NCBI RefSeq assembly: GCF_001715975.1
Contig: NZ_MARB01000005.1
Location: 62,001-126,000 of the forward strand
DNA: 64,000 nucleotides
Direction: 5' to 3'
Origin: Candidatus Thiodiazotropha endolucinida
Lineage (GTDB): Bacteria > Pseudomonadota > Gammaproteobacteria > Chromatiales > Chromatiaceae
Made by a program: the position numbers and the translations under genes. Positions 1-64,000 of this stretch are shown piece after piece (the stretch's first letter is position 1; every line of letters begins with the position of its first letter). Below the pieces are notes generated by a model that was not told the origin of the DNA, made no database searches, and worked only from the letters and a program-made list of their open reading frames with translations.

Positions 1-63
1 GGCCATGGGAATGTAAATTTCATCAGTAAACAACGGGACATGTCTTTGGGATTCTTGCAATAA
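1..63 (+). CDS. Possible 3' end of an upstream gene
   Basis: The first frame is open from the window edge to a TAA at 61-63 and gives about 20 residues. It ends 29 bases before the next start codon, so it could be the tail of a gene in the same operon as the response regulator. The product cannot be identified from so short a piece, and an open frame of this length can occur by chance. Confidence 0.2.
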   Translation, partial: GHGNVNFISKQRDMSLGFLQ

Positions 64-92
64 TAGCGGGAGTCCGTACATGGAGGAGGGTG

Positions 93-974
93 ATGACAGC
101 CAAACCGGTTAAGGCTTCAGCGCAACATATCCTGGTGGTCGATGACCAACCGGAGAATCTGCGAAGCCTGGATCAGATATTAAGCTATAGCTATCAGGTC
201 TCTTTGGCGGCCAATGGCCAGGCTTGCCTTGATCAGGTGGCGCAAAGCACACCTGATCTTATCCTGTTGGATGTGGATATGCCGTTGATGGACGGTCTGA
301 CTGTGTGCCGCCTGGTGAAGGCGGATCCCGCCACATCCATGATCCCCATCATCTTCGTGTCGGCCTTGTCCCGCCTCAGCGAACGTCTTGCCGGCTATCA
401 GGCCGGAGCTGATGATTATGTCACCAAGCCTTATGATGTGGATGAACTGCTGGCTAAGATTCGTATTGCCCTCAATAACCGTCACGATCTCGAAGCGGCC
501 CGGGAGCGCGCCCTCCTTGCCCAGGAGGAGATGGAGGCTTCTCTGGCAGCCTGTATCGAACTGAACCTACTCGCCGATTTTATCGATAACAGCCTCGATT
601 GCGATGATTTGCGTACCCTGGGTGAGGGCCTGCTGGAGACCTTTGATCGTTTCGGTTTGAGGGTGATAGTGAGGCTTGTGGAGAGCGGACACTACTTTTC
701 CCATGCGGGTGAAGTCGGAATGCTGGACCAGGAGATGATGGAGAGCCTTTATGATAATGGCAAAATCATCGATTTCGGTCACCGTTCGCTGTTCAACGCC
801 GAATCGGTTTCCGTGCTTGTGCGCAATATGCCTGTCCATGACCAGACGCGCTACCAGCGTTGGCGGGACAATCTCAAGCTGCTTGTGGAGGTCGTCAACA
901 GCCGGATCTTCAGCCTGCAGCAACAAAGCAACAAAGCAACAGGCAGAAGGAGCGGGAACGCCTGCAGCCTCTGA
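93..974 (+). CDS. Response regulator with C-terminal frameshift
   Basis: An N-terminal CheY-like receiver domain covers about residues 10-130, with the acidic pair VVDDQ, the phospho-acceptor Asp60 in LLDVDMP and the conserved Lys112 in YVTKPYD. A coiled linker and a C-terminal domain that I do not recognise follow (residues 150-290). There is no DNA-binding or GGDEF output, so signalling by protein contact is my inference. A GGAGGAGG ribosome site precedes ATG 93; GTG 90 is the alternative start. The frame ends early at 974 because of an 8-bp tandem duplication at 921-936. Removing one unit restores a smooth helical, charged reading to the stop at 1091-1093 (about 330 residues). The cognate kinase is not in the window, though it may lie just upstream. 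Confidence 0.8.
   Translation: MTAKPVKASAQHILVVDDQPENLRSLDQILSYSYQVSLAANGQACLDQVAQSTPDLILLDVDMPLMDGLTVCRLVKADPATSMIPIIFVSALSRLSERLAGYQAGADDYVTKPYDVDELLAKIRIALNNRHDLEAARERALLAQEEMEASLAACIELNLLADFIDNSLDCDDLRTLGEGLLETFDRFGLRVIVRLVESGHYFSHAGEVGMLDQEMMESLYDNGKIIDFGHRSLFNAESVSVLVRNMPVHDQTRYQRWRDNLKLLVEVVNSRIFSLQQQSNKATGRRSGNACSL
921..940 (+). repeat. 8-bp tandem duplication causing a frameshift
   Basis: The unit CAACAAAG occurs twice in a row (921-928 and 929-936) and is followed by CAAC. Because 8 is not a multiple of 3, the second unit throws the response regulator out of frame. With one unit deleted, the coding frame runs on into the sequence ending at 1093. Confidence 0.85.
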
Positions 975-1117
975 TCGCAGGTATCCACCAGTTGATCGAG
1001 AAGCTGCAGCACTCCGGGGATGACCTGAACTGGGATCAGGCATGCCACGACCTGAACCGGTTACGCATGGCCTGGGAGTCACAGCAGGTGTGACGGCGGC
1101 AGGCCCTCAATTGTCGT

Positions 1118-2467
1118 TCAACCCACCTTCGGCAAATGGCTGAGTGATGCCTGAATCGCATCATCCGGGTAGTCGAAGTCTTCCAGTTCTCCTTTGAAGT
1201 AGCGGTCATAGGAACTCATATCGAAATGGCCATGACCGGACAGGTTGAAGAGCAGGGTTTTCGCTTCACCTGTTTCGGCGCAACGTTTCGCCTCCCGAAC
1301 GGTGGCGGCAATCGCATGACAGGACTCCGGCGCAGGAATGATGCCCTGGGTCTTGGAAAAAAGTTCGCCGGCTTCAAAAGTCTCCAGCTGAGGGATGGCC
1401 ACTGCGCTCAATAATCCCTCGTTGTAGAGTTGACTGACGAGTGCCGAATCACCGTGATAGCGCAGACCGCCGGCATGTATGCCGGGCGGCATGAAATCGT
1501 GGCCCAGCGTGTACATTTTCGTCAAAGGTGTGAGACCTTCCGTGTCGCCATAATCATAAGCGTATACGCCTTTGGTCAATGTGGGGCATGAGGTCGGTTC
1601 AACGGCAACCAGATCGATCTCCTTGCCTGCCGCCTTGTCGGCAAAGAACGGGAAGGCGATACCGCCGAAGTTTGAGCCCCCTCCGCAGGGAGCGTAGATC
1701 GCATCGGGGTATTCCCCTACAAGTTCCAGCTGCTTTTTCGCCTCTTCGCCGATAATGGTCTGGTGCAGCAATACATGATTGAGCACCGAACCCAGAGCGT
1801 AGTTGGTATCCGACCGGCCGGCAGCCTCCTCGACGGCTTCGGAGATGGCGATACCCAATGACCCGGGAGAGTCGGCATCCTGTTGCAGGATATGACGTCC
1901 CGACTGGGTTATGTCAGTAGGGCTCGGAAAGACCTCGGCGCCCCATGTCTGCATCATCGAACGACGATAGGGTTTCTGTTGATAACTGACCTTGACCATA
2001 TAGACCCTGACTTCCAAATCGAACAGTTGTCCGGCAAGGGCCAGGGAGCAGCCCCATTGCCCCGCCCCCGTTTCGGTGGCGAGTCTTTTGATACCCTGCA
2101 GTTTGTTGTAATAGGCTTGCGCGACCGCGGTATTCGGTTTGTGCGATCCCGCCGGGCTGACCGCTTCATTCTTGAAATAGATCTTGGCGGGTGTCTTGAG
2201 CGCCATCTCCAGGCGCTCAGCTCGATAGAGGGGGGACGGCCGCCACAGACGCAGCACTTCACGGACCTCATCGGGAATAGGGATCCAACGCTGCGCGCTC
2301 ACCTCCTGTTCGATAATGGCGTCAGGAAAGATTGCGCTGAGCGCATCCGGCGTTACCGGAGAGCCGTCGGGGGCAAGGATCGGCGCCGGTGGATTGGGCA
2401 TATCAGCCACGATGTTATACCAATGGGTCGGCATATCTGCCTCTTTCAGCAGAATCTTGGTCTTCAT
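1118..2467 (-). CDS. trpB: Tryptophan synthase beta chain, TrpB2 (long) type
   Basis: This PLP enzyme of 449 residues condenses indole and serine to tryptophan. The PLP lysine is Lys110 in GSHKPNTA, and the phosphate-binding glycine cluster is PCGGGSNFGG. The N-terminus (MKTKILL...MPTHWYN) and the C-terminal SGHGHFDM segment are typical of the stand-alone TrpB2 class rather than the TrpA-partnered TrpB1. No trpA lies beside it, which also fits TrpB2, an indole-salvage form. A GGGAG ribosome site is about 10 bases upstream of ATG 2467. It is transcribed alone and divergently from uup. Confidence 0.93.
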   Translation of the reverse strand: MKTKILLKEADMPTHWYNIVADMPNPPAPILAPDGSPVTPDALSAIFPDAIIEQEVSAQRWIPIPDEVREVLRLWRPSPLYRAERLEMALKTPAKIYFKNEAVSPAGSHKPNTAVAQAYYNKLQGIKRLATETGAGQWGCSLALAGQLFDLEVRVYMVKVSYQQKPYRRSMMQTWGAEVFPSPTDITQSGRHILQQDADSPGSLGIAISEAVEEAAGRSDTNYALGSVLNHVLLHQTIIGEEAKKQLELVGEYPDAIYAPCGGGSNFGGIAFPFFADKAAGKEIDLVAVEPTSCPTLTKGVYAYDYGDTEGLTPLTKMYTLGHDFMPPGIHAGGLRYHGDSALVSQLYNEGLLSAVAIPQLETFEAGELFSKTQGIIPAPESCHAIAATVREAKRCAETGEAKTLLFNLSGHGHFDMSSYDRYFKGELEDFDYPDDAIQASLSHLPKVG

Positions 2468-2724
2468 AAGTTATCGTCTCCCGCTACTTGGCCCGAGTCC
2501 CAAATAGTGATTTGATAGCCCGTCCATGATGCAGATCTTGTTTGATTGGAATGGGTGTTTTTCCATATCCTGGTAACGATGCAGGATATTAATGAAACTA
2601 CCGATTAATTAACATGGCGATAATCACATAACGACTGGTTTTTTGCCAGCCGAGTTGGTTGGACTGGCATAGGATAAAGCTTTTAATTGAGAGATGTCAT
2701 GAATGATTCCACCCGGGTATTTCG

Positions 2725-4626
2725 ATGCCGCTGATAACCTTGCGCAGGCTGCATCTCAGCTATGGCGATCGGCCGTTACTGGATGATATCGATCTCAACA
2801 TCGAGAAGGGGGAGAGGATTGCGCTGCTTGGCCGTAACGGGGCCGGAAAGTCAACCCTGATGCGAGTCATTCAGGGTGGCGTCGTGCCGGACGACGGGGA
2901 GCGTGTCGTAAGCAGCGGTACAAGGATTGCGCATCTGATCCAGGAGGTGCCGGATGAGGTCGAGGGAAGTGTCTTCGATGTGGTGGCGGACGGCGTCGGT
3001 CAACTCGCCGACAAGATCAAGGCCTACCACAAAATCAGCCATCAGCTTGCGGAGACGGGCGATGATAGCCTGTTGTCATCGCTGTCGAAGGCGCAGCACG
3101 AGCTCGAGGCCGTTGAGGGCTGGCAACTGGAGCAACGGGTTGAGACAGTCATATCCAGGATCGGTCTGGATGCCGATACCCGGTTCAGTGCGCTGTCGGG
3201 AGGCCTGAAGAGGCGTGTCTTACTGGCTCAGGCCCTGGTGATGGAACCGGAGTTGCTGCTCCTCGATGAACCCACCAACCACCTCGATATCGAGGCCATA
3301 CGGTGGATGGAGGAATTTCTTCTCGGCTATCCTGGTGCAATCCTCTTCGTCACCCATGACCGGGCATTCCTGCGTCGGATCGCGACCCGGATTCTGGAAC
3401 TGGATCGCGGCAGCTTGACCGACTGGCCGGGTGACTACGCCAATTTTTTACGCCGCAAGCAAGAACTGTTGAATGCGGAAGAACAGGCCAATCAGCGTTT
3501 TGACAAACGGCTTGCCCAGGAAGAGGTCTGGATTCGACAGGGCATCAAGGCGCGGCGTACCCGCAATGAGGGTCGGGTCAGGGCGCTTAAGGCAATGCGC
3601 GAGGAGCGACAGCAGCGGCGCGATCAGCAGGGCAGGGTAAAGATGCGGATCGATGCGGGAGAGCGCTCAGGCAAGCTGGTGGTGGAGGTCGAGGATATCA
3701 GTTACGCCTGGGAGGAGAAGCCGGTGATACGGGATCTCTCCACCACCATCCTGCGCGGTGACCGGGTGGGTATTATCGGTCCCAACGGCTGCGGCAAGAC
3801 AACCCTGTTGAACCTGTTGCTGGGCGAACTGCAGCCCGATTCGGGCAGGGTCAAACTCGGCACCCAGCTGCAGGTGGCCTATTTCGATCAGCTTCGCGGT
3901 CAACTCGATGAGGAAGGCTCGGTACAGGATAATGTGGGAGGCGGCAGCGACAAGGTGGAGGTCGGCGGTAAAAGCAAGCACATCATCGGTTACCTGCAAG
4001 ACTTCCTGTTTACCCCGGAACGCGCCAGAAGCCCGGTGAAGGCACTCTCCGGCGGTGAGCGCAACCGTCTCTTGCTGGCCAAGCTTTTTACCAAACCGGC
4101 CAATGTGCTGGTGCTCGACGAGCCGACCAACGATCTGGATGTGGAGACCCTGGAGTTGCTTGAGGAGCTGCTCTCCGACTACCCGGGAACCCTGCTGCTG
4201 GTCAGTCACGATCGGGAGTTTCTGGACAATGCGGTGACCAGCTGCCTGGTCTTCGAGGGTGAAGGCAGGGTGGTGGAATATGTCGGTGGTTTCAGCGACT
4301 GGGAGGCCCATACCCGAGCCAGGCAACCGGCGGGATCTAAACCAAAGGGCGGGAGCGGGGTCAAGTCTGTTCCGGAGAGGCCGAAAAAGAAGAGTGAGAA
4401 GCTGAGTTACAAAGACCAGCGGGAGCTCGACGCGCTGCCTCAGAAGATTGAAGTACTTGAAGTGCGGCTCGGCGAGTTACAGACCAGGCTGGGCGATCCG
4501 GACCTCTATCGTACCCAGGGGGAACGGGTGGCAGAGCTTCAGCAGCAGATGTCCGCGGTGCAACTGGAACTGGATCAGGCCTATGAGCGTTGGGAAACAC
4601 TGGAATCGATGCAGACCGGCAGTTGA
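2725..4626 (+). CDS. uup: ABC-F ATPase Uup
   Basis: A soluble ABC-F protein of 633 residues, the usual Uup length (about 635). There are two nucleotide-binding domains: Walker A GRNGAGKST at 36-44 with signature LSGG and Walker B LLLLDEPTNHLD, then a second set with GPNGCGKTT, LSGGERNR and LVLDEPTNDLD. A charged linker separates them. The Lys-rich C-terminal tail (about 540-633) has the coiled-coil domain characteristic of Uup, which binds DNA or the ribosome in studied members. There are no membrane segments. Family role: ribosome-associated or replication-linked ATPase affecting precise transposon excision. The ribosome site before ATG 2725 is weak. The 3' end overlaps the likely start of the next gene. 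Confidence 0.93.
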   Translation: MPLITLRRLHLSYGDRPLLDDIDLNIEKGERIALLGRNGAGKSTLMRVIQGGVVPDDGERVVSSGTRIAHLIQEVPDEVEGSVFDVVADGVGQLADKIKAYHKISHQLAETGDDSLLSSLSKAQHELEAVEGWQLEQRVETVISRIGLDADTRFSALSGGLKRRVLLAQALVMEPELLLLDEPTNHLDIEAIRWMEEFLLGYPGAILFVTHDRAFLRRIATRILELDRGSLTDWPGDYANFLRRKQELLNAEEQANQRFDKRLAQEEVWIRQGIKARRTRNEGRVRALKAMREERQQRRDQQGRVKMRIDAGERSGKLVVEVEDISYAWEEKPVIRDLSTTILRGDRVGIIGPNGCGKTTLLNLLLGELQPDSGRVKLGTQLQVAYFDQLRGQLDEEGSVQDNVGGGSDKVEVGGKSKHIIGYLQDFLFTPERARSPVKALSGGERNRLLLAKLFTKPANVLVLDEPTNDLDVETLELLEELLSDYPGTLLLVSHDREFLDNAVTSCLVFEGEGRVVEYVGGFSDWEAHTRARQPAGSKPKGGSGVKSVPERPKKKSEKLSYKDQRELDALPQKIEVLEVRLGELQTRLGDPDLYRTQGERVAELQQQMSAVQLELDQAYERWETLESMQTGS

Positions 4627-5059
4627 ACGAAGTGCTGTCACCCTATTCCTGCTGACTTTGATGACGCTGGTTTGGGCAGGTGACGCCATGGCGGGCGCCA
4701 GCTGTGCCGTGGCGAAGCGTCTCGGCGACTCCCTGGCCATCGAATGGGTGGCCGCTCCGGACGAGAGCGTCGAGTCGGCCATCCACAAGACCAAGCAGAA
4801 GCTGATCGAACAGGGCTACCGCAAAAAAGGTCAGGACGTGCACGCCCAGGCCAGTACCGGGTTGCGCCATGCCCACATGGTCATAGTCAAGACCACCTAT
4901 ACCACAATGACGGGGCGCACCCGCACCAGCTACGGCTGCGGCTACAGCCCGCGCTCGTCCGCCGAAGCCGAACGGGCGGCGCTCTATGATCTGCGCAACT
5001 ACTCCTGGGGCTGGAAACCGGAACTGGGATATGAAGTGCTGCAGTCGTTTCGCTACTGA
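4583..5059 (+). CDS. Small secreted protein of unknown function
   Basis: About 158 residues. Starting at ATG 4583, inside the end of uup, gives a basic n-region, a hydrophobic core (AVTLFLLTLMTLVWA) and a likely cleavage after GDAMA, so it is probably exported to the periplasm. A shorter start at ATG 4661 would cut the signal sequence. The mature part has two or three Cys and an SSAEAERAALYDLR segment, resembling small periplasmic proteins of unknown function. I do not recognise the family. The roughly 44-bp overlap with uup in another frame suggests translational coupling. Confidence 0.6.
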   Translation: MSVGKHWNRCRPAVERSAVTLFLLTLMTLVWAGDAMAGASCAVAKRLGDSLAIEWVAAPDESVESAIHKTKQKLIEQGYRKKGQDVHAQASTGLRHAHMVIVKTTYTTMTGRTRTSYGCGYSPRSSAEAERAALYDLRNYSWGWKPELGYEVLQSFRY

Positions 5060-5123
5060 TCGACCGCTGATTGAACCGATACCTGCGATAGAAAAGCCAG
5101 TCTGGCTCTATACTTTAATCTAT

Positions 5124-5141
5124 AGCTCCATACCTGGAGCT
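5124..5141. repeat. Short inverted repeat upstream of methyltransferase
   Basis: AGCTCCA and TGGAGCT form a 7-bp perfect stem with loop TACC. It lies about 140 bp before the methyltransferase start and could be an operator or a small hairpin. No T-run follows, so it is not an obvious terminator. Confidence 0.4.
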
Positions 5142-5277
5142 GTAATCAGCCCGAGGAAATATTGAGTTACCCTTGAGGAGTGGATTGCGACAGGTTACCT
5201 GTAGTTCGTCAACCGACCCCGGTGTACACAACGGTTCCAGAGGTATGACCAGGGCATTGATTGGAGGCCGGGTTGAA

Positions 5278-5901
5278 GTGATTGACAGAAAAACGCACTG
5301 GCAAAACATATATCGGGAGAAACCTCCCTCGGAAGTGAGCTGGTATCAGACAGAACCGAAGCTATCGCTGGAATTGATCCATCGCTGCCGGGTTGCCAGG
5401 GACGGGGCGATCATCGATGTAGGGGGTGGTGCGTCGGTACTGGTCGATTACCTGTACAGGCAAGGTTATACAAACCTGGCTGTATTGGATATCTCCGATA
5501 GGGCGCTGGCTGTCGCTAAACAGCGACTGGGAGATGCGGCAGGTAAAATTGAGTGGTTCGAGTCCGATATTACAGAATTCAAATCACCCCACCTGTTTTC
5601 GCTTTGGCATGACCGGGCTGTGTTTCACTTCTTGACCGATAAATCGGACAGGGATGCCTATATAGAGGCGCTGAAGCTGGCATTGAGGCCAGCAGGCCAT
5701 CTGATTATCGCAGCGTTTGCGATCGGGGGTGCGAAAAAGTGCAGTGGTTTGGATATCGTGCAATATGATGCATCAAAACTAAAGCGTGAGTTGGGCGTGG
5801 CGTTCGAGTTGGTGGAAGAAAAAGATGAGATGCATATAACGCCGGCAAACAAAGCGCAGCAATTTACCTATTATCATTTTGTCAGGGAAACGGGCAGCTA
5901 G
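5278..5901 (+). CDS. SAM-dependent class I methyltransferase
   Basis: About 207 residues. The N-terminal THWQNIYREKPPSEVSWYQ segment is typical of a family of small methyltransferases related to thiopurine/TehB-like enzymes. The SAM-binding glycine motif is IIDVGGGAS, followed by the acidic AVLDIS strand and the motif DRAVFHFL. GTG 5278 is chosen because GGAGG lies 9 bases upstream and family members begin at this point; the frame is open back to 5173. The substrate cannot be read from sequence. It stands alone, downstream of a short inverted repeat. Confidence 0.8.
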   Translation: MIDRKTHWQNIYREKPPSEVSWYQTEPKLSLELIHRCRVARDGAIIDVGGGASVLVDYLYRQGYTNLAVLDISDRALAVAKQRLGDAAGKIEWFESDITEFKSPHLFSLWHDRAVFHFLTDKSDRDAYIEALKLALRPAGHLIIAAFAIGGAKKCSGLDIVQYDASKLKRELGVAFELVEEKDEMHITPANKAQQFTYYHFVRETGS

Positions 5902-5915
5902 GCCCTAAGGTTACA

Positions 5916-6095
5916 ATGGCTATCTATGTTTTACTGGCAATAAATATCGCCAGCATATTTATTTGTCACCAGATCGCGAAATCGCGTGGCGGCAGGCCGG
6001 TATTGTGGGCGGTTCTGGGTGCGGCTTTCGGCCCACTTGCGATCCCTTTTGCATTAATGATCAAACCCGGCCAGGTGGATAGGACAGGAAAGTAG
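5916..6095 (+). CDS. Small two-helix membrane protein (59 aa)
   Basis: An ATG at 5916 begins a 59-residue frame ending in TAG at 6093-6095. It encodes a hydrophobic helix (YVLLAINIASIFICHQIA), a basic SRGGRP turn, a second helix (LWAVLGAAFGPLAIPFAL) and a KPGQ tail. The arrangement of helix, basic turn, W..LGA.FGP and a KP tail looks like a genuine small inner-membrane protein. It begins 14 bp after the methyltransferase stop. Function unknown. Confidence 0.6.
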   Translation: MAIYVLLAINIASIFICHQIAKSRGGRPVLWAVLGAAFGPLAIPFALMIKPGQVDRTGK

Positions 6096-6159
6096 TCCTT
6101 TATCCCGCGGTGATCTCTCTGATCGATTCCAGGTGCCGGTTAGGTTCGGTTGTGCAGGA

Positions 6160-8187
6160 TCATTCGCGGCTCGCGCTATCTGAGGTGGCCGGTATCACGA
6201 CATGTGGGCAGTCCGCCGCGATCTCGTTATACACCTGCCATGACGTGCCCTCATACCTGCGGGAGAAATGGAACGGAATCAGGTGACGGACAGCGGCGCT
6301 GTTGGCGATCTCCGCGCAGGCGGTCGTGGTCAGGTGGCCAGTGCGCCGGGCCTGCGCGGCATCCTTCTGCATGAATGGGGATTCGCAGAACAGGGTATGT
6401 GCCTGTCCGGCCAACTGGGTGAGTCGATCGCGGTTATGGGGCGTATCGGCCAGGTCGGTGGCATAGACGATTTTACTGCCGGGTGTGGTCAGGGTGAGGG
6501 CGGCAGCCAAGGCGCCAATCGTCTCACTGGTTCCATCCGGCAGGGAAAGAGACTCATCTAGCCGCTGTTCGATCAACAGCTGCTTCAGCCTGGTCAGCCA
6601 GGGACCGGGTTGCAGCCCGCGTTCACTGAGTCTCTCCTCGAGCACATTGATCTGCGGCACAGGTTCGAAGGCGTAGGCGATGACGGGTATGCCGTGCTCG
6701 AGGGTGACGGCGCGCACGCGAAATCCGGGCTCATCGAGTACGATGCCATTCTCGATCACTGTCTCGCCGTCTGGCCGAATGCCTGCCGAACCAGCCTGCA
6801 GATTGTAGCGGATCAGTTGTTCGCCATGCAGCTCCGCGATCTCAAACCGGGGGCCTCGATCAGCGATCCGGTCCCAATGGATGCCGTTGATCAAATGCTC
6901 TATCTGCGTAGCGAGGCCCGGAGGCCCATAGAGCCGGCATCTTTCCGATTCGCCGATGCGCGATCGCAGCAGCCAGAGAAAACCGCAGATGTGATCCATA
7001 TGGGTGTGGCTGATGAAGACGTCGCTGACCTGGTGCGCGATCCGCGCCGGGAGCCGTGCGCCGTCACCCAGGTCGAAGAGCAGGCTGCGCCGCTGGTGTG
7101 CCAGGCGGAGATGGAGTTGCGGGTCGCCGAACACACCATTCATCAAGACTGCGGTTGCACTGGGGGTCTGCACCATGGGCCGGGGTCCCGTATTCTGCGG
7201 CAGCTTGTCGTCGGGCACCAGATCGGAGGGGGGGAGGTAACGTACCACGCTCTCCGCAAAGCGTTTGCCGGTCACCAGCAATCCCGACTCGTCCCGGACC
7301 GCATCGCGCACCAGGATAACCCCTGTCCGCCTGTTATCCGGGGGTAGCAGGATCCGGAGTCTCTCCTCCCCCATGTCAACCACCTCACCCATACCGACCG
7401 TGAGGGATCCATCGAGAAACGCAACCTGCTTGCCCACCCAGGCTTCGGTTGCCTGGCGGGGCGGTGTCCCCAGGATAGCGACTTCGGACAGGTCGATCTC
7501 CACCTCGCTCGCATGGGACAGGTAGTCGTCCCAGTGGCGTGTTCGCTGCCGGTCGCGAATGCCCTTTCCCGGCCGGCTCGCCGACGCTGAAGCCTCGACA
7601 GCCACGACCTCGGCAGCCAGCGACTGCAGCTCCTGGCTAAGGTGGAGTGGCTGTCCCTCGCGCATCAACACCATCACCAGATCCACATCTGCACGGTGTG
7701 CCAGTGATATCAGGAGTTCAGCCCCCGCCACACCCCGCACAACCCCGGGTGTATCGAGCAACAGTGTGCCGCCTTCCACCTGGCTGGCCAAATCACCGGC
7801 GGCCTCGATCAGTGGCAGGCGGAAACGGGCGGCGTCGAGACTACAGACAGCCGCGCGACCGACAACCTCCCATGCGTCCTGTTTCCATAGGCCCAGATTG
7901 ACCGCGCCTGGAATACCGAATGCCGGCATCCCCGGGTCCGCCGCGAGACAGTGGACCGGTCTGCCTGCCTTGTGCAGCGATCCCGCCAAGGCTTTTACCA
8001 GCGTGCTCTTACCGATGCCGGGTGGGCCGACCAGCAGTACCCGTCGTGCCCGGGCCAGTAGCAGCTTGGACAATGATTCCGGATGCTCTGCGGAGAAATG
8101 TCGCTTCATCTGTGCAGGTCCATATGATGGAGGCAAGTTTTCGGTGGTGGTTGACAGGTCCGGATAGAGGCTGCCGAATTTCGTCAC
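6160..8187 (-). CDS. Clp1-like P-loop kinase fused to RNase Z-like beta-lactamase-fold domain
   Basis: The protein has 675 residues and two enzyme domains. Residues 45-330 form a P-loop domain with Walker A GPPGIGKST (54-62) and a LLLDTPG strand, resembling Clp1/Grc3 polynucleotide 5'-kinases. Residues 340-675 form a metallo-beta-lactamase fold with HTHMDH (394-399), and later EHGIP, YATDL, TGHLT and PFHFS, the metal-ligand pattern of RNase Z. The inferred role is an RNA end-processing enzyme that cleaves and phosphorylates. Start GTG 8187 follows AGGTGAT; Met27 is an alternative. No partner gene is adjacent. The domain assignments are by pattern; the kinase half is less certain than the nuclease half. 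Confidence 0.75.
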   Translation of the reverse strand: MTKFGSLYPDLSTTTENLPPSYGPAQMKRHFSAEHPESLSKLLLARARRVLLVGPPGIGKSTLVKALAGSLHKAGRPVHCLAADPGMPAFGIPGAVNLGLWKQDAWEVVGRAAVCSLDAARFRLPLIEAAGDLASQVEGGTLLLDTPGVVRGVAGAELLISLAHRADVDLVMVLMREGQPLHLSQELQSLAAEVVAVEASASASRPGKGIRDRQRTRHWDDYLSHASEVEIDLSEVAILGTPPRQATEAWVGKQVAFLDGSLTVGMGEVVDMGEERLRILLPPDNRRTGVILVRDAVRDESGLLVTGKRFAESVVRYLPPSDLVPDDKLPQNTGPRPMVQTPSATAVLMNGVFGDPQLHLRLAHQRRSLLFDLGDGARLPARIAHQVSDVFISHTHMDHICGFLWLLRSRIGESERCRLYGPPGLATQIEHLINGIHWDRIADRGPRFEIAELHGEQLIRYNLQAGSAGIRPDGETVIENGIVLDEPGFRVRAVTLEHGIPVIAYAFEPVPQINVLEERLSERGLQPGPWLTRLKQLLIEQRLDESLSLPDGTSETIGALAAALTLTTPGSKIVYATDLADTPHNRDRLTQLAGQAHTLFCESPFMQKDAAQARRTGHLTTTACAEIANSAAVRHLIPFHFSRRYEGTSWQVYNEIAADCPHVVIPATSDSASRE

Positions 8188-8396
8188 AGCTTATCACCTA
8201 AGCATATTGGATTATGGAAAATTGGGTATTTCAGGGATGAAACGAGCAGGGGAAAAATCAGCAGGCAATGGGTGCGTGGCGTGTTCCTCGCTGCCGTTGC
8301 AGTCGTTGAGCGGTTGCAGGAGAGAGAAGTAGCGCTACACTGATTCCATCGGGTCCCGTCCGTAGACAAATAATCAGGTATTCCCAAGGGGGTTAT

Positions 8397-8978
8397 ATGG
8401 CGCCAAGAATTCTCGCATTCGCAGGTAGCAGCAGGAATGGATCCTTCAATAAAAAGATCCTGTCGATTGCCGCTGCGGGGGCCGAGGCGGCCGGGGCGGA
8501 TGTTACGCGGATCGATCTGGTGGATTTCCCGATGCCGCTCTTCAATCAGGATCTTGAGCGCGAACAAGGGATTCCGGAGAATGCACTTGAATTTAAAAGA
8601 CTTCTGATGGCTCACGATGCCTTCATTATCGCGTCTCCGGAATATAACAGCGCGTTCAGTCCATTGCTTAAGAACGTTATCGACTGGGCATCCCGTGCCG
8701 AATCGGAAGATGAGCCGCCGCTGGTGGCTTTTCGAGGTAAGACGGCCGTGATCCTGGCTGCATCTCCAGGGGCCTTGGGCGGGCTTCGTGGATTGGTTTT
8801 TTTAAGGATGCTGCTCGCCAATATCGGTGTAACGGTTTTGCCTGACCAGCAGACCGTTCCACAGGCATTCAAGGCCTTCAATGATGATGGATCGCTGATG
8901 GACGGGCGTAAACAAGAAGCTGTTTTGGCGCTTGGCCGCAAGCTGGCGAATACAGCGGGTAAACTGAACGCCAAATAA
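8397..8978 (+). CDS. NADPH-dependent FMN reductase family protein
   Basis: A 193-residue flavodoxin-like protein. The FMN phosphate loop is GSSRNGSFNK near the N-terminus, and the second conserved segment is SPEYNSAFSPLLKN, both hallmarks of the NADPH-dependent FMN/quinone/chromate reductase family. Likely reaction: two-electron reduction of quinones or other acceptors through bound FMN in the cytoplasm. AAGGGGG precedes ATG 8397 at good spacing. It is a single gene, divergent from the kinase/RNase Z fusion. The physiological substrate is unknown. Confidence 0.85.
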   Translation: MAPRILAFAGSSRNGSFNKKILSIAAAGAEAAGADVTRIDLVDFPMPLFNQDLEREQGIPENALEFKRLLMAHDAFIIASPEYNSAFSPLLKNVIDWASRAESEDEPPLVAFRGKTAVILAASPGALGGLRGLVFLRMLLANIGVTVLPDQQTVPQAFKAFNDDGSLMDGRKQEAVLALGRKLANTAGKLNAK

Positions 8979-9084
8979 AGGTCCACGCTATAATTCCATG
9001 TGCGATATTCAATGTATGTCATTGCCAGGCTTGACGGGTATTATCGCAAAGCTTCCCAGACAGATTCATAGATAAGGAGTGCCG

Positions 9085-9435
9085 GTGATTGCAGACATCG
9101 TGGTGGTCCTGATCGCTTTCCAACACATCGCTTTTCTTGTGCTGGAGATGTTCCTTTGGGACAAGCCGGTGGGACTGCGTGTGTTTGGTCATAGCAGAGA
9201 GATCGCGGCGATTACGCGTGTGTTGGCCGCCAATCAAGGCTTGTACAACGGCTTTCTGGCTGCCGGGCTTTTGTGGGGGGTTATCCTGGGCGCCGATGGT
9301 ACGGGCGTGAAGATCTTTTTTCTGAGCTGTGTTCTGCTTGCCGGTGTTTACGGTGCGGCAACCGCCGGCAGAAATATCCTGTTTATTCAGGCTCTTCCCG
9401 CGGCGATAGGTCTGTTGCTCGTATTCTCATCGTAG
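9085..9435 (+). CDS. DUF1304 family membrane protein
   Basis: About 116 residues with four hydrophobic segments, starting VIADIVVVLIAFQHIAF and ending in a hydrophobic helix. The LVLEMFLW segment and the AANQGLYNGFLAAGLLWG motif are typical of the DUF1304 inner-membrane family. AAGGAG lies 5 bases before GTG 9085, so I prefer it over the in-frame GTG at 9079. Function unknown; members often sit beside redox or stress genes. Confidence 0.8.
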   Translation: MIADIVVVLIAFQHIAFLVLEMFLWDKPVGLRVFGHSREIAAITRVLAANQGLYNGFLAAGLLWGVILGADGTGVKIFFLSCVLLAGVYGAATAGRNILFIQALPAAIGLLLVFSS

Positions 9436-9461
9436 AGATCCACCGAGTTGTTTCCGTCTGC

Positions 9462-10073
9462 TTACGTGGGAGCACCCCGATAGTAGTGCCATAAAAACAG
9501 TGAACCCACACTTCTCCAGGGCGACCAATGGGCGACCAGTTCCCGCGCCTGTTTGACCGACGGTTTATCCGGCAGGTTTTTCAGTTGCCCCACTGCGACG
9601 CGCAAGGCCAGGTAGTCGGCGGGAAAGATGTCCTGTCGTTGCAGTGAGAACATCAGGTAGATCTCGGCACTCCAGCGACCGAATCCCCGGATTGCCGTGA
9701 TGCTGGCTATCGCATCATCATCACTCATCGCAACCAGACCGTCGATATCAAATCTTCCTGACACGACGGCTTCCGCCATGCCTTTGGCGTATTCAATCTT
9801 GCGGAATGACAGGCCGGCATCACGTAAAACCCGGTCCTCAGTCACTAACAGTGCGCCGGCGGACAACTCTGGCAGACAATCTTTCAACCGACCCATGATC
9901 GCCCGCGCCGCTTCAGTTGAAATCTGCTGACTGACAATCGTCGACAGGAAGGTCTCAAACCCCTTTGGTCGGATGCGGGGGGATGGCGGGCCCAGTTCAG
10001 CATATGCCTGTTTGAGTTGCGGATCGACCAGGCTCAATGCTTTCATGCCTACAGCGATGTGTTGGGTATTCAT
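9462..10073 (-). CDS. alkA: DNA-3-methyladenine glycosylase II (AlkA-like, HhH-GPD)
   Basis: About 203 residues of the HhH-GPD superfamily. The helix-hairpin-helix region reads AIRGFGRWSAEIYLMFSL with catalytic-type Asp in QDIFPADYLALR. The N-terminal FLSTIVSQQIS helix is also typical. It removes alkylated bases (3-methyladenine and relatives) in base-excision repair. ATG 10073 gives the normal family N-terminus; an in-frame ATG at 10145 would add 24 non-conserved residues, and neither has a strong ribosome site. Divergent from ada, the same functional pairing as the adaptive response of other proteobacteria. Confidence 0.82.
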   Translation of the reverse strand: MNTQHIAVGMKALSLVDPQLKQAYAELGPPSPRIRPKGFETFLSTIVSQQISTEAARAIMGRLKDCLPELSAGALLVTEDRVLRDAGLSFRKIEYAKGMAEAVVSGRFDIDGLVAMSDDDAIASITAIRGFGRWSAEIYLMFSLQRQDIFPADYLALRVAVGQLKNLPDKPSVKQARELVAHWSPWRSVGSLFLWHYYRGAPT

Positions 10074-10329
10074 GCTGGCTGTGGTGGATGGATAAATAAA
10101 CACAGGTTCTCTGGGTAGAATGGCATATTCTGTGGTGATCATCATAGGATGGAGTAGGGGTACATCTGATTTTTAACTTCCCAATCGCGGGGCAGGGTCC
10201 CACCAAGACAGTTTAGAAGATCATACGAACGCAAAGATTCTCAAAGTGCCAGGTTGATTCGGATTGAACAACAAGAATCGGATGGATGAAATCGATCAGC
10301 TGCGCTCTAATGGATAAAACAGAAGCGTC

Positions 10330-11427
10330 ATGAGGAACGATGGCATGACATTGCCGGTAAAAACAGTAATGCATCGAGCGGTTGCGCAACGAGACAAATA
10401 CTACGATGGTCGCTTTCTCTATGGCGTGATCACGACGGGCGTCTTCTGCAAGCCATCTTGTACGAGTCGTCGTGCGCGAGCTGAGAATATTCGCTTCTTT
10501 GCCGATGCGGTATCGGCTATGAATGCGGGTTTCAGACCTTGCCGGCGCTGTCGGCCAACGGATAGTGTAAACAGCATGAAATGGCTTTGTGATATTGCCC
10601 GGTTTATAGAGAAACATGCGCATGAGCGTCTGACCTTAAACGGCTTGGCGAATCATGTCGGTTTATCACCATCTCACTTGCAGCGTCGATTCAAGGCGGC
10701 TTTCGGGATCTCACCCAAGGCCTACCAGGATGCAGTCCGTGTCAGGCATTTGAAAAGATCACTCAAGCAGGGGAAGGATGTCACCAGCGCCATCTATTCC
10801 GCAGGCTTCGGTTCGGTCAGTCGCGTCTATGGCGAAGCGTCGCATCAGTTTGGGATGACGCCAAAGGCTTACCGGTCTGGCGGCACGGGAGAAACTGTTT
10901 ATTATGCCTGCCGTGATACGGCTATTGGTCCGATGTTGATGGCGGCGACCCATCGGGGTGTCTGTTTCGTGGAGTTCGGTGAGGATGAACGTACTCTAAT
11001 GGATCAATTGAGCGAGGAATTTCCTTGCGCGAAGATCGCCGCTTCACCCGCCGAAGATGCACCCGAACTCGATCTCTGGATCGAGGCGCTTGATGCGCAT
11101 ATCAGTGTTGGCGCGCCCCGTCCCGACCTGCCGCTCGACCTACGCGGTACCGCATTTCAAGTGAAGGTATGGCGCTTTCTGTGCAGCATCCATGCCGGGG
11201 AGGTAATGACTTACACGGATGTGGCGGTGAAAATCGATAAGCCGAAGGCAGCACGTTCAGTGGGTTCCGCCTGTACGGCGAACCGGATCGGCGTGCTGAT
11301 TCCCTGTCATCGCGTATTGCGGGGAGACGGTAAGCTTGGTGGCTATCGTTGGGGAGTTGACAGGAAGCGGGCATTGTTGGACCTGGAACGTTCAAGAATT
11401 GACGAAAATAAATCCTCTGACATCTAA
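10330..11427 (+). CDS. ada: Ada: methylphosphotriester/O6-methylguanine methyltransferase and regulator
   Basis: The protein has 365 residues and all three Ada parts. The N-terminal zinc domain has Cys40, Cys44, Cys71 and Cys74 (GVFCKPSC, PCRRC). An AraC-type double helix-turn-helix covers about 85-180 (LTLNGLANHVGLSPSHLQR). The C-terminal O6-alkylguanine transferase has Cys326 in IPCHR and FRGTAFQVKVW-type sequence. Methyl transfer to the N-terminal Cys from DNA phosphotriesters turns the family member into a transcriptional activator. Start is ATG 10330 or ATG 10345, the second having AGGAACG upstream. The shared intergenic region with alkA is the expected site for Ada control. Confidence 0.92.
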   Translation: MRNDGMTLPVKTVMHRAVAQRDKYYDGRFLYGVITTGVFCKPSCTSRRARAENIRFFADAVSAMNAGFRPCRRCRPTDSVNSMKWLCDIARFIEKHAHERLTLNGLANHVGLSPSHLQRRFKAAFGISPKAYQDAVRVRHLKRSLKQGKDVTSAIYSAGFGSVSRVYGEASHQFGMTPKAYRSGGTGETVYYACRDTAIGPMLMAATHRGVCFVEFGEDERTLMDQLSEEFPCAKIAASPAEDAPELDLWIEALDAHISVGAPRPDLPLDLRGTAFQVKVWRFLCSIHAGEVMTYTDVAVKIDKPKAARSVGSACTANRIGVLIPCHRVLRGDGKLGGYRWGVDRKRALLDLERSRIDENKSSDI

Positions 11428-11564
11428 CGCATGGGCAAGCGCTAAGCGAGCGGCAACGAGACTGCGGAGTTATTCCTGGATCGATCAAGCATTATCTTGC
11501 ATGCCTGTTGTTCGGTCTTACAGTGTCTAAACTATACAAACCCACAACTGCAGATTACATAGCC

Positions 11565-12167
11565 ATGTCTGAATTAAAACTGTATGACTATCCCAGGTCG
11601 GGAAACTGCTACAAAGTGCGGCTGCTGCTCTCCATGTTGGGTCTCGATTATGCACGAATCGACACCGATGTGCTTAAAGGGGAGACACTGACGGCTGAAT
11701 TCAAACAGCTCAATCCCCGTGGTCAAGTACCGGTATTGCTGGATGACGATCTGATTGTTTGGGATTCGATGGCGATCCTGGTATATCTCGCCAGGCGGTA
11801 TGGTGACCGGGACTGGCTGCCAACTGATCCTGTTGCCGAGGCCGGCGTCATGCAATGGTTGGCGGTGTCGGAAAATGAATTACTCTACGGTCTGGCGCGG
11901 GCGCGAGCCACGCTGGTGCTTGGCCGGCCCTTCGATTTGGCGCAGTGTCAACAGGTTGGACGGGCCGGCCTGGCGGTGATGGAAGGGCGGTTGGCGGGTG
12001 TCGATTGGTTGGCGGGTGAAAATGTTACCATTGCCGATATCGCCTGTTATCCCTATGTATCGTTGGCTTCTGAAGGGGAGGTCTCTGTGCAGCCCTATCC
12101 CGCCGTTTGCGGATGGCTTGAGCGAATTGAGGCATTGCCGGACTGGGTGCCTTTTCTACCCGGGTGA
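11565..12167 (+). CDS. Glutathione S-transferase family protein
   Basis: About 200 residues. The N-terminal thioredoxin-like domain begins LKLYDYPRSGNCYKVRLLLSMLG, with the cis-Pro segment GQVPVLLDD and the glutathione-contact DSMAILVYLARR. The all-helical C-terminal domain ends in WLERIEALPDWVPF, with the N-capping/hydrophobic-staple-like NVTIADIACYPY. It resembles the bacterial beta/theta-like GSTs that act in thiol conjugation or peroxide defence. ATG 11565 matches the family N-terminus; an earlier in-frame start at 11508 would add an unrelated leader. Confidence 0.85.
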   Translation: MSELKLYDYPRSGNCYKVRLLLSMLGLDYARIDTDVLKGETLTAEFKQLNPRGQVPVLLDDDLIVWDSMAILVYLARRYGDRDWLPTDPVAEAGVMQWLAVSENELLYGLARARATLVLGRPFDLAQCQQVGRAGLAVMEGRLAGVDWLAGENVTIADIACYPYVSLASEGEVSVQPYPAVCGWLERIEALPDWVPFLPG

Positions 12168-12345
12168 ATGCCTGTACCGGCATTACGCTACGCCTCCATT
12201 AAATTCAGTTAGCCCTCCCCCAAAGGATAGTGATAGCCATGGTCTGGTATGGAAGTTCAGAAAAGACTAATATAATAAGATTAGTGATTTCCGTATGTTT
12301 GCCGTCAGAGCATGGATTAATGGGATATTCCATTCGGAGGTTGAT

Positions 12346-13143
12346 ATGAAACGATTGATCCTGTCACTGTTAATAAGTCTGACCAGTTTCTCTCTCCAGG
12401 CAGATGTGGCTGTGTTGGTACACGGTTATCTGGGCAGCGCTTATTCCTGGCAGCATAGCGGCGTGAATGCGGCACTGACAAGCCATGGTTGGCAACCGGC
12501 CGGCATTATCACGCCAAGAGGGTTGCTTCCCGCACCTGTCGGTTCAGCGGAGAATAAATTCTATACCGTTGAGCTGCCATCGATGGGGCCGGTGGGTTTG
12601 CAGGCTGACATGCTGCGAAACATGCTGGGTCTGGTGACTCAACAACATCCTGAGGAACCGATTATCCTGGTTGGGCACTCCGCAGGTGGTGTGATAGCGA
12701 GAATGGCCTTGGTGCAGGGAGGCGTGGATACTCCCAAGGCATTGATTACCATCGCATCTCCCCATCTGGGTACAGTGCGTGCAGTCGAGGCTTTGGATGA
12801 GACCGACGATCCATTTCCCATCAGCGTCATCAAAGAGTTCTTCACCGGTGAAATCTATGATGTGGTACGCGATTCATGGGCGGTATTGCTGGATCTTGTG
12901 CCGGAGCGGCCGGGCAATCTGCTGTTTTGGTTGAACCGGCAGCCCCATCCCTCGATCCGTTATGTCTCGATAGTGCGTACCGGTCCGGTGGGATTGGGTG
13001 ATGAACTGGTTCCCGCCTTCAGTCAGGACATGAACAATATTCAGGCCCTGAACGGGCGATCGGAGACACGGCTGTTCTCCGTCAGCCATGCCCTGCAGCC
13101 ATTGGACGGCAGAGTGTTGGTGGAGCTATTGGCAGAACTATGA
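12346..13143 (+). CDS. Secreted alpha/beta-hydrolase (lipase/esterase)
   Basis: 265 residues. A signal peptide (MKRLILSLLISLTSFSLQA) directs export. The mature part is an alpha/beta hydrolase with oxyanion-region HGYLGS and the nucleophile elbow GHSAGG; DETDDPF or a nearby Asp and SVSHALQPLDG supply likely acid and His. It resembles triacylglycerol lipases and PGAP1-like esterases of the periplasm. GGAGG lies 6-7 bases before ATG 12346, which decides the start. It is a single gene; the substrate cannot be stated. Confidence 0.82.
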   Translation: MKRLILSLLISLTSFSLQADVAVLVHGYLGSAYSWQHSGVNAALTSHGWQPAGIITPRGLLPAPVGSAENKFYTVELPSMGPVGLQADMLRNMLGLVTQQHPEEPIILVGHSAGGVIARMALVQGGVDTPKALITIASPHLGTVRAVEALDETDDPFPISVIKEFFTGEIYDVVRDSWAVLLDLVPERPGNLLFWLNRQPHPSIRYVSIVRTGPVGLGDELVPAFSQDMNNIQALNGRSETRLFSVSHALQPLDGRVLVELLAEL

Positions 13144-13213
13144 CAGCATTGGTTTAGAGGTACAGCGGCGTTTTAAGTCGATAGTTGCAGCATGAGCGGA
13201 TAGAGTGGGATAA

Positions 13214-13612
13214 CTACACAATCTCCACTACCCGCATGATGATTTTACTCCTGCGTCTGTCACTTGTTCGTCGCTCTTCTCCCTGATTCGAAGCCTGTGT
13301 ATGGCTACGCCTGTCGCGGCTGGGAAATCTCCGCTGGTAGCGATGGGGTTTGAGGAACAAGCCATTCACGGTTTTACCGTCCAGGTTTTCGATGATGGTG
13401 TTGGCCAGTTTGGGCGACTCTACCTGCACGATTGCGTGATACTCCAATAATTCCGTATCTAAATCCATGATTTGGATAATTTTCGATCGTTTGATGGTGC
13501 TCTTCTTTTTTGCCGGTATCAGAGACCAACCGGATCGGGTGCCCCTCATCGTGGCTTTCCTGATCTCCTTGGAGGATACCCCGCGTGGGAGATGTTTATA
13601 AAAGATCCACAT
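13214..13612 (-). CDS. RRM-like RNA-binding protein with basic tail
   Basis: About 132 residues. Residues 1-105 have a beta-alpha-beta-beta-alpha-beta pattern: WIFYKHLPRGVSSKEIRKA, then YHAIVQVES (RNP1-like strand) and ANTIIENLDGKTVNGLFLK (the usual last helix and strand). The tail is rich in Arg (RRFPSRDRRSH...RRTSDRRR), suggesting RNA contact. AGGAG lies 10 bases before ATG 13612; an upstream in-frame ATG at 13654 lacks this support. It is probably a cytoplasmic RNA-binding protein, but RNP aromatic residues are only partly kept. Target unknown. Confidence 0.6.
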   Translation of the reverse strand: MWIFYKHLPRGVSSKEIRKATMRGTRSGWSLIPAKKKSTIKRSKIIQIMDLDTELLEYHAIVQVESPKLANTIIENLDGKTVNGLFLKPHRYQRRFPSRDRRSHTQASNQGEERRTSDRRRSKIIMRVVEIV

Positions 13613-14274
13613 ATGCTCTCTTCTCCTAACCTCATGCATGATGGCCTGATCCACAGACAGAGAGCGATGTTTGATCTTATCCAGTGATATACAGCTCCTC
13701 CAAGCTCCCTGCAGTTGTGATCTCTTTATCTAAGTCTGCAGTTGTTGATGTCTGCAATACCATTTCAATATTGCAGTGGCCATTCATGATTGTTAATTTT
13801 GTTGTTGGCTGTAACAGTATAGCTTCATTTTTTGACTATGCGTAACTGTCAATGATGCGGGGTATTCGCTTAGGCAGCCGTGAATTGTGAAGAACTGTAT
13901 AGCAAAATTTTCATATGTTGTTTGCAGTCAATACGGAATATACCTCATGGTAGGTATCTTGGAATTCGATAAAAACCCTTGGATATCAGAGGGGTTGTAA
14001 TGTAATTATCATTATCTGCCACAGGTTTAATCATGTTGATCTGCCGGTTGATAATATAGTGTTCCGCATGGTCAATATCGATCGGATAGTTGTCGATGAA
14101 TCATTCAATGCGGGGTGAGTGATACGTCATGAACGGTCCTGGCTGATATAGACTAATGACGAAGTGATATGGCTAGTCTGATTCGGCGTGCCAGCGATGA
14201 GGAATAGACGCAGATAGCTGGTCCGGGATTTAGCAGGGAGGATCAGTATTTAGCTTAACGAAGAGTAATGATCC
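13613..14274. other. 662-bp AT-rich intergenic region
   Basis: No convincing gene on either strand. It contains a perfect 8-bp inverted repeat CTGCAATA/TATTGCAG (13752-13776, 9-nt loop) just upstream of the RRM gene in its reading direction, and repeated CTGCAGTTGT words at about 13706 and 13737. The rest is AT-rich and probably holds the promoters of the two divergent genes. A small RNA cannot be excluded. Confidence 0.5.
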
Positions 14275-17200
14275 ATGCGCCAGGTTGTCGCTTTTTCACT
14301 TAAACAGCGTGTCTTCTACAATCTGATGTTTGTAGTGTTGATCGTTGTCGGCTTCATCTCTCTGTTCGCACTTCCAGCAGAACGTTATCCGAATTTCGGG
14401 TTTGGCGAGGTCATCATCTCCACTGTCTATCCGGGCGCCTCTTCCGTGGAAGTTGAGAGTCTGGTGACAAGGAAAATCGAAGATGCCTTGGAAAAGGTCG
14501 ATGATGTGGAGTGGATCAGCTCCACATCTTTCAATGGGCGCTCGAATATTCGTCTTAAATTCGTAGACGATTCCGATTACGACGCACTCTATAACGAAGT
14601 CAGATTCGAAGTGCTCAATATCGTCAGTGAGTTGCCGCAGGGTGTGGATCCTCCTTCGCTGCTGAATGCCAAGGTGCAGGATTGGTTGCCGGTTATAACC
14701 ATCAACCTTGTGGGCGATCATAGCAATCGTGCATTGGCATTGATGGGCGAGGAGATAAAGACTCGCTTGCTGAAGATTCCCCATGTACAGCAGGTCGATT
14801 TCTCCGGTAAACAGACGCAAGAGTTTCATATCTATCTCGATCCACAGAAACTGCGTGAGGTCGGGATCGGTTTCGATCAGGTGGCATCGGCATTACGTGC
14901 CGCCAATCTCAGTATTCCGGCTGGAAAGTACACCAATGAGAGTGGCGAATACCTGATAAAACTGGACGAACGTTTTCATTCCCTCGATCAGGTGCAATCG
15001 ACCGTAGTTCGCAGAGATGCGGATGGCAGCCTTGTTCGTATCCAGGACCTGGTCTCCCGAATGGGTATGGGATATCGCGATCCGATTGTGATTGCATCTG
15101 TGAATGGGAAACCCGCATTGGGATTGAAGGTGATCAAGTCAGATCAAGGGAACGCAATGGAGATTCGCGATCAGGTGGTTGCCTTGATCGATGAATTCCG
15201 CCCCCCGTTGGAAATTCAGGGTGTGGATGTGGTACTGACTCAGGATTCGACCATCTATATCAAGGATGGCTTGACCACATTGGGCATGAACATGTTGGTC
15301 GGTATTATCCTGGTATCGCTGATCATCTGGTATTTCATGGGTGTTCGAAATGCCGGTTTGGTGACTATCGGTATCCCGTTCTCGTTCATGATCACCATGC
15401 TGATCATGTATCTTACCGGTAACAGTCTGAATGAGATCACCCTGTTCTCCTTCGTGCTGGTGACCGGTATCGTGGTGGATGATGCCATTGTCGTGACAGA
15501 GAATATCTATCGTCACGTGCAGGAGGGTAAGTCTCTTCGTGAGGCAATAATCAACGGAACGGCTGAGGTGGCGCTGCCGGTGATCTCGGCCACCATGACT
15601 ACCGTGGCCGCGTTTTTGCCGATGTTGATCATGTCGGGTTCCACAGGGCAGTTTTTTGCCTTGGTGCCGAAGGCAGTGAGCTTCGCCATTATCGCCTCCC
15701 TGGTGGAGTGTCTTCTGATTCTGCCGATTCACTACCTGGATTTCGGGCCGCGTCAGCAGAGTGCTGTTGATTTGCTGGAGCGGGACAATACCTTGATGCG
15801 GGTTGTGCGACGGTTTACCGATTGGCTGTTGTCGCTGACACTGCGGTTTCGCCTTTTGTCCGTACTGGTTGTTTCTTTGCTGTTTGCCGTATCGGTAATG
15901 ATCCTTGCACTTTCCGCGAGCGGTAAGGTGCCGCTGATCAGGATTCAATTTTTTCCCGACGACTACAAGCTCTATTACGTCGATATTGTAGGGCCCAGCA
16001 ATATTTCGATTCAAGAGGTGGATGAGCGCGTCAAGCGTATCGCGGAGACTGTCATGGAGGACGGACCGGGGATGGCGAGTGCCGCCGCGGGACTGGCCGG
16101 TCTCTATTTCAACGAGGACTATGAACCCGTGTATGGCAACAATCATGGTTCGGTGATGGTAACCATGCCCAGTGCTTCCGAACAGAGCTTTGACGATCCA
16201 CTTGCCCACCTGGATCGTATGCGGGAGAAGTTGAAGCCGATCCATGAGACGGATGGTTATACACTTCATGTCCATCCGCAAAATGACGGTCCTCCAAGCG
16301 GCAAGGATATCAATGTGCGGGTAGTGGGAGCGAATGTGGAGGCGGTCTCAGGCCTGGCCGGGGAGTTATTGACCTATATGCTCGAATCGCCGGATATCGG
16401 CCCACATTTGATCGGTCTGGATGATGATCGCGGGGTTCACAAACGTGTATTCCGTCTGTGGGTCGAGCAGGAGAGAGTGGCTGAGTTCGGTCTGGACAAC
16501 AGTCAGGTAGCAAGACTTGCGGCGAGCGTGCTCGACGGTCGTTATCTGGGTAAGTACCGGCATATCGATGAAGAGGTGGACCTGAAACTCCGGATCGATT
16601 CCGGTGCGTTACAGGATCCTGAGAATGCACTCTATATTCCTGTGGTGGAGGATGCTGAGCGCCCTGTCTATCTGGCGGACCTGGTGCGCGTGGAGGCATA
16701 CAATGAACCCGGTGAGATCAAGCGCTATCAGGGTCAACGGGCGATCAGTCTGAAGGCGGATATTCGAGAAGGCGCACCCACATCGACCCCGGCGATCGTC
16801 AACCTGGTGAGGGATCGCTTTGAGACGATTCGTGATCGCTATCCGGGTGCGACGGTAACCTTTGGCGGTGAGCATGAGGATACCCAGCGATCATTCGAGT
16901 CTCTGGCATATGCCTTCATCATTGCGGTGCTGGTGATGTATGTGATTCTGGCAACGCAGTTTCAATCCTATCTGCAGCCTCTGATTATCTTGTCCGCCGT
17001 CGTTTTTGCGTTGATTGGCGTCGTATTCGGAAAGTTGGTGACCCAATCACTCTTCACGGTGAACAGTTTCATTGCCGTGATCGGCGTGGCCGGGGTTGTG
17101 GTCAATGACGCCCTGGTACTGATCGACTTCATCAACAAACGGTATCGCAAGGGGCTATCCCGTCGTGCGGCGATTATCGAGGGTGTCCATATCCGTCTGC

Positions 17201-17430
17201 GCCCGATTCTGTTGACTACGTTGACGACATCTCTGGGATTGTTGCCGATGGCGATAGGGTTTCCCAGTTACTCGCTGATCTGGGGAACCATGGCATCCAC
17301 TTTTGTCACCGGTCTTGCCACGGCCACCGCGCTGACGCTGTTTATCATTCCTGTTCTGTGGGATCTACTGCAGGGCCTTCAGGAGCGATTTCAAAAACAT
17401 GAAATCGCGGGTGAACAAACTGTGGAATAA
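14275..17430 (+). CDS. RND-family efflux permease (AcrB/HAE1-type)
   Basis: 1051 residues, the full RND length. The N-terminal transmembrane helix (VFYNLMFVVLIVVGFISLF) is followed by the PAERYPNF segment and a large periplasmic loop. A block of six helices contains the proton-relay motif GIVVDDAIVVTENIYR. A second periplasmic loop and helices 8-12 with GVVVNDALVLIDFIN complete the pseudo-repeat. It is an inner-membrane proton antiporter exporting hydrophobic or other toxic compounds. Neither a membrane-fusion protein nor an outer-membrane TolC-type gene is next to it, so the partners must lie elsewhere. Substrate unknown. Confidence 0.9.
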   Translation: MRQVVAFSLKQRVFYNLMFVVLIVVGFISLFALPAERYPNFGFGEVIISTVYPGASSVEVESLVTRKIEDALEKVDDVEWISSTSFNGRSNIRLKFVDDSDYDALYNEVRFEVLNIVSELPQGVDPPSLLNAKVQDWLPVITINLVGDHSNRALALMGEEIKTRLLKIPHVQQVDFSGKQTQEFHIYLDPQKLREVGIGFDQVASALRAANLSIPAGKYTNESGEYLIKLDERFHSLDQVQSTVVRRDADGSLVRIQDLVSRMGMGYRDPIVIASVNGKPALGLKVIKSDQGNAMEIRDQVVALIDEFRPPLEIQGVDVVLTQDSTIYIKDGLTTLGMNMLVGIILVSLIIWYFMGVRNAGLVTIGIPFSFMITMLIMYLTGNSLNEITLFSFVLVTGIVVDDAIVVTENIYRHVQEGKSLREAIINGTAEVALPVISATMTTVAAFLPMLIMSGSTGQFFALVPKAVSFAIIASLVECLLILPIHYLDFGPRQQSAVDLLERDNTLMRVVRRFTDWLLSLTLRFRLLSVLVVSLLFAVSVMILALSASGKVPLIRIQFFPDDYKLYYVDIVGPSNISIQEVDERVKRIAETVMEDGPGMASAAAGLAGLYFNEDYEPVYGNNHGSVMVTMPSASEQSFDDPLAHLDRMREKLKPIHETDGYTLHVHPQNDGPPSGKDINVRVVGANVEAVSGLAGELLTYMLESPDIGPHLIGLDDDRGVHKRVFRLWVEQERVAEFGLDNSQVARLAASVLDGRYLGKYRHIDEEVDLKLRIDSGALQDPENALYIPVVEDAERPVYLADLVRVEAYNEPGEIKRYQGQRAISLKADIREGAPTSTPAIVNLVRDRFETIRDRYPGATVTFGGEHEDTQRSFESLAYAFIIAVLVMYVILATQFQSYLQPLIILSAVVFALIGVVFGKLVTQSLFTVNSFIAVIGVAGVVVNDALVLIDFINKRYRKGLSRRAAIIEGVHIRLRPILLTTLTTSLGLLPMAIGFPSYSLIWGTMASTFVTGLATATALTLFIIPVLWDLLQGLQERFQKHEIAGEQTVE

Positions 17431-17433
17431 AAA

Positions 17434-17454
17434 ACGCCCGCATCGAGCGGGCGT
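17434..17454 (-). terminator. Rho-independent terminator of the PEP-CTERM gene
   Basis: A perfect 8-bp stem (ACGCCCGC/GCGGGCGT, loop ATCGA). On the minus strand it is followed by a T-run (the + strand shows AATAAAA before it), so it terminates the leftward PEP-CTERM transcript. It also sits just after the RND stop codon but has no T-run for that direction. Confidence 0.75.
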
Positions 17455-17480
17455 CATGATCGAGAGGAATGAAAACTCTG

Positions 17481-18257
17481 TTAGCCGTTTCTTTTTCTGC
17501 CAAGGCGTGAGGCGCCGATGCCCAGCAGTCCCATTCCCAGCAGTACCAGGGTTGAAGGCTCGGGTACATTCACTTCGACTTCCTCATCTATGGGTCCCGG
17601 TGCGTCATCATAGGTATAGCTGACAAAGATGTTGCCGCTCCAGGAATTGAATTTGGTGCGTTGGAGGCAGTTGTCATATGGGCCGCAACGGGTCAAATCC
17701 GCAATCAAAGTCCGAACGAGCCTGAAATCCAGGGGGTCAGGTCCGACAAAATCGCTTAAGCTGAAACTTGCCAGATCGAATGCATCGTTGAACGTACCAC
17801 TTTCTTCGCTGCTGTCAGCACAACTGAGAAGATCTTGGCAGCTGTTTCTTGTGACTTCATGGTTCCTTTCAACTTCACGGTTCGGATCAATCAGGCGAAT
17901 CGCCTGGTTGCTGACAGAGCGGCCGGCACCTGAGGCGCTGCCTCTGAAGCGACTGTCATAGGAACGGACCACGGAACCGAGATCCCAATCCGTTTCAAAC
18001 CAGATATCCACATCCAGCAACTGTCCGAGAGAGCCGTCGAAGCGATCCATCGAGACCGTCTGCACGTCTCTGACCACTGTCCTGATATTATTTCCCAGTT
18101 CATCTGTACCTGTGAAATAATCATTGACTGAGTCGTTGCTGCTGAAGCTGAAGGAAACCATGTCACCGATACTCATGACGGTCGCGCTCGATGTGGTGCT
18201 GAAGGCACAGAGAGCTATGATTGCACTTGTCTTGAGTAGAGTCTGCTTAATGTTCAT
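17481..18257 (-). CDS. PEP-CTERM sorting-domain protein
   Basis: 258 residues. The N-terminal signal peptide ends near TTSSA. The C-terminus has the PEP-CTERM tripartite signal: VPEPSTLVLLG, a hydrophobic stretch and a basic SRLGRKR end. By family knowledge such proteins are cleaved by exosortase and sent to the cell surface or extracellular matrix, so an exosortase should be encoded elsewhere. The middle (about 30-225) is an acidic, Ser/Asp-rich beta-type domain with two Cys pairs that I do not recognise. It is a single gene with its own terminator and an AT-rich upstream region (18258-18525). Confidence 0.88.
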   Translation of the reverse strand: MNIKQTLLKTSAIIALCAFSTTSSATVMSIGDMVSFSFSSNDSVNDYFTGTDELGNNIRTVVRDVQTVSMDRFDGSLGQLLDVDIWFETDWDLGSVVRSYDSRFRGSASGAGRSVSNQAIRLIDPNREVERNHEVTRNSCQDLLSCADSSEESGTFNDAFDLASFSLSDFVGPDPLDFRLVRTLIADLTRCGPYDNCLQRTKFNSWSGNIFVSYTYDDAPGPIDEEVEVNVPEPSTLVLLGMGLLGIGASRLGRKRNG

Positions 18258-18525
18258 GACGGATCCTCAAATTAATCCTTAAAACTACTGTTGCTGCCTT
18301 ATTAATACAGATTTCGTGCCAAAAATATATTACCTAATAAATTCAATATGATATGAATATCCGCTAATTGTTTAATATGTTAGTGTAAACTAATCCGACA
18401 TCTACCTGATTGTGCATTAACTTCTTTATAAACAATATATTATGCATGTATTAGTGACTGATTGGGAATAATACTCCTACAAAATGTCAGATATTTGCAT
18501 CGAGGTGTAAGAGTTTTCAGAAAAG

Positions 18526-19203
18526 ATGAAATTGATTGCGATAGAAACGGCTGCCGAAGCCTGTTCGGCGTCTCTATATCTCAGCGGTGAAGTGTCAATC
18601 CGCTACAAAATCATGCCCCGAGGTCACAGTGAGCTGATCCTCGAGATGGTTGACGATCTTCTGCGGGAGGCCGGTCTGTCGCCTACCTCCCTGGATGCAG
18701 TCGCTTTCGGACGCGGTCCAGGTTCGTTTACCGGTGTTCGGATTGCAACGGGAGTGATTCAGGGGATCGCCTTTGCGGCGGACTTGCCGGTGGTCGGTGT
18801 TTCGACCCTGGCGGCATTGGCGCAACGGGCCTACCGGGAGAAGGGGGAGCGAAATCTGCTCGCTGCTTTCGATGCCAGGATGGGAGAACTCTATTGGGCC
18901 GGTTACCGGGTTGCTGAAAAGGAGCTGGTCGTACCCGCAATACCGGAGCAGGTGGGATCCGCGCAACAGGTTGAGATGCCTGACGGCGGCGAGTGGTATG
19001 GCGTCGGTTCCGGGTGGGGCGCCTATGGCGAACAGCTGGAACGGCGCCTGGAGGCTCATTTACTGGGTTTCAAAGCCGAGATTCACTGCAGTGCCCGTGA
19101 TATCGCATCGCTGGCGGCAGAGGATTACCTTGCCGGGTTGGCCGTGGCGCCGGAGCTTGCGCTGCCGGTCTATCTGCGTAACCAGGTCGCCAAAAAAATG
19201 TAA
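18526..19203 (+). CDS. tsaB: tRNA threonylcarbamoyladenosine biosynthesis protein TsaB
   Basis: 225 residues. The ASKHA-fold start KLIAIETAAEACSASL and the family motif GPGSFTGVRIATGVIQGIAF are clear. TsaB lacks catalytic metal ligands and acts as scaffold with TsaD and TsaE to make t6A at position 37 of ANN-decoding tRNAs, including the tRNA-Lys and tRNA-Arg(UCU) present in this window. It is monocistronic here; tsaD/tsaE are not in the window. Confidence 0.9.
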   Translation: MKLIAIETAAEACSASLYLSGEVSIRYKIMPRGHSELILEMVDDLLREAGLSPTSLDAVAFGRGPGSFTGVRIATGVIQGIAFAADLPVVGVSTLAALAQRAYREKGERNLLAAFDARMGELYWAGYRVAEKELVVPAIPEQVGSAQQVEMPDGGEWYGVGSGWGAYGEQLERRLEAHLLGFKAEIHCSARDIASLAAEDYLAGLAVAPELALPVYLRNQVAKKM

Positions 19204-19248
19204 TTTTAAAGTAATCCCCGGCCGATCAATTGATGTTATCGGGCATCC

Positions 19249-19767
19249 TTAAAAGCTGATGCCGATACTACCAAAGCCTCCCCCACCGGAACTGGCGCCG
19301 AAACCAAAGCGTATGCGCGGCTTTGGTCTGGATTTATGCTCGGGCCAGAGTGTGATCTCATCACAGTCTAAGATCGGGAATGGGTAAGGGCTATCGGCGA
19401 CCTGGCCTTGGCGGACTTCCGACAACTTACCGGTCGCCGTTACCAGCCGGCCGACGGCATATTCCACCGTTTCGAGATAGCCGGGCTGTTGCGCAATGAA
19501 GCGACCGATGGTGTTGGCGTCCGTATCGGGGTGGCCGTCTTCATCGAGGGGATAGGCCAGGATCTGAATCTCCGTGGTCTCACGCAGGTTCCTGGTTTCG
19601 ATAATGACACCACCCCATTGCAGGAGGTTGCTGCTGTCTGAAGGCTGAGAGGAGGCGGCCTTCAGTGGGGTGATGCTACGGTCGGCAGCAGGGATGACCG
19701 GTTTGCTGCTGCAGGCATGCAGTATGGCCGCCGTGATCAAGATGAAAAACCAGCGCATCGGATCCAT
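19249..19767 (-). CDS. Slp-family outer-membrane lipoprotein (copy 2)
   Basis: 172 residues. The lipobox ILHACSS follows a short signal peptide. The mature part has the Slp pattern: LQWGGVIIETRNLRETTEIQIL, RFIAQQPGYL and VTATGKLSEV. Slp proteins are starvation- or acid-induced outer-membrane lipoproteins. The ATG shares its A with the TAA of the upstream paralog (TAATG), so translation is probably coupled; an internal start three codons in is also possible. The Gly-rich C-terminus (FGFGASSGGGGFG) differs from the Tyr-rich end of its neighbour. Confidence 0.85.
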   Translation of the reverse strand: MDPMRWFFILITAAILHACSSKPVIPAADRSITPLKAASSQPSDSSNLLQWGGVIIETRNLRETTEIQILAYPLDEDGHPDTDANTIGRFIAQQPGYLETVEYAVGRLVTATGKLSEVRQGQVADSPYPFPILDCDEITLWPEHKSRPKPRIRFGFGASSGGGGFGSIGISF

Positions 19768-20303
19768 TACCAGTAGTAGTAGGGGTATCTACGCCAATAG
19801 GGATAATAAAACGGATCGTAGAAGGGATCGTAATAGTAGGGATGGGTGTAGACCTTCTCTTCCGGCCACAGGTAATAGGCCTCTACCTCGACAACCGGGT
19901 AGGGGTACGGGTAGTCACCGACAGGTTTTTGCACAACTTCAACAATATTGCCGGTGATGGTGATCTCCCGGTTCTTCGGATACTCCTCCGGTTCCAGGTA
20001 TCCCTCGATGCGTGCGATGAAACGGCCGATGCTGCGACTGTCGTCTTTGGGTTTGCCCTCATCATCGAGCGGGCGGGAGAGGATTTCGATCCGGGTCTCC
20101 TGCGCCAGGTTCTCCACCGAGATGATGTCGCCGCCCCAACGGATCTTTGCATTCGAAAACTGCTGTTTATGCTGTTGCACCTCGTCCACCCGGACATCTC
20201 CCGCCGGCGGCGTGCCGATAACCTTAGGGACATGAGAGGCACACCCCGTAAACAGGAAAATGCCGAGGATGCCGACGGGCATGAGTCTGTAGCGTTTAGT
20301 CAT
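19767..20303 (-). CDS. Slp-family outer-membrane lipoprotein (copy 1)
   Basis: About 178 residues from ATG 20303 (an in-frame ATG at 20315 is possible). The lipobox is FTGCAS. The core (IRWGGDIISVENLAQETRIEIL, RFIARIEGYLEPEEY) aligns well with the next gene, showing a tandem duplication. The C-terminus is strikingly Tyr/Pro-rich (DPFYDPFYYPYWRRYPYYY). Located at the outer membrane by analogy; function unknown beyond stress association of the family. Confidence 0.85.
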   Translation of the reverse strand: MTKRYRLMPVGILGIFLFTGCASHVPKVIGTPPAGDVRVDEVQQHKQQFSNAKIRWGGDIISVENLAQETRIEILSRPLDDEGKPKDDSRSIGRFIARIEGYLEPEEYPKNREITITGNIVEVVQKPVGDYPYPYPVVEVEAYYLWPEEKVYTHPYYYDPFYDPFYYPYWRRYPYYYW

Positions 20304-20470
20304 GATACAAATCATCTATCCATGGCATTGGGGTGTCTACATCGGTTTGACTCTGTGTGTATGATTAAATTCACTTCAGCCAAAATCTGCATCCGTTGAG
20401 TCTTGACCGCCCTTGTAGCAGCCATGAGGTGGCGTCAATTGTCACAAATGAGAGTCGATATCATCCAGTG

Positions 20471-21472
20471 CTACTCGACAATCCGCTCCTTCTCCGCTTC
20501 TTCCTGGTAGTAGTAGTCATAGTTCTGATGCATATGGTTGGTAAACGACCAGGCTTCGTTGTACGAAAGACCGCTGTTCTTGGGGATGATGACCTTGACG
20601 TAGAGATTGTCTTCCTGCCGTTTCAAACGACTGAGGTTTTGTTCCAGTTGCTTGCGGGATATCGACGAAAATCTACTGTCTTCAGGCCCTTTGTAATCGA
20701 TGCGAAAATATTGTCCGGATTTGGTATAGCGTACCTCAACCACCGTTTTACCTTTTGCGGTTCGGGCCGGCCGTAACAGCTTATTGTATTGAATCTTGAG
20801 CTGTGAATAGTCCTGTTTGAGGTCGATCAACTGTTCATCCGCTTCCTGGGTACGTGTCAGGGCGGCCAGTAGCTCCTGGTCTTTCTCCCGCAGTGTTAGG
20901 CGAATTTGTTCCAGATCCTGTTGTGTACTTTCCTGGCGGGCAGTGGCCTGTTCCAGGTCGAGCCGGAGACGTTCGATATTGCGGTTGGATTCACTGACCT
21001 GGTTCTGCAGCCGGCTGGTCTCCTGGTTCAACCGTGTCACCTGGGTGGTCAACAGCTCACGCTCCTGTGTCAGCGCCTTGGTCTTGTTATCGAGTTCATC
21101 CCTTTCGCGACTGAGGTTGGTTATCTGAAAGCGCTGGCTTGAGATCGCCGCCTCTTGCTCTTCAGAGCGTTCGGTCATCCGCATCAGCTGCATGCGTAAC
21201 ATGGTGATTTCATGCTCACGGGCTATCAACCGCTCTTCCAGGGTTTCATTCTGTTCGTCCGTGGTGCGCACCAGCTCCAATGCTTCCTGCTCCGAAGCGA
21301 TGGACAACCTGAGTTGGCTGAGCAGTTCCATGTTGCGCAACAACAGGATCACCATCGCCAGCAGGAAAATCATCACGACAACGGTCATGATGTCCGTGAA
21401 AGAGGGCCAGAAGCTGTCTTCTCCCTGGTTTCCCTGCTGATTGAGACGGAGATCGATGAAGTTATTTTCCAT
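20471..21472 (-). CDS. ExbD/MotB-like protein with long coiled coil
   Basis: About 333 residues from ATG 21472; a TTG at 21481 is an alternative. The N-terminus reads SFWPSFTDIMTVVVMIFLL: one membrane helix (about 29-49) preceded by Asp27, in the place of the ion-carrying Asp of MotB/ExbD/TolR. Residues 55-230 form a long heptad-rich coiled coil. The last 95 residues (VVEVRYTKSGQYFRIDYKG ... LYVKVIIPKNSGLSYNEAW) resemble the small periplasmic domain of ExbD/TolR, not an OmpA peptidoglycan-binding domain. It is coupled to the ExbB/MotA-like gene just upstream, so together they look like an ion-driven stator. I know no named system with this arrangement. Confidence 0.7.
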   Translation of the reverse strand: MENNFIDLRLNQQGNQGEDSFWPSFTDIMTVVVMIFLLAMVILLLRNMELLSQLRLSIASEQEALELVRTTDEQNETLEERLIAREHEITMLRMQLMRMTERSEEQEAAISSQRFQITNLSRERDELDNKTKALTQERELLTTQVTRLNQETSRLQNQVSESNRNIERLRLDLEQATARQESTQQDLEQIRLTLREKDQELLAALTRTQEADEQLIDLKQDYSQLKIQYNKLLRPARTAKGKTVVEVRYTKSGQYFRIDYKGPEDSRFSSISRKQLEQNLSRLKRQEDNLYVKVIIPKNSGLSYNEAWSFTNHMHQNYDYYYQEEAEKERIVE

Positions 21473-21477
21473 CGGGG

Positions 21478-22407
21478 TCAATCATCCTCATGCAGGCGGA
21501 AACCACGCTTCAGTACGTGTTTTATCTCCGCCATGTCGTTATGCAGCGTATCACTCTTCTCTTCGTAGCCTTGAAGGGTTTCCAGGATGCGTTGTTCAAC
21601 GGTTTCAAAGGTCTGTTGGGACTGTTCCATTTGGTTGACCAGTTCCTGAAGGGAGCGCACCAGGCCGGTGAATTCGTACAGTGCGCTGTCGGTTTGAACC
21701 TGAAATCGTGGAATCAGCTCATTCACGGTAACCTGCTCAACCGCACTGATCAGGTTGGTCTGGACATCACCCAGCTTGATATGAAAATAACCGAAGAAGA
21801 TGAAACATATGATCGCAGTAATGGTGGTTGAGAGTGCCGTGGACATGCCGTGGACCACCAGGCCCATACCGCTTACATTGATCGAGGTGGCGAGCTGATC
21901 GGAGGCGCCGATCAAGGCTATCGACAGGGAGACGATAGTACCGAAGACACCGGTCAGAATAAGAATGTTGTTGATGAACCTGGGCAGGCTGTTACGGGTA
22001 CTCTCATTTGCCACCAGGGTGGATGCCAGGGACCCATGGTTGATCGGGCAGTTTGCCTTATGCAAGCCCAGCATGGTCCGGTAGCGGTTGGCTATGATGG
22101 CCTTTTTATGGATCCGCTTCAGCGGGTCCTGTTCGCCTTCACGCAGGTTGCGCAGGAATCGGATCAGGGCATTTTCTTCCGCCACATAATGGAGGAAGAT
22201 GGTGATCATACGCAGGACACCGATGGCGAACAGCCCGATGATGGTGCCGTTGATGATCAACCCGGTGCTGGTGAGTTGATTGCGGAAATAGACATCGTTG
22301 ATGAACTCGTATTTCCATACGATGAGTGCTGCGATCACAGCGGAGAGGAGTATCATCCGTATCAGGATATTACGGCTGAAGTTTCGACGTAACTGTATGC
22401 TTCCCAA
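21478..22407 (-). CDS. MotA/TolQ/ExbB-family proton channel protein
   Basis: 309 residues with four membrane helices at about 13-33, 44-73, 146-175 and 187-216. The last two carry the family signature (LTGVFGTIVSLSIALIG, then GMSTALSTTITAIICF). A cytoplasmic loop of about 70 residues lies between helices 2 and 3, and a helical C-terminal tail (about 230-309) is predicted to be coiled. With the next gene, starting 5 bases after its stop, it forms a two-gene stator unit. No TonB, Tol, flagellar or Zorya helicase gene is nearby. Confidence 0.78.
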   Translation of the reverse strand: MGSIQLRRNFSRNILIRMILLSAVIAALIVWKYEFINDVYFRNQLTSTGLIINGTIIGLFAIGVLRMITIFLHYVAEENALIRFLRNLREGEQDPLKRIHKKAIIANRYRTMLGLHKANCPINHGSLASTLVANESTRNSLPRFINNILILTGVFGTIVSLSIALIGASDQLATSINVSGMGLVVHGMSTALSTTITAIICFIFFGYFHIKLGDVQTNLISAVEQVTVNELIPRFQVQTDSALYEFTGLVRSLQELVNQMEQSQQTFETVEQRILETLQGYEEKSDTLHNDMAEIKHVLKRGFRLHEDD

Positions 22408-22676
22408 CGCTCTGCTCCCGGCGATATAGAATCTTGTTATCAGTCACTAAATGCGGCGAGGTCAATGGGATGGATTGCAGCGTTGATGCTCAGTTAGCGA
22501 AAAAAACAGATGCGTGTCGATCCAACAACAGTTTTCGATCTTTTCCGCTATTTGAATCAATTACTTGCAAAAATTAGCCATTGCGGGCCCGCGATTTCAG
22601 GTGTGACAGTGTACCCCAGCCAAGTGGACCTCGCCATAAATCCTTCCATTTTCCGCCACTCCCGAGAGGCTTGTAA

Positions 22677-23921
22677 ATGTCATCACTGGAACAGAGAGCA
22701 CATTATCGCGGGTCATTGATCGCGATCTATCAAGCTGCATTGAAACGGGTGGAGGGCCGGATATCGGTATCGAACTGGTTGAAGCAAAACCCATTTCAGG
22801 GTCCACTGAGGGTGATTGCCATCGGTAAGGCGGCCCAATCGATGCTATACGGTGCCTATGATGTGTTGAATGACAGGATCGATCAGGCATTGATCATCTC
22901 CAAACAGGGGCATATCGACCCGACTTGGTGCCGGCAGCACGGTTGTATTACCCATCAATCCGCACACCCCATACCGGATGAGAGCAGTCTGCAGGCCGGC
23001 CGGAAACTGTTGGATTTCATTGCGGACGGATCTGAACTGCCTCTGCTGTTTCTGATCTCGGGTGGTGCCTCGAGTCTGGTGGAGATGGCAATCGACGGGG
23101 TAGGCCTGGAAGACCTGGCACGGGTTAATGGCTGGATGCTGGGTAGTGGTCTCGATATCCTGCAGATGAATACGATACGCAAGGCTCTTTCGCGCATAAA
23201 AGGAGGGGGGCTGCTCGCCTTCCTGGAGCAGACCGAGGTGGTGGGATTGGTTATTTCAGATGTGCCTGGCGATGATCCGGCCACAATCGGATCGGGATTG
23301 CTTACCCCGGATGGGGACCTGGCGGAGCGTCTGGCGGCGCTATCCCTTCCATCCTGGCTGCAGGATAAACTGCAGCGGTGGGAGAGGCCGCGGATCACGA
23401 TGAGTACCTCGCAACCCAGGCTGGAAATCATCGCCAATCTGCAGATGGCCCTGGAGGCGGCTGCCGAATATGCCTCCGGCATGGGTTACAGGGTTTCACG
23501 GCGGGAAGATTTTCTCAGCGGGGATGCCGCCGACCGGGGTAAATCTTTGGCGCAAGAGCTGTTGCAGGGGCCGCCCGGGATTGTTATATGGGGAGGGGAA
23601 ACGACGGTCGCCCTGCCGCCGAATCCTGGGCAGGGAGGCAGAAATCAGCATCTTGCCCTTGCTGCGGCCCGGGAATTGGCCGGTGCCCAGGATTGTTATC
23701 TGCTGGCGGCAGGTACCGATGGCAGCGACGGTCCGACCGAGGATGCCGGAGCAGTGGTGGATGGAGGAACGGTGGCACGGGCTGCATTGCATGGAGAGAA
23801 GCCTGAACGTGCTATTGCGAATGCCGATTCGGGGCGCTTTCTTGAGGCCAGTGGAGACCTCATCTCTACTGGCCCCACCGGCACCAATGTGATGGATCTG
23901 GTGATAGGTTTACGGGTGTGA
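22677..23921 (+). CDS. Glycerate 2-kinase type (DUF4147/MOFRL)
   Basis: 414 residues. The N-terminal DUF4147 domain has VIAIGKAAQSMLYGA and the phosphate-rich FLISGGASSLVE. The C-terminal MOFRL domain has GGETTVALPPNPGQGGRNQHLALA and LAAGTDGSDGPTEDAGAVVD. The family phosphorylates D-glycerate at position 2 with ATP (serine-cycle, photorespiration or hydroxypyruvate salvage). GAGAGG precedes ATG 22677. It heads a three-gene run with the ferritin-like and secreted proteins. Confidence 0.9.
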   Translation: MSSLEQRAHYRGSLIAIYQAALKRVEGRISVSNWLKQNPFQGPLRVIAIGKAAQSMLYGAYDVLNDRIDQALIISKQGHIDPTWCRQHGCITHQSAHPIPDESSLQAGRKLLDFIADGSELPLLFLISGGASSLVEMAIDGVGLEDLARVNGWMLGSGLDILQMNTIRKALSRIKGGGLLAFLEQTEVVGLVISDVPGDDPATIGSGLLTPDGDLAERLAALSLPSWLQDKLQRWERPRITMSTSQPRLEIIANLQMALEAAAEYASGMGYRVSRREDFLSGDAADRGKSLAQELLQGPPGIVIWGGETTVALPPNPGQGGRNQHLALAAARELAGAQDCYLLAAGTDGSDGPTEDAGAVVDGGTVARAALHGEKPERAIANADSGRFLEASGDLISTGPTGTNVMDLVIGLRV

Positions 23922-23922
23922 A

Positions 23923-24738
23923 ATGGGTTTAGAGCAGTCTCTTTTTCAGCGGGCCAGACAGTGTCTTTTATCGGATGTGGTGGATCAGAAACTACAGCTC
24001 TCCGAGGTGACGGCGGATGCCTGGGTCTCCGGTGAACTGGTCGCAGAGGGCTGTACGCCCAGTGAGACAATCACTCATGCGGGTCGTCCACATCGACCGG
24101 AACTGGTCCATCCGAGCCAGTTGCCGAGACGCGGCCTGGGAAGTGAAACGGGCCGTCTGGCGTTGATCCATGCCATTGCCCATATCGAATTCAATGCCAT
24201 CAACCTGGCCTGGGATGCGGTGCAGCGTTTCCCGGAGATGCCCCGTGCCTACTATGACGACTGGATTCGGGTAGCGCGGGAAGAGGTCTATCATTTTCGC
24301 CTGCTTCGCCAGCGGCTTCGTGCCGGCGGTGCGGATTACGGTGACTTTGCAGGCCACAACGGTTTGTGGGAGATGGCGCGGAGAACGGCTCACGATCCAT
24401 TGATCAGAATGGCCCTGGTGCCGCGCATGCTGGAGGCCAGGGGCCTGGACGTGACACCAGGTATCATGCGCCGTTTCGAAGCCATCGGTGATCATGAAAC
24501 AGCGGCGGTGCTGCAGATCATTCTGCGCGAGGAGGTGGGGCATGTTCAGTTCGGCAGCCGATGGTTCCACTATCTTTGTGAGCAACGGGGGTTGCAACCG
24601 GAACAGACCTATTTCGACCTGCTGGAAAATTTCCTCAACGGCGAAATCAGATGCCCGCTGCATCATGAAGCGAGGCGGGAGGCCGGTTTCAGCAATCAGG
24701 AGTTGCAACGTCTGGAGGCATTATGCGCAGGTGGTTGA
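23923..24738 (+). CDS. DUF455 ferritin-like protein
   Basis: 271 residues, all helical. Metal-ligand type helices are visible: HAIAHIEFNAINLAWDA, AREEVYHFRLLRQRL, ARGLDVTPGIM and LREEVGHVQFGSRW, giving the paired E..H ligands of a di-iron ferritin-like fold. DUF455 members are related in fold to the MiaE hydroxylase, but no substrate is established. It starts 1 base after the glycerate kinase stop, so co-translation is likely. Confidence 0.85.
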   Translation: MGLEQSLFQRARQCLLSDVVDQKLQLSEVTADAWVSGELVAEGCTPSETITHAGRPHRPELVHPSQLPRRGLGSETGRLALIHAIAHIEFNAINLAWDAVQRFPEMPRAYYDDWIRVAREEVYHFRLLRQRLRAGGADYGDFAGHNGLWEMARRTAHDPLIRMALVPRMLEARGLDVTPGIMRRFEAIGDHETAAVLQIILREEVGHVQFGSRWFHYLCEQRGLQPEQTYFDLLENFLNGEIRCPLHHEARREAGFSNQELQRLEALCAGG

Positions 24739-25445
24739 TTGCAGTATTCCTGGGCTGGCTGGTACTGATGTCAGCACTGTTACAAGGTAAGGGGAACTCA
24801 GCGGATGAGATTGAGGTCGGGCTTCTGCTCTATGCCGCCCGTGAGGCAAACGGCGATGCAGTGACGAACCGGTTGCTGATCACACCGAAGATGTTGCGTA
24901 TTGAACAGGAAAAAGGAGTTGACGGATACATACTCTATGACCGGGAAGCGGGCGTAATCTACAGCGTTACCCCGGAAGAACAGTCGATTCTGGTGATTCA
25001 ACCGCAATCCGGCAGTATGCAGACGCCTCCTGAGATGAGATTGAACATCGAACGGCTAGTCGACATTGACGGGCCGCAGATCGGCGACAGCAAACCGCAA
25101 CATTGGCAACTGATTGTGAATAATGAAATCTGCCGTAATGTAATCCTCGCGCCGGGCCTGATGACAGAGGCTTTGACGGTCTATCAGGATTATCTGACTC
25201 TCCTGGCAAACCAGCACTACTTGAGCCTGAATGCCATTCCAGCCGAGTATCGCGACCCCTGTGAAGATGCAATCCATGTCTTCGCGCCGACCCTGTTTTT
25301 GCAGAAGGGACTTCCCGTCCGTGTGTGGGATCGAATGGGCAATCAACAGCGCCTGTTGAATTTCTCCTATCAGCATAGGGTCGACTCCAGCCTGTTTCGT
25401 TTGCCGGCGGACTATAAACGGCAGCCGATGGCGGGCATTGAATGA
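24723..25445 (+). CDS. Secreted hypothetical protein
   Basis: 240 residues. It overlaps the DUF455 gene by 16 bp and has GGAGG just before ATG 24723. The N-terminus (RRWLIAVFLGWLVLMSALLQG) is a signal peptide or signal anchor. The rest resembles periplasmic lipoprotein-like proteins that bind or sense something: repeated beta strands (NRLLITPKMLRIEQEKG, YILYDREAGVIYSV, EQSILVIQP) and two Cys (NNEICRN, RDPCEDA). Family not recognised. The operon position suggests a shared regulation with glycerate kinase, nothing more. Confidence 0.75.
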   Translation: MRRWLIAVFLGWLVLMSALLQGKGNSADEIEVGLLLYAAREANGDAVTNRLLITPKMLRIEQEKGVDGYILYDREAGVIYSVTPEEQSILVIQPQSGSMQTPPEMRLNIERLVDIDGPQIGDSKPQHWQLIVNNEICRNVILAPGLMTEALTVYQDYLTLLANQHYLSLNAIPAEYRDPCEDAIHVFAPTLFLQKGLPVRVWDRMGNQQRLLNFSYQHRVDSSLFRLPADYKRQPMAGIE

Positions 25446-25463
25446 CGGAGACTTAGGACTGCG

Positions 25464-26189
25464 CTAGCTGTATGTCTCTCTGCGGAATCCTTGAGGGGTC
25501 ACGCAAACCAGTTCGCCATGATCATGATGCCACTCGGCCAGAACATGTCGGTAATGGCGTTTGTCCTTTAATTCAATGACATGGTCAGCAGGTCTGTGGG
25601 TATGGCCATGTATCAAATGATCAGCCTGATATTCAACGAAGTAGGATGCCACTGTATCCCGGTTGACATCCATGATCGATTCCGGTTTCAGTGACTTGGC
25701 CTCCCCGCTTTGCGCCCGGTAGGTCTTTGCTAGTTCCAACCGTTGTTGAATCGATTGGGAGAGGAAGTGTTTGATAAAGTCAGGGTTACGAACTTCCCGG
25801 GCAAATTTCATATAGGCCTGATCTTCGGTGCACAACAGATCACCGTGCATCAACAGCGTCGGCTTGCCATACAACTCCACCAGGGTTGGGTCCTGCATGA
25901 GTACGGCCCCTGTCTCCCGGCAAAAACTTTCACCGATGAGAAAATCCCGGTTACCATGCATCAGCCACAACCGGGTTCCGGCCTGACTGAGTCGATGCAT
26001 GGCCCGTTTGATCTCGGCTATCGGCGGCGCCTCATGGTCGTCTCCGATCCATGCATCAAAAAGGTCGCCGAGGATATAGAGATGGTCGGCCTTGGGTGCC
26101 CTTTCCGAGAGGAAGCGGATGAATAACTGCACCGTATCCAGCCGTTCGGCGGATAGGTGCAGATCCGAGATAAATAGCTGTTGGGTCAC
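25464..26189 (-). CDS. lpxH: UDP-2,3-diacylglucosamine diphosphatase LpxH
   Basis: 241 residues of the calcineurin-like metallophosphatase fold. Motifs: [38 protein letters not shown] and IHGHTHRP, all metal or substrate ligands of LpxH. It hydrolyses UDP-2,3-diacylglucosamine to lipid X in lipid A synthesis, at the inner-membrane surface. GTG 26189 overlaps the TGA of the cyclophilin gene by 4 bases, so the two are coupled, the same neighbour order as ppiB-lpxH in E. coli. Confidence 0.93.
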
Positions 26190-26674
26190 TCAGTGATTTC
26201 AGCCTTCTCGATGACAATATCCTCTACCGGCACATCCTGGTGTCCGGCCTGGGTAGCCGTGGCGACCCCTTTGATCTGATTCACCACGTCCATGCCGCTG
26301 ATTACCTTGCCGAAAACACAATAGCCCCAGCCATCCTGTCCGGGGTGATCGAGGAATTTATTATTGGCCACGTTGATGAAGAACTGTGCGGTAGCCGAAT
26401 GGGGCTCCATGGTACGTGCCATGGCTATGGTGCCGATCTCGTTGGAGAGGCCGTTTTTGGCCTCGTTTTCAATCGGCTCACCGGTCTGCTTCTGGATCAT
26501 GCCGGGTATAAATCCACCACCCTGGATCATGAAGTTGTCGATTACACGGTGGAAAATCGTACCGTCGAAAAAGCCATCCTGCACATATTGTTTGAAATTC
26601 TCACAGGTTTTCGGTGCATTCTCTTCGTCCAATTCAATGACGATGGGACCGAGATTTGTCGTTAATGTGATCAT
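26186..26674 (-). CDS. ppiB: Cytoplasmic cyclophilin-type peptidyl-prolyl isomerase
   Basis: 162 residues from ATG 26674, preceded by AGGA at 7 bases; an in-frame ATG at 26692 is less likely. Cyclophilin motifs: [33 protein letters not shown] and [10 protein letters not shown]. It has no signal peptide, so it acts in the cytoplasm. It catalyses cis-trans isomerisation of Xaa-Pro bonds. It is coupled to lpxH. Confidence 0.93.
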
Positions 26675-26712
26675 GAAATGTCCTGTTTGCAATAACTTGG
26701 GTGAGAGATGGT

Positions 26713-27282
26713 TTACTCGAGAATAGTAACCTTCTCGATGATAATGGGTGTTTTGGGCACGTCTCGCATGCCAGCCGTGACGCCGGTGGGTTGTTGGGCA
26801 ATGCCGTCCACTACCTCCATCCCCTTGGTGACTTCACCGAACACAGCATAACCCCATCCATCGTGTCCGGGATAATCGAGGAAGTCGTTGTCTTTGTGGT
26901 TGATAAAGAATTGTGCGGTTGCTGAGTGCGGCGCGGAAGTTCTGGCCATGGCGATCGTGCCGCGTCTGTTTTTCAAACCGTTTTTGGCTTCATTTTCGAC
27001 CGGGTCGCGGGTCTGCTTCTTTTGCATGGTTTCGGTGAAACCGCCGCCCTGGATCATGAAGCCCTTGATGACGCGGTGGAAGATTGTGCCGTCATAGAAA
27101 CCATCCTTTGCATACTGCACGAAATTCTCGATGGTCTTTGGTGCCTTCTCTTTATCGAGTGACAATTCGATCTCACCCATTGATGTCTTCATCGATACCT
27201 GTACATTGTCAGCCCATGCGTTGACGGATAACAAAGTCATAAACAGTAGCCAGGGTAGTGGAATATGTGGTGATTTTTTCAT
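26713..27282 (-). CDS. Periplasmic cyclophilin-type peptidyl-prolyl isomerase
   Basis: 189 residues from ATG 27282 with GAGGA upstream; an earlier in-frame ATG at 27321 would hide the signal peptide. The signal [24 protein letters not shown] is cleaved to give a cyclophilin domain similar to the following gene ([33 protein letters not shown]). The pair therefore serves periplasm and cytoplasm, as PpiA and PpiB do. Only 38 bp separate it from ppiB, so one transcript is likely. Confidence 0.9.
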
Positions 27283-27400
27283 GGAATCCTCATGGTAAGT
27301 GCTATCCGGTCGGTGCATCATAACGGTTCGATGACGGCTTAAAAAGGGGGAGGGCAGGGGAGTGTTCCGATGACCGGGCAGGGCTTTGCCGCAGCAAATA

Positions 27401-27430
27401 AAAAAGCCATGCGGCTTGGCATGGCTTTTT
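27401..27430. terminator. Bidirectional terminator
   Basis: A perfect 12-bp stem (AAAAAGCCATGC and GCATGGCTTTTT) with a 6-nt loop, giving a T-run in both directions. It ends the leftward cytochrome transcript; nothing on the + strand reads into it. Confidence 0.85.
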
Positions 27431-27457
27431 ACGTGCCGAACAATGGGTTATAAGAGA

Positions 27458-27838
27458 TCAGTTGTTACCGGCTCCTTGGGTAATCCAGTTTTCCACAGTG
27501 GCGATCTCCACCTCGCTAAGCGCCTCCTTGCCGTGGGGCATGCGGATCGATGGATCGACCTTCCCTGCGATAAGGCGATAAAATGAGCTTGAGAGTGGGT
27601 CGCCGGCTACCACCACGGGTCCGAATTTTGTTCCCTTCATCAGGTTTTCATAGCTATCGGTGATAAAACCGCTGGCTTCAGCACCAGCTCCCCCAGGTAG
27701 ATGACACTCGGTACAATACTTTTCAACCAATGGTTTGACCTCTGACTTGAAACTCACCGGGGCCGGTCCGGCGCTGCAACCCATCAACAGGGAGGTGCAG
27801 AGTGTTGATGAAAGTAAGAGTGTCGTGCTTCTAGACAT
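27458..27838 (-). CDS. Lipoprotein c-type cytochrome
   Basis: 126 residues. A signal peptide ends in the lipobox LMGCSAG. One heme site CTECH is followed by AGKVDPSIRMPHGKEALSEVEIATVENWI, whose Met or His may be the sixth heme ligand; this is the pattern of planctomycete-type and other small membrane-anchored cytochrome c domains. AAGGAG precedes ATG 27838. It is likely a periplasmic-face electron carrier; the partner is unknown. Confidence 0.85.
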   Translation of the reverse strand: MSRSTTLLLSSTLCTSLLMGCSAGPAPVSFKSEVKPLVEKYCTECHLPGGAGAEASGFITDSYENLMKGTKFGPVVVAGDPLSSSFYRLIAGKVDPSIRMPHGKEALSEVEIATVENWITQGAGNN

Positions 27839-28015
27839 TGATCTGCTCCTTAATGAGAAATTTATAGGATCAACTGTTTACAGACACAGTGATCCACTTC
27901 TGTATATCCAACCTAAAAAATATATCTTGGACACTGCTCTTCCAGTATTCAGGAAGACAAATTTCAACTGCAATCTAGCATGTGCATGATGAGTGAATCC
28001 GTGTAAACACCCCGT

Positions 28016-28333
28016 CTACTTCATGCCCATCACCCAATTGAGTACACCTTTTATATCATCCAGACTCGCCTGGCTGGGCGGCATGGCGGTAGTACCCCAA
28101 ATCAGAGGGTCCCCAGGGGTGCTTCCAGCCTTTACCTTTGCCGCTAACCGGTCGACGGCACCAGCTTCGCCGCCATATTTTGCGGCCACATCCTTGAAGG
28201 CGGGGCCTACTAGCTTGGCATCGGCCTTGTGGCAGCCCATACACCCTGAACGCATGGCCAGGGTTTGATCAGCTGCTGCGGCATGGGTGAAGAGTGTTGC
28301 CACTATCATTGAAGCAAAAGCGATTTTGCGCAT
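28016..28333 (-). CDS. Class I cytochrome c (c-551/c-552 type)
   Basis: 105 residues. The signal peptide ends at THAAA. The heme motif is CMGCH near the start of the mature protein; the sixth ligand is Met in TTAMPPS; the ending VLNWVMGMK is typical. It has the small size of soluble periplasmic c551/c552 carriers, which deliver electrons to nitrite reductase or cytochrome oxidase. GGAG precedes ATG 28333. Confidence 0.9.
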   Translation of the reverse strand: MRKIAFASMIVATLFTHAAAADQTLAMRSGCMGCHKADAKLVGPAFKDVAAKYGGEAGAVDRLAAKVKAGSTPGDPLIWGTTAMPPSQASLDDIKGVLNWVMGMK

Positions 28334-28689
28334 CAGAAAACTCCAAAACTGTTTTACCGGTCACACCGGGATTCGGTTCCCCGGCAGATGACCCTACTTA
28401 ATCCACATACACTGTGTCGGGAGATTTCCCGGATTCTTTAGCAATGTATATGACGGCATGGCTTAAAACTCACAACTGCGGTATGCCGTGTCACAAAGGG
28501 ATGTGAGTAGTTTTCTGATTTACTTTGATTTTCATGTGCCTGTGAGAGTTTTTGATAGAAATACGCCTTAAAATAGGTGCTGCGCCGCCCTTTACCCATA
28601 GCCTTTTTAAAAATACTCAAGAGTTTCTGGGAATTGCCGAGAAATAGAGACATGTAGACAGTTTGTTTCATTAGATAATAGGTTTGACC
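28334..28689. other. 356-bp intergenic region
   Basis: Divergent region between cytochrome c and the chemoreceptor. No gene is convincing on either strand; it presumably holds both promoters. I see no clear terminator or operator. Confidence 0.4.
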
Positions 28690-30297
28690 ATGAGTAAGTA
28701 CATCTCGGTACAGTGGAAAATTCTCACTCCGATGGCCCTGATCTTCATTCTCATTATGTCGGTTGTCACCGTCTATTCTGCGCAACAGCAAAAGGATCGA
28801 TTGCTAAGGTTGACGGAGAATCAGATTTTCGACGTATTGAACGGTTATCTCGACAGTATGAATGCCATGATGTTTACCGGGACCATGGGTAACAGGGAGA
28901 TGTTGAAGCAGAAAATCGAGAAGCGGGACGGGGTGCTCGAAGTGCGTATGTTGCGCGGAGAGGCGGTGAACAAGACATTCGGCGATGGATTCGATCATGA
29001 GAAACCCTTGGATGACCTGGACAGACGGGCATTGAATGGTGAACAGATCATCCAGGTGGAAGAGGTCAAGGGTGATCGCATTGTTACCATCATTGAGCCT
29101 TTTGCCGCGGTAGCGGACCGCAATGGCACCAACTGCCTGACCTGCCATGCCTTACCGGAAGGGACGGTCCTGGGTGCCGGCAGGTTGACCTTCTCACTGG
29201 CTGAAAGGGACAAGGCGATCGAGAATGAGCTGTTGTTCAGCGCCGTGATCAACTTTATTGTTTTACTGGCTGGTCTGGTCATCATAAACACGATTATGCG
29301 TAAGGTGGTGATCAAACCACTTTATGGATTGAAAAAGACCGTGGAAAAGATTGGTGCGGATTCCGATCTGCGTCCACGCGTATCCCTTGGGGCCAATGAT
29401 GAGTTTCACCAGGTTGGCACGGCCGTCAATACCATGCTGGACAGGTTTCAACCCACCATCACCGACCTGGCTCAGACAATGGATGGTCTGGCGAACTCTG
29501 CCGAGCAGCTGGCCCATGTCACCAAAACGACCCGTGATGGGGTCGATGAGCAGGAAAAAGAGACGAGTCAATTGACCGTGGCCATTGGTGAGCTCACCCT
29601 CGCCGCGGAAGAGGTGGCGAAGAATGCAGCCGGCGCCGAGCAGGCGGCGGTTGAGGCGAGATCCAACGCGGGAGACGGCAGTGATGTGGTCGCCCAGGTA
29701 TCCGAATCCATCAAGCGACTGGCGAATCGGGTGGATGATGCCGCGGTAGTTGTACGTCAGCTTGCTGAGGGTACGCAAAGCATTGGCCAGGTCTCCGAGT
29801 CGATCACCGCCATTGCGGAGCAGACCAATCTTCTCGCCCTGAATGCGGCCATCGAGGCGGCCCGGGCCGGTGAACAGGGTCGCGGTTTTGCGGTGGTTGC
29901 CGATGAGGTGCGAAATCTGGCTCAGCGCACTCAAGAGGCGACCCATGAGATTCAGGATATCATTGAGCAGTTGGTATCAGCCTCCAACCAGGCGGTTAAG
30001 GTGATGGACGGGAGCAAGAAGGAGGCAGATCAAAGTGTCACTGATTCCGACCGAGCCGGTGAGGCCCTGGCGCAGATCGCAAGCGCGGTGGAGTCGATCA
30101 GTGATATGAATTCGGTCATCGCCACTGCCGCCGCGGAGCAGACCTCCGTGGCCAGTGAGATCAACAAGAACATCATCGCCATCAACGAAGTATCCCACCA
30201 GACAGCCGAGGGGACCTGCCGTACACTCAAGGAGAGTGAAGAGGTGGCGCGGATCTCCGCCCAGCTGGATAAGATGGTTGATCAGTTCAAGGTTTGA
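28690..30297 (+). CDS. Methyl-accepting chemotaxis protein with periplasmic c-type heme site
   Basis: 535 residues. Membrane helix 1 is about 10-30; the periplasmic domain runs to about 180 and contains one heme-attachment motif CLTCH at 149-153. Helix 2 (about 190-210) leads to a HAMP region ([20 protein letters not shown]). The cytoplasmic signalling domain has the hairpin tip [35 protein letters not shown]. Covalent heme suggests sensing of redox state, oxygen or nitric oxide, as in Desulfovibrio DcrA; the ligand is an inference. ATG 28690 is preferred over TTG 28684. It is a single gene, with cytochrome genes upstream on the other strand. Confidence 0.9.
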
Positions 30298-30315
30298 TGG
30301 GTAGTATCGGGACCG

Positions 30316-30331
30316 CCCGGCGAAAGCCGGG
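30316..30331. terminator. GNRA hairpin between MCP and hybE
   Basis: CCCGGC-GAAA-GCCGGG, a 6-bp GC stem between the convergent MCP and hybE stop codons. It has no T-run, so termination is only probable. Confidence 0.4.
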
Positions 30332-30919
30332 TTAGGTCTCCCGATGCGTGATACCGCGCAGTAGCTCTCTACGGGAAATCGCCGACTCCCGACTCTCTTC
30401 AGCTGTTTCTGAAACCTGTTCAGCGATGGCATAACCGTCTACGTCGATCTCGACCTCCTCTTCTCCACGTAGAATTCGCCCGAGCAGCTCCTCGTCATAG
30501 GGATCTTCATCAGGCTCATCGACCTCGACCATCAGGGTCTGCATGAAACTTCTGGCGGCTGCCTCTGCATGCTGCTGATTGACGAACTCGTGCATCGGTG
30601 AATAGAGCGAGTGGGTCTGGCAGCGACCTATACCGTCAATCTCATTGACCATGAATTTATACTGATTGGCAGGGAGGCGGTGGGGCTGTTTGTGGCCCAG
30701 TTCCATCTCGCTCCAATCCTCGTTTTCGGCTGGAAACATAATCAAATTCATCATCCAGGGGGTGATGACGATGCCGATGCTGCGGCCCTGATAGTGTTGA
30801 AAACCGACAGTCGCGACTTGCAGCATGGGATTGAGCAGGGGAATACCCTGCATCTGCTCTTCCTGAATACGGGTAAAGGTCTCTTCAATCAGGCAGGTCA
30901 GCTGTTGTAGATCGTGCAT
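30332..30919 (-). CDS. hybE: [NiFe]-hydrogenase assembly chaperone HybE
   Basis: 195 residues from ATG 30919, preceded by GGGGTGA. The conserved core (NPMLQVATVGFQHYQGRSIGIVITPWMMNLIMFP, in shorter pieces PWMMNLIMFP and QYKFMVNEIDGIGRCQTHSLYSPMHEF) matches HybE/HupJ. HybE binds the twin-arginine leader and protects the hydrogenase small subunit during maturation. The C-terminal tail (acidic, then SRRELLRGI) is longer than in E. coli HybE. Last gene of the hydrogenase operon. Confidence 0.85.
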   Translation of the reverse strand: MHDLQQLTCLIEETFTRIQEEQMQGIPLLNPMLQVATVGFQHYQGRSIGIVITPWMMNLIMFPAENEDWSEMELGHKQPHRLPANQYKFMVNEIDGIGRCQTHSLYSPMHEFVNQQHAEAAARSFMQTLMVEVDEPDEDPYDEELLGRILRGEEEVEIDVDGYAIAEQVSETAEESRESAISRRELLRGITHRET

Positions 30920-30947
30920 GGTGTTCACCCCGATGATTCGTCGGCTG

Positions 30948-31220
30948 TCAGGATTCTGCCAGTCCGGGAAAATAGTGGTCGACGTCGATCTCGGCGTCAT
31001 CAGTCATGATGGCGCTGAGTCCGTCCAGTGCCTTGTCGATATTGCGTGCATCCTCTTCATCGATAACCTCTCGCGCGGAGCCGAGAAAGGTCAGCAGCCA
31101 GGTGCCGGCCGGTTGCGGACCGGTCAACATCATGTTGATCTGCTCCTCGCCGTTACGGGTACGGCAGCGGGCGGTGAATTCACCCGCTTCCAGCACCAGG
31201 GCCGGAATGCCTACGCACAT
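30948..31220 (-). CDS. hypC: HypC/HybG/HupF-type hydrogenase maturation chaperone
   Basis: 90 residues. The mature-type N-terminus MCVGIPA contains the Cys2 that binds the Fe(CN)2CO precursor in HypC proteins. The WLLTFLGSAREVIDEEDA segment matches the family. It carries the iron centre to the large subunit. AGAGG precedes ATG 31220; an in-frame ATG at 31238 would bury the essential Cys2. The C-terminal DVDHYFPGL extension is typical of HupF-like forms. Confidence 0.9.
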   Translation of the reverse strand: MCVGIPALVLEAGEFTARCRTRNGEEQINMMLTGPQPAGTWLLTFLGSAREVIDEEDARNIDKALDGLSAIMTDDAEIDVDHYFPGLAES

Positions 31221-31288
31221 GCTGTCGCCTCTATGCAAACATCAGTCCGCAAATGAATGTGAATAAACGCAAATGGTTTGAACTTGGG

Positions 31289-31313
31289 CAGGGTGAAGCA
31301 TCGCCCCACCCTG
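31289..31313. repeat. Hairpin between hybD and hypC
   Basis: CAGGGTG and CACCCTG, a 7-bp stem, lie in the 144-bp gap between hybD and hypC. It could adjust relative expression within the operon. Confidence 0.35.
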
Positions 31314-31364
31314 CGGGTGTGACAGATTTGTGAGAGTCGAATTGTGTTCATTGGCGGTTAATGG

Positions 31365-31922
31365 TCATCTGCCAAGACCCGCGGCTGCCTCGTAATCGGC
31401 CTCCCGCTTCCAATGTCCATCGCCTGCTTCAGCGCGTTTTTCGAGTTCAATCCCCAGCGAGGCCAGCTCGTCCACAAGCATCTGCACCATGGCCTCCAGG
31501 CCTGCTGCGGCCTCCGGAGTCAGCCCGAGCCGGTTCTCCAGGGAATGCGGCACCATACCGATGATGGTGACCTGCTGCGGCGTTTCGCCCTTGAGGGAAA
31601 GCAGGGCCAGCAGATCGGAGACACCGAGCTGATGGTTGGAAAGCTTGGTCTGAAAAAAGGCAGGAATCTCATCGTTGGCAATGCGAACCAGGCTGCCATA
31701 GGGTGCCCCGGTATTCACCGCATCGGCGATAATCAGGTTATCCGCCCGACGCATCGGTTCGAACAATTCCATACCTGTGGTGCCGCCATCGACAACCTCG
31801 ACACCATTGGGAATATGGTAGCGATTCACCAACTCCTCAACGGCCCGGACACCGATGCCTTCGTCCTGCATCAGCACGTTGCCCATGCCGATCACCAGGG
31901 TCTTCTTTACACTGTTTCTCAT
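31365..31922 (-). CDS. hybD: Hydrogenase maturation endopeptidase HybD
   Basis: 185 residues. It starts TLVIGMGNVLMQDEGIGVRAVEEL, with metal ligand Glu in the DEGIG motif; Asp in DAV and His in HQLGVSDLL complete the nickel-binding set. It removes the C-terminal peptide of the large subunit after nickel insertion. GGGGAG precedes ATG 31922, 25 bp after the large-subunit gene. The C-terminus is about 20 residues longer than in E. coli HybD. Confidence 0.92.
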   Translation of the reverse strand: MRNSVKKTLVIGMGNVLMQDEGIGVRAVEELVNRYHIPNGVEVVDGGTTGMELFEPMRRADNLIIADAVNTGAPYGSLVRIANDEIPAFFQTKLSNHQLGVSDLLALLSLKGETPQQVTIIGMVPHSLENRLGLTPEAAAGLEAMVQMLVDELASLGIELEKRAEAGDGHWKREADYEAAAGLGR

Positions 31923-31947
31923 GCCGTTAACTCCCCTGCTGTAACGC

Positions 31948-33651
31948 TTACAGTGCCTTGACCCGCACGATCTCCTGCTGCTCGGTGTCGACCATGTGAA
32001 TGGCGCAGGCGATGCAGGGATCGAAGGAGTGGACGGTGCGCAATACCTCCAGGGGTTTCTCCGGATCGGCCACCGGATTGTCCATCAGGGAGGACTCGTA
32101 GGGACCGATCTCGCCATCTGCGTCACGGGGTCCGGCGTTCCAGGTACTGGGCACCACCGCCTGGTAATTCTTGATCTTGCCATCCTCGATCACCACCCAG
32201 TGGGAGAGGGTGCCGCGGGGCGCCTGGTGGAAGCCGACGCCTTTGATCTCGCCCTTGGGGAAGACCGGGGCGTTGAAGGTGTCCAGGTCACCGGTGCCGA
32301 CGTTGTCCACCAGCTTCTGCCACTGTGACTTCAAGGTATCCATCATCACCGCGCAGCGTACCGCCCTGGCGGCATGGCGGCCGATGGTGGAGTTGACCGC
32401 GGAGAGCGGTATATCCGGATTCTGGGAGACCGTTTTCAGGATGTCCAGCGCCTGATTGAGGTATTGGTTGTAGCCCTCGTGGCCGCTGGCCACACCCACC
32501 AATACGTCTGCCAAGGGACCTACCTCGGCCCGCTTGCCGTAGAAGGTGGGGGCCTTGACCCAGGAGTATTTACCGTCGTCCTGGAAGTCGGTGTACTCGG
32601 GTTCGGTTTCGCCCACCCAAGGGTGGAGTGCGTCGCCGCCCTGGTACCAGGCGTGTTTTGAACTCTCCGCCACACCGTCGCGGAAGTAGGCATCGCCGAA
32701 GGTGGTGATCGGCTTCAGGCTGTTGATGTCGCCGTTCTCGATGTAACCGCCGGGCAGGTCGAAGACGGTGCCCTTGGTGTCCTGGGGACAGTCGGGTACT
32801 GTCAGGTAGTTGTTGACGCCACCGCCGATGCCGGCCCAGTCGAGATAGAAGGCGCCCACTGCCGGCACGTCGACCAGGTAGGTCGATTTGACAAAGTGGT
32901 CCAGCTTGTCGATGAAACCCTTGATCAGCATCAGGCGCTCGATGTTGAGTACCGAGGGAGCGTCGTGACCGATGGAGTTACTGACCCCGCCCACCGCCAC
33001 ATTCTGGATGTGTGGACTCTTGCCGCCGAGGATGGCGACGATCTTGTTGGCGTTGTTCTGAATATCCAGTGCCTGCAGGTAGTGGGCAACCGCCAGCAGG
33101 TTGACTTCGGGCGGTAATTTCATGGCCGGATGGCCCCAATAGCCGCTGGCAAAGGGACCGAGCTGGCCGCTGCCGACGAAGGTCTTGAGCCGCTCCTGTA
33201 CTGCCTTCATCTCGTGGGGGCCGTTGAGATGCCAGTCCGACAGACTCTCCGCCAGCTTGGCGGTGGCCACCGGGTCGGCGTCCAGCGCCGAGACCACGTC
33301 CACCCAGTCCACCGCAGAGAGGTGGTAGAAGTGGACGATATGGTCCTGTATTGCGTGGGCGGTCTGGATGATGTTGCGAACCAGCTGGGCGTTGACCGGC
33401 ACCTCCAGGTCGAGGGCGTTTTCCACCGCGCGTACCGAGGTGATGGCGTGAACCGTGGTACAGACGCCGCAGAAGCGCTGGGTATAGGTCCAGGCCTCGC
33501 GCGGGTCGCGGCCGACCAGGATCTTTTCGATACCGCGCCACATCTGACCGGACGACCAGGCCTTGCTCACCTTGCCGTCATCCACCTCCACATCGATGCG
33601 CAGGTGGCCTTCGATGCGGGTTATCGGGTCGACAGTTATACGTGTTGTCAC
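31948..33651 (-). CDS. hybC: [NiFe]-hydrogenase large subunit HybC
   Basis: 567 residues. The two nickel-ligand motifs are RFCGVC (Cys61 and Cys64) and DPCIAC (Cys546 and Cys549). His552 is followed by a 15-residue C-terminal peptide (MVDTEQQEIVRVKAL) that HybD should cut off. It is the H2-splitting subunit of a periplasm-facing group 1 uptake hydrogenase. GTG 33651 has GAGGAG 8 bases upstream. Genes hybO, hybA and hybB precede it, so electrons go through the ferredoxin-like and membrane subunits to quinone. Confidence 0.95.
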   Translation of the reverse strand: MTTRITVDPITRIEGHLRIDVEVDDGKVSKAWSSGQMWRGIEKILVGRDPREAWTYTQRFCGVCTTVHAITSVRAVENALDLEVPVNAQLVRNIIQTAHAIQDHIVHFYHLSAVDWVDVVSALDADPVATAKLAESLSDWHLNGPHEMKAVQERLKTFVGSGQLGPFASGYWGHPAMKLPPEVNLLAVAHYLQALDIQNNANKIVAILGGKSPHIQNVAVGGVSNSIGHDAPSVLNIERLMLIKGFIDKLDHFVKSTYLVDVPAVGAFYLDWAGIGGGVNNYLTVPDCPQDTKGTVFDLPGGYIENGDINSLKPITTFGDAYFRDGVAESSKHAWYQGGDALHPWVGETEPEYTDFQDDGKYSWVKAPTFYGKRAEVGPLADVLVGVASGHEGYNQYLNQALDILKTVSQNPDIPLSAVNSTIGRHAARAVRCAVMMDTLKSQWQKLVDNVGTGDLDTFNAPVFPKGEIKGVGFHQAPRGTLSHWVVIEDGKIKNYQAVVPSTWNAGPRDADGEIGPYESSLMDNPVADPEKPLEVLRTVHSFDPCIACAIHMVDTEQQEIVRVKAL

Positions 33652-33663
33652 GATGGAATCTCC

Positions 33664-34809
33664 TCAGGATGTTGCAGAGTCTGCTTTGTGTAGCACGGGG
33701 AATTTCTTCACCACGAACAGAAAGACCATGATCTCCAGGGCCACCATGCCGGCGGTGACCATGATCTCCGGGACAGAGGGGAAGTAGCTGTAGCCCGGAC
33801 CCGGATCGTAGGTGATGAGAAAAGCGTTGAAGCGGTAGAGCGAGCCGGCGAAGAGCATGGAGACCGAGGCCCAGAGCAGCAGTGGGCCGTGTCCCCGGTA
33901 TTTGGCCGAACTCAACACCACCAGCGGAAAGACGAACAGGGCCGTCTCCAGCAGGAACATCAGACTGCCCAGGTCACCGGCGAAGATAAGCCCCAGCTTG
34001 CCGTTCAATAGGATCTCGCCGAAGCGGAACCCAAGGTAGACTGAGATCAGACCGACAATCCCCTTGCCCAGACCCGCCAGCAGGGGTGTTTCAGAGGGGC
34101 GCCGGAAGCCGACGCTGCTGAAGGAGGCCTCGAAGACCACCACCGCAAAGCCCATGGTCAGGGCGGTAAGAATGGCCAGCAGGGGTTGCAGATGCAGCGA
34201 TTGCCAGAGGGGATGCACCTTGTAGCCCATGGCGATCAACATGGAGCCAAGGGAGGACTGGTGCATGGTCGGCAGCAGCACGCCGAGGGCGATGAAGATG
34301 AAGAGCACCTTGTTCAACGTCTTGATCAGCCCTTTGGCGCCGAACCTCTCCAGCAGGGTGGGGGCAAACTCGATGCAGAGCACCAGGATGTAGGTAGCGA
34401 CACAGAGGCCGACCTCCAGCATCACCGAATTGAAGTTCATGTGCCAGGGAGTGAAGATGTTGTAGAACTGCCAATAGCGGCCCATGTCGATCATGGCACC
34501 GATGCCGCCCAGGCCGTAGCCGAGCAGGCTGGCCAGCAGGGCGGGACGCATCAGCGGATGGTACTTGCCCTTGTTCATTATATAGACGGTGATGGCAAGG
34601 GCGTAACCGCCGCAGGCCAGGGCGGTGCCCACTACCACGTCATAGACTACCCAGACGCCCCAGGCATAGCCGCCGTTGAGATTGGTGACAAACCCCATGC
34701 CGTAAATGAAACGCTGGGCCAGGTAGTAGGAACCGATCAGGGCCACTATCCCGAGAATGATGAACGGCAGGGTGACGACCGGCCGGTTGAGGGGTTGGTA
34801 GGTGCTCAT
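33664..34809 (-). CDS. hybB: Hydrogenase membrane subunit HybB (NrfD/PsrC family)
   Basis: 381 residues with about ten hydrophobic helices, beginning NRPVVTLPFIILGIVALIGS and containing the conserved GGYAWGVWVVYDVVVGTALACGG (in parts YAWGVWVVYD and GTALACGGYA). HybB is the quinone-reactive membrane anchor that receives electrons from HybA. Its ATG overlaps the hybA stop (ATGA), so translation is coupled. Confidence 0.92.
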   Translation of the reverse strand: MSTYQPLNRPVVTLPFIILGIVALIGSYYLAQRFIYGMGFVTNLNGGYAWGVWVVYDVVVGTALACGGYALAITVYIMNKGKYHPLMRPALLASLLGYGLGGIGAMIDMGRYWQFYNIFTPWHMNFNSVMLEVGLCVATYILVLCIEFAPTLLERFGAKGLIKTLNKVLFIFIALGVLLPTMHQSSLGSMLIAMGYKVHPLWQSLHLQPLLAILTALTMGFAVVVFEASFSSVGFRRPSETPLLAGLGKGIVGLISVYLGFRFGEILLNGKLGLIFAGDLGSLMFLLETALFVFPLVVLSSAKYRGHGPLLLWASVSMLFAGSLYRFNAFLITYDPGPGYSYFPSVPEIMVTAGMVALEIMVFLFVVKKFPVLHKADSATS

Positions 34810-35777
34810 GAGTCGTCTCCTTCCTCGTCTTCGGTATTACGGCGCACCACATAGGTGAGCCCGGCCAGGGCGATGGCGGGCAGAGCCATATAGCTGTAGA
34901 GGGTGTGCTGTACCGTCTCCGAGATGGAGGCGTAGGAGCGTTCTTGCAGCGGCGGCATACCGAGTTTGTCGAAGGGGATGGAGGAGATGTGCAGGACGTT
35001 GGTGCCGCCCGCCTCCTTCTCGCCCCAGACATGCTGCCGGTACTCGGGCACCGCCTTTTCGTGATGGCTGTCGGGATTGCGCACATCACCGCGAGGGTAG
35101 TTGTAGATCTCGCCAGGTTTCAAAGTCATACGACGCTTGGCCTCTTCCAGCAAAGCCTTACGCGAACCGAACAGGGTGGCGCCGGTGGGGCAGGCCTCGG
35201 CGCAGCCGGTCATCTGGCCCTTGTCGATGCGCTCAACCCCGGCCTGATTGCACATCTGACACTTGTGGATCTCACCGAAGGGATTGTCGTAGTCGAACTG
35301 GGGCACATTATAAGGACAGCCCACCATGCAGGTACGGCATCCGATGCAGGCATCGGGATGGTGGGTGACGATGCCGGTCTTCGGATGGCGCCGCATGGCG
35401 GTCACCGGACAGACCGAGACACAACCCGGATCGACACAGTGCATACAGCTGCGTTTTTCGAAGGCGTAGCCGTTTTCCACCGCATCTTTCAGTTCACCCT
35501 CGCCGTCGCTGTAGACCTTGATCACATTGAGGGTTTGAGCAGACAGGTCATAGGCTGAGTCCCAGGCGGTCTCATCGCCCAGTGGGGTCGGGGGCATGCC
35601 GTTGACCTCCTTGCACTTGCTGACACAGGCCTTGCAGCCGATGCACAACGTCGAGTCGTAGAGCATGCCGATGGCCTCTTCCGCCGGCTCCAGGTTGCCT
35701 CGGGCCTCGGCGTTGCCGGCGCCCAAAAGGGCTGCGCCGCCGCCAAGGGAGGCCTTGAGAAAGTCTCTGCGTTTCAT
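34806..35777 (-). CDS. hybA: Hydrogenase ferredoxin-type subunit HybA
   Basis: 323 residues. A twin-arginine signal (MKRRDFLKASLGGGAALLGA) exports it. Four Cys-rich 4Fe-4S binding clusters are seen: CIGCKACVSKC, CMHCVDPGCVSVCP, CIGCRTCMVGCPYNVP and CQMCNQ...CAEACP. A C-terminal hydrophobic helix (SYMALPAIALAGLTYVV) anchors it to the membrane. It carries electrons from the small subunit to HybB. AAGGGGG precedes ATG 35777. Confidence 0.93.
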   Translation of the reverse strand: MKRRDFLKASLGGGAALLGAGNAEARGNLEPAEEAIGMLYDSTLCIGCKACVSKCKEVNGMPPTPLGDETAWDSAYDLSAQTLNVIKVYSDGEGELKDAVENGYAFEKRSCMHCVDPGCVSVCPVTAMRRHPKTGIVTHHPDACIGCRTCMVGCPYNVPQFDYDNPFGEIHKCQMCNQAGVERIDKGQMTGCAEACPTGATLFGSRKALLEEAKRRMTLKPGEIYNYPRGDVRNPDSHHEKAVPEYRQHVWGEKEAGGTNVLHISSIPFDKLGMPPLQERSYASISETVQHTLYSYMALPAIALAGLTYVVRRNTEDEEGDDS

Positions 35778-35786
35778 GGTGCCCCC

Positions 35787-36908
35787 TTACTCCCCGTCCT
35801 GCTCTTTACCATCCAGCTTCTTTGATGCCATGGCGGTGGCGCCGACCGCCAGGCCGACAGCAGCACCGGCGATGGCCGCCGCGCCGGTAGAGAAGCCGGC
35901 GTTGTCTTCGCGGTCCTCGATGTCGGGGAACATGTTGGGTGGGGTGTGGGTCTTCACGTCGGCCAGGCTGAACAGGGGCTTGTTGAAACCGACACCCCCT
36001 TCGGAACAGCCGAAACAGGGGTGGCCGACGCCGATGGGCCAGACACCGCCGCCCACATTATTGAATTCCAGGCTCGGGCAGTTGTTGTAGGTCTCGGGGC
36101 CTTTGCAGCCGAGTTTGTAGAGGCACCAGCCCTTACGGTGTCCCTCGTCACCGAACTCCTCGGCGAAGCGGCCGGCATCGAAGTGGGGCCGGCGATAGCA
36201 ATTTTCATGGATCAAGCGACCGTAGGCCCACTTCGGACGACCCTTCTCATCGATGGGTGGCAGCTTACCGTAGGTCACGAAGTAGAGTACCGTACCGATA
36301 AAGTTGGCCGGATTGGGTGGGCAACCAGGGATGGTCACCACTGTTTTGCCGGACAGAAATTGCGGCGCACCCACCGCGCCGGTTGGATTGGGCTCTGCCG
36401 ACTGCACGCCGCCCCAGCTGGCACAGGAGCCGAATGCGACGATGGCTGCGGCGTGCTCCGCCGCTTCCCGGGTGATGTCGACCATGGTCTCACCGCCGAT
36501 CTTGCAGAAGATGCCGTCGCTGGCGAGAGGGATGGCGCCTTCCACCACCAGCAGGTATTGCCCCTTGTTCTCCTGCATCACCTTTTTCTTGATCTCCTCC
36601 ACCTGATGTCCGGCACCGGTATCCAGGGTCTGGTGATAGTCGAGGGAGATCAAGTCGAGGATGAGGTGTTCCAGGGAGGGCTGTTCGGAACGCAACAGGG
36701 CCTCGCTGGGTCCCGTGCACTCTTGCCCATGCAGCCAGATGACAGGCGGGCGTTTTTTCGGATCGGCTACCGCCTGCGCCATGGCCATGGCGGCATTGGA
36801 TGATAGGCCGAGAGATGCCGCTACACCGGTACAGAACTTGAGAAAGGTCCTGCGTGATACGCCCAAGCGTTTCTCCACTGCTGAATAATCGAAATCGTGC
36901 GCTGCCAT
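35787..36908 (-). CDS. hybO: [NiFe]-hydrogenase small subunit HybO
   Basis: 373 residues. The Tat signal contains SRRTFLKFC (18-26). Iron-sulfur ligand Cys include WLHGQECTGPSEALL (proximal cluster), FGSCASWGG, and further Cys in IPGCPPNPANF, NCYRRPHFD, GCKGPETYNNCPS and HPCFGCSEGG. The C-terminal hydrophobic stretch (about 335-360) is a membrane anchor. It partners HybC and exports with it through Tat. It is the first gene of the operon, 71 bp downstream of a sigma-54-type promoter. Confidence 0.94.
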   Translation of the reverse strand: MAAHDFDYSAVEKRLGVSRRTFLKFCTGVAASLGLSSNAAMAMAQAVADPKKRPPVIWLHGQECTGPSEALLRSEQPSLEHLILDLISLDYHQTLDTGAGHQVEEIKKKVMQENKGQYLLVVEGAIPLASDGIFCKIGGETMVDITREAAEHAAAIVAFGSCASWGGVQSAEPNPTGAVGAPQFLSGKTVVTIPGCPPNPANFIGTVLYFVTYGKLPPIDEKGRPKWAYGRLIHENCYRRPHFDAGRFAEEFGDEGHRKGWCLYKLGCKGPETYNNCPSLEFNNVGGGVWPIGVGHPCFGCSEGGVGFNKPLFSLADVKTHTPPNMFPDIEDREDNAGFSTGAAAIAGAAVGLAVGATAMASKKLDGKEQDGE

Positions 36909-36978
36909 CTGTCAGTCTCCGGTTATCTAATGAGGCAATGAGTGTGCTGCAGTCTGCTAGAGACAAGGCCCCATATCC

Positions 36979-36994
36979 CGCAATATATGTGCCG
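36979..36994 (-). promoter_or_regulatory. Sigma-54 (RpoN) promoter of the hydrogenase operon
   Basis: Read on the minus strand: CGGCAC, 5 bases, TTGCG. The invariant GG and GC are 10 bases apart, as required for the -24/-12 elements. It lies 71 bp before the hybO start, matching the RpoN control of hydrogenase operons in many proteobacteria. The 353-bp gap 36909-37261 otherwise holds only the leader, AT-rich sequence where an enhancer or IHF site could lie, and the cysS promoter; I found no activator site. Confidence 0.7.
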
Positions 36995-37261
36995 GAAATC
37001 CTTTATTGCTTATTTTCATTGGCTTAGTGAATTTAGCTGATTGAATATCCATTGATATGTGGTAGCGGTCATTGCATGATCAATTCCCTACTGGAAAGAA
37101 GGTTTACACTTTACAGGGTTATTATCAGAGTATTTCACTGTGGATTTGTTAACGATTTTTTAGCTTCCGGCGATTGGATGGGGCCGGCTGTCGAGCTTTG
37201 AGGAAAACGCCGCTTTTCGTTAAGATGCGCGGCACTTACTCCCCTGTTGATGTGAACCACT

Positions 37262-38650
37262 ATGCTCAAGCTCTATAACGATCTCAGCAACCGCAAAGAG
37301 ACCTTTCAACCACTACGGGCCGGTACGGTTCGCATGTATGTCTGTGGTATGACGGTCTACGATCTCTGTCATCTCGGACATGCGCGGGTGATGGTGGTGT
37401 TCGATGTGGTCTATCGTTACCTGCAGGCGAGTGGCTACGAGGTAAGCTACATCCGCAATATCACCGATATCGACGACAAGATTATCAACCGGGCGAATGA
37501 GAAGGGTGTGCCCTTCAGCGAACTTACCGAGGAGTTCATTCACGCCATGCACCAGGATGCCGATGCATTGGGCGTGCTGCGACCCACGGATGAGCCCAAG
37601 GCGACCCAGCACATGGAGGAGATCCTGGCGATGATCACCCGCCTGATCGAGAACGGACATGCCTATACCGCGGATAACGGCGATGTCTACTACGATGTGC
37701 GGAGTTTCAGCGACTACGGCAAACTCTCCGGTAAGTCGGTCGAGGATCTGCGCGCCGGTGCCAGGGTGGAACCGGGGGACGCCAAGCGGGACCCACTCGA
37801 TTTTGCTTTGTGGAAGGGGGCAAAACCGGACGAGCCGGCATGGGATTCTCCCTGGGGGCGCGGACGGCCCGGCTGGCACATCGAGTGTTCAGCCATGTCC
37901 ACCAAGGCCCTAGGCGACAGCTTCGATATTCACGGCGGGGGCGCGGATCTCACCTTTCCCCATCATGAGAACGAGATCGCCCAATCCGAGGGAGCGACCG
38001 GCCATCCCTTCGTCAAATACTGGATGCACAATGGATTTGTGCGCATCAATGACGAGAAGATGTCTAAATCGTTGGGTAACTTCTTCACCGTGAGAGAGAT
38101 CCTCGAGCACTACCGGGCCGAGGAGGTTCGCTACTTCATCCTTACCAGTCACTACCGTTCGCCACTCAACTACGACACCGAGCATCTGGATAATGCCCGC
38201 GCCGCACTGACCCGGTTCTATACCGCAATGAGGGGTATTCCCGAAGCGCCGGCAGCTGGTGGTGAAAATTATGTCAGTCGATTCCGCGATGCCATGGATG
38301 ACGATTTCAATACCCCCGAGGCACTGGCGGTGCTGTTCGATCTGGCGCGCGAGATCAATCGCCTGAAGGATAACGATGTGAGCGCCGCCGCCAGTCTGGC
38401 TGCTGTGCTGAGAGAACTGGGCGGGATGCTCGGTATTCTTCGGGATGATCCCGAGGACTATCTGCGGGGCGGTACGCAAGCGGGAGACGACACTCTATCA
38501 GGCGAAAAAATAGAAGCGATGATCCAGGCGCGTATCGATGCCAGGACGGAGAAAAACTGGGCCGAAGCCGACCGTATCCGTGACGACCTGCAAGCTGCCG
38601 GCATCATTCTGGAAGACGGACCCCAAGGTACCACCTGGCGTAGGGGATAA
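37262..38650 (+). CDS. cysS: Cysteinyl-tRNA synthetase
   Basis: 462 residues, class I synthetase. The HIGH-type motif is [12 protein letters not shown] and the KMSKS motif is [10 protein letters not shown]. Zinc ligands include Cys28 in VCGMTVYD, Cys in IECSAM and the His/Glu in [13 protein letters not shown]. The C-terminal part contains the usual helical domain ([21 protein letters not shown]). It charges tRNA-Cys. It is a single gene followed by an inverted repeat that may act as its terminator. Confidence 0.96.
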
Positions 38651-38658
38651 ATTTATCG

Positions 38659-38715
38659 GTGCGGCAAGCCGCACCCTACACGCTAGCTAAGATCGTAGGG
38701 TGCGGCTTGCCGCAC
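38659..38715. repeat. REP-like 21-bp inverted repeat
   Basis: Two perfectly complementary 21-bp arms (38659-38679 and 38695-38715) are separated by 15 bases. Each arm is itself nearly palindromic (GTGCGGC-AA-GCCGCAC). It lies between the convergent cysS and folD genes. The sequence has the look of a dispersed intergenic repeat, and it may also act as a terminator. Confidence 0.8.
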
Positions 38716-38733
38716 TGTTTGGCCATGATGAAG

Positions 38734-39594
38734 CTATTTTGTTGAGCTGTGCAGCTCCGCCGCCTGAAGGGTATTCTCCAACAGGGTCACAATGGTCATC
38801 GGTCCGACCCCGCCGGGTACCGGTGTGATCCAGCTGGCTCTTTGACTGGCCGATTCGAAATCCACGTCCCCCACCAACTTGCCGTCCTCATTGCGGTTCA
38901 TGCCCACATCAATGACGATGGCGCCCTGTTTGACCCAATCGCCCGGCACATACTCCGCGCGACCGATGGCGACCACCAGGATGTCCGCATTGCGTGCCTT
39001 CTCCGCCAGGTCCTTGGTGCGGCTGTGGCAGACCGTGATGGTGCAGCGCGCCGCCAGCAGCTCCAGCGCCATGGGACGGCCGACGATGTTGGACTGGCCG
39101 ATGATGACCGCATCGAGTCCCTCCAGTTTCTGACCGGTTTTCGCCAGCAGGGTCATGATTCCCTTGGGGGTGCAGGAGCGCAGCAGGGGCATGCGAAGCA
39201 CCAGGCGCCCGACATTGTAGGGATGAAAGCCGTCCACATCCTTGGTCGGCAGAATACGCTCGATGACGGCCTCTTCGTCGATCTGTTCCGGCAGGGGTAG
39301 TTGCACCAAAATGCCGTCGATCGCTTCATCTTCGTTCAGCTGATCGATCAGCGCCAACAGTGCCTCCTGGGTGGTCGAGGCAGGAAGATCGTGAGAGACG
39401 GAGTGGAACCCGACCTCGTCACAGGACTTTCGCTTATTCCTTACATAGACCCGGGATGCGGGATTGTCCCCCACCAGAACCACCGCCAGACCGGGGCGGC
39501 GCAAACCCGCCGCCACGCGTTGTTCAACGCTCTGTTTGATCTGTTGCCTGAGATCGGCCGCGATGGCCTTGCCGTCGAGAATCTGCGCACTCAT
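38734..39594 (-). CDS. folD: Methylenetetrahydrofolate dehydrogenase/cyclohydrolase FolD
   Basis: 286 residues from ATG 39594 ([15 protein letters not shown]). Motifs: [18 protein letters not shown] (with the catalytic Lys), [32 protein letters not shown] (NADP site) and [12 protein letters not shown]. It interconverts 5,10-methylene- and 10-formyl-tetrahydrofolate. The frame stays open for 88 codons upstream, but that extension is the complement of a tRNA gene and not protein. Confidence 0.95.
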
Positions 39595-39759
39595 GGGTGT
39601 TCCCGGGTGTCTTATTGAAATCAGGATGGGGATGATACAGAAAGCTGAACCAACTGTCAGTGTGGAATGCCCGCCACCATTGACCTGAAGGGGCATCGTC
39701 AGTATTATTCCCCCCCTTTGTTCACCCAGGGTGTAGGGATATACTTTTGGGATGATTTT

Positions 39760-39836
39760 CGGGGTATAGCGCAGTCTGGTAGCGCGCCTGCTTTGGGAGC
39801 AGGATGTCGGGAGTTCGAATCTCTCTACCCCGACCA
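39760..39836 (+). tRNA. tRNA-Pro (anticodon UGG)
   Basis: 77 nt including an encoded CCA. The acceptor CGGGGTA pairs with TACCCCG. The anticodon loop is TTTGGGA, giving anticodon UGG. The T-arm is GGAGTTCGAATCTC. First gene of a four-tRNA cluster. Confidence 0.95.
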
Positions 39837-39843
39837 GTTTTCT

Positions 39844-40216
39844 GCGCCCGTAGCTCATTTGGATAGAGCATCGGCCTTTGAGCGCACATGGCCCAGGTTA
39901 TGTGCAATCAGGAGCCTTTATGAGGAATGCAACTCATAAAGTGGATCGCACTGTATCGGGGAAACCTTAACAGGTTGTGCTGATGGCAATCCCGAGGAAA
40001 CCTTTGGTTGAACCAGCCATATTACGCTGGGTAGGTAACCGGATCTGTCTGTGACTGCAGGTTAGGACAGATGCAGAGGGGATCCCTAGAGACTATACGT
40101 GCGACACCTGAGACGGTGAAGAGATAGTCCAGACCACAAACCCTGCGGGGGCGTCGAAAGACGTAGTTGGTAAGCTAAGCCGAGGGTAGCAGGTTCGAGT
40201 CCTGCCGGGCGTGCCA
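39844..40216 (+). tRNA. tRNA-Arg (UCU) split by a group I intron
   Basis: Exon 1 is 39844-39878 and exon 2 is 40175-40216, together 77 nt with encoded CCA. The acceptor GCGCCCG pairs with CGGGCGT. Joined exons give the anticodon stem TCGGC/GCCGA around loop CTTCTAA, so the anticodon is UCU. The mature sequence closely resembles E. coli tRNA-Arg(UCU). The intron falls between U34 and C35 of the anticodon. Without splicing this tRNA cannot function. Confidence 0.9.
39879..40174 (+). ncRNA. Group I self-splicing intron in tRNA-Arg(UCU)
   Basis: 296 nt with the group I core. P7 is seen as GACTAT and ATAGTC around the P8 hairpin CACC-TGAGAC-GGTG. The P4-P6 region is CGGGGAAACC ... GGCAATCCCGAGG, with P5 AACC/GGTT. 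A GAAA-capped hairpin (CGTC-GAAA-GACG) near the 3' end is P9-like. A 9-bp stem CTTTATGAG/CTCATAAAG lies in the 5' part (P2-like). The last intron base is G and exon 1 ends in U, both group I rules. The core words match the IC3 class found in cyanobacterial tRNA-Leu. There is no open frame for a homing endonuclease. Confidence 0.9.
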
Positions 40217-40264
40217 AGTCTGCAGGATAGGTTGCGGTATCGCAGCCGGATAGAAACGGTCAAT

Positions 40265-40341
40265 GGTGGACGTAGCTCAGTTGGTAGAGCTCCGGATTGT
40301 GGTTCCGGCGGTCGTGGGTTCGAGACCCATCGTCCACCCCA
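40265..40341 (+). tRNA. tRNA-His (anticodon GUG)
   Basis: 77 nt including the extra 5' G(-1) and encoded CCA. The acceptor GTGGACG pairs with CGTCCAC. The anticodon region CCGGATTGTGGTTCCGG reads GUG. The T-arm contains GGGTTCGAGACCC. Confidence 0.95.
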
Positions 40342-40382
40342 TTTTCGCAAGCACTCCATTTCACATGGGGGCAACAGCTCAT

Positions 40383-40458
40383 GGGCCATTAGCTCAGCTG
40401 GTAGAGCAGTGGACTCTTAATCCATTGGTCGTAGGTTCGAATCCTACATGGCCCACCA
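40383..40458 (+). tRNA. tRNA-Lys (anticodon CUU)
   Basis: 76 nt with encoded CCA. The acceptor GGGCCAT pairs with ATGGCCC. The anticodon loop is CTCTTAA, anticodon CUU. Its last 40 nt recur, split by an insert, at 58212-58322, so this gene is a probable integration site. Confidence 0.95.
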
Positions 40459-40631
40459 ATTTTCTCAATGAGTTACCAGTGGAAACTAGGGGAGATTTTA
40501 AGGAGTAGGGTCCAGATTGTGACCACACTGTGACCTACTCTATCGTCATTAAGTCTCCCAAGTAGGTTCTAGACCGCTGAAAGCAGAGCATCAAACTAGT
40601 ACAGTCACGACTCTACGGGCCTGCCAAAGGA

Positions 40632-40838
40632 ATGACAATTAAAAATGGACCTTTAGAAGCCGATATTGAAGCCTTCAGGGCCAGGTTCATGGCTCATGTA
40701 CCGGAAGACTCTCCAGATGATTCTCTTGTGATTATTAAGGGATATCTGCTTTCTGTTGTAAGTCCGCACACCCCTAGATGTTATTTGGAAGGTGGGGTTT
40801 ACCCCCTACCGCATGGAGAGCGTATCCGCATTCCTTGA
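40632..40838 (+). CDS. Hypothetical short protein (weak)
   Basis: A 68-residue frame with ATG 40632 placed almost directly after AAAGGA. The first 45 residues are acidic and helix-like (EADIEAFRARFMAHVPED); the end, with its PLPHGERIR, looks like random coding. It could be a decayed fragment. The rest of the 40459-41100 interval shows no gene; the stretch just after tRNA-Lys, where an integrase is expected, holds none. Confidence 0.25.
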   Translation: MTIKNGPLEADIEAFRARFMAHVPEDSPDDSLVIIKGYLLSVVSPHTPRCYLEGGVYPLPHGERIRIP

Positions 40839-41100
40839 TCCGTGGGAGAAACAGGATGCTGCGTAACCGCTTGTTCAGGCACTTACCAGGATTATTACCC
40901 CTCCCGGTTTAAGAGAAACGCAATAAAGCTGGCAAAGAGGTCGTAATTGTGGAGGAATCAGGTGTTTCTTAGAAAATCAAATACCATTTCTCTTCCATTG
41001 ATTCTTTAGTAGCCAGTCGTATTATTGGGAATACACAGTGTAGATTATCCCATGTCCGGTAGGCGATTAGATATGTAAACTTGTAAAGGGGAGATAAGCC

Positions 41101-41646
41101 ATGATTAAAACCTATCGTAAACCCACACATATTGTATTGCCTGTAGCTTTAGCATTTGGTGTGGCTTTAGTGAGCTCAAACTCTTATGGTGGCATGCTTG
41201 AAGAATGTTTGAGCGCTGCCAGCCAGATTAAATCTGGTGATTTTATCAAAGTAGAATACCTCAATCCCTCGGCAGAGGGTCGTCCTACCTATGAAATCGA
41301 AGTGCGCACCCCCAAAGATCAGGAGTGGGAGTTTATGTGCGATGCAAGCAGTGGCTTGATCTATGAAATAGAGCAGGAGGTAGACACTGCTGACCATTCG
41401 TTATTCAAAAAGCATGCGAAGATCAGCGTCAAGCAAGCCAGTGAAGCCGTGTTGGAACTCTATCCAGGTAAGATTGAAGAGATCGAATACGAAATCGAGG
41501 ACAATGGTGACGCAAGTTACGAAATCGACGTTGTGGATGAGGCGGGTACAGAGTTCAAAGTCGAAGTGGATGCAGTCAGTGGGAAAGTGATCGAAGTGCA
41601 TGTCGAGAAGTGGGAGATAGGTGAGGAGTCGGGAGAACGCCAATAA
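41101..41646 (+). CDS. PepSY-domain periplasmic protein
   Basis: 181 residues. A signal peptide (VLPVALAFGVALVSSNSYG) is followed by two PepSY-like repeats: one ending CDASSGLIYEIEQE and a second, KISVKQASEAVLELYPGKIEEIEYEIED...VDAVSGKVIEV (short motif DAVSGKVIEV). It is strongly acidic. PepSY domains are often inhibitors or metal/protease-associated modules in the periplasm. AAAGGGGAG precedes ATG 41101. It overlaps no gene but ends where the Fic remnant on the other strand ends. Confidence 0.8.
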   Translation: MIKTYRKPTHIVLPVALAFGVALVSSNSYGGMLEECLSAASQIKSGDFIKVEYLNPSAEGRPTYEIEVRTPKDQEWEFMCDASSGLIYEIEQEVDTADHSLFKKHAKISVKQASEAVLELYPGKIEEIEYEIEDNGDASYEIDVVDEAGTEFKVEVDAVSGKVIEVHVEKWEIGEESGERQ

Positions 41647-41649
41647 GGG

Positions 41650-42037
41650 TTGGGCAATGGTCAGGCGTCCGTGCGCCTTAGCGAGTTCCAGGATTTGCAC
41701 GGAGAGTTTCGGCAGTTTGTCGAGCAGGATTTTCTCGCGCGCGATCTTGGTTTCCAGACGCGCTTTTTGTTTTTGCAGGGCGTGCAGAAAGTACATGACC
41801 CATGGCTGCCAGTCGGGAGTGGCGGTGCGGATCGTACCTTGCGTGCCGCGTAGCGCCACAAAATAGCCTTCCTTGGTTTGCTCGATGACGCTTTCCAGTG
41901 AGCTATAGGGTACGTAAGAGTAGCCACTCCGGGGCGAGCATTCTCAGGGCGCGCCACGCGCCCTTGAACTCATCCAGCTCAGCTACCAGTGAGAGGACTT
42001 CACGGGTGATATTGAGGGTGTCTGTGTTCAAGCTCAT
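41650..42037 (-). pseudogene. Decayed Fic-family protein gene
   Basis: From ATG 42037 the minus strand reads MSLNTDTLNITREVLSLVA then ELDEFKGAWRAL, the typical N-terminus of Fic/DOC adenylyltransferases. After LAPE the frame breaks. The C-terminal Fic piece follows in another frame: YSSLESVIEQTK, DWQPWVMYFLHALQKQK and ILELAKAHGRLTI. The central part with the catalytic HPFxxGNGR motif is missing, so a large internal deletion plus frame loss is inferred. No toxin activity can remain. Confidence 0.75.
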
Positions 42038-42504
42038 ACCCATATATATACCCATAAATATCCAAAAATAGCCCTTCCAATGCCGCGCCGCTGGCGGCGA
42101 AAAACGCCTCCCAAAACGCCCGCAGGGCATTCAGCTTGCGGGATTTCAGGTAGGGTTTGCCTTCTCCAATCCAGCCGCCCCCGATCATGTAGACTTTTTT
42201 TTCCGAACAGGTCGCTTACCAGCATGTTGATCGTCCCTATGAGTTGCAACGGTTTAATGTTTGATTGTGCTGAGTAATGGCTGCCGGGTGTCTCTAGGTT
42301 AAAAAATTCTCTAGCAATCATTACTTCAAATCAGTTATGGACTCTATCTTCAGGATTCCACAATTCAATTAAGGTAAAGACCTTTTGACCAGCTATGGTT
42401 CGGAATTTTCGAATCTATTACACAGAGAAACGAATATTAAATTGGTATGGCAGGCCATATTATCTTCTCAAGACAATAGATAACCGACTCCAAGGTGACT
42501 GATT
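42038..42504. other. 467-bp intergenic region upstream of rhodanese
   Basis: No complete gene. The 42063-42260 part has minus-strand coding-like frames without a clear start or family and may be more gene debris beside the Fic remnant. The 42320-42500 part is AT-rich and likely carries the promoter of the rhodanese operon. Confidence 0.4.
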
Positions 42505-43080
42505 ATGGAAACTGCGAATGTATCAACTATTTCACCTTCTAAACTGTATGTAATGCAGAATCAGGGCAAGAGGATTGATCTGCTTGATGTGCGCACTGGC
42601 GTGGAGTACGGCAGCGGTCATATCCCCGGAGCAAAACTGCTGGCACTCGATGAAATCAGTGACGAAAGCCTCATTGAACATCTTGGTGATCCAAAAGAAA
42701 GGGATCATGCCTCCATCTACATCACTTGCCAGAGTGGATTTCGTGCACAGCAGGCAGCCGAACAGCTGTCTAAGTCTGGTTATCAAAAGCTGGTGCTGGT
42801 GGAAGGCGGTACACATGGCTGGGAACAGGCAGGTCTACCGATGAAACGTTGTGGCCGGGTGATTTCAATGGAGCGGCAGGTGCAGATTGCCATCGGAAGC
42901 CTGCTGCTTTTGAAAGTGACCTTCGGATTTACCCTGCATGAGTTGTTCTTCCTGGCAGGCGCCTTGATTGGGTTGGGTTTGATCATGGCTGGAATTACCC
43001 GCTGGTGCGGAATGGCCCGGTTGGTTGCAATGATGCCCTGGAATCGCAATAACAATTGCACTGAAAAGGCATTGGTATAA
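42505..43080 (+). CDS. Rhodanese with C-terminal DUF2892 membrane domain
   Basis: 191 residues. A rhodanese domain (1-110) has the active Cys75 in ITCQSGFR, with DLLDVRTGVEYGSGHIPGA before it. Residues 120-175 are two hydrophobic helices (QIAIGSLLLLKVTFGFTL; FLAGALIGLGLIMAG) of the DUF2892 type, anchoring it to the membrane. It transfers sulfane sulfur; with the next gene it probably handles persulfide. It is first in a three-gene run; the start is ATG 42505. Confidence 0.9.
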   Translation: METANVSTISPSKLYVMQNQGKRIDLLDVRTGVEYGSGHIPGAKLLALDEISDESLIEHLGDPKERDHASIYITCQSGFRAQQAAEQLSKSGYQKLVLVEGGTHGWEQAGLPMKRCGRVISMERQVQIAIGSLLLLKVTFGFTLHELFFLAGALIGLGLIMAGITRWCGMARLVAMMPWNRNNNCTEKALV

Positions 43081-43113
43081 CTGAGATATTTTTTTTAAAA
43101 GAGGAATCGCAAA

Positions 43114-43806
43114 ATGGTATTCCGTCAACTCTACGACCATGAATCGTCCACCTATACATATCTGCTGGCTGAGCGAATGGGCGGGGAAGCCTTACTCATC
43201 GATCCGGTAAAGTCTAATGTGGACCAGTATATTCAGCTGGTGAATGAGTTGGATCTTCAACTGGTGATGGCTGTGGATACCCATATCCACGCGGATCATG
43301 TTACAGGTCTCGGTGCTCTGCGCCAGAGTACAGATTGTGCCAGTGCCATGGGCGAAATGACCAAAGCCGATTGTGTATCGCTTCACTTCAAGGAGGGAGA
43401 AAAACTCAGTGTCGATAATCTCCATCTGGATATTCTCTACACCCCGGGACATACGGATGATTCATATAGTTTTGTATTGCCGGATAGGGTCTTTACAGGT
43501 GACACGCTTTTAATCCGTGGTACCGGACGCACTGATTTTCAAAACGGTGACCCAGCAGCTCAGTATGACAGTCTATTCAATAAATTGCTGAAGCTTCCTG
43601 AGCAGACACTGGTCTATCCGGCCCATGATTATCACGGCATGACGGTGAGTACAGTCTGGGAAGAGAAGCGTTACAATCCGCGGCTTAAGGTGTCGGATAA
43701 ACAGGCTTATGTTGAACTGATGAATAGTTTGAAACTGGATAATCCACGGATGATGGATATTGCGGTACCGGCTAACCGTAAATGTGGTTTGAAGACGGCA
43801 GCATAA
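43114..43806 (+). CDS. Persulfide dioxygenase-like metallo-beta-lactamase protein
   Basis: 230 residues. ETHE1-type motifs: DTHIHADHVTG (His57, His59, Asp61, His62), YTPGHTDDSYSF (His113), FTGDTLLIRGTGRTDFQNGD (Asp130) and VYPAHDY (His171). This class uses one iron to oxidise glutathione persulfide to sulfite. The neighbouring rhodanese could make or consume the persulfide. AGAGGAA precedes ATG 43114. The family also includes sulfur-transfer proteins without proven dioxygenase activity. Confidence 0.88.
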   Translation: MVFRQLYDHESSTYTYLLAERMGGEALLIDPVKSNVDQYIQLVNELDLQLVMAVDTHIHADHVTGLGALRQSTDCASAMGEMTKADCVSLHFKEGEKLSVDNLHLDILYTPGHTDDSYSFVLPDRVFTGDTLLIRGTGRTDFQNGDPAAQYDSLFNKLLKLPEQTLVYPAHDYHGMTVSTVWEEKRYNPRLKVSDKQAYVELMNSLKLDNPRMMDIAVPANRKCGLKTAA

Positions 43807-43854
43807 TCGCAGAACGGGTTTCTGCTGAGGATAAACGAATAGGAGGGCTATACC

Positions 43855-44043
43855 ATGACATTGACTACACTACTTTTTTTCACCTTAACCGGTAGTCTGA
43901 TTGTGCTGAAAGTGTGGCTGGTGGCTTTTGGATTACTGCTGCTTGTCAGGGGGACGATGCGTGCTGCTCATCCAGGCTCGATGGATCCGGACTACGCAGA
44001 AATTCCGGTCGAGTGCAGGTTGCAAGGGGTCTATAAGCCTTAA
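43855..44043 (+). CDS. Small membrane protein in the sulfur operon
   Basis: 62 residues, with AGGAGGG 8 bases before ATG 43855. One long hydrophobic stretch (about residues 3-34) is followed by a short hydrophilic end containing a Cys (VECRLQGVYKP). Family unknown. Its place 48 bp after the persulfide dioxygenase suggests a joint role. Confidence 0.7.
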   Translation: MTLTTLLFFTLTGSLIVLKVWLVAFGLLLLVRGTMRAAHPGSMDPDYAEIPVECRLQGVYKP

Positions 44044-44262
44044 ACCTGACGTCAGATCTATCCCATGTTGTTTGCTTATTATAATCCTGTCTGGACAACT
44101 CTTCCTGTGTATGGACAGGCAGGATCATGGGAAGACTATTTACTCTAAGGTATATAGTAATCAAAGGTCATCGTACCTTTAGCCTGCTAACCTGAAGAAC
44201 TTCCGATTAGTTCACTTTTCGGTCTCTGATGAATCCCGGGGCCTGGAAAATAAAGCACCTGG

Positions 44263-44282
44263 ATTCCGGCATTCGCCGGAAT
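44263..44282. repeat. ATTCCGGC intergenic hairpin
   Basis: ATTCCGGC-ATTC-GCCGGAAT, a perfect 8-bp stem, inside the otherwise empty 570-bp gap 44044-44613. The flanks (CCTGG before, GATGG after) match a palindromic repeat that is common between genes in many proteobacteria. Nothing else is recognisable in the gap apart from AT-rich promoter-like sequence before the DUF2189 gene. Confidence 0.65.
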
Positions 44283-44613
44283 GATGGATTAATCAGTGGT
44301 CATATAGTCCCGGTTTTGAATGTATTCCCTTTCTCATTGGGAATGTCTGTCTCAGCTGATCATTTGAATCAGCCATATCTGTAACTCTCGAAGACTTAGG
44401 TAACGAACTTCCTGGAGTTCCGCTCTAGAAAATGCAAAGAGCAGGACCTGAATAATTGTAGATTTATACAGCATGATGATCGAAATTATCGAAACTTTTA
44501 GCCATGAAAACCGATTAATTGCAGAAGAACCAGGATAATAGAAAAAGAGTCAATATAGATGTGAGTAAGATATATCAAACTGATATCGCAGATGAAGCGA
44601 GTCGGAGGAGAAA

Positions 44614-45381
44614 ATGGATACAACATATGCTGAGACACATCGCAGTGAGAAAACTCCGGAGATCCGGACCTTGAGTGTGACTGCACCTTATGAGTGGTTA
44701 CGTATCGGCTGGAAAGACTTTCGCCAGGCAATCTTGCCAAGCCTGACGCTTGGGCTTCTCTTTGTGGTGGCTGGTTACGTCCTGGTATCCGCCAGTTGGA
44801 ACTTGCCGCTGTTAACAATCACCTTTGTTACCGGCTTTCTGTTAGTGGCACCAGCATTGGCATTGGGATTTTATGAGATGAGCAGACGAATCCATGAGGG
44901 GAAGTCTGTTGGTTTTAATTCGCTGATATACAGCTGGAAGAATCATGGATGGTCAGTACTGCTGTTCGGCTTGGTGTTGGGTGTCGTGATGGTGGCCTGG
45001 GGTAGAGTGACAGGTCTGCTGGTTGCCCTGTCCCTACCGGTAATTGGTCCCTTCAGTGACCTCCTGAGCTGGCAGGCATTGACCGATCCGGGATTCATCG
45101 TCCTTTACATGGTGGTGGGTTTTGTGTTGGCAGCAGTGGTATTCAGTCTCAGTGTCGTCTCTATACCGATGCTGATTGATCGGAAAGTTGATGTACTCAC
45201 CGCAGCAATGACTAGTCTGCGTGCGGTTGCCAAGAATCTAGGTGTAATGTTTCGCTGGGCCTTCATCATTGCGCTGCTGACAATCCTGGGCATGTTCACA
45301 GCGTTTATCGGCTTGCTGATCATTATGCCTCTATTGGGACATGCCAGCTGGCATGCCTATAAACAGACGGTAGCCGACTAA
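44614..45381 (+). CDS. DUF2189 integral membrane protein
   Basis: 255 residues with about six hydrophobic helices. It begins with a hydrophilic arm and EWLRIGWKDFRQAILPSLTLG, then ALALGFYEMSRRIHEGKSV and PMLIDRKVDVLTAAMTSLRAV, which are typical of DUF2189. GGAGGA precedes ATG 44614. Function unknown; such proteins often lie near cytochrome oxidase genes, but not here. Confidence 0.85.
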   Translation: MDTTYAETHRSEKTPEIRTLSVTAPYEWLRIGWKDFRQAILPSLTLGLLFVVAGYVLVSASWNLPLLTITFVTGFLLVAPALALGFYEMSRRIHEGKSVGFNSLIYSWKNHGWSVLLFGLVLGVVMVAWGRVTGLLVALSLPVIGPFSDLLSWQALTDPGFIVLYMVVGFVLAAVVFSLSVVSIPMLIDRKVDVLTAAMTSLRAVAKNLGVMFRWAFIIALLTILGMFTAFIGLLIIMPLLGHASWHAYKQTVAD

Positions 45382-45422
45382 GTTTAGGGTAGGGGTGGAA
45401 GGGTGCTTTCACCCCTAACCAG

Positions 45423-46916
45423 TTAAAGCAAAGGCGCTAACAACCTGCATACAGATTCAACCATTTTTCTTGTTCTGGTTAAGGTTTTTCTATCAACCAG
45501 TTGTATCTCGTCAGCTGAATCGCAAAGTTTCAGAAACTCCCTTTCCATTTGTTCGGTTATTGACTCATCAAATAAAAACAGATTCGATTCGAAATTCAGG
45601 CGGAAACTGCGTTGGTCCATGTTTGCCGAGCCTATGGTGGATAAGTAACCGTCGATAGTCATGGTTTTTGCGTGGGTCATACTACTTTTCTGTTCGAATA
45701 TCCTTACCCCTGCCTGCAGAAGCTGATCCTGAAATGATCGTCCTGCATGGAGCACGAGCGGATGATCGGACTGGCTGGGTAGCAGTAGCCGGACATCTAT
45801 TCCCCGAAGGGCAGCGGTTCGCAAGGCAAGCAGAATCGGTTGGTCCGGAACAAAGTAGGGTGTTTCTATGAATACCTTCTGTTGTGCAAGAGTGATTGCG
45901 GTAAAGATAAAGAGGTGAATGCTTCTCCAGCGTTCGTCGGCTGGTCCACTGGATAAAAGCTGAGCGTGAACAGGTCCATAGTGTTCAAGTGCTGGAAAAT
46001 AGTCACGACTGACCAGATCCTCTGCTGTGGCATGAAACCAATCCTGGCAGAAGGTCTCTTGTATCGAGTGCACAACCGGCCCCTCTACACGTGCATGAAG
46101 GTCTATCCAGGATTCTGATTTGGCTGCATATTGATCACCAACATTCATGCCGCCAATAAAAGCCTGGTCACCATCGATGATTACCAGTTTACGGTGATTT
46201 CTGTTATTCAGGGCGAGTTGTCGATTCAGTGGGTTAACCGGCAGGAAGCGTTTGATGCGTCCTCCAGCGGACTGCAACGGGTGGAAGAATGCTCGTTTGG
46301 TGGCGCGGGAGCCTACATCGTCAATCAGCAATCGCACCTCTACCCCTCTATTTGCTGCGCGCACCAGGGTATCTCGAACGCTTTCCCCAGTGTTGTCTGT
46401 CTGCCAGATATAGTAATCGAGATGGACATGTTGTGTGGCCTTGTCAATTGCCAGCTGCAGATGATCGAAAAGTAACTGGCCGGACCTGTAAATCTCTATC
46501 CGGTTACCGGCCAGAGGGCCATTGCCATCGAATTGTCGGGCCAGATGAATCAAGGATGGTGGCGCCAGGTCGGGTTCTGCATTTTGTTCGGCGTGTGTCT
46601 GTAGCCGCTCAATTCCCGGCGCGAGAAGGGATTCTACTTTATGGCGTTTTCTACGCCGCAGATGCAGGCGAGTTGTTCCCAACAACCAGAATGCAATAAG
46701 CCCGATAAAGGGAATAAACACGATTACAAGAATCCAAGCCAGGGTGGCGCCTGACTCCCTGCGTTGCAGCAGGATTGTGGGGATCAGTATGGCCACAATG
46801 ACAAGATCCAGGAGGATCCACGACAAATTGAGCCAGCCAGTTGTGCTGATGGTCATAGGTTCTTTGTAGGTTAATAAAGTTGTGAAAACTGGCTTGAAAG
46901 CCAAATTGTATGTCAC
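45423..46916 (-). CDS. cls: Cardiolipin synthase (phospholipase D family)
   Basis: Up to 497 residues; ATG 46856 is an equally possible start and gives 477. Two N-terminal membrane helices (WILLDLVIVAILIPTILL; TLAWILVIVFIPFIGLIAFW) precede two PLD domains with HKD motifs HRKLVIIDGDQAFIGGMN and HAKTMTIDGYLSTIGSAN. It joins two phosphatidylglycerols to cardiolipin at the inner membrane. The C-terminus ends in the usual VCRLLAPLL. It is a single gene. Confidence 0.93.
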   Translation of the reverse strand: MTYNLAFKPVFTTLLTYKEPMTISTTGWLNLSWILLDLVIVAILIPTILLQRRESGATLAWILVIVFIPFIGLIAFWLLGTTRLHLRRRKRHKVESLLAPGIERLQTHAEQNAEPDLAPPSLIHLARQFDGNGPLAGNRIEIYRSGQLLFDHLQLAIDKATQHVHLDYYIWQTDNTGESVRDTLVRAANRGVEVRLLIDDVGSRATKRAFFHPLQSAGGRIKRFLPVNPLNRQLALNNRNHRKLVIIDGDQAFIGGMNVGDQYAAKSESWIDLHARVEGPVVHSIQETFCQDWFHATAEDLVSRDYFPALEHYGPVHAQLLSSGPADERWRSIHLFIFTAITLAQQKVFIETPYFVPDQPILLALRTAALRGIDVRLLLPSQSDHPLVLHAGRSFQDQLLQAGVRIFEQKSSMTHAKTMTIDGYLSTIGSANMDQRSFRLNFESNLFLFDESITEQMEREFLKLCDSADEIQLVDRKTLTRTRKMVESVCRLLAPLL

Positions 46917-47040
46917 GGTCCGAAGTCACCTTTACAAATCATGATTCGAAAAAAGTGAATCATATCCAGTGTCATTCCGAATGTCCCAATGAGTCATACA
47001 GGCGATAATTCAGAGTGTAAAGATATTATGGAGAAGATTC

Positions 47041-48237
47041 ATGGTTTGCTCAGAAACAGTCACCAAAACATCCCTTGATTCACTCAATAAAAGCATTGAG
47101 TTATTGGCATCTGTCGATGCGGCGGAGGATCCTTTTCTCAGTTGCTACCTGGATCTCGAAGCCGGCGTGGAATCATGCCAGAAGTTTCTGCTGTCCGAAG
47201 CGGAATTCATAAGAGCAGGACTCAGCGACTCGCAGCGGTTCGATTTCGATGAGGCCTTCGAGCAGCTAGAGGAGACCATAGCCAGTGTCTGTAAAGAGGA
47301 GTTACGCGGCATGGCGATCTTTACCCGCAGCATTATGGGTGGAAGGTTTGTCAGCGTGATACCCAGTATGCTCCCTTTCAGGAATCAGTTGGCCTTCTAC
47401 CGGGTGCCGGATATTCGGCCTCTGTTGAGTCTCAGGGATGCTTATGGAGAGCATTATCTGCTTTGGGCCGCATCCGATGGGATTGAGTTGTTTCGAGTTG
47501 AGGGTGGACGGGCAAAGACACTGGCCTGGGTAGCGGAGAAAAGCCTAGCGTGGCACGCCCCTGAACAGCAGAATCTATCATCCAGAAACAGAATAGCGCG
47601 GAACAGGCCTCACCTGGATGGTTTTGCCCGGCAGACCATCTCGCGGGCTATGAAATCAGCTGGCAGACTCAAACTGGTATTGGCTGGCGACAGCAACCGG
47701 TTGCAGAGATTGCGGCACTGGTTGCCCCGTCATCTTTCGGCCGGTGTATCACAAATGGTATCGGTCTCTCCTTTTCTCGATCGTACCAGGGCCTTAAGAC
47801 AAATTATCGACCACATGGCAGCGGGTTGTCGGGCGGCTGTGGATGCTTTTACCAAGTCCTGTCTGCAGGTTTCGTCGATCAGGCGCAGATGTGTTACCGG
47901 TCCCAGTGGCACCTTTTCAGCCATCGACTCCCAGGCGTTGCACACCCTGTTGATTACAAGCACAACTACACCCACTCTGGTTAGCACTAACCATCCTGTT
48001 ACTTTGGAGGGTTTAGGGGCGGACACAGAGCATTTTTCTGCTGTCACTCAGACTCGCTACTGGGATCCTGGGATTGAGTTGAGCCGACTGGCCTGTCAGC
48101 AGGGTATAAGAACTCTGGTGAGCAATGCCCGGGAGCTGTTTCGACAAGGAGGAGTGGGTGGATTACTGCGTGACTCGGCAGATGTGGTGGTGATGTGCCG
48201 ACCGAAACATCCAACCATTACCGAATTGGTCGCATAG
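47041..48237 (+). CDS. Bacterial eRF1-like (baeRF) family protein
   Basis: 398 residues, soluble. The central segment LKLVLAGDSNRLQRLRHWLP and the C-terminal AVTQTRYWDPGIELSRLACQQGI...GGVGGLLRD match the middle and C-terminal domains of the archaeo-eukaryotic release factor (eRF1/Pelota)-like proteins found in bacteria. The N-terminal part (ELLASVDAAEDPFLSCYLDLE) also fits. An HPF-like gene follows by 12 bases, an association expected for this family. GGAG precedes ATG 47041. The inferred role is ribosome rescue or release under stress; a peptidyl-tRNA hydrolysis GGQ motif is not evident. Confidence 0.65.
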   Translation: MVCSETVTKTSLDSLNKSIELLASVDAAEDPFLSCYLDLEAGVESCQKFLLSEAEFIRAGLSDSQRFDFDEAFEQLEETIASVCKEELRGMAIFTRSIMGGRFVSVIPSMLPFRNQLAFYRVPDIRPLLSLRDAYGEHYLLWAASDGIELFRVEGGRAKTLAWVAEKSLAWHAPEQQNLSSRNRIARNRPHLDGFARQTISRAMKSAGRLKLVLAGDSNRLQRLRHWLPRHLSAGVSQMVSVSPFLDRTRALRQIIDHMAAGCRAAVDAFTKSCLQVSSIRRRCVTGPSGTFSAIDSQALHTLLITSTTTPTLVSTNHPVTLEGLGADTEHFSAVTQTRYWDPGIELSRLACQQGIRTLVSNARELFRQGGVGGLLRDSADVVVMCRPKHPTITELVA

Positions 48238-48249
48238 CGGTGTGGTGTC

Positions 48250-48546
48250 ATGGTTAAGCAGATAAAATGTGACGATCCTCGGCTCAAGGATCAGGTGCAG
48301 GATCTGTTGAACTTTCATCTGGGCTCTATCGATGAGCTGGCGGATAAGTTGGAGATGAGTGTTGGATATGCCGAGGAGCGGGGTGACGAGCCACTCTATC
48401 TCTGCCGGGTGGTTGTCACAGATCCCCGTTCCGGCAGGTTGGCTGTGGAAGAGCGCCAGGCTGATATCACTCTGACGGTCAATCGTGCGCTTGCACGCAT
48501 CGTTCGTAGCCTGATGCGTCGGCAGCAGAACCTGCATTCGATCTGA
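48250..48546 (+). CDS. HPF/RaiA-like ribosome-hibernation domain protein
   Basis: 98 residues with the beta-alpha-beta-beta-beta-alpha pattern of the sigma-54 modulation/ribosomal S30AE domain: VKQIKCDDPRLKDQVQDLLNFHLGSI is the first strand and helix, and LAVEERQADITLTVNRALARIVRSL the last. It probably binds the ribosome. It starts 12 bp after the eRF1-like gene, so the two form one operon. Sequence identity to true HPF is not obvious; the assignment rests on pattern and context. Confidence 0.6.
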   Translation: MVKQIKCDDPRLKDQVQDLLNFHLGSIDELADKLEMSVGYAEERGDEPLYLCRVVVTDPRSGRLAVEERQADITLTVNRALARIVRSLMRRQQNLHSI

Positions 48547-48638
48547 AGCTCAAGTGCTCACCGTGATTTTCTTCCTTTGACCGTTGCAGCGGGAACAGTA
48601 AGATGCTGTTTCCCTGCATTCGGCCATCCATAACCAGT

Positions 48639-48934
48639 TAGGGCCTGTTAACACTAATCCAATGCACCCTGTTGTGCCTGAAAAAGCGCCAATCAAGGCG
48701 CACCCCAAGGGCACTTCCTTCGGGGCGCGAGGAGAGAGGTTTGGTGATTCCAAATGAGCGACGAGCAACGCCGAGTGGCGCTTTTTCAGGCACAACCCGA
48801 AGGGCTGGGGCTGTTTTCGCCCCCAGCGGCGTTATCATTCGCTCATGTAGAATAACTACACTACGCTCATTCTGCCTTGCTGGGCACGAAAACAGCCCCA
48901 GCAGGGCGTATTGGATTAGTGTTAACAGGCCCTA
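48639..48934. mobile_element. MITE with 26-bp terminal inverted repeats (IS630-like)
   Basis: The ends 48638-48663 and 48910-48935 are perfect 26-bp inverted repeats, beginning TTAGGGCCTG. The outermost bases allow a TA target duplication, the hallmark of IS630/mariner elements. Inside are a perfect 20-bp inverted pair (48671-48690 and 48777-48796) and a perfect 16-bp pair (48804-48819 and 48887-48902). No transposase frame fits in 296 bp. It separates the HPF gene from the antiporter operon. Confidence 0.85.
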
Positions 48935-48953
48935 AATTCGACTGCCATTCCTT

Positions 48954-48976
48954 TATCCGGCGTAATAAGCCGGATA
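48954..48976. promoter_or_regulatory. Hairpin in the antiporter leader
   Basis: TATCCGGC and GCCGGATA, an 8-bp stem with a 7-nt loop, just right of the MITE and about 150 bp before mrpE. It could be a terminator for HPF-side transcription or a leader element of the mrp operon. The following 150 bp are AT-rich. Confidence 0.4.
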
Positions 48977-49107
48977 ATTTCCAAAGAATCGAAAAAAACG
49001 ATCTATTATCCATATAAATTCGATTTTTCTTTTCTTTCTCCAAGCCTCATAAATATCACTAAGCGTTTTTCAGCCCTTGTGAACAGTTGAAGTTTCAGGA
49101 GATATAC

Positions 49108-49140
49108 ATGTCTGAGGCCAGATTCCATGACGACCATTGA
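49108..49140 (+). CDS. 10-codon upstream frame overlapping mrpE start
   Basis: ATG 49108 follows an excellent ribosome site (AGGAGATATAC) and encodes MSEARFHDDH before TGA at 49138. The mrpE ATG at 49127 lies inside this frame in a different phase and has no ribosome site of its own. It is either a leader peptide that couples translation or a trace of a shifted mrpE start. Confidence 0.4.
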   Translation: MSEARFHDDH

Positions 49141-49678
49141 TAAGGATTCCAGCGTGCCATTGAGATCTGCCTGGTCCGCTCACATTGCCAGACGTATGTC
49201 TGCTGGAAATCCCTTCTATGCGCTCTCTGCACTGGGGTTGTTTGCACTGATCTGGTTTTTACTCACCGGGGATGACTGGAAATCCTGGTTGGTCGGATTG
49301 CCAGCTGTGATTGTGGCAGCCTGGTGCGCAGTACGTCTCCAGGGTCTTGATAGAGAGCGGATCAGTCTGTCTGGGTTGATGCGTTTCCTGCCCTTCTTTA
49401 TCTGGGAATCGGTGCTTGGCGGTATCGATGTGGCCTCCCGTGTGATGCGTCCAAAGATGCACATTGCCCCAGGGTTCCTCGATTACCGGATGCGCTTGAC
49501 TCAGCTATCGGCAAGACGGTTGTTCGTCAACTGCCTCAGTCTGTTACCCGGAACCCTGGCGGCGGACCTGGATGGGGAGTATCTGCGCATCCATACGCTG
49601 GATCGTGGCATTGATCTCAACGATGAACTACTACGGCTGGAGCGGATGGTCTCCGCCGTTTATGGAGAAAGCCTATGA
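49127..49678 (+). CDS. mrpE: Mrp-type antiporter subunit MrpE
   Basis: 183 residues with hydrophobic N-terminal helices (FYALSALGLFALIWFLL; WLVGLPAVIVAAWCAV) and the MrpE core IWESVLGGIDVASRVMRPKMHI, followed by NCLSLLPGTLAADLDGEYLRIHTLD. It is a structural subunit of the multi-subunit Na+(K+)/H+ antiporter. It is first gene of the eight-gene operon. The N-terminal 30 residues are longer than usual for the family, so the true start could be later. Confidence 0.88.
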   Translation: MTTIDKDSSVPLRSAWSAHIARRMSAGNPFYALSALGLFALIWFLLTGDDWKSWLVGLPAVIVAAWCAVRLQGLDRERISLSGLMRFLPFFIWESVLGGIDVASRVMRPKMHIAPGFLDYRMRLTQLSARRLFVNCLSLLPGTLAADLDGEYLRIHTLDRGIDLNDELLRLERMVSAVYGESL

Positions 49679-49953
49679 GGCTGCAGACCCCATTGATCGA
49701 TTTTCTATTGGTAGTCGCACTGCTTCTGCTTTTGTTGAGCCTGGTATTGGGAATGATCAGAGCGCTGAAGGGACCGAGCCTGGAAGACCGGCTGTTATCG
49801 ATTCTGTTGCTGGGTACGGGTGGGGTGGCGATTCTGTTACTGCTCTCTGTCTCGATGCAGCTGACTGCGCTGCTCGATGTGGGGCTGGTGCTGGTGCTGT
49901 TGGCGGCTGTCGCAGCCGCAGCCATGACACGGCGGGAGAGTGACGATGGTTGA
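49675..49953 (+). CDS. mrpF: Mrp-type antiporter subunit MrpF
   Basis: 92 residues with three hydrophobic helices and the MrpF-type segment LVLGMIRALKGPSLEDRLLSI. Its ATG overlaps the mrpE stop by 4 bases. MrpF is a small membrane subunit needed for assembly of the complex. Confidence 0.88.
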   Translation: MRLQTPLIDFLLVVALLLLLLSLVLGMIRALKGPSLEDRLLSILLLGTGGVAILLLLSVSMQLTALLDVGLVLVLLAAVAAAAMTRRESDDG

Positions 49954-50227
49954 CCTGTTGGCATTGATTCTGGTGTTCAGCGGTATCGCTTTCTTTTTCT
50001 TCGGAGCCATCGGGCTCTTGCGACTCCCTGACCTACATTCCCGGCTGCATGCTTTGACAAAAGCTGACAATCTGGGTCTTGGCCTGCTGATTGTGGGGGT
50101 TGCACTGTTTCATGGCTCGCTATTGGTGGCGTTAAAGCTGCTACTGATTTGGCTTCTGGCATTGCTGGGCAGTGCCGCATCTGCCCATCTGATATCCCAA
50201 TATGCCCTCAGGAGGAAACATCAGTGA
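49946..50227 (+). CDS. mrpG: Mrp-type antiporter subunit MrpG
   Basis: 93 residues. The motif IGLLRLPDLHSRLHALTKADNLG is the MrpG hallmark. ATG 49946 has GGGAG 8 bases upstream; GTG 49940 is also in frame. It overlaps mrpF by 8 bases, and its stop overlaps the mrpB GTG. Confidence 0.9.
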   Translation: MVDLLALILVFSGIAFFFFGAIGLLRLPDLHSRLHALTKADNLGLGLLIVGVALFHGSLLVALKLLLIWLLALLGSAASAHLISQYALRRKHQ

Positions 50228-51179
50228 TCAATCCGAGCCTGATAATGCTTCCTGATTTGCTGTTGGCGGTGATGCTGATCGGCATGGCCTGGGCGGCACT
50301 CTCCAGTAATGACCTGAGACGAAGTGTGGTGCTGTTTATCGCCTTTGGCCTGTCTGGGCAAGACTGCATGCTCCGGATCTGGCCTTGGCCGAAGCGGCTA
50401 TAGGCGCAGGTTTGTCTGGTGCGCTATTGCTGATTGCCTTGAGAGATGAGACCGATAGCAATCTGACTGCTCTAAAGGTCTCACAAGTCACTCGTTGGCT
50501 GGTCGATCTGTTCTCACTGATCATGACCGTACTGATCGGTTGGGTACTCTGGCTAACCATTTATGTCGAACCAGTCGAGAGATTGGCGCCGCTTGCCAAC
50601 GCCATGCTGGAGCATAGCGGGGTCTCCAATCCGGTCACCGCGGTGCTGTTGAACTACCGGGGTTACGACACCCTGCTTGAACTGGTGGTGGTGTTGGCTG
50701 CCGTGCTCGGGGTGATGGTGGTTGGACGGGAGCGTAGAGGTTACCGACAGGCAGGCCCTGTCTTCTGTGGCCTGGTTCACTGGCTGGTTCCGTTGTTGAT
50801 CGTGACTGCCGGTTATCTGCTCTGGATTGGCGCTCATACACCGGGGGGAGCCTTCCAGGCGGGGGCAACCCTGGCGGCAGCCGGTATTGTGCTCCGTCTG
50901 GCGGGAAACGATGCTGCGGGACTGCCTGAGGGGATGTGGCTGCGTTGGCTACTGGTGGCCGGAATAGGCCTGTTCCTGACGGTCGGCCTCGGTGTGACAC
51001 TCAATGATGGGCAGTTCCTGCAATACCCCAAAGCCTGGTCAGGCACCCTGATCCTGTTGATAGAGAGTGCCGCCACCGCCTCGATAGCCGCTGCCCTGGT
51101 GTTGGCTTACCGGGGTGGCAGGCCGGACGGCTGGTTGTCTGTTGCTGATAAAGATAACGACCGGGAGGTCTCATCATGA
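50224..51179 (+). pseudogene. mrpB: MrpB-type subunit (DUF4040 plus MnhB), frameshifted
   Basis: GTG 50224 follows AGGAGG. The first frame reads LMLPDLLLAVMLIGMAWAA and DLRRSVVLFIAFGL, then leaves the family and stops at 50403. From 50355 another frame continues the family: WARLHAPDLALAEAAIGAG to 51179. DUF4040 proteins normally have about five residues between FGL and WAR, so about 13 bases seem deleted near 50353. The MnhB part (residues TAGYLLWIGAHTPGGAFQAG) is intact. Two separate polypeptides could still be made, the second from TTG 50385. Confidence 0.75.
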
Positions 51180-51457
51180 CTCAGGCCCTGATCTATGCAC
51201 TGACCGGTGCAGTCCTTTTCATGTTGGGAGTGAGATCGACCCTGTTGCGTGACTCCCTTTTGGCCAGGATTTTAGGATTGAACGTCAGTGGTGCCGGGAT
51301 ATTCCTGATCTTTGTCTCCCTTGCCTACCGTGGGGATTCGATGCCTACGGATCCGATTCCCCATGCCCTGGTGCTGACGGGTTTGGTGGTGGCCATCAGC
51401 GCAACCGCGCTGGCGTTGGCGCTGAACCGTCGTTTGCGGGAGATGGACGATGAATAA
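51176..51457 (+). CDS. mrpC: Mrp-type antiporter subunit MrpC (NuoK-like)
   Basis: 93 residues, three helices; its ATG overlaps the mrpB stop by 4 bases. NuoK-like features are MLGVRSTLLRDSLLARILGLNVSGAGIFLIFVSL (motif LARILGLNVSG) and the second LTGLVVAISATALALAL. NuoK homologues carry a Glu in proton channels; here the equivalent position is not certain. Confidence 0.88.
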   Translation: MTQALIYALTGAVLFMLGVRSTLLRDSLLARILGLNVSGAGIFLIFVSLAYRGDSMPTDPIPHALVLTGLVVAISATALALALNRRLREMDDE

Positions 51458-52904
51458 CCTGCTGATCTGGCCCGTCGCCCTGCCGCTGCTCAGCGCACTG
51501 CTGGCGCTGCTGTGGCCCCGCAGATCCACCTGGATCGGTGTCGCAGGCACCGGCCTGTCGCTGTCGGCTGTGCTGCTGGTCAGCCGACAGGTGGTTGAAT
51601 CAGGGTCGATCGAACTGGCGCTGGGCGGCTGGGCGCCGGGGCTGGGTATCGCACTGCGCGTAGATGGTCTGAGTCTGTTGATGCTGTTGATGTCCTCCCT
51701 GGTGGCCATGGCAGTCGCAGTCTATTCCAGCGTCTACTTCTCTGATAGTGAAAGACGGGGTGAGTTCTGGGTGCTCTGGCTGCTGTTGATCACGGCCCTG
51801 CACGCCCTGTTTCTCTCCGGCGACCTGTTTAATCTCTACGTCACCCTGGAGCTGTTGGGTCTGTCGGCAGTGGTGCTGGCCTGTCTGGGCGGCAGCCGGG
51901 CGTCGCTGCAGGCGGCGTTGCGCTATCTGGTTCTGGGACTGTTAGGCTCCCTGGCCTTTCTGATGGGGGTTGCCCTGATCTATGCCGGCTACGGCACCCT
52001 CGACATGGCTGCCTTGGGTGATGCCATCGAGGCGGGTCCCACCGCCTGGGTGGCCCTCAGCCTGATGACCGGTGGATTGCTGATCAAGTCTGCCCTGTTT
52101 CCGCTCCACTTCTGGTTGCCCCCTGCCCACGCCAATGCCCCGGCGCCTGTGAGCGCGGTGCTCTCCGCGCTGGTGGTGAAAGCGGCGCTCTATCTGATCC
52201 TCAGGCTCTGGCTGGAGTTGTTCGACGGAGTGGTGACCCAGGCGTCCGCGATGATCATCGGTGTGCTGGGTGCTGTGGCGGTACTCTGGGGTTCCTGGGC
52301 CGCCCTACAGGCTCAACGGCTGAAGCTGATGGCCGCATACTCCACGGTCGCCCAGCTGGGTTACCTGTTCCTGTTTCTGCCCCTGTTGGCGGCAATACCG
52401 GAAGGAGAGGGGAGAGACCTGGCCCTGGGCGCGCTGGTGCTGTTGGCCCTGACCCACGGTTTTGCCAAGAGCGCCTTTTTTCTTGCCGCCGGGGTCATCA
52501 TGCAGCGGGCAGGCCACGATCGCATTGCCGAACTGGGCGGTACCGCCCGGGCCCTGCCGGTGACCGCCTTTACCATCGCCCTGGCCGGTGTGGCGCTGAT
52601 CGGCCTGCCGCCCAGTGGCAGCTTTCTGGCAAAGTGGCAGCTGCTCTCCACCGTCTTTGTCACCGGCCAGTGGCTCTGGCTGCCGGTGATAGCCGTCGGC
52701 ACATTGCTGGCGGGTGCCTATATCTTCCGTCTGTTGGGACATGCCTTTGCCCCCGGTGAGGGGGTTGGTCCCTCGCTTTCAGTGGGTCGGGAGGAGATAC
52801 CGGCTGTTCTGCTGGCGCTCATCGCAACCCTGCTGCTGGGCTTTTGGGCCGCTGAGGTGTGGGAACTGGTTCCAATCAGCGCCTATGCGGGCGGGGAGGC
52901 ATGA
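51450..52904 (+). CDS. mrpD: Mrp-type antiporter subunit MrpD (NuoN-like)
   Basis: 484 residues with about 14 helices. Antiporter-module motifs: YVTLELLGLSAVVLAC (a helix with the key Glu), MTGGLLIKSALFPLHFWLPPAHANAPAPVSAVLSALVVKAA (key Lys; motif FWLPPAHANAPAPVSAVLS) and YSTVAQLGYLFLF. It overlaps mrpC by 8 bases. It moves protons or cations across the inner membrane. Confidence 0.93.
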   Translation: MNNLLIWPVALPLLSALLALLWPRRSTWIGVAGTGLSLSAVLLVSRQVVESGSIELALGGWAPGLGIALRVDGLSLLMLLMSSLVAMAVAVYSSVYFSDSERRGEFWVLWLLLITALHALFLSGDLFNLYVTLELLGLSAVVLACLGGSRASLQAALRYLVLGLLGSLAFLMGVALIYAGYGTLDMAALGDAIEAGPTAWVALSLMTGGLLIKSALFPLHFWLPPAHANAPAPVSAVLSALVVKAALYLILRLWLELFDGVVTQASAMIIGVLGAVAVLWGSWAALQAQRLKLMAAYSTVAQLGYLFLFLPLLAAIPEGEGRDLALGALVLLALTHGFAKSAFFLAAGVIMQRAGHDRIAELGGTARALPVTAFTIALAGVALIGLPPSGSFLAKWQLLSTVFVTGQWLWLPVIAVGTLLAGAYIFRLLGHAFAPGEGVGPSLSVGREEIPAVLLALIATLLLGFWAAEVWELVPISAYAGGEA

Positions 52905-54406
52905 TGACGATGTCGGTCTGGCTACCGGTGGGGATTCTGCTCAGCTCCTTCATCCCCGGAGTGTTGATCTTCTTCCAGCCGGAGGAGCGTCACCGCTTGA
53001 GAACCCTGCTCAATCTGTTGGGCGCCCTGGTCAAGTTGCTGCTGGTGGGTGTACTGATCTGGGGGGTGTTTCACGAGCAGGTCTTCGAGACGCGCTGGAC
53101 AATGGCCCCGGGCCTCGAATTCGTATTGCATGCGGATGCCCTTTCGGTGTTGTTCGTCTCCCTCTCTACCCTGTTGTGGTTGGTCACCACAATCTATGCC
53201 ATCGGTTATCTGGAACACACGCCCCACCGCAGCCGCTTCTTTGGCTTCTTCAGCCTCTGTGTCACCGCAACAGTGGGGCTAGCCCTGGCGGGCAACCTGT
53301 TCACCTTTGTGGTTTTCTATGAACTGCTGACCCTGGCCACCTATCCGCTGATCGCCCACAAGGGATCGCCGGAGGCCCTGCGCGGGGCGCGTATCTATCT
53401 GAGCTATACCCTTTTCGGTGGTTTGTTGCTGATGATCGGCGCGGTCTGGCTGCACACCCTAACCGGTGGTGTCGAGTTCGTCGAAGGTGGCATCCTCGAT
53501 CAGTATGCGAATCTCGATCAGGACACATTGCGCTGGATCTTTCTGTTGCTGATTGTGGGGCTTGGGGTGAAAGCGGCCCTGGTGCCCCTGCATGGCTGGC
53601 TGCCCCAGGCGATGGTGGCGCCGGCCCCGGTAAGCGCCCTGCTGCATGCGGTGGCGGTAGTCAAGGCGGGAGCCTTCGGTATCGTGCGGGTGATCTACGA
53701 CGTCTACGGGGTCGAGTTCGCTGCCGAACTGGGAGTGCTGACACTGCTTGGCACGGTGGCGGCGATCACCATCATATACGGCTCGGTCAAGGCCCTTTCA
53801 CAGGACCATCTGAAAAAACGGCTCGCCTATTCGACGGTGAGTCAGGTCTCCTACATCGTGCTCGGAGCAGCCATCCTGGGTCCACTGGCCACCATCGGCG
53901 GTCTGGTCCATCTGGTACATCAGGGGGTGATGAAGATCACCCTGTTCTTCGCCGCCGGCAACTATGCGGAAGCCCTCGGCATCCACCGAGTCAGTGAGAT
54001 GGACGGGGTGGGTCGCCGTATGCCCGGTACCACCCTGGCCTTCAGTATCGGTGCGCTGGGTATGATCGGTATCCCCCCGGTGGCGGGTTTCATCTCCAAG
54101 TGGTACCTGGGACTGGGGGCGGTGGAGGCCGGTGCCGCGTTCTGGGTGCTGCCGGTGCTGATCGCCAGCAGTCTCCTCAATGCCGCCTATTTCCTACCCA
54201 TCCTCTATCGGGCCTGGTTCAAATCCGCAACCTCGCCCTGGCCGGCGGATAAGACAGCGGGGTGCGCCAGAGAGTTGCCTGACCCGCTGCTCTGGCCGCC
54301 GGTGACGACCGCGGCCCTGGCGCTGCTGATCGGGCTGTTTGCGGCGGCCCCCTACAGTCCCCTTGAGTGGGCCGAGCTGATCGCCGGCAGGGAGTACAGG
54401 CAATGA
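52901..54406 (+). CDS. Antiporter-module subunit of Mrp complex (second MrpD/MrpA-like)
   Basis: 501 residues, about 14 helices. Motifs: FVVFYELLTLATYPLIAHKG (Glu), VKAALVPLHGWLPQAMVAPAPVSALLHAVAVVKAG in which HGWLPQAMVAPAPVSALLH is diagnostic, and HQGVMKITLFFAAGN. It is closer to MrpA/NuoL than to the neighbour. GGGGAGG precedes ATG 52901, which overlaps the mrpD stop by 4 bases. Confidence 0.92.
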   Translation: MMTMSVWLPVGILLSSFIPGVLIFFQPEERHRLRTLLNLLGALVKLLLVGVLIWGVFHEQVFETRWTMAPGLEFVLHADALSVLFVSLSTLLWLVTTIYAIGYLEHTPHRSRFFGFFSLCVTATVGLALAGNLFTFVVFYELLTLATYPLIAHKGSPEALRGARIYLSYTLFGGLLLMIGAVWLHTLTGGVEFVEGGILDQYANLDQDTLRWIFLLLIVGLGVKAALVPLHGWLPQAMVAPAPVSALLHAVAVVKAGAFGIVRVIYDVYGVEFAAELGVLTLLGTVAAITIIYGSVKALSQDHLKKRLAYSTVSQVSYIVLGAAILGPLATIGGLVHLVHQGVMKITLFFAAGNYAEALGIHRVSEMDGVGRRMPGTTLAFSIGALGMIGIPPVAGFISKWYLGLGAVEAGAAFWVLPVLIASSLLNAAYFLPILYRAWFKSATSPWPADKTAGCARELPDPLLWPPVTTAALALLIGLFAAAPYSPLEWAELIAGREYRQ

Positions 54407-56019
54407 ACGGACTGATACTGCTGTTACCGCCCTTGGTGCCGATCCTGATGGCACTCTTCGCGCATCGCCTGGAGAGCCGCTGGTGGCTGTTATCAGCAGC
54501 ACTGCCGGCCCTCTTCGTCGGGTTGATGGTGGAGGAGGGGAGTGGCATCACCATTCCCTGGATGTTGTTGGGTATGCATTTTGCACTGGATTCCACGGGG
54601 CGTCTGTTTCTCCTCTTTGGTGCCTTGATCTGGATGTTGGCTGCGCTGTTCATTTCGGGCAGGGATCTGGCACCCGGAGCGACCTGTTATATCAAACAGA
54701 CTTTTCTGCTCGCCCTGGCGGGCAACGGACTGTTGATTCTCGCCGCCGACATGTTGACCTTCTATGTGGGCTTCGCCTTGATGGGGCTGAGCGCTTACGG
54801 GTTGGTAAGGGGCCGTTCCCAAAAGGCGCGCCGGGCCGCCCGGGTCTACCTGGTATTCACCCTGGTGGGCGAGTTGGCGCTGTTCGTTGCCCTGCTGTTG
54901 CTGATGGTGAGCGGAGGCTCACTGCTGTTTGAGGATCTGACCGCCGAACCCATGCCGACAATAGCGCTCGCCCTGCTGTTGCTGGGATTCGGTATCAAGG
55001 TCGCACTGCCTGGCCTGCACCTCTGGTTACCGCCGGCCTATACCCTGGCGCCGGTGATCGGGGTGGCTCTACTCAGTGGTCCGATGATGAAGGCTGGGCT
55101 GCTGGGATGGTTGCGTTTTCTTCCCTTCGGTACACCCTTGGAGCCGGTATGGGGCAATGGTTTGATGCTGTTGGGCGCGGCGGGTGTCGTTCTGGGTATG
55201 CTGATCGGTGTGGTGCAGCGTGAATCCCGCGCCGTTTTGGCTTACTCGAGTATCGCGAAAATGGGGCTCTTCAGCGCCCTCGTCGGCTTCAGCCTGAATC
55301 ATCCCCAGTTGGCCGCCGGACTGCTGCCGGTGATTGTGTTACTGGCGCTGCACCATCTATTGGTGAAACCGATGCTCTTCATGGGCTTGGCGCTCTGGCG
55401 TCGCCAAGGTGCGGCAGCTTGGTTGCTGCCTGCCCTGGTGTTGTTGGCTCTCTCTCTGGCGGCGCTTCCGCTGACTGGCGGGGGGGCGGCCAAGTCCGTC
55501 TTATCGGCCGCTCTGGGTGAACATCTCTCTGGTCTGCTGCTGCTTTCCGGTATTGCAGGCGTGGCGCTGATGGGGCGCTTTCTCTGGCTGCTCAGAGGCA
55601 GTTTTGACTCTGCGCGGCAGGATCCCGTTACTCTGCTGGGCTGGTTACTGTTGCTGCCGGTCGCTGTCTGGACGCCCTTTTTATGGGAAGCAATGGCCTT
55701 CGAATGGAAGACACTGTTGCCACTGACTGGGGGTATCGCCCTGTTCCTGCTGGGACTGGTTTTCCGGCGATGGTTGGGTTCACTGCGATTTCCGATAAGG
55801 CTCAAGGGAGAGCGGATTATCCTCAGCGCGACACAGATCCATACCAACTTGCCTGATACGAGCAACGTCCTGCGGCAACCCTGGCTGCTGCTGAAACAGG
55901 CCTTACAACCGCACAGCGCTGTTTCCGACAGCCCGCCCAATCTGGCTCTGCGGAGCCCCGCTGTCTGGTGGTTGCTGCTGATACTCGCACTGCTGGGGGC
56001 CTTGAGTCTGACTCTGTAA
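54403..56019 (+). CDS. Antiporter-module subunit of Mrp complex (third, divergent)
   Basis: 538 residues, membrane protein of the same superfamily. The module segment is FGIKVALPGLHLWLPPAYTLAPVIGVALLSGPMMKAG (motif LHLWLPPAYTLAPVIG), but the first conserved Glu helix is weaker (FYVGFALMGLSAYGLV), so its pump site may differ. A long C-terminal soluble arm (about 480-530) precedes a last helix. Its ATG overlaps the previous stop by 4 bases. Confidence 0.88.
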   Translation: MNGLILLLPPLVPILMALFAHRLESRWWLLSAALPALFVGLMVEEGSGITIPWMLLGMHFALDSTGRLFLLFGALIWMLAALFISGRDLAPGATCYIKQTFLLALAGNGLLILAADMLTFYVGFALMGLSAYGLVRGRSQKARRAARVYLVFTLVGELALFVALLLLMVSGGSLLFEDLTAEPMPTIALALLLLGFGIKVALPGLHLWLPPAYTLAPVIGVALLSGPMMKAGLLGWLRFLPFGTPLEPVWGNGLMLLGAAGVVLGMLIGVVQRESRAVLAYSSIAKMGLFSALVGFSLNHPQLAAGLLPVIVLLALHHLLVKPMLFMGLALWRRQGAAAWLLPALVLLALSLAALPLTGGGAAKSVLSAALGEHLSGLLLLSGIAGVALMGRFLWLLRGSFDSARQDPVTLLGWLLLLPVAVWTPFLWEAMAFEWKTLLPLTGGIALFLLGLVFRRWLGSLRFPIRLKGERIILSATQIHTNLPDTSNVLRQPWLLLKQALQPHSAVSDSPPNLALRSPAVWWLLLILALLGALSLTL

Positions 56020-56035
56020 ATATAGGAGGGATGAG

Positions 56036-56965
56036 ATGAAACGTTTCAAAAACATCGTCTATTTTGCCGAAGGTACTCATGAATCCGACCATGCACTGGA
56101 ACGGGCCTTTCTGCTGGCTGAGAACAATCATGCCCGGCTGACCATGCTGGATGTGATCGAGCCTATCGACATACCCCAGGAGGTCACGGACCGTTTCGAT
56201 TTCGACCTCGTGGAGATGCTGAAGCGGCAGCGGATGGAGCAGCTGGAAGCGCTTGCCGAACCCTTTAAGACCAGGGACAGTCTGACCTACACCAAGGTGC
56301 TCTTGGGTACGCCGTTTATCGAGGTGATCAAGGCGGTTGCTTCCCACGGCTACGACCTGGTGATCAAGTCGGCACGCTGCTGCGACGATCTTTCCGATCG
56401 TCTCTTCGGTAGCACGGATCTGCATCTGCTGCGTAAATGCCCCTGTCCGGTATGGGTGGACAGACCGGGCGCAGCGGCTCAATATGATCAGATACTGGCT
56501 GCGGTAGATCCCATGGCGCCAACCAATGACAATTGTGCCGCACTGGTCATGGATCTGGCCACATCCCTGGGTCGCAGGGAGTCGGCAAAGGTTGACGTGG
56601 TACATGCCTGGGCAGTCCACGGCGAGTCGTTGTTGCGTGACGGGCGCTATCGCATCTCGCAGACCGAATATGATCTGCTCATGAACCAGACAATTAATCA
56701 ACACAAGGAGCCACTGCAGGAACTGCTGCAGAACTATGCCATGTCGGTAGGTGACGGGGCAGTGCATCTGATCAAGGGAGAGGCCTCGACCGTCATTCAC
56801 CAGATATCAGATAGGCTGAATGCTGATCTTATCGTGATGGGCACTTTGGGAAGAAGTGGCATTCCGGGGCTCTTCATTGGCAACACGGCTGAGGAGGTGT
56901 TGCAGAACACCCGGGCATCGATTTTGGCGGTCAAGCCGCCCAGCTTTGTATCACCGGTCAGATGA
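56036..56965 (+). CDS. Tandem universal stress protein (UspE-like)
   Basis: 309 residues made of two Usp domains: the first starts FKNIVYFAEGTHESDHALERAF and the second near 155 (YDQILAAVDPMAPTND). The second ends with the ATP-binding GTLGRSGIPGLFIGNTAEEVL. TAGGAGGG precedes ATG 56036, only 16 bases after the antiporter genes, so it is probably the last gene of the mrp operon. The cytoplasmic stress function is by family. Confidence 0.9.
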   Translation: MKRFKNIVYFAEGTHESDHALERAFLLAENNHARLTMLDVIEPIDIPQEVTDRFDFDLVEMLKRQRMEQLEALAEPFKTRDSLTYTKVLLGTPFIEVIKAVASHGYDLVIKSARCCDDLSDRLFGSTDLHLLRKCPCPVWVDRPGAAAQYDQILAAVDPMAPTNDNCAALVMDLATSLGRRESAKVDVVHAWAVHGESLLRDGRYRISQTEYDLLMNQTINQHKEPLQELLQNYAMSVGDGAVHLIKGEASTVIHQISDRLNADLIVMGTLGRSGIPGLFIGNTAEEVLQNTRASILAVKPPSFVSPVR

Positions 56966-57086
56966 ACAGGACACCCGGACTGCGATCCATTGAGTTAATG
57001 GTCATTGAAAGGATACTTGACGCTTTGAACGGTCTGTGTAATTTCACATCTCATAGCGTTGGTCGCCGGCCCGATACGGAGGGTGT

Positions 57087-57992
57087 ATGCAGAATCTGAA
57101 GTTGAACCTAAAGCACTTGCGCTACTTTTGGGCTGTCGCCACCCACGGCACCATCGTGCAGGCCGCCGAGGCACTGTTCATCACTCCGCAGACCATCAGC
57201 GGCCAGTTGAAAGAGCTGGAATCGCAAATCGGTTCCGAGCTGTTCCGCAAAGAGGGCCGGAAATTGGTGCTGACAGAGACCGGCCGCCTGGTCTTCTCCT
57301 ATGCGGATGAGATGTTTCGTCTCGGTGTCGAGCTGCAGGATATGCTATCCGGTCGTACACAAGGTACTACCATAACGCTTAAGGTGGGTGTCGCGATGGT
57401 GGTGCCGAAACTACTTGCCTATCGTGTTCTGGAACCTGTCCTGCAAATGTCGGATCCAGTGAAACTGATCTGCCATGAAGCGCCATTGGTCGATCTGCTG
57501 GCGGATCTTTCAGTACATAAACTCGATATGGTGCTGGCCGACAGTCCAATCAATCCAAGTTTGAATATTCGTGCATACAATCATGCGTTGGGTGAAAGCG
57601 GAATTACCTTTTTTGCTGCGTCTGAAGAGGCTCAAAGGTTACGCGCTGAGTTTCCTGTGAGTCTGGACGGGCAAAATATATTGATGCCAAGTAGCGGAAG
57701 CAGCCTGAGACGTAATCTCGAAATCTGGTTTCAGCGACAGCAGCTCGAACCGATTGTGGTTGCGGAATTTGAGGACCGGGCCTTAATGAAGACCTTTGGT
57801 GAGCGTGGTACAGGAGTTTTTACCTCGCCCACTGCCGTTGAGCAGGATGTGATAGACAAATACAGGGTAGAGGTCGTGGGGCGTTCTGAAGAGATTACAG
57901 AAAGCTTTTATGTGATATCACCTGAACGGCATATCAAACATCCGGCTATCAATACCATCACCCAGGTTGCGAAATCGGATCTATTCGGTTAA
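57087..57992 (+). CDS. nhaR: NhaR-type LysR transcriptional regulator
   Basis: 301 residues. The helix-turn-helix (HLRYFWAVATHGTIVQAAEALFITPQTISGQLKELE, key words GTIVQAAEALFITPQTISG) and the effector-domain segments VHKLDMVLADSPINPS and EFEDRALMKTFGERGTGVF align closely with E. coli NhaR as I remember it. NhaR senses Na+ and activates antiporter genes. It is next to the Mrp operon, so it very likely regulates it. GGAGGG lies before ATG 57087. Confidence 0.9.
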   Translation: MQNLKLNLKHLRYFWAVATHGTIVQAAEALFITPQTISGQLKELESQIGSELFRKEGRKLVLTETGRLVFSYADEMFRLGVELQDMLSGRTQGTTITLKVGVAMVVPKLLAYRVLEPVLQMSDPVKLICHEAPLVDLLADLSVHKLDMVLADSPINPSLNIRAYNHALGESGITFFAASEEAQRLRAEFPVSLDGQNILMPSSGSSLRRNLEIWFQRQQLEPIVVAEFEDRALMKTFGERGTGVFTSPTAVEQDVIDKYRVEVVGRSEEITESFYVISPERHIKHPAINTITQVAKSDLFG

Positions 57993-58643
57993 CGCGATTG
58001 AATGCAGGTTTAACATCTAGATGATAGCTATCCCCATCAACAGACACCAGCTAATGGGAGAGATTTCCAAGCGTAGCTTTTGAGTAAATACTGTGGGAGT
58101 TTTGCAGGGACAAGTCCCGCGTTGTCGAGCTCAATCCTGCAAATCGGGGCAACGGCGTTATTGGTAACTTATTGAAAGATAAGAGCCTGTGGTTTCTGTC
58201 TGCCTACGCTGAATCCATTGGTCGTAGGTTCGACAGTTGAGCATAGCGAGGTTGAACGTGGGACCGTAGCGACTGCGGCCCGAAGGGCGAGGCGCAGCCG
58301 AGTAATCCTACATGACCCACCATAATTAAAGATGAGTTGTAAGAGCAAAGTAAACGCCTGAGCAATCGCACTCAACAGTAAAGTGGAATCGCGACCTCCG
58401 TCCTATCTTTCAGGATTTGACTTATGTCAAAGCCTTTCTGGTCGATTCCCCTATTACTTGTAGGCAATTAAAAAATCCTGAGGCGATTTTTTAATTCATC
58501 CGATATAAGAAACCTTACTTGCTTGACAAGACTTGAGAGGTTGTCGGCAGTTTCACTCCTCTTGGGACCGGGGAACTGATCCTAGCAGTTTTTGGCGAGT
58601 TCCTAATAAAAAGCAATAGTCAAAACTAACTGGAGAAAAGGTG
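57993..58643. other. 651-bp intergenic region with tRNA remnant
   Basis: No protein gene is convincing. The main content is the split tRNA-Lys 3' copy at 58212-58322. The right part is AT-rich and probably contains the promoter of the octaheme gene (ribosome site GGAGAAAAGG). Confidence 0.6.
58212..58322 (+). repeat. Split 3' copy of tRNA-Lys, putative att remnant
   Basis: 58212-58233 equals tRNA-Lys 40419-40440 (22/22). 58305-58322 equals tRNA-Lys 40441-40458 with one change (17/18). Between them 71 bp (58234-58304) are inserted, GC-rich and containing CCCGAAGGGCGAGGCGCAGCC. The copy begins just after the tRNA anticodon and ends at CCA, as integration-generated duplicates do. It cannot be a functional tRNA. 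Confidence 0.85.
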
Positions 58644-60101
58644 ATGAAACGCCGTCGACTTCTATTACCCTCTGTTGCTACCGCTCTGCTTTTCCTTGGA
58701 CTCAACAACCTGGCCTTCGCGGCCGACTCACCCGCAAAGACACTGGATGAAGACCAGATGGCTCAAGCCGACTGTGTCGGCTGCCATATCAACGTCAACC
58801 CGGGTATCGTCAAACAGCACATGGAAGGGCCTCATGCGAATACCAAGAAAGTGGAAGATGAGGTCCGCTGTCACGACTGCCACGGTGTGGACCATAAGAC
58901 CATGGACGATGTTGAAAAGGCGAGCATGCCCACCCCGGAAATCTGTGGCGAATGCCACAAAAAACAGGCACGTCAACACAGAGACGGCAAACACAACTTG
59001 GCTTGGTTGGCAATGAAATCTCAGATTGCCTGGCATGGGCAGCCCGGATCAATCACCGAACAAGGTTATCGCGGCTGTTCCGGATGTCACAAAATCGGTG
59101 AGAAAGGACTGCTTGCGGCAACGCAGGGTAATTTGGGCGATGTGAAGAGAGACGGTGGTAAAGAGGCGGCAACCTATCGCTATGGTAACGCGCAATGCGA
59201 TGCCTGCCATACCCGGCACAGCTTTAAGGCATCGGAAGCCATGGATCCGCGCGCCTGCTCCAACTGCCACATGGGCTTCGACCATCCCCAGTGGGAGATG
59301 TATACCTCCGCCAAGCACGGTATCGTGTGGCAAATCGAAGGGCATGTAAATGAAGGCGGTCGAGCCCCCACCTGTCAGACCTGTCATCTGAGTGAAGGCG
59401 ATCATGAAGTGCGCACCGCATGGGGTTTCCTGGGGCTGCGTATCCCCACCAAGGAGAATGTGCTGGCGCTGATCGATGTGGCACCCTCTCTCAAGGAACC
59501 ACTGACGAAACTGGCCGGGTTACTACCCTCAGGTCACTATATGGATGTTGACGACGATCCGCAGTGGACCTTTGATCGGGCGTTGATTCTGCAGGCCGCC
59601 GGCATTCTCGATGCATCGCTGCAGCCCACAGAACGCTTTATCGAAATCGTAGTGCAGGGTCAAGCCGCGCGGGGTCCCGAGGAATTCAATGTCGAGCGCA
59701 AAAAGATGAAGGCGACCTGCAACAAGTGCCACGCACAAGGATTCGTTAACGAACACTTCAAGGCCTCAGATGAGATAATCAAAGCGGCCGATCATGAGTT
59801 CGCCAAGGCCATCACGGCTGTGCAGGCGCTCTACAAGGATGGTATTTTGCAGAAACCGGAAGGCTGGGAATACGCGCCCGATCTACTCCAATATTATGAG
59901 GCGAAGACCAGTATCGAACAGGAACTCTACCTGATCATGCTGGAGTATCGCCAACGGACCTTCCAGGGCGCTTTTCACGCCAGCAACGACTACATGCACT
60001 GGTATGGCTGGGCGCCATTGAAAACGGCGGTCAATACCATACTTGAAGAAGCCAAACGGATGCGTGCCGAGCACGATTCGAAGAAGATGGCAGCGAAATA
60101 A
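58644..60101 (+). CDS. hao: Octaheme cytochrome c, hydroxylamine oxidoreductase-like
   Basis: 485 residues. A signal peptide (VATALLFLGLNNLAFA) is followed by eight heme motifs: CVGCH, CHDCH, CGECH, CSGCH, CDACH, CSNCH, CQTCH and CNKCH. The spacing and the C-terminal helical tail (MHWYGWAPLKTAVNTILEEAKRM) are HAO-like. In the family the catalytic direction, hydroxylamine oxidation or nitrite/hydroxylamine reduction, depends on a cross-link Tyr near the C-terminus, which I cannot assign here. Periplasmic. No HaoB, cytochrome c554 or NapC/NrfH-type partner is adjacent. ATG 58644 is chosen over GTG 58641. Confidence 0.88.
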   Translation: MKRRRLLLPSVATALLFLGLNNLAFAADSPAKTLDEDQMAQADCVGCHINVNPGIVKQHMEGPHANTKKVEDEVRCHDCHGVDHKTMDDVEKASMPTPEICGECHKKQARQHRDGKHNLAWLAMKSQIAWHGQPGSITEQGYRGCSGCHKIGEKGLLAATQGNLGDVKRDGGKEAATYRYGNAQCDACHTRHSFKASEAMDPRACSNCHMGFDHPQWEMYTSAKHGIVWQIEGHVNEGGRAPTCQTCHLSEGDHEVRTAWGFLGLRIPTKENVLALIDVAPSLKEPLTKLAGLLPSGHYMDVDDDPQWTFDRALILQAAGILDASLQPTERFIEIVVQGQAARGPEEFNVERKKMKATCNKCHAQGFVNEHFKASDEIIKAADHEFAKAITAVQALYKDGILQKPEGWEYAPDLLQYYEAKTSIEQELYLIMLEYRQRTFQGAFHASNDYMHWYGWAPLKTAVNTILEEAKRMRAEHDSKKMAAK

Positions 60102-60135
60102 GCACAAACCAGAGAGTCGTGGTTATCTATAATCT

Positions 60136-60159
60136 GGGGTACGGCCTATGCCGTACCCC
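60136..60159 (+). terminator. Terminator of the octaheme gene
   Basis: A perfect 10-bp stem (GGGGTACGGC/GCCGTACCCC, loop CTAT) followed by TTATTTGTTGT, 35 bases after the stop codon. Confidence 0.85.
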
Positions 60160-60312
60160 TTATTTGTTGTGTCATTTATAGCTAGAGATCATTAGAGTGC
60201 ATGATCCACTATTCACAATCTCGTAGCCCGGACCTATGCGTTCGGGGTTTTTTAATTATCTACATAGATGGTTCGATACTACGACACCAAACAAGCCTGG
60301 TTCGGCAGCCCA

Positions 60313-61422
60313 TCACTTCTTAGTACCGATCAAAGCATCCAGTCGGTTACGAAACATTGTCTTGAACTGTGATACCTGCAGTCGGCCGTTCTGCCTCGGA
60401 ACAATGATCATTCGTTCAGAAGCAAAATCGAAGGGTGCATCGGTTGAGTTTTTTTCCCGAATAGGTATCCAGCTGGCGGGGGTTGGCGAATTGGCATCGC
60501 TGCGTCCATGCAGCATTCCGGCTTCAAACACCACATTTGGATTGTCTTGATAAAGGGCAGGCTGTGCATCGGGGATTCTCTCCGAGAGGTAACAGACGCC
60601 GTAGCGGCATGTCCCAAGTTCGTTCAACAGCTGCATGTTGATATTTCCCGGCCGGTGTATGTCTTTCCAGTAGATTTGATTGAACTTGTCCAGGTACTCC
60701 TTTTCGAGAAAGACCTTTTTTATCGTACTGATTACATCGCTTTCCGCATTGGTCGAAGAAGCCAGAAAGATATTCGGCTTGGTCAGTTTTGGCAGGGGGT
60801 GCTGGAGTATTTTATTGAGTTCATCAATAGCATTGCCTGTAAACAGGTTCCTGGCTTTTGTGGTTGAATGTGTGCGATAAGCAATGGCCATGGCATCTGC
60901 AATGATCGTCAGTTCCTGTTTTGCGGCTTTGGTGATATCCAGCCGCTCGACCGTCTCGAAATTGAATACCCCGAACACATTACCGTTTTCATCTTTGAGA
61001 GGGATAATGATGGAGGTCTTGATCGGGTCGTTGGTGGGTTTGATGTACTTCGGAATCCCTTTGGATTTACTCCACAGATCACGATAGCTGCGGCATTTTG
61101 GTAGTAATGGCTCAGAAGGATTGGCGCTGACGATCCAGAGTCGCTTGTTGTAGAGAAAGGCAAATGCCGTCTGGCTGGCGACGCGTCCGCGCGAGTCACG
61201 AACCGGCATGGTACTGTACTTTCCCATGGTTGCGTGCTTATGTGGAATCAGCCCAATTTCGTTGCCGATGCGCGATGTGACCATGAACCTGGTTACAGTG
61301 ATGTTGAGGGTGTTCCGAGTGTAGTTATCCACCAGTTGCCGTATACGGTTGAAACTGGTTGCGTCTATGTAATCCACCGCATATGCGAACTGAATCAGTT
61401 GCTCTCCGAATGAACTGCTCAT
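60313..61422 (-). CDS. GAF plus TIR-like (predicted nucleotide-binding) protein
   Basis: 369 residues, soluble. Residues about 25-190 form a GAF-type sensor (SIIIPLKDENGNVFGVFNFE, ELTIIADAMAIAYR). Residues 213-350 form a TIR-like domain: KPNIFLASSTNAESDVIST, NIMQL-like helix NINMQLLNELGTCRYGVCYLS, and NPNVVFEAGMLHGRSD, where Glu300 occupies the position of the catalytic Glu in NAD-cleaving TIR-like effectors (the 'DNVVFELG' motif). The inference is a sensor-triggered NADase or nucleotide-binding signal protein. GAGGCGG precedes ATG 61422. The opposite-strand membrane protein gene is the only neighbour. Confidence 0.72.
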   Translation of the reverse strand: MSSSFGEQLIQFAYAVDYIDATSFNRIRQLVDNYTRNTLNITVTRFMVTSRIGNEIGLIPHKHATMGKYSTMPVRDSRGRVASQTAFAFLYNKRLWIVSANPSEPLLPKCRSYRDLWSKSKGIPKYIKPTNDPIKTSIIIPLKDENGNVFGVFNFETVERLDITKAAKQELTIIADAMAIAYRTHSTTKARNLFTGNAIDELNKILQHPLPKLTKPNIFLASSTNAESDVISTIKKVFLEKEYLDKFNQIYWKDIHRPGNINMQLLNELGTCRYGVCYLSERIPDAQPALYQDNPNVVFEAGMLHGRSDANSPTPASWIPIREKNSTDAPFDFASERMIIVPRQNGRLQVSQFKTMFRNRLDALIGTKK

Positions 61423-61738
61423 GACCGCCTCGTTCTTTTATTCTGTATTGATATAGCTTTTTGATTATTGAGATTCTTACCAACTATAACAATATTGTAG
61501 TTTACCAAATCATCACGAAACCGAAGATTGAGATACTTTGATCCATCTTGTCTAGTTCCGGATAGGAGTGTGGTGGCGAAAAAATCCATCAATATCGTTC
61601 GTTGATACTCTGTTTATCACCTTGTGTTGATCATGGGAGGCATGACGCATTACTCTCTGACCCGGTTTTATTCATGGTTTTCTTCAACCGCACCGTTGCA
61701 TAAGCCAGGTATGGTGAGTCTGAGCAGATTTCCCTGAC
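61423..61738. other. 316-bp divergent intergenic region
   Basis: No gene; AT-rich near 61440-61510. It probably carries promoters of both flanking genes, which could be co-regulated. Confidence 0.4.
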
Positions 61739-62571
61739 ATGGAATCGGATCAGGCTGTCGTCTTTCTCATTGCTACGGTGATTGCTGTTGTCGGTCTGAC
61801 ATTGGGTCTCAGGTTGATTCGGGGTTGCAGGCGGCTGGTGCTTTTTCTGCGCCGTTTCGGCCATGACGAAGCAACCGAGGCACTGAGTTTTGCGGCGGCA
61901 TCCGCCATGGGGCAAAGATGGCGCCTGGTGACCTTGGACGATAACGAGATCGCACCGATTCTTGGTATCAAGACCCGTGGGCGAATTCTGGGTTTTCTGC
62001 GGTGGATGTTTCTGGCTGCGATCGTTGTCGGACTGTTTTGGTTATTTGGTAAAGGTTTTACAGACTACATGGGGAGTATTATTGATGGCATGAAAACTAA
62101 CAATCGGGGAGGTGGTTTCGAAGCGATAATCGGTCAAATCATCGTCACCATTGTTATGGCCTTGGTGATAGGAGTAATCGCTGGTGGATTTGTTCTGATG
62201 CTGATTGCACTCCTCGGTGCCGGAGTGCTCTTTTCATGGCGATCGTTTCACTTGTATAAAAAAGCCGAATTGGGTCAATCCAAAAGCATTGAGAATGTTG
62301 ATCAGATTGAGCCGGTTATAGACACCGTGCTTAAGCTGAGCAGAAAGATATTCGCACCGCGCCTGGTGGTGGTGCGTGTCAACTCGGCCAGTACGATGCA
62401 CTTGAGAAAATCTCCGTGCTGCCTGTTACAAATACGGATGCGGTCAAGACTGAGCGGCGCCTGGTTAAGCTGCTCGATGGTGAAAGCGTGCTGGCCTATC
62501 GTAGTGATGGAACGCGTGACACAATACGTTTTACCAAGCAGCTAAGAACGAGGTTGAATGATCTCTACTAG
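61739..62571 (+). pseudogene. Membrane protein, apparently frameshifted near the 3' end
   Basis: The uninterrupted frame 61739-62545 gives 268 residues: an N-terminal helix, a soluble segment (RRLVLFLRRFGHDEATEALSF...WRLVTLDDNEIAPILG), then two or three helices (WMFLAAIVVGLFWLF; IIVTIVMALVIGVIAG). From about 62390 this frame turns into low-complexity, Cys/Arg-rich sequence. In the -1-shifted frame the protein reads naturally to 62571: YDALEKISVLPVTNTDA ... LDGESVLAYRSDGTRDTIRF ... LRTRLNDLY. One missing base in GGCCAG at 62387 would explain it. Family unknown; the FLRRFG...WRLVTLDD part may be a nucleotide-binding fold. Confidence 0.6.
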
Positions 62572-62602
62572 CCGTTTCAGTGCTCGTCGGTGCCCGATAT
62601 CC

Positions 62603-62624
62603 TTCCCACGCTGGAGCGTGGGAA
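62603..62624. repeat. Palindromic TTCCCACGCT repeat
   Basis: TTCCCACGCT-GG-AGCGTGGGAA, a perfect 10-bp stem. The same palindrome is a well-known dispersed intergenic repeat in many proteobacteria. Confidence 0.75.
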
Positions 62625-62843
62625 CAACAGGCCCAGACCATCGATAAAAAGGATCAGGAATAGCCTCTCACCCTGCGGATACCCGCCACCGCAACAGCAC
62701 GCGTTACCGAAACACAACGATGGGGGATCGGTCAGGGTGTCTTTGGCTCCTTTTCAGATTCGTGTGTTTTCGACTTGAGGATCGATATAAAACAGAGGAC
62801 AAGACATTCACCCTGAACAGGGCGATGGGTGTATGGCCTTTGT

Positions 62844-63365
62844 TTAAGGCTTGGCTTGTTCCTTCACCTGCTCCCAGAACTGCCTCCAGAACCCCTTCTG
62901 CTCTTCGATCTTGTCCAGACGCTGCTCTATAGCGTGTAAGGCCTCGGCGATCTCTTCCTGCTGGTCATCTGTCTGCGATTCGTCAGGTACCTGCTGTCTG
63001 CCGGTCGCTGACCGCTGGCTGCTCAGAATCAACCGCTCTATCCATTCTCCGATAGCAACACCCTGACGATTGGCTTCCTCTTGGGCATATTGCCGGGTTG
63101 TTTCGGATATACCTTTCAGCAGCCACCGATTGGCGGGCTTTTTTTTCACTCGCGGCACAGCTTTTTTAGGTGGGGTCTTTTTCTTGGAGGCTGAAGATGG
63201 CATTTTGTTGGCGCTGCTCTTTATTGTTTTACTGGCCGACTTCTTTTTTTTGCTATGTTTCAGTGTGATCGGCCGTTGCGGTAGAGCTGAATAGTCCCGG
63301 GCTGGCCGCTTGGGCGGTTGTTTGGGGGTGGTGCCGGATTTGTCGCTACTTCGTTTATCTCTCAT
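62844..63365 (-). CDS. Lys-rich protein with RHH-like helix motif
   Basis: 173 residues. The N-terminal 80 residues are very basic (Lys/Pro/Ala repeats such as KKKSASKTIKSS), like DNA- or polymer-binding tails. The central WLLKGISETTRQYAQEEANRQG...EWIERLIL resembles a short element seen in ribbon-helix-helix and polar-localisation proteins (V-E-R-A-G-EWL pattern). The C-terminus is an acidic coiled coil (EIAEALHAIEQRLDKIEEQ). Family unknown. Start ATG 63365. Confidence 0.6.
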   Translation of the reverse strand: MRDKRSSDKSGTTPKQPPKRPARDYSALPQRPITLKHSKKKKSASKTIKSSANKMPSSASKKKTPPKKAVPRVKKKPANRWLLKGISETTRQYAQEEANRQGVAIGEWIERLILSSQRSATGRQQVPDESQTDDQQEEIAEALHAIEQRLDKIEEQKGFWRQFWEQVKEQAKP

Positions 63366-63711
63366 GTGACTGGTCGAGTGCTGCCTTTTATGCGCCGGCC
63401 GGAAACGCCAAGTGATGGTGTGTCGCCATCGGTCTTCCGCTTGGTGCCCTGGGTCCCTTTTCGGAAAGATGTCAATTATACGTAGAAGACGCTTTTATCT
63501 GCGTAGTGTAGCGGAAATCGCTAACAAATGAGGAGAAATCGTTGCCATCTCAACGCTTGAGGCTGCGTTGTTGCGGGTATAGTACTGAGATCTCTAATGT
63601 CTTGGTGCCTGTGGTCTTTGCGGGTGGGGGAGGTGAATTAACGGTGCAGTGACCATCCATCGACAAGTCATTCCTTATCGATCGAGAGTGGGACGGTGAG
63701 GTCGTGTTGGA
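63366..63711. other. 346-bp intergenic region
   Basis: No gene recognised; GC-rich in the left part and with no clear terminator. It may hold the promoter of the leftward lysine-rich gene. Confidence 0.35.
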
Positions 63712-63810
63712 TCAGACGATAAGACTGATCAGCACAAAGACCGCCCAGATACTCGCCGCAGCCAGGACAAGCGTATCGATGGATAGCAGGGGATTATTTG
63801 GCATTTTCAT
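63712..63810 (-). CDS. Small single-helix membrane protein (32 aa)
   Basis: ATG 63810 follows GAGAGGTAAAACC, a good ribosome site at normal spacing. The frame encodes MKMPNNPLLSIDTLV then LAAASIWAVFVLISLIV and stops at 63712, so a 17-residue hydrophobic helix ends the protein. It is likely a small inner-membrane protein; function unknown. The rest of the window end (63811-64000) shows no gene. Confidence 0.5.
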   Translation of the reverse strand: MKMPNNPLLSIDTLVLAAASIWAVFVLISLIV

Positions 63811-64000
63811 GGTTTTACCTCTCAACTACTCTCGGTATACCGTTACAACTTCAAGCCAAAGCCGATGCCTTTGAGGTGCGAAGGCCACCACCTATGATGT
63901 CGGCAGACTAGGCTTTTTTTTAAGCGGCTGCATTGCGAATTCGCAATTCAAACACCGACATATGTTTTGAGCTGCGGGTTTGGGTTATGGTGAGGTAGCT

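What the first reader, a model, noticed from the sequence alone, without database searches (positions are those of the whole stretch)
39844..40216. tRNA-Arg(UCU) interrupted in its anticodon by a 296-nt group I intron
The exons join to a perfect 77-nt tRNA with the intron after U34. Group I signs are all present: exon 1 ends in U, the intron ends in G, P7 and P8 pair around the G-binding region, P4-P6 words match the tRNA-Leu type introns, and a GAAA-capped P9-like hairpin lies near the end. Bacterial tRNA group I introns I know of are in tRNA-Leu(UAA), tRNA-Arg(CCU), tRNA-Ile(CAU) and tRNA-fMet; a UCU isoacceptor in a gammaproteobacterium is unusual. The host would depend on splicing for AGA decoding, unless another tRNA-Arg(UCU) exists.
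Basis: partly seen in the sequence, partly recalled or inferred. Interest (0 to 1): 0.82.

Follow-up and report, generated by a model that had tools for sequence, protein, structure and literature searches.

The report
Self-splicing intron interrupting an arginine tRNA

Summary
Window 39844-40216 is a tRNA-Arg(UCU) gene (exons 39844-39878, 40175-40216) interrupted after U34 by a 296-nt group I intron. Rfam's group I model matches at 36.1 bits, E=1.8e-7, below its gathering score of 50. In 57 relatives 99.2% of core pair cells pair and 11 of 27 pairs change on both sides. In a closed congener no other UCU tRNA was found. It is not unprecedented: interrupted tRNA-Arg-TCT was reported as putative in Beggiatoa and Thiomargarita. 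Added here: one family in Gammaproteobacteria and Bacilli; relatives with a PD-(D/E)XK homing endonuclease in P6, absent from the window's copy; one relative after U36 with a matching guide change; and related endonucleases (about 60% identical) free-standing in viral contigs beside intact tRNA-Arg(UCU). Splicing was not tested. The window's copy alone (1 of 57) has C at 40086, in the core. Verdict: a real group I intron of known kind with an interesting family history.

The parts
39844..39878 (+). exon 1 of tRNA-Arg(UCU), ends at U34
39879..40174 (+). group I intron, 296 nt
40175..40216 (+). exon 2 of tRNA-Arg(UCU), CTAAGCC... to CCA
39876..39878 (+). [quoted passage not shown]
   Evidence: pairing read from sequence
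39912..39914 (+). GAG, internal guide sequence (intron strand of P1); 39910-39911 AG can pair with exon 2 CU (P10)
39916..39941 (+). P2 hairpin (CTTTATGAG / CTCATAAAG)
   Evidence: read from sequence; aligned
39946..39951 (+). P3 5' strand (TCGCAC), pairs with 40099-40104
39956..39995 (+). P4 (39956-39960 with 39991-39995) and P5 (39965-39966 with 39985-39986)
39996..40085 (+). P6 (39996-39997 with 40084-40085) with a non-coding extension where some relatives hold the endonuclease gene
40086..40086 (+). J6/7 first base: C here, G in 56 of 57 aligned introns
40091..40096 (+). P7 5' strand (guanosine-binding helix), pairs with 40124-40129
40099..40104 (+). P3 3' strand (GTGCGA)
40105..40118 (+). 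P8 hairpin (CACC / GGTG)
40124..40129 (+). P7 3' strand (ATAGTC)
40133..40171 (+). P9 (ACCA / TGGT) with inner GAAA-capped hairpin 40152-40163
   Evidence: read from sequence
40174..40174 (+). terminal (omega) G of the intron
39760..39836 (+). tRNA-Pro(TGG), upstream neighbour in a conserved cluster
40266..40341 (+). tRNA-His(GTG), downstream neighbour
40383..40458 (+). tRNA-Lys(CTT), downstream neighbour

Best explanation
The gene is transcribed as a precursor tRNA. The 296-nt intron folds into a group I ribozyme, pairs its guide GAG with exon bases C32-U33-U34, binds guanosine in P7, cuts after U34 and joins the exons at the terminal G, giving the only UCU tRNA found, the one that reads AGA. 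It is a mostly vertically inherited, no longer mobile member of a family in which some members carry a PD-(D/E)XK homing endonuclease in P6; the window's genus has lost that gene. Shown here: architecture, covariation, spread, absence of the gene in the genus copies read. Inferred: self-splicing, homing, and loss rather than never having had the gene.
For: Rfam E=1.8e-7. 99.2% of 1539 cells pair, 11 of 27 pairs change on both sides. Guide GAG or GGG with at least 2 P10 pairs in 91 of 98 distinct sequences; the other 7 failed the P10 part but contain GGAGCC. Present in 20 of 22 genus genomes, no locus seen in the other 2. No other UCU tRNA in closed genome G004: 43 of 43 tRNA hits typed. AGA in 26 of 30 ORFs of at least 250 aa, picked by length, 75 of 12,654 codons. 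Intron and flank distances agree in the genus (Mantel r 0.50, 0 of 2000 permutations). Intact P6 ORF in 22 loci, 17 distinct proteins; 16 of 16 scanned match Pfam PDDEXK_5; third codon positions differ most in 4 of 4 pairs compared.
Against: No RNA data and no splicing test. The Rfam score is below gathering. The window's copy alone has C at 40086 (1 of 57). For the window's own P6, likeness to endonuclease-bearing P6 is not significant (14 of 200 shuffles as high); of 13 genus copies tested 5 had 0 of 200 (L004, L005, L010, L011, L012) and 4 had 46 or more, and in the alignment printed for L004 the matched part lies mainly upstream of the ORF. So loss of the gene is inferred. The Mantel r is only moderate. 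The tree rests on 127 columns.
Confidence: 0.93

Rival explanations
1. The intron of this particular strain is impaired: C at 40086 in J6/7 lowers splicing, and AGA is read poorly or by another route.
For: C in 1 of 57 and G in 56 of 57 aligned introns, Bacilli included; its closest relatives in G004 and G020 have G (rows L002, L003).
Against: AGA is used at 5.9 per thousand codons in the window's long ORFs; no other UCU tRNA among 44 of 44 typed tRNA hits of the draft; the draft may hold a base error.
Confidence: 0.1
2. The interrupted gene is a dead copy and another tRNA-Arg(UCU) serves the cell.
For: The own draft misses tRNA-Arg(ACG), so its tRNA list is incomplete.
Against: Closed congener G004 has 43 of 43 tRNA hits typed and no other UCU; both exons match uninterrupted orthologues; the core is conserved across the genus.
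Confidence: 0.03
3. The insert is removed by proteins (tRNA endonuclease and ligase) and the group I likeness is accidental.
For: Archaeal and eukaryotic tRNA introns are removed so (PMC4033280, passages).
Against: Full P3-P9 core with covariation; U before and G at the end; no such bacterial pathway is known to me (recalled).
Confidence: 0.01
4. The intron is kept because its guanosine-dependent splicing regulates AGA decoding, not because precise loss is hard.
For: Kept in 20 of 22 genus genomes, with no endonuclease gene in the genus copies read.
Against: Nothing tested; that precise deletion is rare would suffice.
Confidence: 0.08

Closest known systems
Putative group I introns in tRNA-Arg-TCT of Beggiatoa BOGUAY and Ca. 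Thiomargarita nelsonii Bud S10 (PMC4853749, passages; MacGregor 2013a not seen)
   Same: Same tRNA, gammaproteobacterial sulfur bacteria, the UCU gene missed by annotation.
   Different: That paper says it did not determine structure or type for these introns, and the passages give no site. Its interval for the gene is 324 nt, as long as the gene of G089 (L023), where I place the intron after U36, not U34; that G089 is such an organism is a guess.
Cyanobacterial and plastid tRNA-Leu(UAA) group I introns (class IC3 and position after U34, as recalled)
   Same: Insertion after U34; exon ends CUU; guide GAG (recalled for Anabaena); short intron without ORF.
   Different: Other tRNA. tRNA-Leu(UAA) introns from genomes of the same class as the window fall outside the tRNA-Arg(UCU) group; no cyanobacterial one was fetched.
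tRNA-Arg(CCU) and tRNA-Ile(CAU) group I introns
   Same: Core found by the same model, in an anticodon loop.
   Different: Other tRNAs; the CCU ones sit after U36 (by eye); outside the UCU group.
I-Ssp6803I, homing endonuclease of the Synechocystis tRNA-fMet intron (that PDB 2ost is this enzyme is recalled; the entry says 'Putative endonuclease')
   Same: Relatives' P6 ORFs match 2ost (profile E=6.5e-5) and Pfam PDDEXK_5.
   Different: Distant; other intron and target; the window's intron has no ORF.
Free-standing phage homing endonucleases in tRNA clusters, e.g. T4 SegB between tRNA-Arg and tRNA-Ile (PMC2988022, passage)
   Same: An endonuclease gene beside a phage tRNA-Arg gene.
   Different: SegB is of the GIY-YIG type; those found here are PD-(D/E)XK and related to an intron-borne enzyme.

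Membership tests
Group I introns | U before the intron, paired with G of the guide (P1) | tested here: met
   CUU with GAG; GAG or GGG with at least 2 P10 pairs in 91 of 98 distinct sequences, GGAGCC in the other 7
Group I introns | intron ends in G | tested here: met
   40174 is G
Group I introns | P3-P8 core with P7 | tested here: met
   99.2% of 1539 cells paired, 11 of 27 pairs change on both sides; P7 97.7% paired
Group I introns | Rfam RF00028 gathering score | tested here: not met
   36.1 bits against 50; E=1.8e-7. A curated cut-off, not a biological feature
Group I introns | P10 pairing with exon 2 | tested here: inconclusive
   2 contiguous pairs in the window; 2-4 in 91 of 98 sequences, fewer in 7
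Group I introns | self-splicing | not testable with these tools
   needs in vitro splicing
Subgroup IC3 | match to an IC3 model over other subgroups | not tested
   no subgroup models at hand; placed by likeness, recalled
tRNA-Leu(UAA) introns | core groups with tRNA-Leu(UAA) introns | tested here: not met
   starred branch between 116 rows labelled Arg-UCU (plus 2) and 14 others, 7 of them Leu; cyanobacterial ones not included
Mobile introns with a PD-(D/E)XK endonuclease | intact endonuclease ORF in the intron | tested here: not met
   none in the window (P6 insert of 74 nt); met in relatives
Mobile introns with a PD-(D/E)XK endonuclease | cleavage of the intronless tRNA-Arg(UCU) allele | not testable with these tools
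   needs purified enzyme

The most novel reading that the evidence does not exclude
The window shows the end state of a homing system for one tRNA anticodon that phages carry about: a PD-(D/E)XK endonuclease lives free-standing beside intact tRNA-Arg(UCU) in phages, is also found inside a group I intron of the same tRNA, and the pair has spread between Gammaproteobacteria and Bacilli (a natural case of collaborative homing), leaving many bacteria dependent on ribozyme splicing for AGA.
Probability: 0.35. Interest if true: 0.7.

Novelty: new member of a known kind. Interest (0 to 1): 0.5.

Why it matters
A probably essential tRNA that ARAGORN in its normal mode misses is there and should work only after ribozyme splicing; genomes that seem to lack tRNA-Arg(UCU) deserve a second look. 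Relatives hold several stages in one gene: endonuclease intact, broken, mostly deleted, absent. There is also a shift of insertion site with a matching guide change, and phage relatives of the endonuclease beside the same tRNA. [quoted passage not shown]

Tried and rejected
Tandem introns: two model hits in one tRNA gene first looked like two introns with a 2-nt exon between them (my note). Reading eight such genes showed one intron whose core is split by a P6 insert with an intact or broken ORF; rejected.

Endonuclease trace in the window's own P6: not significant. In the 3' part alone 33 or more of 200 shuffles were as high in 13 of 13 genus copies.

Group I intron in a viral tRNA (L286): the model R1 matches in two halves (59.2 and 42.8 bits), but Rfam at E up to 0.01 finds no group I match there, and ARAGORN calls the gene Ser(gct); I read tRNA-Arg(UCU) by eye. 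No terminase match on the record. Of 10 large proteins scanned, one matches an integrase and one a portal protein (E=1.5e-8), one a family of unknown function and 7 nothing; of 8 ORFs around and in the intron, 4 matched families of unknown function and 4 nothing. Of 34 viral loci only L286 has a model match.

Plasmids: no relative of the endonuclease.

Promoters: 6 promoter-like sites against 0.9 expected near the cluster, one upstream of tRNA-Pro at 39680-39708; no terminator-like site behind the cluster. Taken as no evidence.

Structure prediction of the endonuclease: six tries, machine busy each time; not run.

Pattern hits that are not supported: L225 (Akkermansia) is a chance match; L199 gave no model hit. 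115 of 117 pattern loci have a model hit, 103 of 117 an ARAGORN tRNA-Arg(tct). L115 has an intact ORF but its 3' splice site and part of exon 2 are missing.

Literature: no listing or passage seen describes the family, its endonuclease or an intron in Ca. Thiodiazotropha (open-licence papers only, and 8 papers looked into by passages, one of them with a whole section).

Full report
What is there. Window 39844-40216 holds a tRNA-Arg(UCU) gene split after U34 by a 296-nt insert. The joined exons equal an uninterrupted relative at 77 of 77 positions. ARAGORN without introns and Rfam at gathering thresholds both miss it. In a focused search Rfam's group I model scores 36.1 bits, E=1.8e-7, below its gathering score of 50. 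The gene lies in a tRNA cluster Pro(TGG)-Arg(UCU)-His-Lys near folD-like and cysS-like genes (names by eye); the order Pro-Arg-His recurs in most relatives read.

Is it a group I intron? The paired parts P1 to P9 can be named base by base (coordinates in the parts list). On a first alignment of 8 sequences all 216 pair cells form standard pairs and 8 of 27 pairs change on both sides, 7 of them through one distant row, L023. On 57 relatives, chosen by me as one or a few per group and without the long endonuclease inserts, 99.2% of 1539 cells pair and 11 of 27 pairs change on both sides, against 0 of 500 shuffles; slid controls pair at 31-42%. That alignment was fitted to P3-P6 and P8 but not to P7, which pairs at 97.7%. 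P1 is CUU with GAG. My rule (guide GAG or GGG plus at least two P10 pairs) is met by 91 of 98 distinct sequences; the 7 others lack the P10 pairs but contain GGAGCC. I call it IC3-like from recall only; no subgroup model was run.

Does the host depend on it? In closed genome G004, same genus, 43 of 43 tRNA hits were typed: Arg ACG, CCG and CCT are there, an intact UCU is not. The own draft also shows none among 44 of 44 typed hits, but it lacks Arg(ACG) too, so its list is incomplete. AGA stands in 26 of 30 ORFs of at least 250 aa, picked by length (75 of 12,654 codons). Dependence is therefore very likely; splicing itself is inferred.

Spread. In one search, 20 of 22 genomes of the genus (own included) have the intron; G009 and G012 show no match at all, exons included. 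Within 20 genus copies, intron and upstream distances correlate (r 0.50, 0 of 2000 permutations), as expected of descent, though not tightly. Model R1 found matches in 50 of 369 genomes of the class and 16 of 146 of the family. Of the 30 class loci fetched (one per genome), 15 are called tRNA-Arg(tct) with an intron by ARAGORN, L106 and L108 read so by eye, L115 holds a truncated gene, and the rest are other tRNAs or unclear; 20 matching genomes were not looked into. By lineage of the title 79 are Gammaproteobacteria, 23 Bacilli, 11 have no class, and 4 are others: an alphaproteobacterium, a myxococcus, an archaeon and Akkermansia. The last is a chance match; the other three may be misbinned metagenome contigs.

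Family history. On a quick tree of 132 cores (127 columns, weak resolution, several long branches) 116 rows labelled tRNA-Arg(UCU) after U34 are parted by a starred branch from 14 rows of tRNA-Leu(UAA), tRNA-Arg(CCU) and tRNA-Ile introns. Rows not shown to be otherwise were given the tRNA-Arg label, and a few of them have no ARAGORN call. One very long row, a tRNA-Thr intron, falls among them, probably by error. The 16 Bacilli rows form one group inside the proteobacterial ones (support 93, not starred), which suggests one transfer between phyla; direction is not proved. In G089 (L023) the intron sits after U36: its guide is GGA, which pairs with UCU, and UU before it can pair with exon AA (sequence, read by eye). 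L023 groups with L104 (starred, but the L023 branch is flagged as long), which sits after U34. So the site seems to have moved by two bases and the guide with it. The L023 gene is 324 nt long, the length that PMC4853749 gives for the interrupted tRNA-Arg-TCT of Thiomargarita Bud S10 (passages); whether it is that organism is a guess.

The endonuclease. Some relatives have a P6 insert of about 430-440 nt with an ORF; it is intact in 22 loci, 17 distinct proteins. All 16 scanned match Pfam PDDEXK_5, and a profile finds PDB 2ost at E=6.5e-5. Other relatives hold broken or mostly deleted copies. The genus copies measured have only 4-75 nt there. Likeness to the endonuclease-bearing P6 is beyond 200 of 200 shuffles in 5 of 13 genus copies, but not in the window's own (14 of 200 as high), and 4 of 13 had 46 or more. 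This fits the known cycle of gain, decay and loss of homing genes, but the order of events was not reconstructed.

Phages. The endonuclease has relatives in 16 phage records, in no plasmid record and in 34 IMG/VR loci. Of the 21 closest IMG/VR loci (L269-L289), 18 have an intact tRNA-Arg(UCU) called by ARAGORN 38-76 nt upstream. L269 has a tRNA that ARAGORN calls otherwise, though its loop reads CTTCTAA; L287 has tRNA-Arg(CCU); L286 holds an intron. Several contigs are near copies. Synechococcus phage Sf-FR1 has the same layout at 59% identity, and Acinetobacter phage Herod at 41%. Only L286 of the 34 has a model match: core halves around an intact ORF inside a gene that I read as tRNA-Arg(UCU), while ARAGORN says Ser(gct) and Rfam gives no group I match at E up to 0.01. 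Its contig has a portal-like protein and an integrase but no terminase match. A 2014 review says introns in phages were till then all in protein genes (PMC3984707, section 11), so this would be unusual if the contig is phage. On the protein tree free-standing and intron-borne forms cluster, but the root is unknown and some branches are long. Two reviews describe collaborative homing, in which a free-standing endonuclease targets an intron's insertion site (PMC3984707 and PMC2988022, passages); the layout fits it. Endonucleases in phage tRNA clusters are known: T4 SegB sits between tRNA-Arg and tRNA-Ile. Cleavage is untested.

A caution about this copy. At 40086, first base of J6/7, the window has C; the other 56 of 57 introns have G. 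It may be a base error, harmless, or harmful.

Against what is known. The kind is known, and even tRNA-Arg-TCT in gammaproteobacteria was reported as putative. A 2014 review lists bacterial tRNA group I introns in cyanobacteria, alpha- and betaproteobacteria (PMC4033280, passages), and tRNAscan-SE 2.0 says it was not designed to find such introns (PMC8450103, passages). I saw no paper on the spread, the endonuclease, the U36 shift or the phage link (searches in Tried and rejected), but only open-licence papers were searched and few were read beyond listings. I file it as a new member of a known kind, interest 0.5.

Noticed in passing
window 40086: C at a core joining base where 56 of 57 introns of the family have G.
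   Followed up: partly
L269-L289, L303, L304: Free-standing PDDEXK_5-like endonuclease genes downstream of intact tRNA-Arg(UCU) in phages and viral contigs: 18 of 21 closest IMG/VR loci and both phages.
   Followed up: partly
L286 2809-3536: Gene read as tRNA-Arg(UCU) with group I core halves and endonuclease on an 83.7-kb IMG/VR contig; possibly a phage tRNA intron (against).
   Followed up: partly
L023 1313-1636 (G089): Same tRNA, intron after U36 with a guide that matches UCU; gene length 324 nt as reported for Thiomargarita Bud S10.
   Followed up: partly
L114, L117, L113, L129, L139, L116, L120: Group I introns in other tRNAs, read by eye: Thr(UGU) after U36, Ile(CAU) perhaps after U33, Arg(CCU), Leu(UAA).
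   Followed up: partly
L115 (G416): Intact endonuclease ORF in an intron whose 3' splice site and part of exon 2 are missing: a broken tRNA-Arg gene; the genome has a third model match on another contig.
   Followed up: no
G000 C34 17286-17358 and 17792-17865 (L053): Two odd tRNA-like genes, called 'Stop(tta)' and a 77-nt 'Leu(tag)' by ARAGORN.
   Followed up: no
G000: tRNA-Arg(ACG) not found in the own draft but present in closed genome G004.
   Followed up: no
L253, L246: The intron in metagenome bins titled Halobacteria and Rhodobacter; perhaps misbinned. L246 has two model matches on opposite strands.
   Followed up: no
G303 C1 4941-5080 and C2 3054110-3054249: Two copies of the intron core with equal score in one genome.
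   Followed up: no
window 33664-36908: Genes that look like a NiFe-hydrogenase small subunit and its electron-transfer partners (by eye).
   Followed up: no
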